This document shows, one piece after another, positions 1-64,000 of a stretch of 64,000 nt of DNA. Numbering within the stretch: the stretch's first letter is position 1; the number at the start of each line of letters is the position of its first letter. The translations under genes were made by a program, and so were the position numbers. The notes under the pieces are model-generated. The model was not told where the DNA came from, searched no databases, and saw only the letters and a program-made list of their open reading frames with translations. Source of the DNA: Dillenia suffruticosa (Eukaryota > Streptophyta > Magnoliopsida > Dilleniales > Dilleniaceae); contig JAVTVX010000012.1 in NCBI GenBank assembly GCA_033439265.1, positions 18,300,501-18,364,500 of the forward strand. The letters run 5' to 3'.

Positions 1-676
1 ACAGATCAAAGTTCCTAAAAGTCTCTCCAAATCTATCGACTTCTTCTATCATTCCTTATCTCTTCCCTCTACTCTCTCAATTTCTCAAAGTGATTAATTA
101 ACTGAATTTATTGTTTAATATGAATTATAAAAGTGATTATTTATTTTATATTTATTAAAATTTAATTTTTAAATTTTTAGTTGAAAATATGAAATTAATA
201 TAGATATGTATTTAAAAAATAATTCTATATATTTTTTAATCAAATTATATAAAAATTTGAAAATATGAATTTATTGTCTGTGATCCTGAGCCATAGACAA
301 GGGTTTAGTGTATGGTTAAACCCTCCATATGTCAAAATTGTATAGTATATCGACCGTGAAGTTCGAAATTATAATTCAATAGATTCAACCATAGGGTAAC
401 GAAGTTGAACACCTAATTTTTTTAATAATAATTGAAAAAATATATAAAATTATTTTTTAAAAATAAATATATATTAATTTCATATTTTCATATATAAATT
501 TAAAAATTAAGTTTTAATAAATATAAAATAAACAATCACCCTTAAAATTCAAATTAAACAATAAATTCAATTAATCAATCAATTTAAAAGATTGAGAGAG
601 CAGAAGAAAGAGATGAAAAAAAAGATGAGAAGTCGATAGATTTATAGAAATTTTAATAAATTTTGATTTGTAAAAG
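1..676. repeat. Long inverted-repeat element, cut by window start
   Basis: The sequence at 1-265 is the imperfect reverse complement of about 410-676. The outer parts pair around CTATCGACTTCT (left) and AGAAGTCGATAG (right), and the AT-rich inner parts follow in the same order. A loop of about 145 bases (270-410) separates the arms. This is the shape of a foldback element or large MITE. The left end lies at or before base 1, so no target duplication can be tested and the superfamily is unknown. No coding frame is present. Confidence 0.7.
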
Positions 677-717
677 TTTTTTTAATATCTTATATTCTAA
701 TGTACTTAAATATTCTT

Positions 718-3700
718 AGGTAAATTACACTTTATCTCCCTATGATTTAGCCGAAAATCATATACTTCCCCTATAATAAAAAAATATCCATTTATATCCC
801 TATAGTTTTAAAAAGTATGGTAAGTGGATGAAACTAAACAATCGTTAAGGAGATTATGACGCACGCATGAGTTTTTGTGCTAGTCGGTTAATATGCAAAT
901 TTAAATCCCAAAATTGTCATCAATTCGAATTTGGTGTCTAAATATAAGGACAAATCAAATTATCTTGAAATTCAGTGAAGATATCCCATTTTCTTAAAAT
1001 CTTCTAAATATTTCTTGAAAATCTAAATATATTTTGTTCAAATTTTTTAACATTTCTTCAAAATTTGTGAAGGTAGTATCTTATGCTTAAATTTCTTTTT
1101 GTTCATATAAAATATTATGCCAAATTTGGGGATTTACATTTTTTTCCAAATTTTCTTGTTTTCGTAACTCGAAATTTGGATTTTAGTTGTATCCATTATC
1201 TGATTTGAATATATTTGAATTACATGTATTTTCTTCAATATCCATTATCAAATACTATACCCAAATTTGAGTTGTTTGTGCTTTTGTGGTGTAATGTGTG
1301 TGTGTATTTTTTTTTTTTTTGGAAATTCAGGATGTCTTTTTCAAGTATCGGTGATGGAGGACCAAGAGATCTCAAATTCCAATATCGAAGATGTGATTAT
1401 GGCAAAGGGATATTCTAAAGAGAGTGGAATCTAAGAATCTTTCAAACGGGTTGTAATATTTTGTTTGTAAAAAAATGAACGTGAGTTTTTTATATGGTGT
1501 CAGCCGATAACTTTCTAAAGGGAAAGGGTTCAGAAGTATAATAATAAAGCAATTGTAATCAATAGGTAAACATGGAATATAGGTAGCTCATTCGAGAGTC
1601 CAAATATTAATAGTGCAATAGCTGAAGATAAAATTTATTCGGTATGGATATAAACTGTGGTAGAAAATTTGAGATTTATTAAGAGACTTATGATTGTCTG
1701 CATTATAGTGGTTATCTTGTCACTAGTAATTTGTTATGCCGAGTGAATATCAGTTGTAATTGAAATGTTGATTGTTATGCTTGTATTCTTTTTTTCAATT
1801 TTAAATGCAAATTTAACGGGGATCATTTTGGTTTTCGTGTCTTTCATTGATGCTGGAAAATACAAATTTTTTATGATATCTTGAAACATTAGGATTTATG
1901 TTATCTTTGTATTTCACACTATATGTGCGGGTTGTTTGGCAATTTTTTTGTATTCGACATAACTAATTTGGGTTCTTTTATTTTTTTCGACATTAATATT
2001 CTATGAAATGCCTTGATTGACATAAGTGAGTTTTGTATTGACACAAAACTATATAGTTGTCATATAATTAATTTGTGTTGACATAGATCATATGTATGTC
2101 AACATTAAGATTGTGTCAATATAAGTAAGAGTTGTGTCGATGCGGTGCTTATCCAAATACCAATAACGTATTTGATCCAAGTTTTGGGTTGTTTCAATAT
2201 AAGGAATGTGTCAACACGAATCTTGGGTTGTGTCAATATAAGGGTTGTATTAACACAAATTTTGAATTGTGTCAATACAAGTTTTGGGTTATGTCAATAT
2301 AAATAAAGGATTGTGTCAACAAAAGCAAAGGTTGTGTCAACATAAGTAAGGGTTATGTTAACACAAAATTTGGGTGTATTGACATAAGTAGATGTCATTT
2401 TGCCTTAATAATAGAAATATATGAATCATTCTGCCATAGAATATAACAGTGGGGGTATTGTCCAACATCACATTCTATTACAAATCAACAATCTAAATAT
2501 CAATTCCATATTAAATACATATTGTTCCAAATACGAGTTGTTCATATGAAATACAAGTGTCAAATACCAGTAACATCCTAATTACAAATACAAATTGTTT
2601 TTATTTTAATTCCAAAAAACCTTCATACACTATACACCAACTCAATATACCAATCTAGGCCATTAGATTTATGAATTCAGGGGTTCTATTTGATGTTTTT
2701 CTAATTCTTGTACTCCTCCGCAATCTTTTAGATGATCAAGAATCATTAATAATTGCTAGTGATACAAGAGTTTTGGATGCATATTGAACTCTATCCCTAT
2801 CATTAAAATTACTCCCAAGTTACTAAGAAACAATGGACCCAATTGGTGTCTAAACCAATAAAATAATTGATATCAATAATATGATAAAATATTCAAATTA
2901 ATTAAATGAATTACAATTAAAACAGAATCTGCTAACATTGTTGAATTTGTTGTTAGGGTGAATATAATTCTTGCACGTTCTGGAATTATGATTTGCCTAG
3001 AAACATCTCTTGTAGTGAAATATTAGATCCTTTTCTGGTGGATAGGGTTGAGACAACAGTCTTATCTATGATATGATAAATCCGCTGTTCAAATAAAATA
3101 AAATTATCATATGGTTCTCCATATGAGAATAACCTCGCACCATTGTACAACATGTATAGTTCAAATATTATTTTACATTCAAACCATTAATTCATTGAAA
3201 CTCTAAATGTGCTTTACTGAAAAAGAAAAATTTAGGAAAAAAATCCTTCCACTGAAATCTACATTTTTCACAAATTTTTCTACATTCAATATCCGTCCAC
3301 TAGATCCCACTAAAATCAACTTTCAAGTTTTCCACCAGTACCTGATTTATGTTTTATAAGAAAAACAAAAAATATATAGAAATAACATTCAAAATTAGAA
3401 AAATATCAAAACCATATATAGATCTGCTTACTCGACAGTGCCTTCGTAATCCAAAAAATATTCAATCATTTCGATCATTTCCCGCTTACTGAAATTATTC
3501 CAAAAATTCTATTTTTCGTCACTAAAAATTCGAATTTAAGAAAATTTGAAACTGTAGATATACACAAAAAAACCACAAATTCATACCCAATAGTGCCTTC
3601 AATTTCACTTTCCCACTTCAAAAAATGTTCGATCTTATCCCCTCACTCAAATAGAAATTCCCCTCATTCAAAATCTTCAATCACCGTTCGTCCTCTCTCT

Positions 3701-3939
3701 CTCTCTCTCTACAATGGAAAAAAACATAGTGTATTTTAGGGTTTCGAAAAGAATAACTTTTAAGAGGAGTATAATCGATATTTTACGATGTCCCGTTAGA
3801 TCTCTGTTAATTATAAATTTTTTCGTCAACTTGTCACATTTTTTAAAACCATATAAGCATAAATGGATTTTTTTTTTTTTACCATAGGGGAAGTATGTTG
3901 TTTTCAGTCAAACCATAGGAGGAAAAGTATAATTTACCT
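718..3939. mobile_element. Non-autonomous MULE-type element, 3.2 kb, 9-bp target duplication
   Basis: Terminal inverted repeats of about 100 bp begin AGGTAAATTA at 718 and end in the complement at 3939. Both ends carry a shared stretch around ATACTTCCCCTAT and ATCCATTTAT. The flanks 709-717 and 3940-3948 are both AATATTCTT, a perfect 9-bp target site duplication, the size typical of Mutator-like elements. The 3 kb interior is AT-rich, has no transposase-like frame, and holds a degenerate short repeat at 2040-2400. The superfamily call rests on the duplication length and the TIRs. The intact duplication suggests a fairly recent insertion. Confidence 0.75.
2040..2400. repeat. Degenerate GTGTCAA-type tandem repeat inside the MULE
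   Basis: A run of loosely repeated units built on GTGTCAACATAAG, GGGTTGTGTCAAT and similar strings, spaced roughly 15-30 bases apart. The units drift too much to set one period. It lies in the middle of the 718-3939 element and has no coding frame. Confidence 0.6.
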
Positions 3940-3948
3940 AATATTCTT

Positions 3949-4197
3949 TTATCTAAATTAAACTTTAGTGAATTTTTTCATGTTTGACAATTGAATGAAA
4001 AATGACTCATTTTAATAAAAAAACTGTGGTAAAAATCACAATAGAACCGTATTGACCTGCGATCCAATTATTTAAATAATATTTTTTTCAATCCTGTCTA
4101 TTTTTTCTTCGACTACAATTCAACCATTGTTTGACCGTGGCATGGTATAATTCTAATAATACTAATTTTAAAATATAAGTTATTTATTAACATTTTT
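3949..4197. other. AT-rich spacer, nothing recognised
   Basis: Short AT-rich sequence between the 3.2 kb MULE-type element and the LTR-like repeat. No repeat ends, RNA gene or coding frame were seen. Confidence 0.5.
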
Positions 4198-5354
4198 TGT
4201 CACACCCCGAACCGGAGTCATGAACAGCCTCCCGTTGCCCTGGATGCCGGCTACATTTTTATAGAAAATCGGACAGAACCTCTCCATATTTCGGAGGTCT
4301 CGCATATATAATTTAACATATAATATTCATAACCATCTTGTCAATTTAATAAAAGGGTCATCCCGACCTCACAACCATTAACCAATTCACTACCGACAAC
4401 CAGGACAATGCAAGGCTATAGAAATTTCTAACAGTCCTAGCCACAAAACTCTATTGTCATACTAAACTAGAGCATGAGCAGCCGCCATACCGAGCGTACC
4501 TAAATGTTTATACCTTGTACAATAAATTCTCAAATTAAAATTTTAAATACATATAGGTGTCTCAATGCAAGTGAATCTAGTCAATATGAGAGTTTTTCGA
4601 ATAAATGTCCATAATTATACAGTAATCCCAGAAATTAAATAGATGAATACATAAATCAAACTAAAATCTCCAATAATCGTAATGGAAAATATGGTAATAT
4701 CCATATCCAAACCCGGTGCTATCAAATCTACGTCGCAAGAATACAATCACAGTAATACTTTCTCAGTCCACGACTAATCCTGTGGGAAAGAAAGTGAGGG
4801 GTGAGTATCTATGGGAGGATACCCAGCAAGTGAGGGGATTGATATCATACTATCAATATCAAGGGTGAATTTAAAGTATCAAAGCATGTAACAAAATAAC
4901 AAGTGTACGAAAATAACGTGTTGTTTCAGAGTAAAACATATCTCAAGGCACACATCAGAAATAACATATGCATTCATCCATGTATCAAGTCACATATATA
5001 GAGCAGGCCGAACAAACAACCCTGGCAATAATCTACCTAGACCAAGGACGGGCGCATTGGGGGTTTTCACTATGCAAATATCAAATAATGGCTCTCTACC
5101 CCAATGTTGGCCACAAACTACTCCAACTAGCCTGTAAATAATAATAATGATACATATATATAGTCGGCCGTGTATGGTGTCCCGTCCAGTGCTAGACAGA
5201 GATAAACTCACGTCCTCCCCGATGAGCATCAATTTGGGACACCCATACATATGACGATCTGGCGGATACCTCTGGCCGAAACGTATCCGGACACAAAGAG
5301 TGCCTCTACCAAATGTCCTTTGTAGCTACGGAATGTTATAGGAAACATATCACC

Positions 5355-5475
5355 ATATCACCATATCACCAAGTCGGCCGGACACGTAGCCCCATGCATC
5401 ACATCATCGTGTCGGTCGGGCATATAGCCCCATATATCGTAACATAACGTCGGCCAGGCGTATAGGCCAAATAGT
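5355..5475. repeat. Three-unit tandem repeat of about 43 bp
   Basis: Three diverged units share GTCGGCCGG/GTCGGTCGG/GTCGGCCAGG followed by a TAGCCCCAT-like string. They lie inside the LTR-like block, next to a short ATATCACC triplication at about 5346-5372. Confidence 0.6.
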
Positions 5476-6164
5476 ACATGTGAATTCATTTAAAATTTTG
5501 TGCCAATACAATATAAGTATTAAAACATGTCAATATGTCAAAAGAATGGCACGGTATCCGGTTATCAAACACATGGATACAAATCAATAAAATCAACAGT
5601 TGTGACACTCCAATGGTCATAAAAATATGTCTATCAAAATCCAAAAATTTAGTTTTCACATGTATAGAAATCATGTCGTTTGAAAATCGATAAAATATGA
5701 TTTGCCAATTAATAGAAGATGTCAAAGTCTCACTCACAGTTCAGGGAGGGTGTGCACTCCCAATTCCAAACCAATCCGAATTCAACTTCCCTCTTTGAAT
5801 TCGAATATGTTATCCTAAAGCAATGAATTATCAATTTCCACTTAAAATCGTTTGTCTTATACAAGGAGAAATTCTTTGAAAATTTCTAAACTCAAATCTC
5901 TAATTCCGGCTCTTTTCATGCATATATAGCACTTCTTATCCTAAATTTTTACCCTAAATTCGATAAATAACTCGAATAGGTCCAAAATCCCTCACCTAGG
6001 GTTTTCTCGGATCACAGATCTTTGTCCAAATGTCTTCTCGATCACTCCAAAATCTGAAATGCTACCTATCAAAACAGGGTTTATTAGTTAGATTCAAACA
6101 CTTAGATCGGAAGCAAAACCCTAAGTCAGTTACCTGCGCAGAGGTTCGCGGACTGTCACGGGTT

Positions 6165-6400
6165 CACGAGCCGTCGCGGGCTGTCACGGACTCGTGGCTA
6201 TAGCGGGCTCATGGGTTCGCAAGTCAGCGGGCCAATGGGCCAGTGGGCTTCGGCTAGCAGGCTCGCGGGTCTATGGGCCAGTGGGCTAGAGGGCCGGTAG
6301 GCCTGCGAGCTGATGGGCCTATAGACTAGCGGGCCTGCGGCTGATGGGCCTGTGGGCCTACAGTGGCTTGCGGGCTGCGCGCTAACGGGCTGGTGCACGC
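6165..6400. repeat. GC-rich low-complexity repeat (GGGC-rich)
   Basis: Irregular repetition of GGGCC(A/T)(G/A)TGGGC and GCGGGCT strings, sharply more GC-rich than the surroundings. Open frames here on both strands, and the arginine-rich frame at 6465-6998, follow from base composition and have no recognisable domain. Confidence 0.6.
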
Positions 6401-7090
6401 TCATGCGCATGCACGCTCGTGACCTGGCTCGTACTCGCAGGCTGGCTCGTGCTCGCGGACTAGGTTGAGCTCGCTCAGGCTGGGGAGATCACGCTGTAGA
6501 GTGTTCGCGCGGAAATGCAGTTCTCGCGGGAGGAAGGAGCAGCGGCAGTGGGTGGCGTGCTTGCGGCGATGGGTGGCGGAAGGGAGAGAGACCGCGGCGG
6601 AGTGGCGAAGCCGAAGAGATAGAGCGACAGTGAAAGGGAGAGAGATGGTGAGACTTGCGGCCGAAAGGGGAAAGAGAGAAGTAGATAGGGAGAGACGAGA
6701 GGTGGCGAGCGGCGACGATGGCGCTCACGGGAGGATGGCGGAGAGAGTGCGGCGGCCGCGGGAAGATGAAGAATCGGGAAGAGAGAGAAAGAGAGAGAGA
6801 GAGGGATTAGGGTTTCCAACCCTAATCCCCAAATCATATTTGGGGACGCAGCGTTTTGACCCAAAACGCTGCGTCTCCTTTTTTTTTTTTACACATATAC
6901 ATATATTTCGTATTCATTTTTTGCTAAAACGCGGATTTTGTGTAAATGGGGTTTATTTCGATCACGAACCCGACAACTTAAGAATATACCAAAAATAAAA
7001 TTTAAAAACCCCCAAAATCAAACACCGATTTAAATAAATAAATTTCTCTCTATATAATTAAATTACAGATGCCGCAGTGTCGGTGTTACA

Positions 7091-7465
7091 CTTTTAGTTA
7101 AATAATAAAAACTATTTAATAGAAATTTTTAGAAATTTTATCAAATATTTAAATTTTATTTTAAAATTTATTTATAAATCAAAAGCTAAAAGTAAGCAAA
7201 CAAACAAACCATGTTCTTAGACCTTATCTAGTAAGTAGGTATGGTTTAGGACATTGGTCATTTATAAATAAGATACCATAAACTCCCAACACATTGTGCT
7301 ATTTATCGTAGTTTTCTTGCTATCTTGCTAGTCGTTGGGATTCTGTTAAACTTATTAATTTATCTCTATTTTATTTTATTTCATGTTTAATAATTTTTAA
7401 GGAATATAAAATTTCGTAATTTCTATAAAAGAAATTTAAATATATTATTACCTTTGTCAAATGAG
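7091..7465. other. AT-rich spacer, nothing recognised
   Basis: Sequence between the LTR-like block and the next MULE-type element. No coding frame, repeat end or RNA gene was seen. Confidence 0.5.
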
Positions 7466-7475
7466 TTTAAAAAAT

Positions 7476-9401
7476 GAGATAATTATATGTCAAGTTCCGA
7501 AACTTTATCCCAAATTCACAAATTGGTCCATAAACTTCAAAACATAACGATTAAGTACCTAAACTTCAAAACTTGTAACACCGTTAGTCCTTCCGTTAAA
7601 TCTGGTTGTTAAATGTTGACTTGGATCAACATGACAGATGATGTCGAGAGATACTTTCTTATTTGACTTCCAGCGTGACGGTATTTGCTAACGTGTTAGT
7701 TGACACGTCAGCGCCAGTCACGCACAAAGTTTTCACGTCAGACAAATGCTTACATGTCATGCCAAGTTATCACCCCAAACACCTTATATTGCCATGTCAC
7801 GAATGTGCTGACGTGGCACTACCACGTTTGTTAAGGTTTATTTCAATGATTGAAACAATTTTTTTGTTTTATTTTTATCTTTATAAATTAAATATTAATA
7901 TTATTTAAACACAAAAATGCACTGTGTTCTCTCTCTTCTGTGCGTGAAACCCACATGCCCTTCTACCATTTCTGTCAACAGAAAGTGCCATGGCTCTCTC
8001 TCTCTCTCTATCAATCTTTCTATTTTTTTTAATTTCAATTAAATCATAAAAATCACTACATCAAATATCAAAGAACCCTTATTCATCCCAATTTTGAACC
8101 CTCTACAGAATTCGCCATTATCGAATGTCATTTTAGGATTTCTTCTCTTTGTTTGGGTACAGAGAGAATGCTACTTCCAAACCCAGCAGCCCCCTTGGCT
8201 CTTCAAGAGTGGTATGCACACACCCAAACGTGAAATTTTGAAGAATTAAGAAACTCAAAGTTGGGGTTTTGGAGAGAAAGTGGGTTTTGTGGAAAGAGAG
8301 AAGGTTGGGGTGAGGATGATAGTGACGAATAGAAGAAGGCAGTGAGTGAAAGAAGCCATTAAAGTTTGAAAATTTGAAAAAATTGTGGAATCTAAAAAAA
8401 AAAATCACGTTACCGGCATTTGAAGCTTAGATCTTCATAGCCATAACAAATTCTGACGGAAAAGGTGAGGAAGAGTTCATGCCCCAGCTCCATAAGCTTT
8501 GTTATTATTTGATAAAGGGAAGAAATTCTGGAAATTTCAGAAATTGATTATTGATTTTGTAAACAGTTGATGGTGAACAAAAATTTCCCCAAAGGAAGAA
8601 ACAAAAAGCCCATCCAGAAATCTCTCCCTCTATTTCACAATATATATATATATATATAAAAATGAAGATGCATAAGTCTTCAAGTAAAGCCGTCTCCACC
8701 TCCACCTTTAAAATCACTGTCTCCACTGCAGCCTTAAACCTTCGATTGCAGAAATCTCCTTCGACTTCTCTGAGTTTACCATCACATTGCCTTTGCAGTT
8801 TTAATCGATTAGATTCCATCGCGGTTTTCGACTTCTCTGCATCCTTTCATCCACAATCACCATCGGTTTCTAGGGTTCCATCAAAACCATTGGCAAATCC
8901 CACAAACCTCACTTGGTTCGGGCTTGGTTCTTCTGTTCTAGGGTTGGGTCATCACTGGTTTTTGCTTTTATTCTTCCATTGTTGATCCATGAAAAAGTGA
9001 GATAGATAGAAACTGGGAAAGAGGGGGGAGAGAGGGAGAGAGAGAAATTTATTTTGTTTTTTGTTTTTTCTTCCTTTTAGCCTCTGTTTTGTACAAGCTT
9101 TTTTATTTTTTTTTTGTTTTTTCTCTTTATTTATTTATTTCTCTTTTAATTTTGGGGGTGATGTGGCATTGTCACGTCAGTAATTCTTTCCAGGATGAAA
9201 GTCAACTCAGAATTTGCTTATCACACCATTTACCACGTAGATCCATGTCAATATTTAACGACCAACTAGGTACCGTTACTAATTGAAAAACCAATTTGTT
9301 ACTGTTTCTAAAGTTTAGGTTCTCAACCGTTGCATTTGAAAGTTCAGAAATCAATTTGTGAATTAGTAGTAAAGTTTATAAACTTGACATGTAATTATTT
9401 C
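7476..9401. mobile_element. Non-autonomous MULE-type element, 1.9 kb, 10-bp target duplication
   Basis: The left end reads GAGATAATTATATGTCAAG. The right end, reversed, reads GAAATAATTACATGTCAAG. The inverted repeat continues, with decay, for some 150-350 bp and includes the shared string AATTCACAAATTG. Flanks 7466-7475 and 9402-9411 are both TTTAAAAAAT, a perfect 10-bp duplication. The ends resemble those of the neighbouring 9470-11357 element in layout (CGTTAA...ATTGACRTGGA and many ACGTCA strings), so the two probably belong to related families. The interior of about 1.2 kb may be captured host sequence, but I recognise no protein in it. Confidence 0.75.
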
Positions 9402-9974
9402 TTTAAAAAATTAATATAAGTAAGTTATGAAAAAGTGTATTTGTGTCGTATAAAAGTGGGACACTAAAAGAGTAAATTAATTGCCTAGTCCTTAAAGTTT
9501 GGCCCAATTTCACAAACTAGTCCTTATAATTAGGACTGCTAACTTACGATTCTCAAAGTTCAAAAAACGTAATGAGTTGATCCTTCTGTCAATAATGACG
9601 CCAGGGTGACCGTTAACTATTAACGTGGAATGACGTAACAGCCTGTATGTCGATTGGATACTGACTTGTCATTGTAATATCAGCATCTGAACATATCTCA
9701 TATTGTCACGTCAACAAATTACTAACGTGACACGTCACCTTAAATTTTAAAAAAAAAATAAAATCTTCCCAAAAAAAAATATAAAACCTTAAATTATTAT
9801 AAAAAATATAAAACTTTAATTTTCTTAGAAAAATATAAAATTTCTCTCTCATGATCTCTCTCTCTCACTAGGAAAAAAAAGTAACCTTCTTCTCTCTCTC
9901 CTCCCCTTTGCCTCTCTCTCCTCTCCAAGAAACCTCATTTTTCTCCATCATTTCATCAAACAAGCTCTGAGCAC

Positions 9975-10652
9975 ATGAAAGCAAAAGAAAGGGAAGATCG
10001 GAGACACCGAAGATGGAGATCGGAGAGAGAGAGAGAGAGAGAGAGGAGGAGCAGCGGTGCTGCTGGAGGTGCAAGTGGGGCCATGCTCCAGTTCTACACA
10101 GATGATGCCCCAGGACTCAAGTTCTCTATGGGACTTACATTAGCACTTACATTAATGCCAACGAGTGCATTTATGCCATACCCACGATCTCTATGGGACT
10201 TTCCAGAGGACCCATTTCGAATCCTCGAACAGTCTCCTCTCACAATTCCCAAATCCGCCGAACCCTTAACTCTCGCGCGCGCAGATTGGAGAGAGACAGG
10301 CAATGCCCACATAATCACTATAGATGTTCCGGGGATCAAGAAGCAGGACATCAAGATCGAGATGGAGGAAAACAGAGTGCTGAGAATTAGCGGAGAGAGG
10401 AAAGCGGAAGAGGATGTGGAGGTGGAGAAATGGCATAGGGCGGAGAGAGTTTCTGGTAAGTTCTGGAGACAATTTAGGATGCCGGGGAATGCGGATCCAG
10501 ATGGGATCAGAGCAAGGTTGGAAGATGGGGTGTTGACTGTGATTGTGCCTAAGCTTGCCGAGGAGAAAAGGAGACAACCTAAGGTTATTGATGTTGTTGC
10601 CGATTCCAATGAAGCTGGTCAGGATATTAACGCTACTAAAACTGATGCATAA
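9975..10652 (+). CDS. Chimeric ORF: Sec61-beta N-terminal segment joined to ER-type small heat shock protein
   Basis: Open frame of 225 codons. Residues 1-24 come from GA-rich leader sequence. Residues about 25-50 ([12 protein letters not shown] then [12 protein letters not shown]) match the conserved cytosolic tail of plant Sec61-beta, an ER translocon subunit; its membrane anchor is absent. After a short hydrophobic stretch ([15 protein letters not shown]) the frame becomes an ER small heat shock protein: [23 protein letters not shown], then a full alpha-crystallin domain ([42 protein letters not shown]) and a C-terminal KVIDV I-x-I-type motif. There is no KDEL-like tail. Family members are ATP-independent holdase chaperones. 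The LWD region is a few residues shorter than usual. Possible starts are 9975, 10083 and 10128; the last would leave a signal-peptide-like N-terminus and 174 residues. Whether it is expressed is unknown. Confidence 0.85.
10123..10201 (+). repeat. Short templated duplications at the chimera junction
   Basis: A 14-bp string, TCTCTATGGGACTT, occurs at 10123-10136 and again at 10188-10201. The second copy is the native SLWDF coding site of the heat shock part. Inside, ACTTACATTA occurs twice (10133-10142 and 10145-10154). Together they build the hydrophobic bridge between the two captured parts. Such filler duplications are expected from template switching during gene acquisition. Confidence 0.75.
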
Positions 10653-10788
10653 AATTAATTAATTCTCTGTCTTTCTCTCTACAAGAATGTTATGAGTGTG
10701 TATATAAATATATAAATATAAATATATAAATATATATCTATTAGCTGCAAATGGGGGAAGTTGTTTCCATGGAAGTAGGATGATGCGT

Positions 10789-10794
10789 AATAAA
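10789..10794 (+). terminator. Candidate poly(A) signal of the chimeric gene
   Basis: AATAAA lies 137 bases after the stop codon of the chimeric frame, within an AT-rich 3' region that precedes the right TIR. It suggests that a host 3' UTR was captured together with the heat shock coding part. Confidence 0.5.
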
Positions 10795-10878
10795 ACTTTA
10801 GCATGCTTTTCCCCTTTTTTGTTTCATTTCATTTTTTCTTAAGCATTTTGAAGATGTTTAATAAGTGCACTTGGGAAG

Positions 10879-10913
<35 letters not shown>

Positions 10914-11944
10914 AAGAGATGTCCCGGGTCTGGAGTGAGAGAGAGAAAATGGGGCTCTGGGTTTGTAGAGAGCGAGTGAGATGAGGAGAGAGAAATTTTA
11001 TATTTTTTAAAAAAATTAAAGTTTTATATTTTTATAATAATTTAAGATTTTATATTTTTTATTAAAAGATTTTATATTTTTTTAAAAAAATTTAAAGTGA
11101 CATGTCATGTCATGTCAGTAATTTACTGATGTAACAATATAAGATGTTTTCAGATACTGACATGGTAATGACAAGTCAGTATCTGTATAATACGCAGGTT
11201 GTCACATCATTCCACGTCAATAATTAACGACCACCCTAACGCTGACATTGACAGATGGACCATTGGAACTTTGAGGACCGCAAAGTAACACTCTTAACTG
11301 TAAGGATTAAGTTGTAAAATTGAGTCAAATTTTAAGGACCGGACAAATAATGTACTCAAAAGTAAAATTTTGTTTCTCTCTCTTCTTTAATTAATTTATA
11401 ATGAGAAAGGGTTGGAGCTTTGAGCTACGTGAAGTTGTGGAGTTTTGTACGGATATAATCATAAAAAATAAAAAAAAATTTTAAACATCTATTGCGGAAA
11501 ATAATTTCACATTTGACACATGTCGAGTCTTCAAAACTCAACATGCCCTATTCACGCATATCGAGTCTTGAGTCTTGAAGACTCGATATGCCTCTTAATT
11601 GCCCGCATGTCGAGTCTTCAGACTCGACATGGCTCCTCTCCTGGCCCATTTTCTATACTATTTTATGCCAACCCTAAAATACAATCTGTAAATACAATCT
11701 CTGAATTTTACCATTCCAACTTCGAAACAGAAAAAAATATATAGTGTCATTTTATGTCAACCCTAAAATACAATCTCCAAATACAATCTCCGAATAATAC
11801 CATCCCAACTTTGAAACATGAATAAAATTTAGTAACAATACATATCTTAACAGCATCTAAGCAGATCGATGAAAATAAACAAAGTACAATAAAATATAAA
11901 AAACAGAAAAGATTTTATTAATTAAAAAATTGTTCATAATACAA

Positions 11945-13190
11945 ATGATCAACGACGTTTTCTTCTTCTAATATAATATCTAACACTTATATCAGGTCTA
12001 CTCTCAGTATAATCAGACTGAGATATTAATTCCAGATCATCTATCTGTGAGATTTGGAAGGCACCTGCATCATACTGGTAGGAGTCAGAGAAAACCGGTG
12101 GAGAGACATGAAACAAGGGTGGTGCATCATCTCGCTTTACCTATGTCAGTCCCTTGCCCATAAAACTATTGGGACGAACTCCCTGGAGTGAAAACCTGAG
12201 GGAAGTCATCAAACACATGCGTGTAGAAATCTGAAGACTCACCGAACGTAGTAGAAGGTCCTCCGACATCCTCAGGTTGCTGAGACGACGGTAGTGACAC
12301 ATGATCAGTTGAGGGTGGTGGTCTCGTACCTCGTCCTCATCCTCTTCGTCGCCTACGTGGTCGGTCTGTATCACCACCATCATCGCCATCTCTAGCAGGT
12401 CTACGTATGAAAAGATAAGTCATGTCATTTGCCAATCCCGAGATGGCTAAATCAAAAGGCCCCCGAGTGTCGTCACCTGTAGTCGATCGTAACTCGTGCA
12501 ATATATCCTACTGCAATAAAATGTGTTAAAGTTAGTTTAAAAACAAATCAAAAATATTGATTGACTAAGAGAAATGCAGATATAAAGTAGTTACCACGTA
12601 GGTCAAAGAAGCTCCCCAACGACCGATGAACATGCGGGAGATGTGCGAAACCAACTACTGTAGGCAAGATCAAGGGCAGGTCTGCACGAAGTATCTAGTA
12701 ACACTAGATAGTTGCATGCTCCACCGTCCAATCGACCTCCAGCGTACCTCGACTGCTCGAATTGTAAAGTCTATCCTCTGTATCACAATGTATCAGAATG
12801 TGCTAATATGCTTCAAACTGTCGTAACACTCTGTTTGGAAAGTATAATTCCAAGATACTAAAACAGATCAATGGGACCTGCGCGTGCCAAATATCCCTCC
12901 CCTCATGACAGTAGCCAGGGAGGGATGCCGTAACTCATCTGGGTAGGGTACCCATACGACATGCTCCACGACCTGCCTATCTACTCCCTCCCTATACACT
13001 GAGACTACGTGTGTAGGGAAAGCAATGACGTCAAAATCTTCCCTCCACCGCAAAGTAAGCGAGCCATCCCCATCTCCGTGCAACGACCGTCAAATGGAGC
13101 TATATAAGGGAACCGCTCCCACCCCCAAATCTGTAGCAAAATTAAAGCGCCACCTATCTCACGTGAGTCTGGGTGCGTGACAATACAAAG
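11945..13190 (-). pseudogene. MULE-2 plant mobile domain (PMD) remnant
   Basis: The minus-strand reading includes YRQLCIVTHPDSREIGGAL, LLQIWGWERFPYIAP, FPTHVVSVYREGVDRQVVEH and, further on, GRA/RRR-rich linker and FGESSDF-like pieces that match the PMD gene of MULE-1 part by part. It ends in an arginine/lysine-rich tail (YYIRRRKRR). PMD proteins (Pfam plant mobile domain, as in MAIN and MAIL1 of Arabidopsis) occur both as host genes and inside transposons. Several frame breaks and loss of the N-terminal portion make this a pseudogene. The first part is fused in frame to the transposase remnant (ORF 13005-14024). Confidence 0.8.
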
Positions 13191-14596
13191 CTGCCTATAC
13201 ATATATCCCTTGTGGCCATACTGTGTTTGTCGTTGCCCTGTCTCTATACTTATCAATGGCCGACAACTTCTAAATGCGGTGATACTAGGACCAAATACCA
13301 AAAACACAGTTTCAAAAACCCTTTCACCATTTTCTCGTAGCGAACCCAACCTCCATAAAACTTGTGATCCTGGATTCCTTTGGACTATTGCATCCAAAAC
13401 CCGTGACAACTCTTTGTATGATTCCTCCCAGTCCCCGTATACCATTTTTATGGCCCTTCTTTTCGCAGCCCAAATGCTTCTTTGGGAAACTGCATATATA
13501 GTTTTTTCTGCCATAACAGTTCGCAAGAAAGAGACTTTCACACTTGGGACTTCCCGTACGTAGTTAAGAAAATGTCGAACCATCAAATTTGAATCCAATT
13601 GCCTATGATTTTGCGTCAACCCAACATTGACACATGTGTGCAGTCCCTCTACAACAGTTATCACAAAGGCACTAAGAAGTCTTGTTTTACATGCACGCAA
13701 CCTCCACTTACAACTATTATCCCTTTGAGTACATATCGCTGTCCACATTGTAGGGGATGATCTCCCAACACGGAATTGATAGTGATGCTCCACATGATGC
13801 ATTTTCACAAAGTGTATAAGCTCTTCTTTCGACTCGAATCTCGTTCCTTTCTTCAATTTATCTCTAGAACTCCCACTATCACTTCTCAATCTACAATCTT
13901 CCTCGAAAGTCACAAAATCATCTCCTTTTGGTGCAGTTGTAATGAAAGGAATTGAATCATCAACTCTACCACTGACATTTCTCCGACCACGACCAATGGG
14001 TGTAGTCGCTCCGGAGGATCCCAATATTATTTAGTTTGCTAAACTACCACCACTACCATGACAAACTTCTCCAACATCTTCTTCATCATCATCGTCCTTT
14101 TCTTCCACCTCTTCTTCCGCCTCTTCTTTCGCCCCTTCTAACTCCATTTCTTCCTCGTCCACATCATTATCCACACCTGCGCTTGCAAGATCCACTCGAC
14201 ATTCGAGCTCTGGATATTCATCCATATAATCGTAACCTTGTTGCACGTATATACTAGCATTGTATGTCTTTACATATAATTCATGCGTCGTACCCACTCC
14301 CATACTCACCGCAAACTCCATCAAGTTCAAAACATCGTCATCATCACTAATCGGTACCAATTCGTATCGTATATTCCCCCTTGCATGTGTGATACGGAAA
14401 AACGATGATAAATCTCTACATGTTGTTTCCTTAAATTTATCTGAAAATCCTTGCACATCACGAAAACCATTTCATTAAATGATGCATTTCTCCTGATCCG
14501 AATCAATTTCGAAGGCCCACGGTAATAACCGACTCCATTCTCAACTGTCACAATTTCACCATTTGTGTAACATAACAATCTCACAATCTCCACCAT
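13170..14596 (-). pseudogene. MULE-2 transposase remnant (N-terminal and DNA-binding parts)
   Basis: The reading on the minus strand starts MVEIVRLLCYTNGEIV, the PB1-like N-terminal module of plant MuDR-type transposases. An acidic linker rich in Asp and Glu follows (about 14200-14040), then the MuDR DNA-binding domain (FESKEELIHFVKMHHVEHHY, WRLRACKT, EGLHTCVNVG). The frame reaches SCRPLISI, just before the first catalytic aspartate, and then jumps to a short piece of the C-terminal part (TGQRQTQYGHKG) and into PMD sequence. The DDE core, SWIM finger and zinc knuckle are absent. A reading-frame offset occurs near 14390, at the place where MULE-1 and MULE-3 also change frame. It cannot encode an active transposase. 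Confidence 0.85.
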
Positions 14597-14599
14597 TTC

Positions 14600-15255
14600 T
14601 ACTCAATATCAAAAAACAATTTAAGCCTAAATTAGAAACCCTAATTCAGTTCTAAAACTAAATTTCAACCAAATCAACAAACAATTACTAATAATTACCT
14701 TTTTTAAAATCTTAAATTTTTATTCGGTTCCAATTTTAAAAAACCCTAATCCCTAAACAAATCAATATGATACATTTAACCAATCTCTAAATTTTTTAAA
14801 ACCCTAATTCAGTTCTAAATTTTAAATTTTTTTTATAAAATCCTAACGCTAATTTTATCCTAAATTTAAAAAATCCCTAAACCCTAATTTTTTTTATTCA
14901 ATCTCTACAAAATATTGTTTAATAAACTAAGAACACTCAAATTTAACAATGTACATAAAAATTTAATCCATTTAAACATATGAAATCTTAGGGTTTGTAA
15001 ATGAAGAAGAAGTTTTTACCTTTGCAAGAATGGACTGTACAGGTCTTCCAAATGCTTGGATCGCCCTTAGTTCAGTATCCTGATATTGCAAATATCCTTC
15101 GATACTGTAGATCGGCTGCCAGAAAGACCAGAAACAGTCGTCCGCGACGGAGGAGGAGAGAATAAAGCAGAAGGAAGAAGGAAGAAGAAGAAAGAAGGAA
15201 GAAGAAGAAAGAAGGAAGAAGAAAGAAAGAAAAAGGGCGGGGGATGTTTAAGGTA
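14600..15255. other. AT-rich 5' region of MULE-2 with A/G-rich tract
   Basis: Between the transposase start and the right TIR: AT-rich sequence with many CCCTAA-like strings, then a purine-rich GAAGAAGAAAG tract at about 15160-15235. The same arrangement sits upstream of MULE-3 and MULE-4, so it is probably the family's promoter and 5' UTR region. Confidence 0.5.
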
Positions 15256-15417
15256 CGAACATGTCGAGTTTTTAAGACTTGATATACGGACAGTATGAAT
15301 AGTGCATGTCGAGTTTTGAAAACTCAATATGTTGTGTTAGATGCGGAATTACTTTTTCACGGGAGAGGTTTTAATATTTTTTTTATTTTTTATGGTTATC
15401 TCTGCTCTGAAGTTGAG

Positions 15418-15751
15418 CGGCTGGGGTGGTGATGTGAGGTGGTTAAGTTGAGAAATGAGAATGGAAGCAGGAAGAAACGTACAAGACAAATTGATTCGAG
15501 TGTTTCAATTCAATACAACCAAATACATTTAACTTCTTTAGTTATCATCGTCATCCATCTTTCTGACTCTCTCTCTCTCTCTCTCTTTCACTGAGACAAG
15601 AGAGAGAGAAACATCTAGAGAGTGATGAAGAAAGAGGAGAAAGAAAGGGCCTCCAGCGTCAACCCCACACCCTAGACGAAGTCGAGTTGCCGAAGTAGAC
15701 GAGGGTGAATCAAAAAGATGACGTTATTGCCCCCGACAAGAAAACAAGACA
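15418..15751. other. Spacer, nothing recognised
   Basis: Flanking sequence between MULE-2 and the MITE, with a (CT)n tract near 15570. No coding frame or RNA gene was seen. Confidence 0.5.
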
Positions 15752-15761
15752 TACACTTTCA

Positions 15762-16154
15762 GAGTTTTGTTCCGAATTAACTTCAAAAATAAAAAATAAA
15801 AATTTAAAACAATACCCTTCAAAAAATATTTTCAAATCTAACACACTCATGTCGTGACTTGAAGTCACGATATTACTGTTCATTGAACAGTAAAAATACT
15901 ATTCATTGAACAGTACCATGTCGTGACTTCAAGTCACGACATGAATAGTACCATGTCCTGACTTGAAGTCACGATATGAGATGGTGATGAACAGTGTCAT
16001 GTTGTGACTTGAAGTCGCGACATGGTACTGTTCAATGAACAGTAATGTCGTGACTTCAAATCACGACATATGTGTGTTAGTTTTGAAAATATTTTTTGAA
16101 GAGTGTTGTTTTAAAATTTTTTTTTATTTTTGAGATTAATTCGGAGTAAAACTC
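15762..16154. mobile_element. 393-bp MITE of the palindromic MULE lineage, 10-bp target duplication
   Basis: The ends are GAGTTTTGTTCCGAATTAA on the left and, reversed, GAGTTTTACTCCGAATTAA on the right, with the inverted repeat running over 100 bp. Flanks 15752-15761 and 16155-16164 are both TACACTTTCA. The interior is almost entirely five subterminal-type palindromes with arms TGTCG/CGACA and stem TGAC/GTCA (near 15848, 15918, 15952, 16000 and 16044). They are spaced by a second palindrome, TACTGTTCATTGAACAGTA. It shares its palindrome type with MULE-1 and has no coding capacity, so it must have been moved in trans. Confidence 0.9.
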
Positions 16155-16164
16155 TACACTTTCA

Positions 16165-17390
16165 CATCCTTTTATCCGTCTTTTTTGGAATACTTATCTG
16201 TAAAATTGTGAGTCGCTTCTCTTTCTGCTTTTTTTATGCTTTTTGGTGCTTCTTTCTTAACCAAAATTTCAGGATATGACATCCTTAGTTTATATTTCTC
16301 TCCATAATAATAGTCAAAGAATATAATATCAATTAAAGGGGATTGAATGAAATTGAAAACCCATCAATCAGAAATGGGAAAGCGTAATTCTCTACTCAAG
16401 ATTGTGTTGGTTTGGATTCAATATCCCTCAGTCTGATGTAAAAGCATGGGGTGAATGATTGAGTAACTTGGGCACCCACCTAGAAATATGTCTTTTGCAT
16501 TTGTGACCCCATCAGATTCTAATGTTGTTGCTCTTATAGATGATAATCTCAACGACAATATTTGTTGAGGTAGTCCTCAAATAGGGACCAACTGTTCTTA
16601 ACATGATTACTCTTCTCATTAGCTACACATTCAGTGTGTGGATGAATTGAGATGGAGTGTTTTGAGTATTTTATAATTGTGGAATTTTAGCTAAAGCATG
16701 TTCATCTTATCCCTCTCCCCATTTTTTGGGTTGGTGTGGAGAGCTTTTGAGGGTGTTTGTGTGGTTGTCTTGTTTAAAGCATTAGCTTTTTGTGTCTTTT
16801 AATAATCTTGTGTTGTTTATGCATCTCTTTTGCTTTATGTTTAGGATGTGCCAAAATGCTTATGGCATGGAGTGTGTATGACAATACTGGAATAGAAAGT
16901 TTGAATGTTGCAATGATGAAGGTTTGATAAGAGCAATAAAACATAAATGCATGAGAAGAGTAGTGAAACTACTGGATGACATGAATTCAGAGAAAACAAA
17001 TGCTAGAAAAGTTGTCTAAATCCTAATTCTATTTGTGTGTTTTTACAACTTTACAGTTGGTTAAATAAAAACTTTTGTTGAATCTTAAATCGAGCCTATG
17101 GTCTTAGCCCTGAATGTTTCAAGTAGGACCATGACTTAAACAACTGTCTAATTGAGGCTGATTAAAAAAAACAAATCTAGACTGAGATTTTAGGGTGGCT
17201 AACCTCAAGTTGTTTGGGACTTAAAAAGGCTTGGATGTCTTAAATTCTATGTGTTTCAGTTGATTGACCATACTAGACTGTCTTAGTTAATCTTGTTTAC
17301 AAATGCATTTGGATAAAGGGGAAAAGCATTTAGACCGTGAGATTACAAAATCAAGGAATTTAAACAATCTGCAGTCTCTGGAAAAGAGAC
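16165..17390. other. Non-coding stretch, nothing recognised
   Basis: Unique-looking sequence without frames of note, repeat ends or RNA genes. It may be decayed host or transposon sequence. Confidence 0.4.
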
Positions 17391-18360
17391 AAAAGAATAA
17401 GAAGAAGACCTCAAAATGCAAAACTTTTGTGAAACTATTCTCATACGCTTCTCAATCCCCATAAAGACCCTCTGTTCCCTTCAAACCAACCAAAGCAAGG
17501 TTAGAGGGAGCATCCTAAAGATTCTCTTCATCGCAGTCAACAATCCTAACCACCCCAAGCCCATACATTGCTTCAAACACTTTTCTGGAATATTCCCAGG
17601 AAAGCCAGCTTAATAACCAACGAGTGAACAAGTGATCAGCTGATTCAAAGTTAATCTTGCATAAAATACATCCACTGAGAGGAATGTCCCTTGTTGAAGG
17701 TTGTCTTGCACTAATATCCTTCTGCACAGTGCTTCTGAGGCAAAGAAGACAATTCTTGGAGTAGACCGGATTTCCATAACAGCTAGCATACAAAGTTTTT
17801 CCTTACCTGAATGCTATCATTTGAGCGGAGGAACCCTTCTAAAATGAAAACACCCTGTCCAGGAGCCTTTCATCACATACATCTGGAGCATTTGGCTCCA
17901 CCCACATCCATCCAAAATCACAAAAAAGTTGAAGGAGCCCTCCAATTCCCTGTCAATTGCTCATCTACAAAAGTTCTCTTTCCAAGCTAGAGGACTTTCA
18001 TAAAAGAGATCACTTCACCCACTGGAATGCCTTTGTTTGTGGAGATCTGGAGAGAAAAAAAAAAAAAAAAAAAAAAAACCCTGAAAGTGACTTTTGTAAG
18101 GGCTAAAGTCGCACCAGAAGTTATCCCAGAAAAAAAAATTGCCATCCTATTAACTACTAAACCCATATAAGATGAGAACCCATCTCCACCTCTTCTGGTT
18201 TCTTGGTAGGCTGCTGCACTAGAAGGCCCCACAATTGCACAAGTAATCCATCCAATATGCATTGTTCTATACTTGGCACTAATCACTATTTTTCGCAAGT
18301 TCTTCGGTTCTACCATAAACCTCCATAATTGTTTTATCATCTGTGATCAAATATTCGTGT
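17390..18360 (-). mobile_element. Decayed LINE fragment (reverse-transcriptase C-terminal region)
   Basis: Minus-strand readings contain IKQLWRFMVEPKNLRKIVIS and, further on, SGCILCKINFESADHLFTRW. These resemble the linker and the zf-RVT zinc-finger region found in the C-terminal part of plant L1-type LINE polyproteins (CxLC...HLF). The frames are broken by stops, indels and an A-run at about 18055-18079. No target duplication or 3' tail could be fixed, so the limits are approximate. Confidence 0.5.
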
Positions 18361-19690
18361 GCAGTCATGCAAACATAAAATTCATAGTCGATTATGGACC
18401 ATCATCATCATTTTAACTAGCCTTTCTTCATCAAATTGAAAATGGCCATTCCTTTATCTTTTGTGTCAAAATTTTAGGCTTGCTTGGCTTTCATATTTTG
18501 TCTTGCATTGCTATTCTTCTACTTATTGCGTGTCTGCATGTAGATTGATAGGAAAAGAATTATATTAGATAGAAAAGAGAATATACATAAGGCTTGATGG
18601 ATGGAAATTCGCCAAGTCAAAAGAAACAAAGATCAAAATCAAAAACTAACGAAGGATTTTGCTATAATGTCTAAGGACTCCTAAAGTAGGAAGTTAAAGA
18701 GAACCATATAAAACAATCATCCCAAAGTGTAAAACATATTGTTTTTTGTGGTCTTCTGATTGAGGCTTATATATGGGTGGTCTATGAGGCTACAAGCACT
18801 TCAACCCAATGTTAAACTTGTGGACCACATCCTAAATTTAATAGGAAATGATCATTTCTAGCTATATGAAAGTCTATCCGAAGTCAATTCATATTTGGAG
18901 CTCCTCACTTTGCTGCTAGTTGGATAGTAGGCAGGCAAGAACTTCGATTCTAGAAATTATGGCCGGATTTCTTTCCTCTAAAAGATTTATAGAAAATTAG
19001 CTTTAAATTAGCTTTGAAAGTCAGTTTGAAGCAGGTCACTCAAATAATTTTAATTTGTAAAATGTATGCCACAATTCATTAGCAAATCTCACTCTTATAT
19101 TTATTTTTTTATGATATGTGGGGGGGGAACTTGAGTAGATACTCTGGCGGAATGCTGCTTAACCAGTTGGATAGTTCAAAAGTCTCCCTTATATTGCCCA
19201 CTCCTGTGAATTTAGGAGGTAAAAACATCTTGTTGATGGACAAGGTTTTGGTTGTGGGGCTTCAACACTGGGAAAGTGCATAAAGCAATATCTGGATTCT
19301 ATGATGGCTACTAATGATTGTCCTATGAGCATAGGGAAGAGTGAACTGAAGCTAGGTTCTTGCTATGGAATATTCACAGAAACATGCCTTTGTTAGTCTC
19401 TTATTAGAAGAAACAAAATATGCAAGTTTAGTACTAAGCTTAGTCACACTAGAGGAAATCATTGAAAGGCATAAAATTACCATCCACTTGCATTTGAGAG
19501 AGCTTATTTTTACTAACTCATGGACTACTGAAAAGTGAAAATGGATGAAAAGGACTTATATACGGCATTCTATGACAACTAATATTTTTGTGCAATTTGA
19601 AATTTCAGTGGTGCAGGATAACAAATAAATATGTAAATCTAGAACTTCTCTAGTAGGACTCTATCAGTAGCTCAAATTGTAAAATCAGGG
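18361..19690. other. Non-coding stretch, nothing recognised
   Basis: No coding frame, RNA gene or repeat terminus that I can name. Confidence 0.4.
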
Positions 19691-20905
19691 TGTGAAAATA
19701 ATTTCTGAAAGTGCAGGTTGAGGTTGACTATGGTCTCCATGGATTGACCCACACTTCACTGGATTCAGTGGTTGTTCGCTCAAAACCAGTCGCTCTCTTG
19801 GTCAGATTTAACCTCCGAGCTTTTTGATTGCTTTAGAGGGGGACTATCTGCAAACCCCTTTGAAGGTCTGGCATCCACGAAGCAGACGGGGACTGTTGAT
19901 GCCCACATTGACGAGTTTGTGGCCAGAGCAACACTTTTCAAAGGTTTGAGTTCTTCGATTCATCTAGGTCTTTTTCTCAATGACCCCAAAGATGAAATTT
20001 GTGTGCGAATCCGTTTGCACGAACCTCTTTCTCTCTTCAAGACCATGAAATTGGCTCGGGAAATAGAGAGAGAATTTTTTTTTCAGGCAGGGATGCTTCC
20101 GGGTAAAGAAGATGAAATCCATACCTTACTCGGGTTGAGAAAATGGAGCGGGTCAAACCTGACCCATGGGGATCCAACACTCATTTTAACCCAAAACCAT
20201 TTATCCAAACCCAATTTTCTTTTAACCCGCCTCTTGTTAAAGACAACCCCATCACTCAGCGTTCTTCTTCCTCTCCAAATTCTCCACAACCTAGTTTGAA
20301 CACAACCAACAGAGGCTCCCGACAAATGTCCCACCAAGACTCATGGACATGTGATTCAAGGGACTATGCTTCAAATATAAATAGCCTTACCACCCCCTTC
20401 ACAACTGTCCCAACAAAAGCCTTCATGCGATAATATTGGGCGATGATGAAACTCCTATGACTGACAAAGCCGCAACAGAGGAGGCAGTAGCTGATGATTT
20501 GGAACACCACCTGGACATTTCTCTTGCATCTCTTGAGCTTCCCATGTTTTTAGTTGGAGGTATTTCTCATCCCAAGACTATGAAATTTATGGGAATCATT
20601 GTTGGGAAAAATTAATAATTATGGTCGATAGTGGGGTTAGTCACAATTTCGTAACTGAAGACACTGCCCGTCGATTGGGACTTTTGGTTCAAAACATGGT
20701 GATGGAAGACAACTAGTTTTATCGGACATATGTTGTGGTGTGCAGATAAATTTGGGTTGTATTGTGATTACAGTCGATTGTTTTCTATTTCTTTTGGGTG
20801 AAGATGATGTAATTTTGGGAGTTTCGTGGCTAGAAACATTAGAAGAGGTCAGGGTTAATTAGCAATTGATGACTATGCGATTTCAGTGGCATGGTTCACC
20901 ATGTT
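19690..20905 (+). mobile_element. Ty3/gypsy fossil fragment (gag and protease region)
   Basis: The plus-strand reading has a retrotransposon gag domain (FAQNQSLSWSDLTSELFDCF and following, about 19730-20060). A proline-rich linker and an aspartic-protease region follow near 20560-20850 (VDSG, then ILGVSWLETL). It is broken, lacks LTRs and reverse transcriptase here, and is interrupted on its right side by the copia fragment on the opposite strand. Confidence 0.75.
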
Positions 20906-22735
20906 TTTTTCTCTTAGAACCTTGAGACTTTCAAAGTTGAGGTGTCCGTACCTCATGTGCCATATCCATGAAGGATCTTGAATACAAACATGTAAACTTT
21001 TGCTTTTGTAATCTTCAAGTTGAGCAAAAACATACGGTTTTTTTGTCATGAGAACTTTGGCAACGAGTCTATCTTTCCGGTCTCGGAGCCAAAAAAAGCG
21101 ACCCTCCATAGGCACTTTATGTACGTTCTCTAAAAGTTGTCCAATACTCAAGACGTTGCTCTTCATCTTGGGTATATAGTAAACATTGTGTAATATTTTG
21201 TGGCCTCTATTTTTCAAGGCCAAAATCACTGAGCCCTTTCCCTCGATTTCAACTTTTGTGTCATTACCAAATCGGACATAGTCCATCATCTTTATGTTTA
21301 AGTCTATGAATTTGCTTCTATCTCCTGTCATATGGTTGCTTGCAGCATTATCGAGGTACCATATGTCATTTTCTCCTAAAGGATCTTCCCTTAGAGAGAG
21401 CAAGAGGGTTTCACCTTCGGTCTCCTTATGCTCGGCAAGATTTGTCTCTGCATCACCTCTCTTGGTTTGACACTCCCAAGAATAGTGCCCGTACTCGCCA
21501 CATGAGTAGCATTCAACTTGGCTTTTGTCACGCTTCGGCTCATTGTTTCTCCGGTTGTTTCCTCTGCCTCTACCGCGGTCTCTTTGGACATTTTTGTTTC
21601 TACCATATTGAGCATAATTCTGCTCTCCTCTACCTTGACCACGTTCTTGGATTCTTCTACCTCTTTCTAAACTATTTCCTTTAGGATTAAAGGAAAGTTT
21701 TGCTTGTAAGACTTGTTATGTAGGCTCTGGTTGACTCCGCTTCATTCTCTCTTCATGGGCTAATAAGGACCCATTCAACTCATCGATAGTCATTGCCTCT
21801 AAGTCCTTAGACTCTTCAATTGCAACGACTACATGATTGAATTTTGCGGTGAGAGCGTAGAATCTTTTCTACCACTAGTACATCATCAACCGCTTCTCCG
21901 AACCTTTCCTTTGATTCACTACCGTTAACACACGAGTAAAGTAGTCCATTATGGACTCAGTCTCTTTCATCAAGAGTGACTCAAACTCAGTCCGTAGAGT
22001 TTGGAGTCTCACCTTTTTCACCTTATTAACTCCTACTATGGAGTTTTTAAGGATATCCCATGCATCCTTGGCCTTGGTCGCATTGGCAATTTTCTCGAAC
22101 ATGTAGTCATCCAATCTTTGATGGATGATAGAGAGGGCACTTTGATCTCTCTTCTTTGCTTTTTGCAAAAGATCTAGTTGGGCTATTGTAAGTGCACTTT
22201 CATCAATGGCTTCCTCATAACCCTTCTCCACAATATCCCATAAGCCATGAGACCCAAGAATAGCCTTCATACGTAGTGATCATCTATCATAATTTGTCTT
22301 GGTAGGTTGTGGAAATTGGAAGGTGATACTTGAACTTTTGGTGGCCATTTTAACAAGGCTATGATACCAATTTGTTGGGAGCAGAAGGTGGTTAGCATGG
22401 TGAGAAGAAAACAATTAAAGTAATATAACTAAACTTTCACTCTAAAAAGATAGGAGAGAGGAATTGTATCTCTTCATTCATTGATGGATTATCTCTATTT
22501 TCTCCTACTTTACAAAGGAGGACTCCCCTATTTATAGGAAAGGGTTGGGAGTCCAAGAGTCTCTTACATTACTTCTCCATTAAGCACTCATAATACATAA
22601 TAATAACTAATAAATCCTAATAACTCCCAATAACTAACATTAACTAACACTAACTACCAAGAACTATTTGGACGGTTACATGACTTTTCATGTCCTAATG
22701 AATACATATTTATCATTGTAGATATTGCATGGGTG
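20905..22735 (-). mobile_element. Ty1/copia fossil fragment with 5' LTR, inserted beside the gypsy piece
   Basis: The minus-strand reading includes a gag/UBN2-type domain ([20 protein letters not shown], about 22270-21875), a zinc-knuckle region, the protease region (WYLDNAASNHMTG, about 21350) and the pre-integrase domain (WHMRYGHLNFESLKVL, about 20930). Upstream on that strand a tRNA-Met-like primer site (TGGTATCATAGCC) abuts an LTR-like region beginning at about 22372 on the plus map; its outer end near 22735 is uncertain. Only the 5' half of the element is present, it is broken, and no 3' LTR was seen. Confidence 0.75.
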
Positions 22736-23890
22736 ACTCAGGACCTTCCGTCTGCTCAACCGTTACACTATGCGCTGGTACTGGTTTATTGTACTGCGGC
22801 ATTAAGCTATGGTACCCTGGCTTGAGCTCTGGTGTATGCTGGCTTGTGCAGTGGCCTATTCCTTCGAGCCATGTCTTCAAGTTTAATCATTTCTAACAGG
22901 ATGCCACTTTTCATTGTATCCTTCGGGCCCTAAGGCATGTGGCTCCATCTAGGGGAAAAGAGGGGGATAGTGTAACGCCTTGCAGAGATTAACATATTGT
23001 AATGCTAATTCGAAGAGGAAAAAAATTCTTGCATATGGGTAACTAACTTTAGCAAAATTTTGCATCACAAATGATCTCATTGGATAGTGTCTAGTCAATT
23101 GTCTCGCTAACCATTCAAGGGTAGAGCAGTTGTGGTGTTACTTACAATTTCTTTCGTTTTTTGTTTGATTCAGGTAAAGCAAGTTTTTCCATTGGGATTC
23201 TACAGCCTGCTTGTGGTGCCCTGTGTTGACAGTGATGAATGTGTTTTGGTTCTGCAAAATTGCGAAAGGTTTGATAAAAACTCTTTCTAAAGCAAGACAT
23301 GCCCACCAAGATGTACATACTACACACGGCTATTTATTTCCCGCCAAGATGTACGTCTCTTTTCTCTTTGGGGGGGGGGGATTTTCCACCCACACCACTA
23401 CAGAGTTGAAATACTGGATGGCTGGTTTATTGTAAAGCAATGCTGGATATTCTACTCATGGCCGAATGTGTTACCACCTCTCTCTATCTCTCTCTCGCTT
23501 GCAGTTGGATTGTTATTCAGATGAGGAATATGATATCTTCCAGAAAATTCCTGCATTACTTATTGGCCCTCTGTGAACCATCTATCTTCCATCACCACCT
23601 GCAAATTCCCAAATCTACCAAATGAAATGGAGGATGAGAAGTCAGCAAGTCCCCATGTTCAGGATTGCATTTGACAAGGACGCCATGTTTGGACACACAT
23701 TTTATTGAAAAATAAATAGCATCCCATTTTATTAGCCAACAATAGACGGGGTGCAATTTTGGCCTGACCAACTTGGCAGCCCAGGCTAGGCAAAGGCTTG
23801 TATTTTACGCTTTCTTTGTATTTTTTTTTTTATTTGAATTTCTGGTTGGGTTTGGTTTTAAGTCCACTTTACAAACTTCGCTAATAAAAT
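22736..23890. other. Unassigned stretch; possible decayed coding piece at 23171-23290
   Basis: At 23171-23288 a plus-strand frame preceded by a TTTGATTCAG acceptor-like site reads VKQVFPLGFYSLLVVPCVDS and VLVLQNCERFD, then stops. It looks protein-like, but I cannot name a family. The sequence at 22900-22980 may be the tail of the gypsy fragment. There is a G-run at 23370 and a (CT)n tract at 23479. Nothing else was recognised. Confidence 0.3.
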
Positions 23891-23891
23891 T

Positions 23892-24020
23892 CAGGTCGGG
23901 CTGGACAGCCCAAACTCAAACTTTAACGTTAATGTCCTCCGTATATACATATAATTTTTTGGGTATTATATCGATAAATATTCGAGTTATATTTTAAGTA
24001 ATCTGATTTATAACTTACAG
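23892..24020 (+). repeat. 129-bp direct repeat, copy 1
   Basis: Begins CAGGTCGGGCTGGACAGCCC and ends GATTTATAACTTACAG. A second copy of the same length lies at 25008-25136, differing at only a few positions. The pair brackets a copia-derived segment. Confidence 0.85.
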
Positions 24021-24199
24021 TATAGAGTTGTGTAGATAATTATAGATGCTCACATGCATTTTGGTTCATCTATCTGATCTCGCATAAGTCTAAGGCATTA
24101 GACTGCTTTAGGAGGTTTATAAGCGAGATTGAGAATCAGTTAAATTTGAGAGTAGAGACTCTCAGAACCAATCGGGGATGCAAGTATTCGTCTAAACTA

Positions 24200-25000
24200 C
24201 ACATGGAGCTCTGTTTCGAGAAAAGTATTACGAGATTATTGACTATTAGTCAGTTCCCTATTTGAGCTTTGGACAGGGAGGCAACCTGACCTTAACTACT
24301 TGAGGTTATGGGGTTGTGCCGCGATTTCTCGCATTCACACGGTGAGTTAGGCTCTCGAGAAAATACGTGTTCTGAGGGGAACTTACGGACGGCATTATAA
24401 TCGAGATTGAGTTTCGTAATACCACATTTCTTGAGAATGATTTCCCTAAGAGAGGAGAAATCAATTTGGACCTTACCCTTTATGCGATGGATGAGCCTAG
24501 TGGTTCGGAGAGCCCAGTGGCAGGATACAAGAATCCATTATGGATCTTGATCTCAGTGGGAGCGATCCATCAAGAGGTAAAGATTTTTCTCTCCTCATAA
24601 GAGTATCGAGGATGCGTATTTAAACGTCGCTTCTCGATTGAGGGTGAGATCCTCGTTGTGACTCTAAAGGATGATGAGAAATCTAAAACGGTTCAAGAGG
24701 CTCTCGAGGGTTCTGCAGAAGATGCAAAGACAGTTTATTAAATACCATAAATGAAGAGAAGGAGTTGATGAGAATCAATGGAGTCTGGATCTAGTTGATT
24801 TGCCTGAAAGCGGAAGGACTATTGGGAATAAGTAGGTTTTCAAAGTCAAGATAAAGGTCAATGGATTGATGAAGAAGTAAATAACCCGTTTAGTAACCAA
24901 CGGTTACACTTAGACTGGGGGTGGACTATCGAGGAGTTATAGTTCAATTTATCTCGATCCGTTTATCTTTTAGCGATTGTCACGAACATGCATCTAGAGT
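24200..25000 (+). mobile_element. Ty1/copia fossil fragment between direct repeats
   Basis: Plus-strand pieces resemble the integrase-to-reverse-transcriptase part of copia polyproteins (for example DLNYLRLWGCAA near 24290, and a GRTIGNKWVFKVK-like region near 24810-24850). It is heavily decayed with several breaks and has no LTRs of its own that I can see. It lies wholly between two 129-bp direct repeats. Confidence 0.6.
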
Positions 25001-25007
25001 CACATCA

Positions 25008-25136
25008 CAGGTTGGGCCGGACAGCCCAAACTCAAACTTTAATGTTAATGTCCTCTGTATATACATATAATTTTTTGGGTATTATATCGATAGATATTCG
25101 AGTCATATTTTAAGTAATCTGATTTATAACTTACAG
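25008..25136 (+). repeat. 129-bp direct repeat, copy 2
   Basis: Begins CAGGTTGGGCCGGACAGCCC and ends GATTTATAACTTACAG. It is nearly identical in length and sequence to 23892-24020. Confidence 0.85.
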
Positions 25137-26113
25137 TGATCCATTTAGATTAAAGTTAGAGAGTGTGATATTAAACCTTTTAAAAGAAAGATGTTACATT
25201 TCGTTGATATTACCTAGCACCCTTCGTCTCTAAAATCCAAGTGTAATTTTCTCTCTCCTCTCTCTCTAAAATTTGCAAATATTTTTTTCTTGCTTCTATG
25301 TTTTTTTTTTATTATTTTCAACACTGATTTAGGAGTTGACTCTCCCAAATTCAACTATTTCTATTAACACCGAGCGCGCGCGCACACACGAATTACCTAA
25401 ATATCATTTGGGTAGTGTTAGGTACAAGGTAAAAGGAGATTTAATAACCTTTTACCTTATTTCCCCATGTTTAGTATATAAAACTTAATTTAAGTATTTT
25501 TAAATATGGGGTAAAAGTATACTCATTTATGGAGTTAAAAGCATTTCTCCTTTTAAAATAAAATAATAAATTAAATTAATTTACTTTATTTTAGAGAGAG
25601 GAAAACTAAATTTGTATATTTAGCAACTGTAAAATTAAAACTAATATGTTTTGAAAGAGGAAAATTGGATTTAAATTTTTTTATAGAAAGAAAATTTAAA
25701 ACCAATGCTTTTAAATATAAAATTTTAATTTTTTTTAGAGAGAGAAAATTGATTTGTTTAGTTTTACAAAGAGATAATTAAATTTGATTTTTTCTAAAGA
25801 GAGAATTTAAAATTAATGTATTTAGAGGAACAAAATTTTAAATTATCTAAACTTTTTAAGGAGTGAAAATTAATAGACTTAATTTTACAAAGACAAAAAT
25901 TAATTTTACCTTTTTTTTAGTTTTTTTTTTTTATGAAAATTTTACTGTTTTTTTTAGTGGGAAAACCTAAAAGAAAATATGTTTACAGAGAAAAATACAA
26001 ATTAAATTGATTTATATTTACGCATTTTTCTACGTTTTTATTTTTTGTATTTTTATAGAATATCATTTCTCTATACCTATTTTCGTTTCTATACAACAAC
26101 AAGATCTATGCAT
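25137..26113. repeat. AT-rich stretch with degenerate GAGAGAGGAAAA-type units
   Basis: From about 25560 to 25990 loosely similar units (AGAGAGGAAAACTAAATTT, AAAGAGGAAAATTGGATTT, AGAGAGAAAATTGATTTG) recur at 50-100 base spacing. There is also a GCGCGCGC-CACACAC tract at 25373-25390. No coding frame was seen. Confidence 0.45.
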
Positions 26114-26126
26114 AGGTCAAACGGCC
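26114..26126 (+). repeat. LINE target site duplication, left copy
   Basis: AGGTCAAACGGCC, repeated exactly at 34068-34080 directly after the poly(A) tail of the LINE. Confidence 0.9.
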
Positions 26127-26263
26127 CTTACGAGCCCAAGAGAGAAGGGCTGCTTTTGAGAAGCATAAAGGAGGCTTTGATAGCCAAGTTGGGTTGGAGA
26201 GTCATGAGAAAAGAAGGGGCCTTATGGGTGAGGATCCTAAGGAGTAGATACCTTAGAGGAGAG

Positions 26264-26451
26264 GAGCTTTGTACGGAAATAACATTTTTAAAATAAATAA
26301 TTTTTAAAACAACACCGTTTGAAAACTAATTACAAATTTAACACACCTATGTCGTGATTTCAAGTCACGATATGCACTGTTCATCAATGTCGTGACTTAA
26401 AGTCACGACATATGTATAAAACGGCATGTCGTGACTTCAAGTCACGACATG
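26264..26451 (+). repeat. MULE-1 left TIR with three subterminal palindromes
   Basis: Palindromes lie at about 26349-26372, 26387-26411 and 26426-26450. Each has arms TGTCG and CGACA (or one-base variants), stem TGAC/GTCA and a TT(C/G)AA-like centre. The spacer GCACTGTTCATCA between the first two is repeated in the right TIR. Confidence 0.9.
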
Positions 26452-27109
26452 CTCGAACATAAGACCCCCGATCCCTTCTTTTCTCCCTTCTCTTTTTTCT
26501 TTCTTTCTTCCCCATTCTGCTTCTCCCTGTTTCCGCCGTGGGCGAATCCGTTCTTGGGCATCTGCGCGCACGAACTGCAACACCGAAGACATCTGCAACT
26601 TGGGGGATTGCAAGAGAACCGCGATCCACTACTTTTGAAAGTGCCACACGCGAAATTTGACGAAGGTAAAATATTGTTTGTGTTCCTTGTGAAATGAAAT
26701 TTTATATGTTTAAATTGATTAAATTTTGATGTACATTATTAAATTGAGATGGAATTTGTTGATTTAACTATATTTTGGAAAGATATAATTAAATATTAAT
26801 GTTTTAGGGTTTCGATATTTGTTGGAAATGAATGAGAAATTAGGAATTAGGGTTTTTTTAATTTGGAATAAAATTAGGTTTTAGGGTTTTTTTGATAAAG
26901 GTATTAAAAGTAAAATTAGTTAGATTTAATAATTGTAGTTAAATAAAATTAGAATATTTTTTGATAAATTTTGTTTATTGTTTGTTATTTTGTTGTAAAA
27001 TTAATTATAGGGTTTTAAATGAAAAATATATTAAATTTATTAATTGTATTTTCTGAAAATGTTTTTTTGAAATGTATATTAATAAAATGTTTTTTGATTT
27101 TAAGTAAAA

Positions 27110-29668
27110 ATGACGGACATGGTGAGATTGTTATTGTACACAAAAGGTGAAATTGTGAAGGGTGAAAATGGGATGGGCTATGACCGTGAACCTTCGAAGT
27201 TGATTCAGGTGAAAAAAGATGTATCTTTTAATGAGTTGGTAACCATAGTCTGAAAGGGACTTGGAATCAATTCGACAATACAACACGTAGAGATATTTCA
27301 TCGTTGCCCTATGTCACACATGCAAGGGGGAATGTAAGGTACGTATTGGTACCGATAAATGATAATGATGACGTTCTAAACTTGATGGAGTTTGCGGTGG
27401 CTATGGGAATGGGTACAAGTCATGAGTTGTATATAAAGGCATACAATGGTCGGACGTTTGTCTCTGTACAACAAGATTGCGATTATGAAGAAGAATATCC
27501 ACATATCGAATCTCGAGTGGATGTTGCAATAGTAGACATGGATAATGATGTGGATGAAGAAGAAATGGCCGAAGAGGAGGCGGAAGAAGATGCGGAAGAA
27601 GAGGATGACGATGAAGAAGAAGATGGTAGAGAAGCTGGTCGTACTAGTGGTCGTAGTTGTGGAAACCATACGATGTTTGGGTCATCTTCACAGCCTTTAC
27701 CCATTCATGGTGGTAGGAGATATCTCTATAACGGAGTTGATGAGTCAATTCCTTTCATGCGAACTGCACCGAGAGGAGATGGTTATGTCACTTTTGAGGA
27801 AGATTGTCGATTGACAAACGATAGTGGGAGTTTTAATAATGAAGTGAAGAAAGGTATGAAATTTGAGTTGAAATATGAACTTATTCATTTTGTAAAAATG
27901 CTTCATGTGGAGAATCACTATCAATTTCGTGTTGGGAGATCAACCCCTACACTTTGGACAGCGGTATGTACTCAAAGGGATGAAGGTTGTGGGTGGAGGT
28001 TGCGTGCACGTAAAATAAGACTACTTGATGCATTTGTGATAACTATTGTTGAGGGACCGCATACATGTGTCAATGCTGGGTTGACGCAGGATCATAGGCA
28101 GTTGGATTCAAATATGATGGCCCGACAGTTTGTTAACTATGTAAGGGAAGACCCAAGTATCAAAGTCTCTTTCCTAGACGAAGAGAACCACGTACGTAGT
28201 TTTCCGAAGACGAGTTTGGGCCGCAAAAAGAAAGGTGATTGAGATGGTATACGGGAATTGGGATGAATCATACAATGAGCTGCCTAGAGTTTTGGATACA
28301 ATTATGCAAAAGAATCCAGGATCACAAGTGCCATGGAAGTTCGGTCCGCCCCGAGCGAATGGTGAAATGGTGTTTGAAGCTGTATTTTGGGCTTTTGGTC
28401 CTAGTATCATGGCATTTAGAAGTTGTCGGCCATTAATAAGTATAGATGGGACTCACTTGTATGGGAAATACAAGCACAAGTTGTTGATTGCATGTAGTAT
28501 GGATGGTGTGAATCACATAGTGCCGTTGGCATTCGGATTGGTGGATGTAGAGTCACTAGCGTCGTGGTCATGGTTTTTAATGTGCGTGCGAGACTATGTT
28601 GTGTTAGATAGGGAGGGACCAATATGCTTGATTTCAGATCAACATGAAGGGATAAGAGCTATTGTTGCTCGTCCAGAGTTTGGATGGTCGCCTCCGCATG
28701 TCGTTTGGCCTTTTTGCATGAGGCATGTCGCTAGTAACTTTAACACGCATCATAAAAGTCAAGCTTGTAAGAGAGTCACCGTAATTGCTGCATTACAACC
28801 ACAACGCAAGAAATTTGATCTATATATGGCAAGAATGAAGGAGATAAAAAATGATGCCCCCAATTATTTCGTGAACATTGGACCAGAACAATGGACTCTC
28901 TCTCACGATGGTGGGTTTCGTTATGGCTACATGACGACCAATATCAGTGAAAGTTATAATGCCGTGCTAAAAGGTGCAAGGAATCTCCCCGTTTCTGCTT
29001 TGGTACTAAAGACATTTTATAATACGGTTAACTATTTTGAAAGTAGAATCGCTGAGGCGAAAGCGGGGATTGCAAGAGAAGAGCGGTATACGAAGTATGC
29101 AAATGCCATGTTAGGAAGGTGGATGAACACCGCTAACCTTCATACGGTTGTCTCTTTTAGTAGGGAGAATGAGATTTTCAAGATAAAAACAGGTCATAGA
29201 CAAGCACAGTATGGCCACAAGGTAGGAAATAAACAGATCGTCGACGTCAATAATGAACATTGCACTTGTGGGAAATGGCAAACGTATAGAATACCTTGCT
29301 CGCATGCAATCGCTGCACTATCACGGACCATGATGGATGTTCATATGATTGTCGGAAAATGGTATACGTGGCAACATCAACTTAAAGTGTACGAGTTATA
29401 TTTTTCACCGGTAGGAGATAGATCTGGATGGCCAATCGGATCGTACCCAACTATCATTCCGGACGTATCACTAAGACGTGAGAGTGGGAGACCTAAGTCA
29501 TCTCGATATCATAATGAGATGAATATCCGAGAATCATCTTCGCGGGTATCGTGCGGCAGTTGTAGTGTCGAGAGTTATAATCGGAGAAGATGCACAACAC
29601 AAATGAAATGTGGTATTTGTGGGAGACAAGGTCACAACCGAAGAAATTGCCCAACCATATCGCGTTGA
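27110..29668 (+). pseudogene. MULE-1 MuDR-type transposase (nearly intact)
   Basis: Cuts and joins the element at its TIRs in the nucleus. Start chosen at 27110 (MTDMVRLLLYTKGEIV). Order: PB1-like N-terminal module, Asp/Glu-rich linker (27540-27640), MuDR DNA-binding domain (FELKYELIHFVKMLHVENHY, WRLRARK, GPHTCVNAG; about 27850-28090), MULE catalytic domain with D in SIDGTHL (28441), D in ISDQHEG (28635) and E in ISESYN (about 28945), SWIM zinc finger (CTCGKWQTYRIPCSHA, 29260-29310), and a C-terminal CCHC knuckle (CGICGRQGHNRRNC). Breaks: an in-frame TGA near 27252, a frame offset near 27300 shared with MULE-2 and MULE-3, and a frameshift at about 28180-28210. The long 477-codon frame from 28235 holds all catalytic residues. 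Confidence 0.93.
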
Positions 29669-29909
29669 AAATTATGTATTTCTTATTACAACAGACCTAA
29701 TGTATTTGTTTTTCGTATATTTGACTTTTGGTATGTTCAGTTATAATGTGTTATAACATTTATGTCTGTTAAATGTGTAATTCTATGTGTTATGACATTC
29801 ATGTCTGCTAAATGTGTATTTCTATTTGTTATGACATTGAAATGTAATTTATTTTTTGCATTGCGTATTTGTAATCTAATGTGTTAATTTTTCTTTCTTT
29901 ATTTTACAG

Positions 29910-31883
29910 ATGGATCCAGGCCCTTCTGATCCGAGTGTGCTCCGGTTACAGCAGCGACACCGTTCTTCTCACCTTTGGGAGGGAGTCGGCACGACGGTTA
30001 TGCTGACTTGCCGTCGACGCGAGGCCGTGTTACGCCGTTGGGACCACCGTCACATCGACGAGAGAGTCCTTCCTCTTTTGAAGCACTCCAGATTTTTGGG
30101 CATTGCTCGACTTCGCTTCATTCAATTTGATTGGCATTTTATCACTGCTCTGGTCGAGCGATAGAGGCCAGAGACGCATACTTTTCACCTTTCCCATGGT
30201 GAGATCACTATTACCCTTCAGGATATTGAGGTTTTGTTAGGGTTACCTGTGGATGACCATCCCCTCGTTTGTAGGACGACGGGAGTGGTATGGGATGATG
30301 TATGTATGTGAGAGACTTTTAGGTGTTAGGTCACCACGGTCTGCCATTAGAGGATACAGTTTGAGCATGCCGTGGATGTCTGAGGTTTTTGATGATTTGC
30401 CCGATGGTGTTGATAATATAGCAATTTTACGGTGGACACGGGCGTATATTTTACTTTTGATAGAGGATGTCCTGTTTTCTGATAAAACAGAAACTTTTGT
30501 ACATTTACAGTTTTTATTATGTTTAGAAGATTTAGAGTTGTCAGGTAGATTTAGTTGGGGATCTGCTTGTTTGGCATATCTATACAGACAGCTTTGTATA
30601 GCCGCGTATGCACATGCACGTGAGATTGAGGGGGCCCTAGTTTTGTTACAAATTTGGGGTGGGAGCGATTTCCGTATATGGCTCCTATTCGACGAGGTTT
30701 ACACGTACATGGGGATGGACCACTTGGCTTGCGGTGGCACGCTCAGTTTGATGTCACTATATTCCCTACACACGTAGTTTCTGTTTATAGGGAGGCACTC
30801 GACAGGCAGACGGTCGATCAGGTCATTTGGGTCCCGTACTCGGATGATGTATTGTCATCCCTCCCCGCCTGCTGTCGCAGGGGGAGGGATATTTGGCACG
30901 CACGGGTCCCTTTGATTTGTTTTAGTATCGTGGAGTGGCACTTTCCAGATAGGGTGTTACGACAGTTTGGAGGTTTGCAGTACGTTCCGGGTGCCTGTGA
31001 CACCGAGGACAGACTCCACGACACGAGCACGCGGGGTACTATAGAGGTTGATTGGTCGGCAGTGCATGCAGTGTACATAGATCTTTGGAATCACCAACAC
31101 GACCATGTAGTTCCGCTAGATACCTCCTTTGGACCTGCGCTCGATCCTCACTATTCGATCTGGTTTCGTTCCATCTCCCGCAGATTTGTCGGTCATTGGG
31201 GAGCTTCTTTGACTTACGTCGTAAGTTTCCCTCTACTACTTTCTTTTCATTCTTAATTAAATAATTTAATTTGTTGTTTTAATTAATTTTCACATTATTG
31301 TTTGTAGTGGGACACTTTGCACGAGATACGAGACAATCCTGGTGCCGACGTTCGTTGCCTTGCTGAGTCGGCTATCTCGGTTCTAGTAGATGATATGACA
31401 TGTCTTTTCAGTGATCGCCCCGAGACAGATGGGGCAAACGTTGGTGATGCAGGCCGAGCACGTGGACGACGCCAAGGGAGAGGACAGCATACAAGACCTC
31501 GACGCTCGTCCGAACATGCGTCAACGCCACCGTCACAGCAGGTTGAGTATGTTGCAGGACCTTCTACTATGTTCGGTGAGTCTTCAGATTTCTACACGCC
31601 AGTGTTTGATGACATCTCTCAGGTTTTCACTCCGGGGGCTCCTCAGAGGGAAGTTCGTCCCCATAGCTTTATGGATGACGGACTGACACAGGGTGTGACA
31701 GATGATGCACCACTGGTGTACCATGTGTCCCCGCCTGTTTTCTCTGATCCCCACCAGTAGGATGTAGGCCCCTCCCAAATCACACAGATAGATGATATGG
31801 GATTAGTATCTCGTGATAACTCTATAGGCAGTACAGTAGCTATAGGTCTTAGACTGTACACTAGAAGAAGACGACGACATTGA
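29910..31883 (+). pseudogene. MULE-1 plant mobile domain (PMD) protein gene
   Basis: Starts MDPGPSDPSVLRLQQRHRSS, 242 bases after the transposase stop and on the same strand. The reading contains the PMD hallmarks: FLGIARLRFIQFDWHFITAL, GEITITLQDIEVLLGLPVDD, PRSAIRGYSLSMPW, LLLIEDVLFSDKT, LYRQLCIAAYAHAREIEGAL, WERFPYMAP, VDWSAVHAVYIDLWN. An 87-base intron at 31221-31307 (GTAAGT...TTTGTAG) precedes a disordered, arginine-rich tail (GRARGRRQGRGQ). The C-terminus is basic (YTRRRRH, stop at 31881-31883), as in MULE-2. Breaks: in-frame TAG codons near 30162 and 31758, and frameshifts near 30240-30255 and 30655. The function is inferred: perhaps an accessory nuclear factor for the transposase. Confidence 0.88.
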
Positions 31884-32304
31884 TTTCTCTTTTTTGTAAA
31901 TTGTAACTTCTGTTAAATTTAATAAAATTAAATTTATTTCTTTAGTCTGTTCATTGTACTTCTTTTTGTACGATTTGGTTTTTGGAATTTGTTGCTTATC
32001 AGTTTTGATATTTGGACAGTATTCCATATGAAATCTGGTTATGACGTCCAAAATTGGTTGATTTGGTCACTATTAGAGTTTGTGGTGTTTGTATTGTATT
32101 TTAGTGTTTGTGTTCTGATGTAAATTTAGATAACAGAATGGTTGATTTGGTCACTATCGGAATTTGTGGTGTTTCTGTTGTGTTTGTAAATTTAGATAGT
32201 ATAATGGTTGATTTGGTCATTTTCGGAGTTTGTGATGTTTTTAGTTGTTTTGTAAATTTGGACTGCATATAATGTGCAAATTGTTGTGAGGAATGACCAG
32301 ATGC

Positions 32305-32495
32305 ATGTCGTGAGTTGAACTCACGACATGGGTATCTCCTCACCTTATGTCGTGACTTCAAGTCACGACATTGATGAACAGTGCATGTCGTGACTTGAAG
32401 TCACGACATAGGTATGTTAGATTTATAATTAGTTTTCAAACGGTGTTGTTTTAAAAATTATTTATTTTAAAAATGTTATTTCCGTACAAAGCTCC
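32305..32495 (+). repeat. MULE-1 right TIR with three subterminal palindromes
   Basis: Palindromes lie at about 32305-32329 (stem TGAG/CTCA), 32347-32371 and 32384-32409 (stem TGAC/GTCA). They mirror the left TIR apart from the innermost unit, whose stem differs at two matched positions and so stays self-complementary. Confidence 0.9.
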
Positions 32496-34067
32496 AGAGG
32501 AGAGGGCCTCCTGGAGCACAAGAGAAGAAGCAATTCCTCTGTTGTTTGGAGGGGCATCTGTGCCGGTAGAGATTGCCTTAGAAGGGGTATGAGTTGGAGA
32601 ATTAGATATGACAATTCTGTAAGTTTTTGGTATGATCGTTGGATTGGCAATGAAGCCCTGGTGAGTGAAGCGATTATTCTGCAGGAGAATTGTGGTGCTG
32701 CAACTAAGGTAAACCAGCTTTGGGATGAAGAAGGCAGGTGGAAGGTTGATGATCTAGCTACTATCCTCCCTAGTAACAAGGTGGAAGAAATTAGAGCTCT
32801 TCCTATCCCCAAAGACAGAACCAAACACGATTCCATAGTGTGGAAGGAGGGAGCTGATGGTGAGTTCTCTGTGGCGTTCGCTTACTGGTTACAGAAGAAG
32901 AATGTGTCTTCTCAGCAGCAGAGTGGAGAAGACTGGAGTTGGATTTGGAGAATGAAAGGGCCAAAGAGAGTGAAAATTTTCATGTGGCTGGCTGCTAAGG
33001 GCAAAGTGCTGACCAAATCAGAGCTCAGGAGAAGAAAAGTGCTAGATGAGGATGTTTGTGATCTTTGCAAGAAGGAAGAGGAAACTTTTGAACATGCAGT
33101 GAGGGACTGCTCTCACGCTTCAAGTATCTAAGGGCAGCTGCTACAGAATATCGATTCTGAGAGTAGCTTCTGGAGTGATGCTCGGAAGGTGTGGCTTAAG
33201 AAGGGAACCTCAAGAAAGTATAATCTCAGTCTAGAGAAGGAAGAAATAGCTTTTGCGATAATAGTGTGGGTCATATGGAAATCTAGGTGCTGCGGTTCAT
33301 TCCAAAACATAATTGAGCCACCGTAGCAAGTCGCCATAAGGGCCCGTAGTATGACCTCTGCCATCGCGACCAGATTACCCAGCAGAAAGGATGGAGAGGA
33401 GGCGATCCCGGTAGTCTGGTCTAAGCCTGCTGAAGGGAGGATCAAATTGAATGTTGATGTTGGAGCTAGTCTAGAGGGTGTTCGCGCTAGTGCAGGTGGC
33501 CTGTTCAGAGATAGGAGAGGTGAATGGCTCCATGGATTTTGGGCCAATGTGGGTGCTGCAGGGGTTGACTTGGCAGAGTTGTGGGCACTGAGAGAGGGTC
33601 TTAAGATAGCTAAAGTCCTAATGTACTGGGATTTGGAGGTAGAATGCGACTCATTTAAGGTCACCTCTGCAGCGAATGGGGAAGTGGGCGAGAATCATCC
33701 TTGGTGGAATGTAATTTAGGACTGCAAAGATCTTATGAAGGATTTGTTCATATCTAACATTGCTCATATCTATAGAGAAGCCAATAGGAGTGCTGACAAA
33801 CTAGCCGAGCTTGGTAAGACTATCCAACCTGAACTCGTGGAATCTGGTATTCCTCTGCCTGAAGTGCTCCCCCTCCTGGCGTTCGACGCTTTGGGAGTTC
33901 AGTGGGCCAGAAGAAGAAAGAAGACCAGTCCTCCCCTCGCGAGGTTTCCTAATGAAGCTTGAGCTTCCTGTTCTTCGCGGTGCTGCTGAGGTTTCGATTT
34001 TCTTGTTTTTCTTTTGTTGTTTGTCTTTGTTCTTCGCTTTTCATTACCCAAAAAAAAAAAAAAAAAC

Positions 34068-34080
34068 AGGTCAAACGGCC
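34068..34080 (+). repeat. LINE target site duplication, right copy
   Basis: AGGTCAAACGGCC directly follows the poly(A) tail and is identical to 26114-26126. Confidence 0.9.
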
Positions 34081-35170
34081 TAAACAATAGCTTAGTTAAG
34101 AAGACTCAGCCCAGCCCGACCTTGTTTAGACACAAACTGAAGCCCAATCCCCATGCCCGACCTTCCTGTTGGGCGCAAGCCCAAAATTTTCCCTCACCCT
34201 GTGAGAACGGGTTAAACCTTTTTTTTTTTTAGAAGGATTTAAACCTAAAATTACCGAGTTAAAGAGAAGAGATTTGTACTACTAAACTGTCCCCTTAAGG
34301 ACAGAACGGATTAAACCTAATCCAACCGGCTCATGCTCATGTCTAACCATAACATCCACCCTTCGTACAAATACGCATTCTATTCTATTAATCAAATTCA
34401 ACATAAAAACTCTCAAGGCAAATGTATGGTCTCTTTCATGTAAATATTTGTGAGAATTTTTTTTTTCTTTTTACCTAACACAAATAGAAAGGATGAAAAA
34501 AATATAAATATGAAATTATTTTTATTATTATTATTTTAATTCATGCAAACTTGAGCAATAGAGGGATCACCACAAATAACAAAGTAAACTAACAGATTTA
34601 AACCCTAAAAGAAATCCAAATTAAAACATATTAATAGCCCAAAAAAAGAAAGAAAAAGGTTAGAATTCAATCCTTTTCTCAGTAATTAAAGCAAAACATA
34701 AAATCTCCTAAAATTTTGTTCTTGCTTTATCCATATAAGAAAGCAGAGACAGAGATTTGGAATCTTCAAAACAATTCCTACAAATCATATCTAACCACAT
34801 GCACTAAAATTTACTGCTATGGCTGAGGGCAGAATAGAAACCGTCACAAGTTCGCTCAAGCTGGTTAGGCCAAACAAGAGAGCTCGCTCTGGCACTCGTA
34901 GATTCAAAAGTTTGTTGTCTCATTTTGCGGAGAGATGAACATTGTACTTGTTAAGCCAAGTATGCACCAGCTAACAGGGTTTAACACCAAGCTGCCCGCA
35001 GAAACTCCCAAAATTATGCAAACAAATCTCCCCACATGCACCCCTTCTTTTACAAACCAGAAGCTTCTTTCGAAAAAAGTGTTATGGGATTGCAAGGTAC
35101 TTGAAATATATAAGATTTCCAACAGTGGCTGGTTACATTGATTCACAAGTTAACAAGGGCTCCAGAAGAT
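34081..35170. other. 3' flank of the U2A' gene
   Basis: Sequence between the LINE and the U2A' stop codon. The part nearest the stop (up to a few hundred bases) is probably the 3' UTR on the minus strand. I could not fix a poly(A) site. No other gene was seen. Confidence 0.4.
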
Positions 35171-38100
35171 TCAATCCTTCGCTGCACCTTCTGAGGCCTG
35201 CAACTCAGCAAAGCACAAGGATTGTCAATCTACTAATGAGCATTACAAGAAAAATTCATGGTCGCCCGTTTTAACAGCCATCATCAACGGTGCAAAATAA
35301 AATTATGCTTGCAATAGTATAAACATTGGCCATTAGATATTAAGAAACTAAAAGGAACATTACTGGTATCTGTTGGAGTATTTTCAAAATGGAGGGGCCA
35401 TTTGGCCCACATAGAGAAATTGGAAAGATTGGGAATTGCACATAAGTATTGGTCTTTGGAGCAAAGCTAAAAGGTCCAAACAGGTGCTATGCCAAGTTGG
35501 TTGTATTATAATATATATATATATATATATATATTAACTATATATATTAACTATGTGTGTGTGTAAATACTTGGCACTTCGACAATTGGTTGCGAGTGGT
35601 AGAATTCAGATTATACTGGTTTGGATGAGTGAAAAACAAAACCATCCTTTAATCTATTGAATATTAAATAGTATAGTTTGGATCTCCGGAATATTAAACA
35701 CTGAAAACACCAAATAATAATAGAATGTTCTAACTTGTTGAAAAGGCACCAAATTCTAAATGGTGCCAATCCGATAGTTAATTTCAGTAGGTTGTACCTC
35801 CAAACGGATGTTAAAAATAATGGCCTTTGAAATAGATACAAATCTATACAAGGTGGGTCTGTTAGAGAAACAAGATACGCAATTCACATAATTCTTTACC
35901 TTTCCAAAAACTCTGGTGCAGTATTTTACTGTAGAAAATATTAAAGGAGCGAGATAATTCTGCAATTTTCTCGGGATTGCCCAGCAGTTTAATTTTGTTA
36001 GTGCAAAACAAAATTAAACATTTGAGTTTCATTGTATCATAGACGTTATTTGCAGTACCTGTTACTTATCAAGTGGTCAGCGCGAAATAAACCTTAAGGA
36101 AGGTGGTATTGCAACACGGCTTGAAGCCACCCCCAGTCCTAACAATATTGACATATCGACTGCTAAGCCACGAAAAAAGAGAGATATCTACGCAACAAAG
36201 CCCTATGATCCCTACTTAACTAAGCTTAGCCATAAATCTCACCCTTTTACTCCACTCTGTTTGAAGGCTTTATCTAAAGTAATACCTTTTCTACAATTTT
36301 TTTTTTACAACAAAATCCAATACATTTTATACTCTTCTCTTGTTCATATAGTGGTCTTGATAGCAGTAATGTTTCCACCATAATAACCCTCTTTGAACCA
36401 GGAAAATTTCCAAATTTCTCAAGTTTTATTGGTTTTTTTTGCGTCTCTTTGTAATTAAACTCCTAGGTACATTACTTGTTAGAAAAATTTATTCTATTGG
36501 CTCCTTCCCATGTTGTGTTTGGAATCAACGCCACACTTCTGAGGATTTCTATTGAATTCTACATGCTTTCATGTCGATTCAAACCCTTTAAAAGGAAGAA
36601 GTTCAAGTCCTCTCATTTTTGGAAGAATTTACGATTGAACTCCACTGGAATCAGTGGGACCCACTAAAAAAAAAGGCATTCAGTTGGGGACTGCATCAGA
36701 AATGTCTTCCTCGTTCCCGTTAAATCATCATACTCTACCATTGCAGTTTTAGATGATGCCTCTACTAAATTCTCATTCATTGATTTCTCATCTTAACATT
36801 TATGGGTATCAAAGGACCGTATATGGCTTCTTCTAGTTAATTATAAATTATACATGTGTTCTTTCTTCCAGCTTCAAAAGCAAAGCTGACATCATGTTTC
36901 CTAAAGCCCTGATTACATTTCAGGACATTCCATATACTTTAACTCCCTCCAAACAAAACCATGAGTCAATAAGCTCTATTTGAGTGCATGAGCCAACCAC
37001 TCTTGTAAGTTTGAGAAAATTAGGTGTATGCTACCTTACATTGCAAACAAAGAGAGATTTTTTTGCAAGTTGGAATGAAGTGGAGGCAAACAGGTCTGGT
37101 TGAGTTTGGTCAGGTCTTGGGTCCTTCAATTCAGGTCAACATACACCAAAACCTAACCTAGAGTGCTCGGGTTTTTGGTTATACTTTAGTGTCTTTTACA
37201 TAAAAGTGAAACTTTTATTAAGATAAAATTTTAACCAATGATCATCACAAATCACAATCATAAATTTAATAGTTCAAATAATGCTCAAATCTTGATTTGC
37301 GCAACTATATCACTTTTAAAGCAACAAAATCAGCCATGACTATTAATCTTGATTTACTTGTTCGTTTTGCCACTTCCATCCCAGCAAAGTGAAGAACTAA
37401 TAACTAGGCTTTCCTTTGCCACTTTGTGTTCGATGCTGCTTTCCTTTGTTCTTTTTCCCTAGAGCAGAGGTTTTTGGGGGGTCTGGTCAGGTTATCCAAA
37501 ACCTGAAACCCCCTTTTCGGGTCCAAACAGGTTTGACTATGAAAAATCCAGACTCACCCTGATTCAAGATGGTATCATGTCCAGGTCAACAATTGCCACA
37601 TCTGCTGGAATGATGAGCCTTGGGCTAAGAATGGAGCACCTTACTTGCACCAAGGCCCAGGGAATATTAGTCAAATTCCAAGGATCTATATACCACCTCT
37701 TCAAAAATTAGGTACTAGCCGCATATGGGCTTACTCTCTTGCTTTTTCAACCCAAAAATAAAAGCTCCCCAAATACTTCCTAGCATGTCCTAGCAATGCA
37801 ATTGCAGTGTTTCTATCCCACAGATATAAGGTGGGTCCAAATACTAATTTTCACTCAACTCAAAAAACTGAAACATGATAAGGATTTTTGTTAGTAGTGA
37901 AAGAAGGTTAGGGTAATAGGCCTAAAAAGGAAATGATGAAGAGATCAAACAGAGAACTCCACCAATATAAAATAGAATATCAACAGGTGGCAGATAAGCA
38001 GCACGAGAGAAACACACTACTGAAATGAAATAATCTGAAGCAACCATCATAAGAAATTTCCAATACCTGTTCTGTCATTTCGGTATCCATATTCTTCTCT

Positions 38101-40841
38101 CCATCGGCCGCATCTTTTGATTCTACATTAGACTTATCTCCGCCTTCTATTTTGTCTTCTTCCATATAACTGTCCTTCGCCATTGCATCATTATCACCAA
38201 ACTTCAGATCAGCAGGAAGATGGCCCGACTTCAATGCCTAAACATCACATATACAACCAACGGGGTAATGATCACCTCATCATGCCCAGATAGCCAAAGA
38301 AAATAAATTGAAATGAAAAGGCAAAGAAAGAAGCTAACAGGTTTAGATGAAAAATGTATATTAGAAAAATTCTTGTCAAAAGCAAGAAACTGAAAATTAT
38401 TAAAAGTAAAATTGTAGAGTGAAAAAAATGCCTAGGAATTTAGAACTATTTAAAATCAGAAATCATATGAATGGCAATCTTTTGATCAAATCAAGCCATG
38501 TACAAGAGAGCACCTTCTCAAGCCTCGCAACCTCTTCTAGTGTTTGGGAGTTCACAATGGCAGCCTGCAAATACAGAAGCCAAGTTAGAGGCACACAATC
38601 CATCTTCTAAAACATAATTCCAATTACAAATGCTACATCACCTTTTCTTTCTATTTTTATTTTCTTTGGTCTTCCCTTTTTCTTTTACCATTTTTCAGTA
38701 TAACAATTGATTGTATAGCATAATAATCCAAGCAGACAAGCCATATATAGCTGCATCAAGCTACATTAAATTTAAGCATACAAGCTGACTGCATTTGCAT
38801 TAACCTATTACATTGGACAACAAGGAAGCATTTCCAATAAGCTGAATGTATGAGTAATTGCCATGTTCAAGCATGGCTAAAGTGTAGTTTTAAGTATTAG
38901 CAAAGCGGGAACTCCATTCAGATTCCCCTATCGAGTAGAAAGTGGTTTTGGATAGCTCGGTTTTCTTATTTTAAAATAGTTATACAAACAAGTCTTTGTG
39001 CACTGGATATTATTCATAGAAATCTACTTACAAATCTGAATTCCCCTAACAACACACACTGCTTTAATAGACAAGCTCCTGCCCATAAATATTTTTGACG
39101 AGAGAGTTTAAAACATTGATCGCTTTGGATCTTACTCTTGTAATTGTTTTTCAACACATTTATCCCAATCTACACATTTTTCATAATACCTTTCGAATTA
39201 CATATAGACAAAAATAACATTAATAGAAATGAAAAACAAAACCCATCGGTAACTTAATGCTATAGAAGCTATACTTTGTATGGTGCAATATTTCTCGAAT
39301 GTGCTGAAGGTCAACAGTCTGAATTTGAGATATTGACCAGTAGAATTCAACTTGTAAAGTTGGAACCTTGCTAGTTAAGGATGGCAAGGAAAGAAAGGTA
39401 AAGTGAGGGAGGGGCTTTTGACCCTGTGGTATACCTGAAATAAATAGGTGCAACTTGGATGAGCTGAGCCCAACCCCGCTAAGTTTTATAGGATTCAGGC
39501 TAGCCATTAATTGTAGTGTTAGGGTTGAGTTTTTCCAACATGAAGGTAAACTAGGTTGGGATTGGGTTGGCATGTTTGGAAACTCAACCAAGTCAAGCTA
39601 CATATTATAAAAATATACATTCATGTATGTTTTGGGTAAAATATATATTGAAAGAAAAACCCTCTAAATTTTGATTCATTTGCGAACAGTCCTTTAATTG
39701 AAATCAGAGTGGGAGCTACAAAGCTTCTTCAATTTCTTTGGAGAATCTCAAGGATGTGGAGGTGCATAATGGTTGTATGCACCAGTATTGAGACCTCTCA
39801 AGGTTAGATGAAGAGTTTATAGTTATAGCATTTATCTGTCCTAACAGAGGGGAAAATATTTCTATCTTCCTTTAGAAAGCTGTGCGAAAATTTAGTACTC
39901 CTTTGAAGGCTGCATTTTTTTATTTTTGGCTCCGGAGTTAGCTTGGTGTAGGATAATGCAAGATAACTTGCAAAAATGGGGGTCTTTGGTGCTGAATCAG
40001 TGTACTCTTTGTACAAAACAGGCAGAAACTATGGATCATCTCCTCCATTATGACTGGACTACAGTCACTTGGAACTTAGTCCTCTCCTTGCTTCACACTC
40101 TGTGCCCGCAAAATCTATCTAACGTAAGTTGTGAGCATGGAGGGGGACGAGGAGTGATATAGTGAAGAAAAAAATGTCATTTGATTCCTCTCACCGTGTC
40201 TTGGTTAGTGTAGAGGAAAAGAAATAAGAGAATTTCTTAGAGGTTGAAAAACCCTCAGGTGTTTTGTCGATTTCTAGCTAAAGACTTGAGCTCTATTAAT
40301 TTCATATTTTCTCAAGGATGTTGCTTGTTCATGGCATTTTTGTTGACTCGGTAGTTAGCATAGTTCCAACAACATCCAGTTGTTCTTTATATATGGCTTG
40401 TTTTCTTTAAAGGAAGAAAAGAAAAGAAAAGTCCATGACCTAAAATTTCTTGAAGCCACCCACGGTAACTTATCTGCACTCCCCATCCATATTAGCATTT
40501 CAGAGCATCACAAAATTGATTAGTCCCATGTGTGGTTATGATTTTCTCCCTACATACAGGTATTGTAATCAAAGCAGATTTTGACAATTGATTGAGAGAA
40601 GAACCCTTCTAGTTTCTCTTTGGTTCTCCCTTTTCATTTTTGATCAGACTCTCTTTTTCTTTCTAGCCTCTCCCCTAGTTCCACCACTTCTGTATCAAAG
40701 CAATTGACAACCCCTTACCACCCTTAGCAAAATCACTGGTCACTGCTCATTACATCACTGGTATGGTGCTCTTTCCTTATCAAGATATTTTCCGATATTT
40801 CCCTGTTACATATATCATGCATACAAACATATATAGATATC

Positions 40842-40872
<31 letters not shown>

Positions 40873-43800
40873 TTCATCACAGCTCATTTTTCAAGAGTTT
40901 AGAGAACCAAATGGCAAGAACTAAGAACACAAGTTGAAGAAAGCCACTTTTTTGAGTGACAATTAACGAAATAGCTAGAATGTGGTGATAAGAACTAGCC
41001 CTGTGTGAGCCCTACCAAAAGAATGGAACCTTTGCTAGGGCCCTGAAAATCTAAAGGCCGGCAAACGATCTCTAAACTCTACCACGGTAAATTTAGTAAA
41101 ATAAAGGCATGTTTACATAGTGGACCTTGCATCAGTTAAGCAATTTGGTCATACAGTTATTAAAAGGATGCTATGCATTTTCCTCTTACGCTTCCAAAAC
41201 AAGAACTGTATTTTCTTCTTTCTTATCAAAGATAAGATCTTTTACTTTTGCCTCAACTGCAAGCAAAGCAAAACTTTGCTATAGCAAGTCGAAAGGCAAA
41301 AAGTGTAGTCATTGAGTTGATACCATGCCCTAAGCCATATATTGTTTGACTAAGCATGAATTCTGTAGTGCCATTCAACTGTGTAATTCAAGTGTTGTCA
41401 AAGAACTTAACTTGAAAAAAGGACCTTTTTATTGCAAGTGATACCTTAATTGCAATTATTTGTTCCGGTGTAGGGGCAACGACTTTTGGCACTTTGTCTT
41501 CTTTTGGAGCCTCTTGGACTTTTGGAGACTCACCAGGGATGAATGTCTTAGCAGGTTCAGCTTTAACCTCTTCAAGAGCCTCTTTTGAAGCATAGAGTTT
41601 TTCGGCCTCCAAGCGCTCCTATCCTCATAAAAAGCAAAATAACATAAGAAAATTGAACCTTGTTAGCACTCCATAAGGTACAGGTACTAAATTTACAAAA
41701 CTGCAATTAAGAATGCTCCAATCTCATCAGAGTATTGAATCAGGTAACTGTTCATTCCCTGGGAGTTTTGGAAAAATCTATGGTGTATAAAGAGAATGTC
41801 AGTGTTCTCAAAAAGGAACCTGAAGTATTTGTTTGCTATTGAAAAGTTAGATGTTAATAAGCATGTCCAAATTCATAGGAGATGTGCTGAGATGGCTATA
41901 ATACAACAATTTAGTTATAGATCTTTAAAAGGAATTCCTTCCTATACCTTTCTTATACAACTGAAAACTTACTTCTTCGGCAACTGGACTATTTAAAGGG
42001 CGTTCCTGGAGGCTGTTAGTTCAGATTTGAGGGCTTTGCTCAGAAAACTTGCCTCTCTATTCTCTTCATGATTTTTTTTTCTTCTCGTTATCTTACCCAT
42101 CTCTCTCTATCCTTTTCTATTGCCTCTTTTCTGTCTAATATATAAAGTGGCAGAAAAACAGAGGATTTAGGATGTTTTTACTAGAATTTATTTTGATGAG
42201 AAAATTACAACCTTTAACATTTGGGCTTGATTTCACAAACATCCTTAATGTTTGTAAGGATAACAAAATCATTCTGCACATCATCTTTTAGTAATAATCC
42301 CATCCTTAGAGAGCCTTCTGCTCATATTTAGATAATTCAACAACAATTATACTCATACAAAATTGTAATGATTTTGCATTGATTTTCAAATCAAAAAGAA
42401 GTGTGACATGACCCCATGTTCATGCATAATAAAGATTGTATTACAGATATGACATTTTTTTTAAACAATAATGATTTCATTATCTAATGGAAATTTTGGG
42501 TAACTACTAATAATTCTAACTCCCTGCTTGGAACCAAATGAAAAATGAGTTCAATTCAAATGAAATCACCTGAATTGTGGAACCAGAAAATAAACTGGAA
42601 TTCAATTGAATTCCTATGCTTGGAACTAGAAAATAAACCGTGGAATTCAATATTAAATATTGTTATGTATGAAATTACCCTTAGATTTCCCTCTCTTTGG
42701 TAATTGGGATACAATTGTCATTCAAAAGCAAAGCTAGAAGGACCCCCACAAACTCTAGTGGATTTCATTTGCAAATTCCACATTTTTTGTTGATTTAGCA
42801 ATCCTTTATTTCTATGGAGTTGGAATGAATTCCATACTTCTTTTTCCTTTTTTTTTTTTTTTGTTTTGCGGTTTGGGCTTTAAAACTTAGATTTGGAAAT
42901 AAACTCCACAAAAATTGTAGAATTCATTTGGATCCAAGCATACCATAATCAATGTGTGCCTATATTACAAGTCCAATGTGCTCCTAACCTTTATGGCATT
43001 AGATTTCTCTTGCCATGTAAATAACTAATGGTGGGACATGTAGAGGAAGAAGAATCCAAAGATAGATTTGTTACTAAATCATAACTCTTGAACGACTTTG
43101 TACCCATATGTTAAGAACTTGTGTAATTTTTCCTATTTTGATTCTATTAAAATTTTGAGATTTATTTAGTTTTATACTCCATCCAGACACTAGATTTTGA
43201 TTATTTATTCATCAAATTTGTTAGGACTTGTGTCAATAAATATATGCCTTAGGGTTAATGTAAAGGACATTGACCACCGATTATTAGGATTATTGAGTCA
43301 AGTTCTCTCTTAAGCAACATGTTCTCCCTCTGAAATCCTGACTTTGATTTCTCCCTAAACTCTTGCTTCTCCATACCTATTTAGACTCCATCGGCTTCTT
43401 CTCCAGTCTGTTCCCAAATGAATATAATTCTATAGTCTTCTTTGAAGAAACCCTATGTCAATCCTATTTGAAAAGTAAAGTTTCTACACAAAGCAAACTA
43501 CCCTTTATATGGTCTTTGATTCCCATCAGGATTAATCCTAATGACTCATCATACATGAGAAGACTTATTGAAGTCAAGTCTCTAGAGTATTATGATGTGC
43601 AGAAGGCTCTTTGGGATATTTCATAGGCCTTGTAGTGTCCAGAAAACAAGCAAGATCTCATCACCTACGCATTCCAAAATGCAGCAAGCCGCAAACGAAT
43701 TCATAAGTTCAAGCCATCCTCCATTATAATATGTCAAGGACAAACAAATGCAATTACGAGATGGGAGTAAATCAACAAGGAGGATTAAAAAAGCCACTTC

Positions 43801-46800
43801 ATACATAAAATATTCCAAAAATAATTTCTATGACTAATCAAGCCACTAAACAAGTTATGTCCCTAAAGCTGTCAAGGTATCAAGTGTTCAAGTTTGGCCC
43901 ATTTGATAATAAGGTTCAAATTTCTTTGAAGGCATTGGTTTTAAATGGGATTGGAGAACTTTGTTGGTCTAGTGTTTTCTTTTCTTTTGCTTCTTGTTAC
44001 CAATTTCTTTTCTTTACAAGGATTCCTTATTCTCCAGGTTATACCTTTTTTCTCCATTTAATGTTATATCATTTGCTATGATTAAGAAGGATAATAATCA
44101 TATCAAGATGCTAATTTGAAAGTAAATTAGGCTTTTTCACTTCATAAGCAAGCTTAAGCCAATGTATTATTGAATAATCCAAACCTGTTCACAAATGATT
44201 CTACTTGTTTACAACCCAACACAGGGTGGTGATAAAGGCAGCCACTAAAATTAGTGGCAATTATCTCTAAGAACCACACTTTATAATTTAAAAAAAAAAA
44301 GGTTCTCCTTCCCATCCCCACCCCCGAAAAAGAAAAGTCGCACCTTATGCTTCACTTTCCTAAAGTCCAACAACCGTAGCTGCTCCAGCCTGTATATAAC
44401 ATATAGGCGATAATTTGGCTTCTTAGTAACATTATTATCCAACAAGCTAAGGAACTGAAGCTTTGGAAGAGATGCAAGAGGATCAATCTCAACCAAATTA
44501 ACAAGTCGGTTGTTTGTCAAAACTAACGTATGCAGCTTTGGCAAGAACTCTGCACATTAAAACAACAAAACAATATTATGGCAGACCCGCCAAAGAACTA
44601 ATTTGGTCATAACTTTGTTCGGGGAGGGAATAATCATTAGCTAGAAGGTCATACCTCCAATATTCGGATTAATGCGAGTAATTCTATTGCTGTTCAGTAT
44701 CAGAGTGCCTAGTCGACTTAGATAAGGGAAGTTTTCAAGCTTAACAATCTCATTGTGAGACAAGTCTATGGTATCAAACTGATCCTGCAAGCAGCTAACA
44801 CATAATTGAGTACAATAGCAGGAATCAAATCCCTTGCTCCATATCACATGGAATACAACTTACAGGTAATACAATTGAAACTAGGCAAGCAATTCCCAAA
44901 CATACTTTAAATCTAATTTACAGTAATCCAAACTGCAATGAAATGATGTGCACAATATAAGGATATAAAAAATTTTTAAATAATAGGATGCAATATGACT
45001 GGAGCATGAAAATATAATGTCTTACACAAACATAAACTTTGCTAGCAAATTAATCATTTGGCATTATAAAACTATTGATCCCAGGAAATTATGAATTCAG
45101 CATTGATAAAAATTAAGCCCAAGGTTTCATAGGTCGAAAACCTATTTGTTTATAAAAAGCAAACTAACGCCATATTGGAAACAAACACAAAATTTGTGGT
45201 CCGGGTGTTATGTTGGTTGCCAAGAGTGAACAAAAAGAGAGCATTCTATGGATTTAAAAAATAAAAATAAAAAATAACACCCACCATATTTTGGCACTAC
45301 ACTAGATTTATGGCCAGGTTGAGTTGCCCAATCAATCTGCTATTTGGCATTGTTAGGTGGGACCATTAAGGCTTTTGGACATACTTGGGCCCATAAATTT
45401 TGGCCCAAAAAACTGAAGTGGGCTTGGGATCTTTCTAACACTACAAACCCAAGCTCACCTATTACTTTATTTCTAGAAACCCATACTTTATTTCTAGAAA
45501 CCCATAAGTGGCCTTGGAAGATAAATGTGGGGCTATTCTGGTCTGATACAGCTTGAGCTATTTTTGTTAAGGCCAAGTTGTACCCCCACCCTTTGGAACC
45601 CGCCCAATGGTCAAGTCTAACCACAACGGTACTATATGAGCACAAAAACAACATATAGCATTATACCAATAAGTTTCAATCATCCTAAAGAGTAGAAAAT
45701 TAGTACATGTCTAATAGAAAATTCTTTTTTTGTTTCTAATTGCCAACCAAAAAAAATGGGGCTTAAAAAATATCTGGCACGATACTTTTCAAATGTGAAA
45801 TTATAAATTAAAAAAGAGAACAAAAAAGCTTTCTGAAAATAAACAAATACAGCTTTTGAAAATGAATGCTTTCTTATTTAAAACACCAAATTAATCCTAG
45901 ATCCTAGACTACTTTGCTGGCAAATCTAAACCTCTCTCTCTCTAGATTGGTTTTTTCCCTTAATCATCTAACCCCAAATTTTTTTATCATCAATTTTCTA
46001 TTTTCCAATTTCAGAAGTTGTTTTAATCATGCTTATCAAGTCCATTTTTTGCAGTTCACCCCCCAAATATAATCCTTATTCATTTTAAAATTAAAAAAAA
46101 ATTATAATGTGAATGCATTTTCAGAATCGCAACCAAAGACGCCTTATGATGCTTTAATAGTTTCAAACACAAGTAGGGGGAAAAAATAATTACAATCTAA
46201 CATTTCTCATAATATCAAGCAACTTTAAAAGCTTAACAATTATGCAAAATCAAATGGTAACCCTCACAAGCTCCCAAACATGCACCTAGCATGTCTTTGC
46301 ATGTTCAAGATGATTCTCACATAGCCATGTTGGACGTAGATACACCATCTGTGGAAGTATATTCTTCATAGACTGTCATTCATTTCTAGCCAACATTCAA
46401 TGTTGTAATGAGCAAGCACCTTGACGATTGCAATGGAAAAGGATAGATACAGCACCCATAACAACTCTAAATGAATGAAATGAACTTACCAGAGGCTCAG
46501 CATCTATATACAACTTTTCTTGTAGTTGGGACTACAGCATTAAGAATCTGTGTATTATAAATGCCTCTTTCACATCAGAGACACCCCATAATCCAAATAA
46601 ATCATTCAGCTTAGCATCCTGACCCTCGTTAAGAAAGGAATCAAGAATTTGGTAGTCCACTAGAATTACATGCTAAAAAATTTCCACAACCATATCAGCA
46701 GTGCTCTTCAATCTTCCAACTAACACCTCATAGATTTGAGTAAAACAAACTGCATAAGAGCACTTTTAGGGGCATCGAAAGATCCTTGTCAGTTTTGGTC

Positions 46801-49065
46801 ATCCTTTCATGAAAAAAGAACTCTACTTATCGTTTTCCTCGAAGTCTTTGGTCATCTTTTGAGGAAGTCAATTTCGTAGATCTTATGCTTGTGTAGCTTG
46901 CCTGTTTGCACATCCTTGGAACTAAAATGTATCTCCCCCTTGTTTACTCCTGTAGTTAGGATTACCAATTGGTAAAATAAGGGGTTTAGATGATCTTGCC
47001 AAACATAGAATGACTAAAATGAGGTTTTTTTTTTTTTGGGAATTCTTCAGGTATAGTTTTCTTCCAGGGGACCAGGATTGAATACATGGATGCTACCCAT
47101 ATCAGGAGCTATGTGATCTAAAATCAAAGGTTGCGAGGTGTCTTCTTTCTGGTGATTTCTCTAGAGTTAAAATAATCAACTGGGACGCTAGGGGTGCTAT
47201 ACCATTGGATAATCTCCGATTTCAATAGTACCTTCTCATTCTCTATTCTTCAAGTTAAGAGGCCAAAGTAAAATTGGTGGTTCACTTTGGAATGTGGCCA
47301 TAAGGCCCTTTGTTGGGAAGAAACTTACTAGGCTTCATTTTTATACTCCGACAATTGGGCCTTATAACTCTATGGTTAGGGAGGGATTTGAATGTTTTTG
47401 GCTTTGCCACGTGAAACCATATGATTCACAGACTATCTCTAGTAATAGAGCTATTGACACGTTCATTAGGGAATATGACTTGCAACATACCTCCTTCCCA
47501 ACAGGGCTTTAATTAGTCTGAGTGGCAATCACAGGGTGGCTTCTCATATTGATAGCATTATCTTCTCAAATGAATGGAAGGGTCTTCCTTGAATTTGGTT
47601 CAAAAGCCCCCCCTGGTTCTATGTATAGTCATTTTCCCAAGCTTTTAATCATCAATGAGGTCAATGGGAGTTTCACCATTTACATTTGAGAACATTTGGT
47701 CATCTCACATATCCTTTTCAAGCCTCGATAAGGATTGTTGTAGGAATCCAGGTATCGAGTATCATAAGGGTTTTGAATTTATGAGCAAGATTAAGGTAGG
47801 AACATTAATATTACCCTTTTAAACAGCAATATTATCACAAGAAAGGCACCAATAAATCCAATTTAAAAAATTCTACTATTTCTATCTCTCCAAATATACA
47901 AAAAATAGCTCTACAAAAGAACCTCCTAAAAAAGAGTATCCCATTCTCTTGAAGCCTACAAATTTGGAAAGGCAAAATTTATTCAAGTTATTTGAATCAT
48001 GTACCAGTATTTTTACACACACACACACATTATTTAACACCATGTAATTGATGTGTTCATGTCATATTTCTTAATGCAATTTTTTTTTCTTTTATTGGAC
48101 ATAAATAATTTGTTATGTCTTGTCACCTCCATCTTTTGTGCCGTTTTCCATGCTCCCTAGAAGACAAAATACTAAGATTTATCTTCCTGACAATCATGTT
48201 GTCAGTAGAGCTAATATTGGGAAATGATTTTACAGAAAATAGCAGAAGATCAAGTGAAAGTAGAAGACTAAGATCAAATGGGTAGAGAAGGTGCCAACGA
48301 TCTTAGATTTATTGGTGACTAAAGATATATTATTAAAGAATCCAATACAATGGCTAATGCTTCCTATTATAAGTACTTTTATTCTAATATGGTTTCATGC
48401 TGATGATAGAAGGTGTAGATTGGCGTTACGATTTTTAAATGCGATATTATATGTGGAAGGTTGTTCGCATTTTAAAGGCAAGATTGGAGTCATGGGTGTT
48501 CAAAATTTGTTTGCTTTTACAATCAAAGAGAAGCAAAGAATCTTCAAAGGAGTCAGAATTTGTGTGTGTGTGTGTGTGTGTGTGTGTTTTGAAGAATCTA
48601 TGGTAGGGAACTGAAGGAGAGTGTTTGAGGAGTGTAGCTCCCTTCTCTACCAAAAGCTGAGAAAATAACATTTTCGTTTCTAATCTCACAAATTCCATGG
48701 CAATACTTAAACCCATATACTGTGAAATTGAAAAGAAAAAAAAAAGAAGGAAAAAAAAAGGAGCATTTGCATTTCATTCTCATCCGAAGACACAAGCAGA
48801 AAGAACTAAATAAATAAGTGAATATAATGAAGAAATCAGGTAAGGTGGGCAACTAGAACAAACCTCGGTTGCACCCAAGTTTTCAATAACCGCAATCTTA
48901 TTTCCTGAAACCAAATATGCCCGAGTGAGTATATGGAAAAACCCTAAAAACCCTAAAGAGTGGAGAAGGAGGGGGATAGGAACCTCGAAGATCCAATTCA
49001 CGCTCTTTAATAGCATTGAAAAAATGAGGGCTCTTCCATATCAAATCTGCCGTTTGTCTCACCAT
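35171..49065 (-). CDS. U2A': U2 small nuclear ribonucleoprotein A' (spliced, 8 exons)
   Basis: Leucine-rich-repeat subunit of the U2 snRNP. It pairs with U2B'' on U2 snRNA stem-loop IV and acts in branch-site recognition in the nucleus. Exons on the minus strand, all phase-consistent with GT/AG: 49065-48984, 48904-48864, 44784-44655, 44549-44344, 41618-41445, 38564-38514, 38237-38067 and 35197-35171. They total 882 bases, 293 residues. Landmarks: MVRQTADLIWKSPHFFNAIK start, LDLRGNKIAVIENLGATE, DQFDTIDLSHNEIVKLENFP, LPKLHTLVLTNNRLVNLVEI, LDNNVTKKPNYRLYVIYRL, VVAPTPEQIIAIK, and an acidic tail DGEKNMDTEMTEQ. The last exon (ASEGAAKD, stop) is tiny and the least certain. Introns 2, 4, 5 and 7 are 2.7-4.1 kb and contain LINE debris. 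It looks functional: no stops or broken splice sites. Confidence 0.93.
35511..35534. repeat. (TA)n microsatellite in U2A' intron 7
   Basis: Uninterrupted AT/TA dinucleotide run of about 24 bases within the last intron. Confidence 0.9.
39660..40340 (+). mobile_element. Decayed LINE fragment in U2A' intron 5
   Basis: The plus-strand reading QDNLQKWGSLVLNQCTLCTK with AETMDHLLHY matches the zf-RVT region of plant L1-type LINEs (DNLxKRG, CxLC, ExxDHLL). It is preceded by a decayed KxxPLKAAFF-like stretch. It lies antisense to the host gene, has several frame breaks, and its limits are approximate. Confidence 0.65.
40842..40869. repeat. (GT)n microsatellite in U2A' intron 5
   Basis: Uninterrupted TG/GT dinucleotide run of about 28 bases. 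Confidence 0.9.
47040..47790 (+). mobile_element. Decayed LINE endonuclease fragment in U2A' intron 2
   Basis: Plus-strand pieces such as SNRAIDTFIREYDLQHTSFP, then SHIDSIIFSNEW-like and SKAPPGSMYSHFPKLL, follow the order of the C-terminal part of the apurinic-type endonuclease domain of plant LINEs (SxRIDRFLFSxEW...SDHFPxLL). It has multiple frame breaks. It lies antisense to U2A' and probably accounts for part of the 4.1 kb length of intron 2. Confidence 0.55.
48561..48587. repeat. (TG)n microsatellite in U2A' intron 2
   Basis: Uninterrupted TG dinucleotide run of about 27 bases, 277 bases downstream of exon 2 in the gene's direction. Confidence 0.9.
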
Positions 49066-49208
49066 CGCCTCTTCTTACGACCTCTTCTTCTTACAATCTT
49101 TTTCCCTCAAGAATCCATACACACCGACTCGTTAATTACTATTAGACTGTCGCGGACTAGTCTTGCTGAGAGACTGCGGCCTTGACACATTTAGACGGTC
49201 AGAGAGAA
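49066..49208 (-). promoter_or_regulatory. Remaining 5' leader/proximal promoter of U2A'
   Basis: Only 143 bases separate the U2A' start codon from the end of MULE-3. On the gene strand the part nearest the ATG is purine-rich (AAGAAGAAGAGG), as is common for plant 5' UTRs. I see no clear TATA box. The original upstream promoter must lie beyond the transposon, be supplied by it, or fit in this short piece. Confidence 0.5.
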
Positions 49209-49769
49209 GAGCTTTGTACGAATATATCCATTAAAATAAAATTTAAAACGCCTTCAACGAGAAAATAATTTCAAAATTAACACAACACAACGAATTTTCA
49301 AAACTCGACATATATTATTCATACATATCGAGTTTTTAAAACTCGACATATCTCTTAACTGTTAGTATATCGAATTTTCAAAACTACAATATTTGTCGAA
49401 TTTTTAAAACTCGACATGGATTCTCTCAAATACTTAACTATTTTCTATGTCATTTTATGTCAACCCTAAAATACAATTTCCGAATTTTATCATCCCAATT
49501 TCGAAACAGAAAAAAAAATATAGTGTCATTTTATGCCAACCCTAAAATACAATATCTGAATAATACCATCTCAAGCCAACCCTAAAATACAATATCCGAA
49601 TAATACCATCTCAACTTCAAAACAGTAAAAAAATTTAGCAATAATACATATCTTCAACACCAAAACAGATCGATAAAAATAAACAAAATATAATAAAATA
49701 TAAAAAACAGAAAATATTTTATTAATTAAAAAAATGTTCGTAATACAAATGATCAACAATATTTTCTTC

Positions 49770-51715
49770 TTCTAGTATAATATCTAACGCCTACATCAGG
49801 TCTACTCTAAATATAATCAGACTGAGATACTAATCATAAGTCATCTATCTATGAGATATGGGAGGAGTATGTATCATACTGGTGGGAGTCAGAGAAAACC
49901 GGCAGGGAGACATGAAACAACGGTAGTGTATTATCTCTCTCTACCTGTGTCAGTCTCTCGCCCATAAAACTATCATGATAAGCTCCCCTCTGAGTAGCCC
50001 CCTGAGTGAAAACCTAAGAGAAGTCATCAAATACAGACGTGTAAAAATCTGAAGACTCACCGAAGAAGTAGGAGAAGGTCTTGCGACATTCTCGAGCTGC
50101 TGAGACGGTGGCGGTGACGCATGATCGGTTGAGGGTGGTGGTCGCGTACGTCGTCCTCATCCCCGTCGTTGCCCACGTGGTCGGTTTGCATCACCACCAT
50201 CGTCGTTATCTCTAGCGGGTCTACGTCTGAAAAGATAAGTCATGTCATCTGTCAATGTCGGGATAGCTGAATCAACAAGTCCCCAAGTGTCGTCACCCGA
50301 AGTGTCTCGTAACTTGTGCAATATATCCCACTGTAATAAAAATGTGTTAAATTTAGTTTAAAAGGCAAATAAAAAATATTGATTGACTAAGAGAAATGAA
50401 GATGTAAATTAGTTACCACGTAGGTCAAAAAAGCTCCCTAACAATCAACAAATCTGCGTGAGATGCTGCGAAACCAACTACTGTAAGTAGGATCGAGGTC
50501 AGGTCCGCAACACTAGATTGTCACGTGAGTGCATCCACCGATCAACATAGACTGCATGCTCCACTGTCCAATCGACCTCCGGCGTACCTCGACTGCTCGT
50601 ATCATGAAGTCTATCATCTATGTCACAATGAATCGGAATGTGCTAATATGTTCCAAACTATCGTAACACTATCTGGAAAGTACAACTTCATGATACTAAA
50701 ACAAATCAACGGGACCCGGGCGTGCCAAATATCCCACCTCTTGTAACAGTAGCCGGGGAGGGATGCCGATAACTCATCCGTGTAAGGTACCCATACGACC
50801 AGCTCCATGACCTGCCTATTTAGTCTCTCCCTATACATTGAGACTACATGTGTAAAAAAAAAAGTAACGTCAAAATCTACCATCCACCGAAAAGCAAGCG
50901 GGTCATCCCCATCTCCGTATAACGACCGTCAAATAGGAGCCATATAAGAGAACCGCTCCCACCCCCAAATCTGTAACAAAACTAAAGCGCTACTTATCTC
51001 ACGTGAGTCTGGGTGCGTGGTAATACAAAGTTGCGTATACATATATGCCAGACACGCAGAACCCCAACTATAACTACCTGAAATCTCTAAATCCTCTAAC
51101 AATACTAAAAACTGTAAATATACATAATATATTGTTTTATCACAAAATAACATACTTTGTAACAAAATTAAAATATAAGCCTGTGTCCACTGTGCAATAT
51201 GTATATCATCAACTCCATCGGGCAACTCAGAAAAAAAACTCGGCAAACTACGGCATACTCAAAGTGTAACCTCTAAATGCAATCCGTAGAGGTCCAACAC
51301 CTAATAGTTTCTCATACACATCACCCCACGACACTACCGCAGTCTTATCAACTACAAGATGGCCATCCACAGGTAACTCTAGGATGACCTCTACATCCTA
51401 AAGTATAATAGTTAACTCACCGTGGGGGAGGTGAAAAGTGTGCATCTCTGGCCTCCATCATTCGATTAGGGCTGTAATCAGGTGCCAATCTAACTAAACA
51501 AATCGCAGTCGGGCAACACCTAAAAATCTCAACCGCTAGAGAAAAGGGAGAACTCGCTCATTGATCTGACTATGTTCCTAACGATGTAGCACGGCCTCAT
51601 GTCACCGACAAGTAAGCGAAACGGTCGTATCGTCTCCCTGCCAAACCGTAAAAGAACGGTGACATCATTGTAATCGTAGAAAACTCGGATAAGAAGATCT
51701 AGGATCCATCTACAA
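49770..51715 (-). pseudogene. MULE-3 PMD pseudogene
   Basis: Minus-strand readings include FSELPDGVDDIHIAQWTQAY, LYTQLCITTHPDSREISSAL with LLQIWGWERFSYMAPI, FFTHVVSMYRERLNRQVMEL and a basic, low-complexity C-terminal part, in the same order as in MULE-1. It follows the transposase remnant by about 300 bases on the same strand. It has multiple stops and frameshifts. It sits between the transposase remnant and the U2A' promoter, reading toward U2A'. Confidence 0.82.
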
Positions 51716-51999
51716 AAAAATAAAAAAATTAATTAATACTTCAAATATGATACGTAATATATAATGTGCATTAACCATTAAAAGAAAAACAAAGAATTCG
51801 AAAGTTTAACAAATTCACAATATACGGCATTAATAAAGACATATGAAAAGTCAATGACATATTAATATTTGCGAACATGCATTAACCATTATAATAAAAA
51901 TAAAGGAATCATGATAAATTCACAAACTACGATATAATAACAAATACGTGGGTAATTGTGATTAAAAGACAAATACAATCAATTTTAACGCGATAGGAT

Positions 52000-53863
52000 G
52001 AGACAATGTCATCGTTTATGTCCTTGTCTGCCACAAAGACCACATCTAATTTGTTTTGTACATGTTCTCCGATTATGATCCTCCGCACTATAACTGCGAC
52101 ATGATGACCGCGAAGATGACTCTCGAAAATCTATCTCATTATGATATCGAAATAACTTAGGTCTTCCTGTCATCCGTTGAAGAGATCCATCGGGAATGAC
52201 AATGGGGTACGAACCCATGGGCCATCTAGATTTATCTCCCACCGACAAAAAATGAGACTCGTACACACGAAATTGATGTTCCCATGTATACCATTGACCG
52301 ATAATCATATGCACGTCCATCATCGTTTGTGTCAGTGCAGCGATTATATGCAAACAAGGTATTTTATAAGTTTGCCACTTCCCATATGTGCAATGTTCAT
52401 TATTAACATCGACGATATGTTTGTTACCTTCCTTGTGGCCATACCGAGCTTGTCTATACCTTGTCTCTACCTCAAAGATCCCATCCTCCCTACTAAATGA
52501 AAGCACTATATGGACGTTAGCGGTGTTCATCCATTTCCTAGTATGACATTTGCATATTTCGTGTACGCTCTCCTCTTGCCATTTTCGCTTTCGCTTCAAC
52601 GATTTTAGTCTCAAAGTAGTTTATCGAATTATAAAAAGTTTTAAGTACCAATGCTAAAACAGGCAGATTCCTTGCACCTTTGAGAACGACATTATAACTT
52701 TCACTAATATTGGTCGTCATGTTGCCAAAACGAAAGTCACCGTCGTGCGAAAGGGTCCAATGTTCAGGGGGAATGTTCACAAAGTACTCAGGGCATCATC
52801 TTTTATCTCCTTCAACCTCGCCATATAAACATCAAATTTCTTTTCTTGTCATCGTAAAGTAGCAATAGTGGCGACTCTCTTACAAGTTTAGCTTTTGTGA
52901 TGGGTGTTAAAATTACTAACGACATGTCTCATGCAAAAGTGCCATACAATATTTCGAGGTAACCATCCAAACTCCGGCCAAACAACAGTTGCTCTTATCC
53001 CTTCATGTTGATCTATTTGAGTACATATCGCTGTCCACATTGTAGGGGTTGATCTCCCAACACGAAATTAATATTGATGCTCCACATGATGCATTTTCAC
53101 AAAGTGTATAAGCTCATCCTTCAACTCGAAGATCATTCCTTTCTTCAATTTATCGCTAAAACTCTCATTATCACTTTTCAATCTACAATCTTCCTCGCAA
53201 GTCACATAACTATCTCCTCCTAGTATAGTTCTAATAAAAGGAATTGAGTCATTAACTCCGCTATTAACATATCTTTGACCACCATCAAAGGGTACAGTCG
53301 CTCCAAAAGACCCCAATATTATCTGGTTTGCTGAATTACCACCACTACCACAACGAACTTCTCAAACATCTTATTCTTCATCATCATCCTCTTCTTTTGC
53401 CTCTTCTTTCGTTTCTTCTTCTACTATTTCTTACTTGTCCACATCATTATCCATACCTGCGCTTGTAAGATCCACTCGACATTCGATATCTGGATATTCA
53501 TCCGTATAATCGTAATCTTGTTACACGGATGTACTATCATTGTATGTCTTTATATATAATTCATGCGTCGTATCCACTCCCATACTTACCACAAACTCCA
53601 TCAATTTCAAAACGTCGTCGTCATCACTATTCGTACCGTATATTCCCCTTTGCATGTATGACATGGGACAACGATGATAAATCTATACATGTTGTCTCCT
53701 TAAATTTATCTAAAGATTCTTGCACATTACAGAGACCAACTATTAAATGATGCATTTTTCCTAACCCAAATCAAATTCGAAGGCCACTGTCATAACTGAT
53801 TTTATTCTCAACCGTCACAATTTCATCATTTATGTAATATAACAATCTCACAATATCCGTCAT
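52000..53863 (-). pseudogene. MULE-3 transposase pseudogene
   Basis: Minus-strand order: N-terminal module (MTDIVRLLYYINDEIV), acidic linker, DNA-binding domain start (FELKDELIHFVKMHHVEHQY), then at about 53010 an internal deletion that joins the DNA-binding domain directly to the region of the second catalytic aspartate. After that come MTTNISESYNVVLKGARNLP with the catalytic glutamate, a SWIM finger with altered cysteines (CTYGKWQTYKIPCLHI), and the C-terminal knuckle (CGLCGRQGHKR) cut by a stop. The first catalytic aspartate is lost with the deletion. Several further stops and frame changes are present. Confidence 0.88.
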
Positions 53864-53864
53864 T

Positions 53865-54600
53865 TGTACTCAATATCAAAAAACAATTTATTATTGTTAT
53901 ATGTCAATTTCCATTTAAAATATTACTAAATTCAAATAAATTTTCAATTTAAAAAGATTTTAAAATTAAATCTAAATTAGAAGCCTATTGACAAACCCTA
54001 ATTCGGTTTTAAAATTAAATTTCAAACAAATCGACAAACAATTACTAATAATTAATTTTTTTAAACCCTAAATTCTAATTCGATTCTAAATTTAAAAAAC
54101 TCTAATCCCTAAACAAATCAACATGACAAAGTTAACTAATCTCTAAATTTTTATAAAATCATAATTCGGTTTTAAATACTAATTTTTTATAAAACGGTTC
54201 TAAATCCAAAATTTGTTTAAAACCCTATCCCTAATTTTATCCTAAATTTAAAAAACTCAAAACTCTAATTTTTCTTATTCAATCTATACAAAGTATTATT
54301 CAATGAACTAAAAACACTCAAATTTAACAATGTACATAAAAATTTAATTAATTTAAACATATAAAAATCTTAGGCTTTGCAAATGAAGAAGAAGTTTTTA
54401 CCTTCGCAAGAAATGACTGTGCAGGTCTTCCAAATGCTTGGATCGCCCTCAGTTTAGTATCTCGAGATTGTAGATATCCTTCGATACTGTAGATCGGTCA
54501 TTAGTAAGAGTAGAAGCAGTCGTCTGCGGTGAAAGAGGAGAGAAGAAAGCAGAAAGCACAAGGAAGAAGGAAGAGCAAGAAAGAAGTAAGAAGAAAGAAA
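53865..54600. other. AT-rich 5' region of MULE-3
   Basis: AT-rich sequence with CCCTAA-like strings and a GAAGAAGAAAG-rich tract at about 54540-54610. It parallels the matching part of MULE-2 and MULE-4. No coding frame. Confidence 0.5.
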
Positions 54601-54629
54601 GAAAGAAGGGTGAGGGGGTTTAAGGCACG

Positions 54630-54860
54630 AATTTATCGAGTCTTGAAAACTCGACATGCACTATACATGCATGTCGAGTCTTGAAAACTCAACATGTACT
54701 ATACACGCATGTCGAGTCTTGAAGACTCGACATGCTAGCAGTTAAAGAGGCATGTCGAAAAGACTCGACATGCTAGCAGTTAAAGAGGCATGTCGAGTTT
54801 TCGAGACTCGACATGCATGAACAGTGCATATTGAGTTTTCAAAACTTAACATGTTATGTA
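54630..54860. repeat. MULE-3 right subterminal palindrome array
   Basis: Successive palindromes with arms TGTCG/CGACA and stem AGTC/GACT or AGTT/GACT. A 37-39 base unit (GCTAGCAGTTAAAGAGGCATGTCG... ) is tandemly duplicated at about 54732-54800. Confidence 0.85.
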
Positions 54861-54958
54861 AATTCAGAAATTACTTTTCACGGGAGATATTTTAAATTTT
54901 TTTATGGATATATCAGTACAAATCTCCAAAAAGAAACCCGTCCAAATGAAATTAACAT

Positions 54959-55160
54959 AGCTATGTACGGATATAACCTAAAAAATAAAAAGATTTTAAA
55001 ATAACCGTAAGATAGAAAAATTTCTATTCCTAACATCCATATATCGTGAATTGAACCATATCGTGGGATTCTCATCAATGGATGCCAAATGGATCAAACT
55101 TCTGCATATGCCACTCCCTCGGGTGATGCCAATGAAGGTGAGGAAAATGCTCAAGAGCCA

Positions 55161-55201
<41 letters not shown>

Positions 55202-55395
55202 TCTATCTCTCTCTCTCTCTCTCTTTCCCATCTATCTCTCTCTCTCTCTCTCTCTGAGAGGGGAGTGCCAGGGAGGGGTATGTCACGTCTTGATATCACA
55301 AGTTCAACCCACGACATATGGGAATTAAAAACGAAAATTTTTCTCCCTTACAGTTATTTAAAAATATTTTTTTCGGTTATATCCGTACATGACTG
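54959..55395 (+). mobile_element. Pack-type element with metacaspase fragment, copy A (shortened)
   Basis: Ends of the same lineage (ATGTACGGATATAACC, matched in reverse at 55378-55393). It retains the piece [20 protein letters not shown] at about 55063-55125, which resembles the conserved C-terminal segment of plant type II metacaspases. It lacks about 230 bases present in copies B and C. Long (CT)n runs at 55162-55256 fill the middle. It directly follows the right end of MULE-3. Confidence 0.75.
55162..55256. repeat. (CT)n simple repeat
   Basis: Three CT/TC dinucleotide runs separated by TTTCCCATCTAT inside copy A of the metacaspase-bearing element. Serine/leucine and arginine/glutamate frames here are artefacts. 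Confidence 0.9.
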
Positions 55396-55730
55396 AGATT
55401 AATAACCATAGGGACATAAAAGGTGGGAGCAATAACAATAATAATAATCATCGTCATCATCACCTTAAAAAAAATTAAATAATAGATAGCCACAAGGAAA
55501 GAGCAAAGTAAGGTAAGTGTTTATATTTGAGTATGAGTCTTAAGGTTTTAAAATTAATTTTAAGAAAAAAATTGATACTCATAAGGGATGGATGAAGTGG
55601 GGCAAGCACTAACATTCTAGCCCAACAATGATCGTAAAATTAATAAAAGAAAACTCTTTAAAAGAAATAAAAAGGTATAGAGCTGAAGCAAGATTGTGTT
55701 TGTATGATCCCATGTCTTAAAACTCTATAT
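55396..55730. repeat. Flank segment, third copy of the tandem-duplicated region
   Basis: Matches 60239-60590 and 62992-63340 nearly base for base (for example ATAGATAGCCACAAGGAAAG, AGCTGAAGCAAGATTGTGTT). The match ends abruptly at about 55730, where MULE-4 PMD sequence begins. Confidence 0.85.
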
Positions 55731-55925
55731 ATCGGATGCCCATCCACAGATAACTATAGGAGTACCTTTACATCCTGAAGTGTGATAGTCAACTCGCTGT
55801 GGGGGAGGTGAAAATGTGGGTCTCCGGCCTCCATCGCTCTACTAGGGCTGTAATCAGGTGTCAATCTAACTGAATAAACCGGAGTTGTGCAACGCCCAAA
55901 AATCCCGACCGCTCCAGAAGAGGAA
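55731..55925 (-). pseudogene. MULE-4 PMD fragment (N-terminal part only)
   Basis: The minus strand encodes a decayed FLGVAQLRFIQLD, LITALVERWRPETH-like stretch. It matches 51360-51540 of MULE-3 and 30090-30250 of MULE-1. It is cut off on one side by the duplication junction and joined on the other to the transposase remnant. Confidence 0.75.
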
Positions 55926-58170
55926 TAAACCAGAGTCGTACACACTAAGTTGTTGTTTCCATGTATACCATTTTCCGATGATCATATGCATATCGATCAT
56001 AGTTCGTGTTAGTGCAGCGATTGCATGCGAACAAGGTATTTTATACGTTTGCCACTTCCCGTATATACAATGGTCATTATTAACATCGACGATTTGTTTA
56101 TTACCTCCCTTGTGGCCATATCGGATTTGTCTATGTCCTGTTTCTATCTCGAAAATCTCATTCTCCTTACAAAAAGAGATAATCGTATGGACGTTAGCGG
56201 TGTTCATCCACCGTCCTAGTATGGCATTGGCATACTTTGTGTATCGCTCTTTTTGTCATTTCCACTTTTGCCTCAACAATTCTAGCTTTAAAGTAATTCA
56301 CCGAATTATAAAAGGTTTTAAATACCAAAGCAGAAACAGGAAGATTTTTAGCACCTTTGAGGACTGTATTATAACTTTCACTGATATCGGTCGTCATGTA
56401 CCCAAAACGAAATCCAACATCGTGCGAAAGGATCCACTATTCAGAGGCAATATTCGCAAAGTATTCGGGGCGTCGTTTTTTTATGTCCTTCATTCACATC
56501 ATATATAGATCAAATTTCTTGCGTTGTGGTTGTAAAGCAGCAATAGTGAAGACTCTCTTACATGCTTGACTTTTGTGATGCGTGTTAAAATTACTGACGA
56601 CATGTCTCATGCAAAAGCGCCACACAGCATTCGGACGTGACCACCCAAATTTCGGAGGAGCAACAGTTGCTATCATCCCTTGATGTTGATTTGAACTCAA
56701 ACAAATGAAACCCTTCCTATCTCCAATAGCATAGTCTCGCACACATATCAAAAACTATGACCACAACGCAAGTGACTCTGCATCCACCAAGGCGAATGCC
56801 AACGGGATAATGTGATTCGTTTCTTTCATACTGCATACAATCAACAACTTGTGTTTGTATTTCCCATATAGGTGAATTTCATCTATATTTACTAATGGCC
56901 GATAACTCTTAAATGCTGTGATACTATAATAAATACCCAAAACACAATTTCAAAAATCGTTTCACCATTTGCTCGTGCGCGGACCCAACTTCTATGACAC
57001 ATGTGATCTTGGATTCTTTTGGACTATTGCATCCAAAACTCAAGACAGCTTTTTGTATGATTCATCTCAATCTCCGTATACCATCTCTATGGCCCTTATT
57101 TTAGTAGGTGAAACACGTTTTTGGGAAACTGCATACTGGTTATTTTTATTATAAGGCTTGTAAGAAAAAAAGTTTCATACTTAGGTCTTCCCTTACGTAT
57201 TTAAGAAAATGTCGGGCTATCAAATTTGAATCTAATTGTTTATGATTTTGCATCAATCCAGCATTAGCACATGTGTGCGATCCCTCCACAACAGTTATCA
57301 CAAAGGTATTAAGTAGTCTTATTTTACATGCACGCAACCTCCATCTATAACCATCATCCCTTTTAGTACATATCGCTGTCCACAGTATAAGATTTGATCT
57401 CTCAACACGAAATTGATAATGATGCTCCACATGATGCATTTTCACATAATGTATAAGTTGTTCTTTCGACTCAAATCTCATCTCTTTCTTTAATTTATAT
57501 CTAAAACTCCCATTATCGCTTCTCAATCTATAATCTTTCTCAAAAGTCGCATAACCATCTCCTCCTGGTACATTTCTCATGAAAGGAATTGAGTTATAAA
57601 TTCTGCTATAGACATATTTCCAATCACCACCAATGGGTAGAGGTGCTGAGGAAGACCCTAATATTATTTGGTTCGCAAAAGTACCACCACTACCACGACC
57701 AACTTCTCCAACATCTTTTTCTTCATCAACATCTTTTTCTTCATCATCATTCTCTTCTTTCGCCATTTCTTTCTCATCCAAATCATTATCCACATCTGGG
57801 GTAGCAAAATCCACTCGACAATCGATATATGGATATTCATCCATATAATCACAACTTTTTTGCACGAATGTTCCAGCATTGTATGTCTTTATATACAATT
57901 CATGCATTGTATTCACTCTCATACTCACCGCAAACTCCATCAATACCAAAATATCGTCGTCATCACTTATTAGTACAAATTTGTATCGTACATTCCCCAT
58001 TGCACTGTGACACAGGACAATGATATAAATCTCTACATGTTGTCTCATGAAATTTATCTAAAAACCCCTACACATGACTCGAATTAATTTCGAAACTCCA
58101 CGGTCAAAACCAACTTCATTCTCTCCGTCACAATTTCACCATTTGTGTAACATAATAATTTCATTATTTC
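55925..58170 (-). pseudogene. MULE-4 transposase pseudogene
   Basis: The longest surviving N-terminal frame (57149-58048) runs HVEIYIIVL, GNVRYKFVLISDDDDILVLM, an acidic linker, and the DNA-binding domain (FESKEQLIHYVKMHHVEHHY, GSHTCANAG). The first catalytic aspartate region is VNIDEIHLYGKYKHK (about 56880). The second reads SSNQHQG, with Asn where the other copies have Asp. ISESYN with the glutamate lies near 56385. The SWIM finger is altered (CIYGKWQTYKIPCSHA). At about 55925 the frame passes directly into PMD sequence, so the C-terminal knuckle is deleted. Several stops and frameshifts separate the pieces. Confidence 0.88.
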
Positions 58171-58199
58171 CGCCATTTGTACTCAATATCAAAAAATAA

Positions 58200-59060
58200 T
58201 TTATTACTATAGTATGCCAATATCAATTTAACATAACACTGAATTCAATTCAATTTTCAATTTAATCAAATTTTCAATTAAAACTCTAAATTTAAGATTT
58301 AAACAAATCAACAAACAATTAACCAAATTAGTTAAATAATATTAATTTAACTACAAATAATAAATTTTCTAAAATTACTAATAATAAAATTTTTTAACAG
58401 ACCCTAAACCATAATTTCGTCTAAATTTAAGAAACCCTAATCTCTAAATTAATATTAATTTTCAACAAACCTAAACTCTATACTAAATTCATTTCATTTC
58501 TCAATTTAAATTTAAATAATAAATTTAATTATATTAAAAACCTAAATTTCCCTATACATAATAAATTTAATTAAATTTTCAATTAAAACTTTAAATTTAA
58601 ATTTTAAATAAATCAACATGACAAAATTAACCAAATTAAGTAAATAATATTAATTTAAATACAAATAATAAATTTACAAATTAAACAATTTTTCAAAAAA
58701 CCATAAACTCTAATTTTATTCTAAATTTTAAAAACTCTAATCTCTAAATTAATATTAATTTCCATCAAAGCTAAACCATATACTAAATTCAATTCATTTC
58801 TCAAAATTAACTATAAATAATAAATTTTATTATATTAAAACCGTAAATTTCACTATATATAATAAATTTACTAAAATTTTCAATTAAAACCCTAAATTTA
58901 AAATTTTAAACAATTCAACATGATAAAGTTAACCAAATTAGGTAAATAATATTAATTTAAATACAAATAATAAATTTACAAATTAAACAATTTCTCAAAA
59001 AACCTTAAACCTTAATTTTATTCTACATTTAAAAGACCCTAATTCCTAAATTAATATTAA
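58200..59060. repeat. Three imperfect tandem units of about 300 bp, AT-rich
   Basis: The string (A/T)CAACA(T/A)G..AA(A/G)(T/G)TAACCAAATTA(G/A)GTAAATAATATTAATTTA recurs at about 58307, 58613 and 58917, each time followed by AATAATAAATTTACAAATT-like and CCCTAA-like strings. It lies upstream of the MULE-4 transposase. The second and third units are repeated once more in the tandem duplication at 61321-61800. Confidence 0.75.
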
Positions 59061-59573
59061 TTTCCAACAAATCTAAACCCTAATTTTTCTAACTCAATTT
59101 CTGTAAAATATTGTTCAATAAACAAAAAACACATCAATTTAACAATATACATAAAATTTGAATCAATATAAACATATAAATCTTAAAAATTTGTAGCGAA
59201 CAAACAAGATTTTACCTTCGCCAAATTTCTCCTTACAGATCGTGCACAATTAATTACCTCGAGATTGTAGATATTCTCAGATGCTACAGATCGTGTGCGC
59301 AGTGGGAGCAAATGCAATCGTCCGCGGCGAAGGAAGGAGAGAAGAAAATCAGAAAGGAAGAAGAAAGAAGATGGGAGTTTTAAGTTACGAACATATCAAG
59401 TTTTGAATACTCGACATGTACAATATACATGTCGAATTTTGAACACTCAATATATGTGTGTCATTTTATAAATTATTTTTTCACGGGTGTTGTTTTAAAT
59501 TTTTTTTATTTTTTTGGTGTCTAATCTGTACAAAGCTCAACAGAAAGAGAAACTCGTCCAAATGAAATTGACA

Positions 59574-60238
59574 GTCTTGTACGAATATAACCTAAAAAAT
59601 AAAAAAAATTAAAGCAACCGTAAGAGAGAAAAATTTCTGTTCCTAACCTTCATATATTGTGGGTTGAACCTGTGAATGGTACGTCACGAGTTGAAATCGT
59701 GAAATGGTATGTCGCAATTTGAAATCGCTACATGTGAATATTTCGTGAGTTAAACACTTGACATAGTGTATGTCGCGTCTTCAAAACGAGACATATCACA
59801 TCCTAGCACTCCCCTCTCTCCTCTCTTAGAGAAAGAGAGAGAGAGAGAGATGGGAAAGACAGAGAGAGAGAGATGGGAAAGCTATATTAAGCCTGCATTG
59901 GAAACTGAAGTGGGCAACAAGTAAGAAGTCTACCCCGGAGCAAACAACGTCCAGCTTCCTGATGGTGATATTCTCATCAATGGATGCCAAACGGGTCAAA
60001 CTTCTGCAGATGCCACTTAGTCAGGTGATGCCAATGAAGGCGAGGAAAATGCTCGAGAGCCATCTCTCTGTCTCTCTCTCTCTCTCTAAGAGGGGAGTGT
60101 CGGGGAGGGAAGACGCAACATATCCCCATGTCGCGAGTTCAACCCGCGACATATGGGAGTTAGGAACGGAAATTTTTCTCCCTTACGGTTATTTAAAATT
60201 TTTTTTTTACGTTTTTAGGTTACAACTGTACATGACTC
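59574..60238 (+). mobile_element. Pack-type element with metacaspase fragment, copy B
   Basis: Ends GTCTTGTACGAATATAACC and, reversed, GAGTCATGTACAGTTGTAACC. Inner palindromes have stems such as CGAG and CGTC. The plus strand at about 59880-60030 reads a decayed metacaspase segment ([35 protein letters not shown] then stop). No functional product is expected. Confidence 0.82.
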
Positions 60239-61320
60239 AGATTAATAACCAAGGGGACAGGCAAGGTGGGAGTTATAACAATAATAATAATAATAATCAT
60301 CATCATCTTTTTTATAAAAAAAAAATAAATAATAGATAGTCACAAGGAAAGAGCGAAGTGAGTGGAGTGTTTATATTTGAGTATGAGTCTTAAGGTTTCA
60401 AAATTAATTTTAAGAAAAAAAATTGAAACTCATAAGGGATGGACGAAGTGGGGCAAGCATTAACATTCTAGCCCGACAATGATCTTAAAATTAATAAAAC
60501 AAAATTCTTTAAAAGAAATAAATAGGTATGGAGCTGAAGCAAGATTGTGTTTGTATTATCCCATTTCTTAAAACTCTGTATATAGTTTATTAAGGTAAAA
60601 ATTAACTCATGGAGCACTCATTCAACCATTGAATTTTGCTAACACTGATTTTTGGGAAACTAGTGTGCCACGGAGAGGTTTTTACGGGGTAGCATGTCAA
60701 ATATTTTTCACCGGTCAATAAAATATATAAAAATAAATTTAACATTTAAAATTAAAAAAAAAAAAGATCTTTTCTCTTGAAAATTCACTAATTTGATGTG
60801 ATTAAAAAAATTGAGTTGAGAGGGTTTCTTAGAAATTCTCCTTTTATTATTTTAAGCTTTCCAAATAAATCGTTGTTACACAAAATACAAAATAGTATTA
60901 AAAGAAAATTCACAATAAGATTTTTATCTGAAATTTTCAAATACTCACCGAATTATCTTTTAATAAATTTCATTTATTTTTTGTTGAATGCACAAATACT
61001 CAAACCATAGATAAATTTTAACTTTTAAAAGGATTTTTAAGAAAATTTTTTATTTGTGAATTTTATAGAATTTTGAATATATATTGAATATATATTATAT
61101 ATTAATGAATAGGATTTTGATGATTTTTTTTAATAAGAAAGAAAAAAAAGAAAAGGAAAATTTTAAAGTAAGGAATGGACACGTACCGTACATTCATTTA
61201 GGGTTTTCTAAAGCAAATGATGAGATTAATGTTGGAAATTTTGTAATTAAGGACGAAGAGCGAGAAATTTATGGGAACAAGAGAAGGACAGAATATTTCG
61301 AATCGAGTAATAATATTAAT
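60239..61320. other. Flank of the duplicated segment, nothing coding
   Basis: Contains an (AAT)n run at about 60280-60295 and AT-rich sequence. Small open frames at 60798 and 61084 have no recognisable domain; the matching region of copy 2 carries indels, arguing against coding. Confidence 0.5.
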
Positions 61321-62336
61321 TAAATTTAATTAAATTTTCAATTAAAACATTAAATTTAAAATTTAAATAAATCAACATGACAAAATTAACCAAATTAGGT
61401 AAATAATATTAATTTAAATACAAATAATAAATTTACAAATTAAACAATTTTTCAAAAAACCATAAACTCTAATTTTATTCTAAATTTAAAAAACTCTAAT
61501 CCTTAAATTAATATTAATTTCCATCAAACCTAAACCACATACTAAATTCAATTCATTTCTCAAATTAACTATAAATAATAAATTTTATTATATTAAAACC
61601 CTAAATTTCACTATACATAATAAATTTACTAAAATTTTTAATTAAAACCCTAAATTTAAAATTTTAAACAATTCAACATGACAAAATTAACCAAATTAGA
61701 TAAATAATATTAATTTAAATACAACTAATAAATTTACAAATTAAACAATTTCTCAAAAAACCTTAAACCTTAATTTTATTCTACATTTAAAAAACCCTAA
61801 TCTCTAAATTAATATTGATTTCCAACAAATCTAAACCCTAATTTTTCTAACTCAATTTCTGTAAAATATTGTTCAATGAACAAAAAATACATCAATTTAA
61901 CAATGTACATAAAATTTGAATCAATATAAACATATAAATCTTAAAAATTTACAGCGAACAAACAAGATTTTACCTTCGCCAAATTTCACTTTGCAGATCG
62001 TGCTCAATTAATTACCTCGAGATTGTAGATATCCTCATGTGCTACAGATCGTGTGCGCAGTGGGAGCAAATGCAGTCGGCTGCGGTGGAGGAAGGAGAGA
62101 AGAAAAGCAGAAGGGAAGAAGAAGAAAGAAGGGGGGAGTTTTAAGTCATGAACATATCAAGTTTTGAATACTCAACATGCACAATATGCATGTTGAATTA
62201 TGAACACTCGATATATGTGTGTCATTTTATAAATTATTTTTCCACGGGTGTTGTTTTAAATTTTTTTTTTATTTTTTTGGTGTCTAATCCGTACAAAGCT
62301 CGACCGAAAGAGAAACCCATCCAAATGAAATTGACA

Positions 62337-62991
62337 GAGTCTTGTATGGATATAATCTAAAAAAAAAAAAATTAAAACAACCGTAAGAGGAAAAAATTTA
62401 TGTTCCTAACCTTCATATATCATGGGTTGAACTTGCGAAATGGTATGTCGCAAATTGAAATCGCGACATGGGGATATGTCGTGAGTTAAACCCTCGACAT
62501 AGTGTATGTCGCGTCTTTAGGACACGACATATCACATCCTAGCACTCCCCTCTCTCCTCTCTTAGAGAATGAGGGAGAGAGAGATTGGAAAGACGGAGAG
62601 AGAGATTGGAAAGAGAGAGAGAGAGATGGGACAGCTATATTAAGCCTGCATCAGAAACTGAAGTGAGCAGTAAGCAAGAAGTCTACCCCGGAGCAAACAA
62701 CATCCAGCTTCGTGATGGTGGGATTCTCATCAATGGATGCCAAACGGATCAAACTTCTGCAGATGCCACTTAGTCGGGTGATGCCAATGAAGGCAAGGAA
62801 AATGCTCGAGAGCCATCTCTCTGTCTGTCTCTGTCTCTCTCTCTAAGAGGGGAGTGTCGGGGAGGGAAGACACAACATATCCCCATGTCGCAAGTTCAAC
62901 CCGCGACATATGGGAGTTAGGAACGGAAATTTTTCTCCCTTACGTTTATTTAAATTTTTTTTTTTTTTTAGATTATATCCGTACATGACTC
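62337..62991 (+). mobile_element. Pack-type element with metacaspase fragment, copy C
   Basis: The best-preserved copy. Ends GAGTCTTGTATGGATATAA and, reversed, GAGTCATGTACGGATATAA. Flanks AAATTGACA and AAATTAATA match at seven of nine bases. Palindromes with arms TGTCG/CGACA lie near both ends, for example around 62450, 62480, 62507 and 62886. The plus strand carries the type II metacaspase piece at about 62630-62790. Confidence 0.85.
62632..62790 (+). pseudogene. Captured type II metacaspase fragment
   Basis: The reading [20 protein letters not shown], then [18 protein letters not shown], resembles the conserved C-terminal p10-like portion of plant type II metacaspases (cysteine proteases cleaving after Arg/Lys). 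A stop follows directly after SADAT; copy A has TPSGDANEG at this point. The catalytic His and Cys of the family are not in the captured piece. About 50 residues of a protein of roughly 370-420 are present, so no protease activity is possible. Confidence 0.8.
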
Positions 62992-64000
62992 AAATTAATA
63001 ACCATGGGGACAGGTAAGGTGGGAGTAATAACAACAACAATAATAATCATCATCATCTTTTTTAAAAAAATAATAATAAATAATAGATAGCCACAAGGAA
63101 AGAGGAAAGTGAGGTGAGTATTTATATTTGAGTATGAGTTTTAAGGTTTTAAAATTAATTTTAGGAAAAGAAATTGAAACTCACGAAGGATGGACGAAGT
63201 GAGGCAAGCATTAACATTCTAGCTTGACAATTATCTTAAAATTAATAAAATAAAATTCTTTAAAAGAAATAAATAGGTATGGAGTTGAAGTAAGATTGTG
63301 TTTGTATTAGCCCATTTCTTAGAACTCTATATAAAGTTTATTAAGGTGGAAATTAACTCATGGAACACTCATTCAACCATTGAGTCATGCTAATACTGAT
63401 TTTTGGAAAACTAGTGTGCCATGGGGAGGTTTTTACGGGGTAGCATGTGAAATATTTTTCATCGATGAATAAAATATATAAAAATAAATTTAACATTTAA
63501 AATTAAAAAAAAAAATATTTTCTCTTCAAAATTCATTGATTTGATGTGATTAAAAAAATTGAGTTGAGAGTATTTCATAGAAAATTTTCTTTTATTATTT
63601 TAAGCTTTCTAAATAAATCGTTGTTACGCAAAATACAAAATAGTATTAAAAAAAATTCATAATAAGATTTTTATCTGAAAAATTTCAAATACTCACTGAA
63701 TTATCTTTTAATAAATTTCATTCACTTTTTGTTGAATGTACAAATACTCAAACGATAGATAAATTTTAACTTTTAAAATGATTTTTAAGAAAATTTTTTA
63801 TTTATGAATTTTAAAGAATTTTAAATATTTATTGAATATATATTATATATTAATGAATAGGATTTTGATGATTTTTTTAATGAGAAAAAAAAAAGAAAAG
63901 GGAAATTTTAAAGTAAGGAACGGGACACGTACCGTACATTCGTCTAGGGTTTTCTAAAGCAAACGATGAAATTAATGCTGGAAATTTTGTAATTAAGGAG

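Follow-up and report, generated by a model that had tools for sequence, protein, structure and literature searches.

A Mutator-like element in the genome of Dillenia suffruticosa encloses an uninterrupted reading frame of 225 codons in which a fragment of a Sec61-beta gene is followed by most of a small heat shock protein (sHSP) gene. The element is most likely a well-resolved chimeric Pack-MULE, a non-autonomous element that built the frame in at least two captures and now carries it as a neutral passenger, or proto-gene, a reading to which we assign a probability of about 0.82. It lies in a stretch of 64,000 nucleotides (hereafter the window; G000:C12:18300501-18364500, contig JAVTVX010000012.1) of the 596-Mb assembly GCA_033439265.1. 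A first-pass annotation of this DNA had described inverted repeats of Mutator type around a fused Sec61-beta and sHSP frame, and had suggested that a new ER-associated chaperone may have arisen in this way. The observation as a whole was confirmed, with donor genes at 91-95% (Sec61-beta) and 92-93% (sHSP) identity. The origin of the frame can now be traced beyond the earlier proposal, and the suggested function finds no support in the tests that sequence permits.

Layout of the element and its repeat family

The frame runs on the forward strand without interruption from an ATG at 9975 to a stop at 10652 (9975-10652), as originally reported. It is enclosed by a left terminal inverted repeat at 9470-9880 (forward strand), which begins GAGTAAATTA, and a right one at 10966-11357 (reverse strand). 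The two are approximately 390-410 bp long and align with 307 identities, 84 mismatches (78.5%) and 6 gap runs. The decamers immediately outside, GACACTAAAA at 9460-9469 and AAAAGTAAAA at 11358-11367, form a candidate target-site duplication matching at 7/10 positions at the exact ends, or at 7/9 with a 1-bp offset. Internally, and all on the forward strand, the element contains a leader (9844-10049) composed of the inner repeat end and a GA-rich stretch, the Sec61-beta fragment (10050-10127), a 14-bp splice copy (10123-10136) and the sHSP fragment (10133-10855), the latter extending from donor codon 12 through the stop at 10652 into donor 3' sequence. A GA-rich interior at 10856-10965 has no match to the sHSP donor. 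The polyadenylation signal noted at first pass is indeed present (AATAAA, 10789-10794), though as part of the captured donor 3' sequence.

The inverted repeats belong to a genome-wide family. A genome search with the left repeat returned at least 42 matches, two of them the window element itself (40 of 149 candidates were scored), and among the matches listed 27 of the 40 non-self ones begin at base 1 or 2 of the repeat. In eight other paired elements that were fetched, identity between the two repeats ranges from 0.60 to 0.885, compared with 0.79 for the window element on the same measure; its 78.5% is thus ordinary here and conveys no age. The use of repeat divergence as a clock is ruled out by the same set, in which elements with duplications of 9-10/10 cover the entire range of 0.60-0.885. 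The decamers at the exact ends of these eight elements match at 4, 10, 7, 5, 9, 9, 9 and 10 of 10 positions, five of the eight thereby showing duplications of 9-10/10, and the element scoring 5/10 carries, as read by eye, an 11-bp word (CGATTTGTTTT) on both flanks. For the window element, the frequency of a decamer match of at least 7 is 0.0067 among decamer pairs drawn at random from the window and 0.022 when window decamers are compared with the right flank; when offsets are allowed, 30 of 400 random pairs equal its match.

Mutator-like elements are marked by 9-11-bp duplications and repeats of 100-500 bp, and a tomato library was built with a minimum repeat identity of 80%, according to the accessible part of PMC3310237. 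The window element has family terminal inverted repeats within the 100-500-bp range and internal host gene fragments with identifiable donors; its repeat identity of 78.5% falls just short of that tomato minimum, and its duplication was judged against a Pack-MULE standard of 9-11 bp with no more than 2 mismatches. No transposase gene with these repeat ends was detected among two candidates examined. The first, a 5.1-kb paired element (L057), contains no long transposase-like frame, and a Pfam scan of 4/6 frames of at least 100 aa found no transposase in it; the second, a Mutator-type transposase at window positions 27235-29668, is not accompanied by these repeats, which are unmatched between 26 and 30 kb. 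The label "Mutator-like" consequently rests on repeat length and duplication length.

The surroundings are rich in other mobile sequences. A second element with related repeats occupies approximately 7452-9424 of the window and ends about 45 bp from the Pack-MULE, its arm ending near 9424 and the partner arm at 7452-7716 showing 65% identity. On the right, approximately 11435-12300 belongs to an abundant repeat family found at 78-88% in at least 39 other places (40 candidates scored). The flanks of the Pack-MULE are themselves repetitive, the left up to about 9401-9434 and the right from about 11430-11440, and no paralogous empty site was seen. The transposase remnants at 27235-29668 comprise two overlapping frames with MULE (51 bits) and SWIM (32 bits) matches and a DNA-binding domain of 20.3 bits, below its cut-off. 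A Mutator transposase DNA-binding domain (28.6 bits) is present on the reverse strand at 13008-14030, together with a weak plant-mobile-domain match (23.3 bits, below its cut-off), and a plant mobile domain located apart from these, on the forward strand at 30241-30774, is clear at 74.7 bits. Retrotransposon traces include a pol fragment (Pol_BBD, gag_pre-integrs) at 20876-21715 on the reverse strand and a zinc-binding reverse-transcriptase domain fragment at 32433-33128 on the forward strand.

Donor genes, sister elements and the splice

Both donor genes sought by the first-pass annotation were found intact in the window's own genome. A genome search with window positions 10000-10800 yielded 44 matches including the window itself, many of them short and located in AT- or GA-rich stretches of the query; the window alone spans both parts, and the remaining 43 span one part each. 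The relevant loci are four close sHSP sequences (two on C8 and two on C21, 82-93%) and four Sec61-beta sequences (one on C20, two on C19 and one on C30). At the DNA level, the Sec61-beta part (10050-10127) is 95% identical to the gene at C19:21614569 and 91% identical to that at C30:926793, both of which are intact and encode 82-aa products scoring 66.9 and 67.6 bits with Pfam (cut-off 27). It begins at approximately codon 26 of these genes, and the homology stops at about 10127, ahead of the C-terminal membrane span, which is missing. At the protein level, Pfam Sec61_beta matches residues 34-51 of the 225-aa product (E 0.012, 16.1 bits) and a 50-aa piece of it (E 0.0013, 19.1 bits), both below the curated cut-off of 27 bits because only about 22 residues are present, and a phmmer search with a 32-aa piece retrieved Sec61-beta chains in the PDB, the best at E 2.1e-4 and 2.5e-4. 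The earlier assignment of 10060-10120 to Sec61-beta, which a failed protein search would have overturned, is therefore upheld.

The claim that a complete sHSP domain follows also holds. Pfam HSP20 matches at E 1.3e-26 and 93.1 bits (cut-off 20.8) over profile positions 1-101 of 102, so that the alpha-crystallin domain is complete, and the donor scores 96.5 bits. The closest gene, an intact one of 183 aa on C8 (L009), is 93% identical over query positions 134-785 and, when the query is enlarged, 91.6% over 737 columns; we take it to belong to the plant ER-type small heat shock proteins. Homology begins at donor codon 12, meaning that the first 11 signal-peptide codons have been lost. The donor has no intron across the captured part, and the captured 3' sequence shows 13 mismatches and 3 gap openings in 195 aligned bases. 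ER-resident sHSPs typically, though not in all members, end in a retention tetrapeptide, KDEL or HDEL; this was found at the C-terminus of neither the window protein (KTDA) nor the donor (KSDA), and the paralogues end in KVEL and KADL.

Two further elements, on C20 (L010; G000:C20:20372399-20373499) and C19 (L011; G000:C19:20942523-20943382), reveal the order of capture. In each of them the same leader and Sec61-beta piece are joined to a fragment with a Mem_trans domain, which we take to derive from a PIN-type auxin carrier. The C20 element matches window positions 9873-10126 at 88% in a single block, and the C19 element matches 9844-10035 at 85.5% at its opposite end. The leader/Sec61-beta junction lies at the same place in all three, and the Sec61-beta stretch of the two relatives, which differs from the plain genes in both (C20 and C19:20943247), extends about 60 bp beyond that of the window. 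The sequence that follows it has relatives at two loci (C13 and C35), with main blocks at 93-95% (C20) and 90-93% (C19) and, in C20 only, an extra block of 150 columns at 78-81%; Pfam Mem_trans scores 212.8 bits for the C13 frame and 185.2 bits for the C20 fragment, where the PIN-like and Sec61-beta sequences are in different frames. Since these relatives carry leader and Sec61-beta with another host gene piece, Sec61-beta was captured first and the sHSP separately later, and capture in a single step is ruled out. The two elements represent a sister product that arose in one and the same lineage of elements.

At the far end of the C19 element the leader appears again in inverted orientation, which identifies it as part of the element ends and not of Sec61-beta. 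The right end of the C20 element is 71.5% identical over 179 bp to a repeat of the neighbouring window element and 61.7% over 303 columns to the repeat at 9470, and that of the C19 element barely aligns to the 9470 repeat beyond the leader, so the element ends have been exchanged or have diverged. The left ends of the two elements were not found, the C20 one being interrupted by a very common repeat. A GA-rich leader word also occurs at positions 3397-3443 of the C30 locus (L013, G000:C30), some 450 bp ahead of the intact Sec61-beta gene's start codon, and may have helped to bring leader and gene together.

The splice itself is readable to the base. It reads CTCAAGTTCTCTATGGGACTTACATTAGC in the window, compared with CTCAAGATCTCTCCC in the Sec61-beta gene at C19:21614569 and CTCAAGATCTCCCCC in the C30 gene and the C20 copy; in the sHSP donor, the interior of the coding part has CACGATCTCTATGGGACTTTCC and the signal peptide ATACTTACATTAGC. 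Positions 10123-10136 (TCTCTATGGGACTT) repeat exactly the 14 bases at 10188-10201, which are sHSP sequence 65 bp downstream. The word shared at the splice is GATCTCT when one of the Sec61-beta genes is compared, but GATCTC for the second gene and for the copies on C20 and C19. One switch at GATCTC(T) and another at ACTT would account for all bases except 10122, and the 14-bp copy is what template switching would be expected to leave; microhomology-guided switching of this kind is described at capture breakpoints of animal Pack-TIRs in the available text of PMC8277862. A direct join followed by a 6-bp deletion is a possible alternative, favoured by the fact that both paralogues encode Met-Gly where the donor encodes Met-Val, but it would reduce the 14-base identity with 10188-10201 to coincidence.

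These observations suggest a nested course of events. An element with a long repeat ending in the GA-rich leader would first have acquired part of a Sec61-beta exon, with the cut at about codon 26. This junction would survive in the C20 and C19 elements, where the longer Sec61-beta stretch is followed by the PIN-like piece. In the C12 lineage, repair or replication with the Sec61-beta piece as template presumably jumped to the sHSP gene at GATCTC or GATCTCT and copied TCTCTATGGGACTT from it. At ACTT it would then have slipped 65 bp back upstream, into the signal-peptide region, and probably continued through the sHSP stop into the 3' sequence. The outcome would be an element present once in the genome, with a frame open by chance and transcribed, if at all, probably from the repeat.

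The poor target-site duplication counts against this explanation, as regards the transposition that may have followed capture. A variant that concerns the route and overlaps with the preferred explanation is that gap filling within a resident Mutator-like element, which did not transpose afterwards, built the chimera where it now lies. The odds on this route appear about even: a single copy in the genome, the shared words at the splice and the imperfect duplication all accord with it, as does the precedent of single-copy animal Pack-TIRs, attributed mostly to gap filling in the sections of PMC8277862 that are accessible, whereas the 7/10 duplication, with a chance of about 0.7-2%, hints at an old insertion.

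Coding capacity, selection and possible function

The pattern of substitution in the captured frame is compatible with neutral passage by the Pack-MULE. The window and donor differ over 171 codons (513 coding bases) by 26 substitutions and zero indels, with a pairwise dN of 0.037, a dS of 0.107 and a ratio of 0.35. This is the comparison of the heat shock part with its donor that was proposed at first pass. The changes on the window branch do not reject neutrality. When polarised by two paralogues, that branch carries 7 synonymous and 7 non-synonymous changes (5 and 6 without a three-base TTG to CCA codon), the donor branch carries 1 and 4, and 7 changes are ambiguous. The neutral probability of at least the observed number of synonymous changes is 0.08-0.24 for the window branch across four ts/tv settings, 0.017-0.062 if all seven ambiguous changes are assigned to it, and 0.03-0.12 over all window-donor differences. 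Against simulated neutral drift without stops, the domain score, from a profile built from four sequences only, has P values of 0.31, 0.16 and 0.033 at 12, 14 and 19 events. Because the chance of encountering no stop after 12-19 events is 0.45-0.65, the open frame alone says little. Indels are absent from the 513 coding bases, as against 3 gap openings in about 200 captured 3' bases. The changes on the window branch therefore appear compatible with neutrality, some groupings giving a mild hint of constraint, and such signs could equally stem from the donor lineage before capture.

Among the alternatives to a mere passenger, transcripts or small RNAs from the captured pieces might reduce how strongly the donor genes, sHSP or Sec61-beta, are expressed. 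The sHSP stretch, which matches its donor at 92-93% across some 650-740 bp, would be suited to this, and PMC3310237 credits Pack-MULEs with a potential to regulate the genes from which they captured sequence; since the sequence gives no particular pointer to an RNA route, we regard such an effect as unlikely.

Less likely again is an active new ER-associated sHSP, anchored through a tail and signal anchor of Sec61-beta type or directed to the ER by a newly formed signal peptide, as first suggested. In its favour are the frame open through both parts, the almost unchanged sHSP domain (93.1 versus 96.5 bits for the donor), a coding part free of indels and those groupings of changes that hint at constraint. 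The evidence on targeting and translation points the other way. The absence of the Sec61-beta span speaks against a signal anchor, the best 19-residue Kyte-Doolittle mean in the window protein being 1.20 compared with 2.67 for that span and 2.22 for the donor signal peptide (hydropathy only). A new signal peptide from a later start is likewise not borne out: Met52 (10128) comes from the 14-bp out-of-frame copy, being built from bases that encode Ser-Leu-Trp-Asp in the sHSP frame, and the donor n-region is missing from the truncated signal peptide. Of the ATGs from 9821 onward, the first opens a 6-codon frame at 9851 and the next, at 9975, has C at -3; neither 9975 nor 10128 has a purine there. 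A well-placed out-of-frame ATG at 10013 (A at -3, G at +4; 30 codons, 10013-10105, forward strand) intervenes. In the C20 and C19 elements its counterpart reads in the Sec61-beta frame, a difference that stems from the mutable length of the GA repeat, on which the frame upstream of Met37 depends. Together with the failure of the window branch to reject neutrality, these features leave the proposed chaperone unsupported. Any product of the frame would most likely be either a soluble sHSP whose N-terminus is charged and of low complexity or a shorter form lacking a usable signal peptide.

As for expression signals, TATA-like words occur at 9780-9834. No heat-shock element with up to one mismatch was found in 9470-10130, an absence that is uninformative because the 800 bp upstream of the donor and of one paralogue contain none either, while two precede another paralogue; one such element lies at about 9338, outside the Pack-MULE.

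If the sHSP part were instead an ordinary segmental duplicate or a retrocopy, caught by chance between two element ends, introns would pose no obstacle, the donor being intronless across the captured part. This reading is highly improbable, given that leader and Sec61-beta occur in the same order in two other elements, that the donor 3' sequence continues past AATAAA and ends without a poly(A) tract, that the start falls inside the signal peptide and that repeats of one family stand at both ends. It is just as improbable, and is offered as speculation, that a Mutator-like lineage bearing a Sec61-beta "adaptor" repeatedly joined host genes and that a translated C12 chaperone meets the ER translocon via this motif.

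Comparison with known capture systems

One Pack-MULE can hold pieces of several genes. The neutral chimeric Pack-MULE proposed here makes the making of such a frame unusually readable, in that one genome holds both donors along with a sister lineage preserving the earlier junction and a 14-bp template-switch splice; were the frame translated, the birth of a fusion protein could be dated. It also gives cause for caution, since an open fused frame with recognisable domains is able to persist by chance at such divergence. A search of the available literature for a Pack-MULE with a heat shock protein and the endoplasmic reticulum found no papers, and in the titles and abstract beginnings of the papers listed by a broader search no fusion of Sec61 and a small heat shock protein by a Mutator-like element is described.

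As regards its parts, the frame shares with Sec61-beta proper the segment preceding the membrane span and differs in having only about 22 residues and no span. It shares with plant ER-type sHSPs the alpha-crystallin domain, with a C-terminus like that of its donor, and differs in a signal peptide lacking the first 11 codons and in an N-terminus made of element leader and Sec61-beta piece.

It is well known that Pack-MULEs can carry pieces of host genes and give rise to chimeric transcripts (PMC13317346). The window element resembles the rice and tomato Pack-MULEs described in PMC13317346 and PMC3310237 in its repeats within the range of 100-500 bp, its enclosed fragments of host genes, the possibility of new frames or chimeric transcripts, and the expectation of expression from repeat promoters. 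Its repeat identity of 78.5% and 7/10 duplication are poorer than the thresholds given in the available sections of PMC3310237, whereas its capture order and splice can be read. With animal Pack-TIRs, for which PMC8277862 describes an origin by gap filling or fork switching, it shares microhomology-guided template switching, and it differs from them in its plant host, its Mutator-like ends and the joining of two host genes in one frame.
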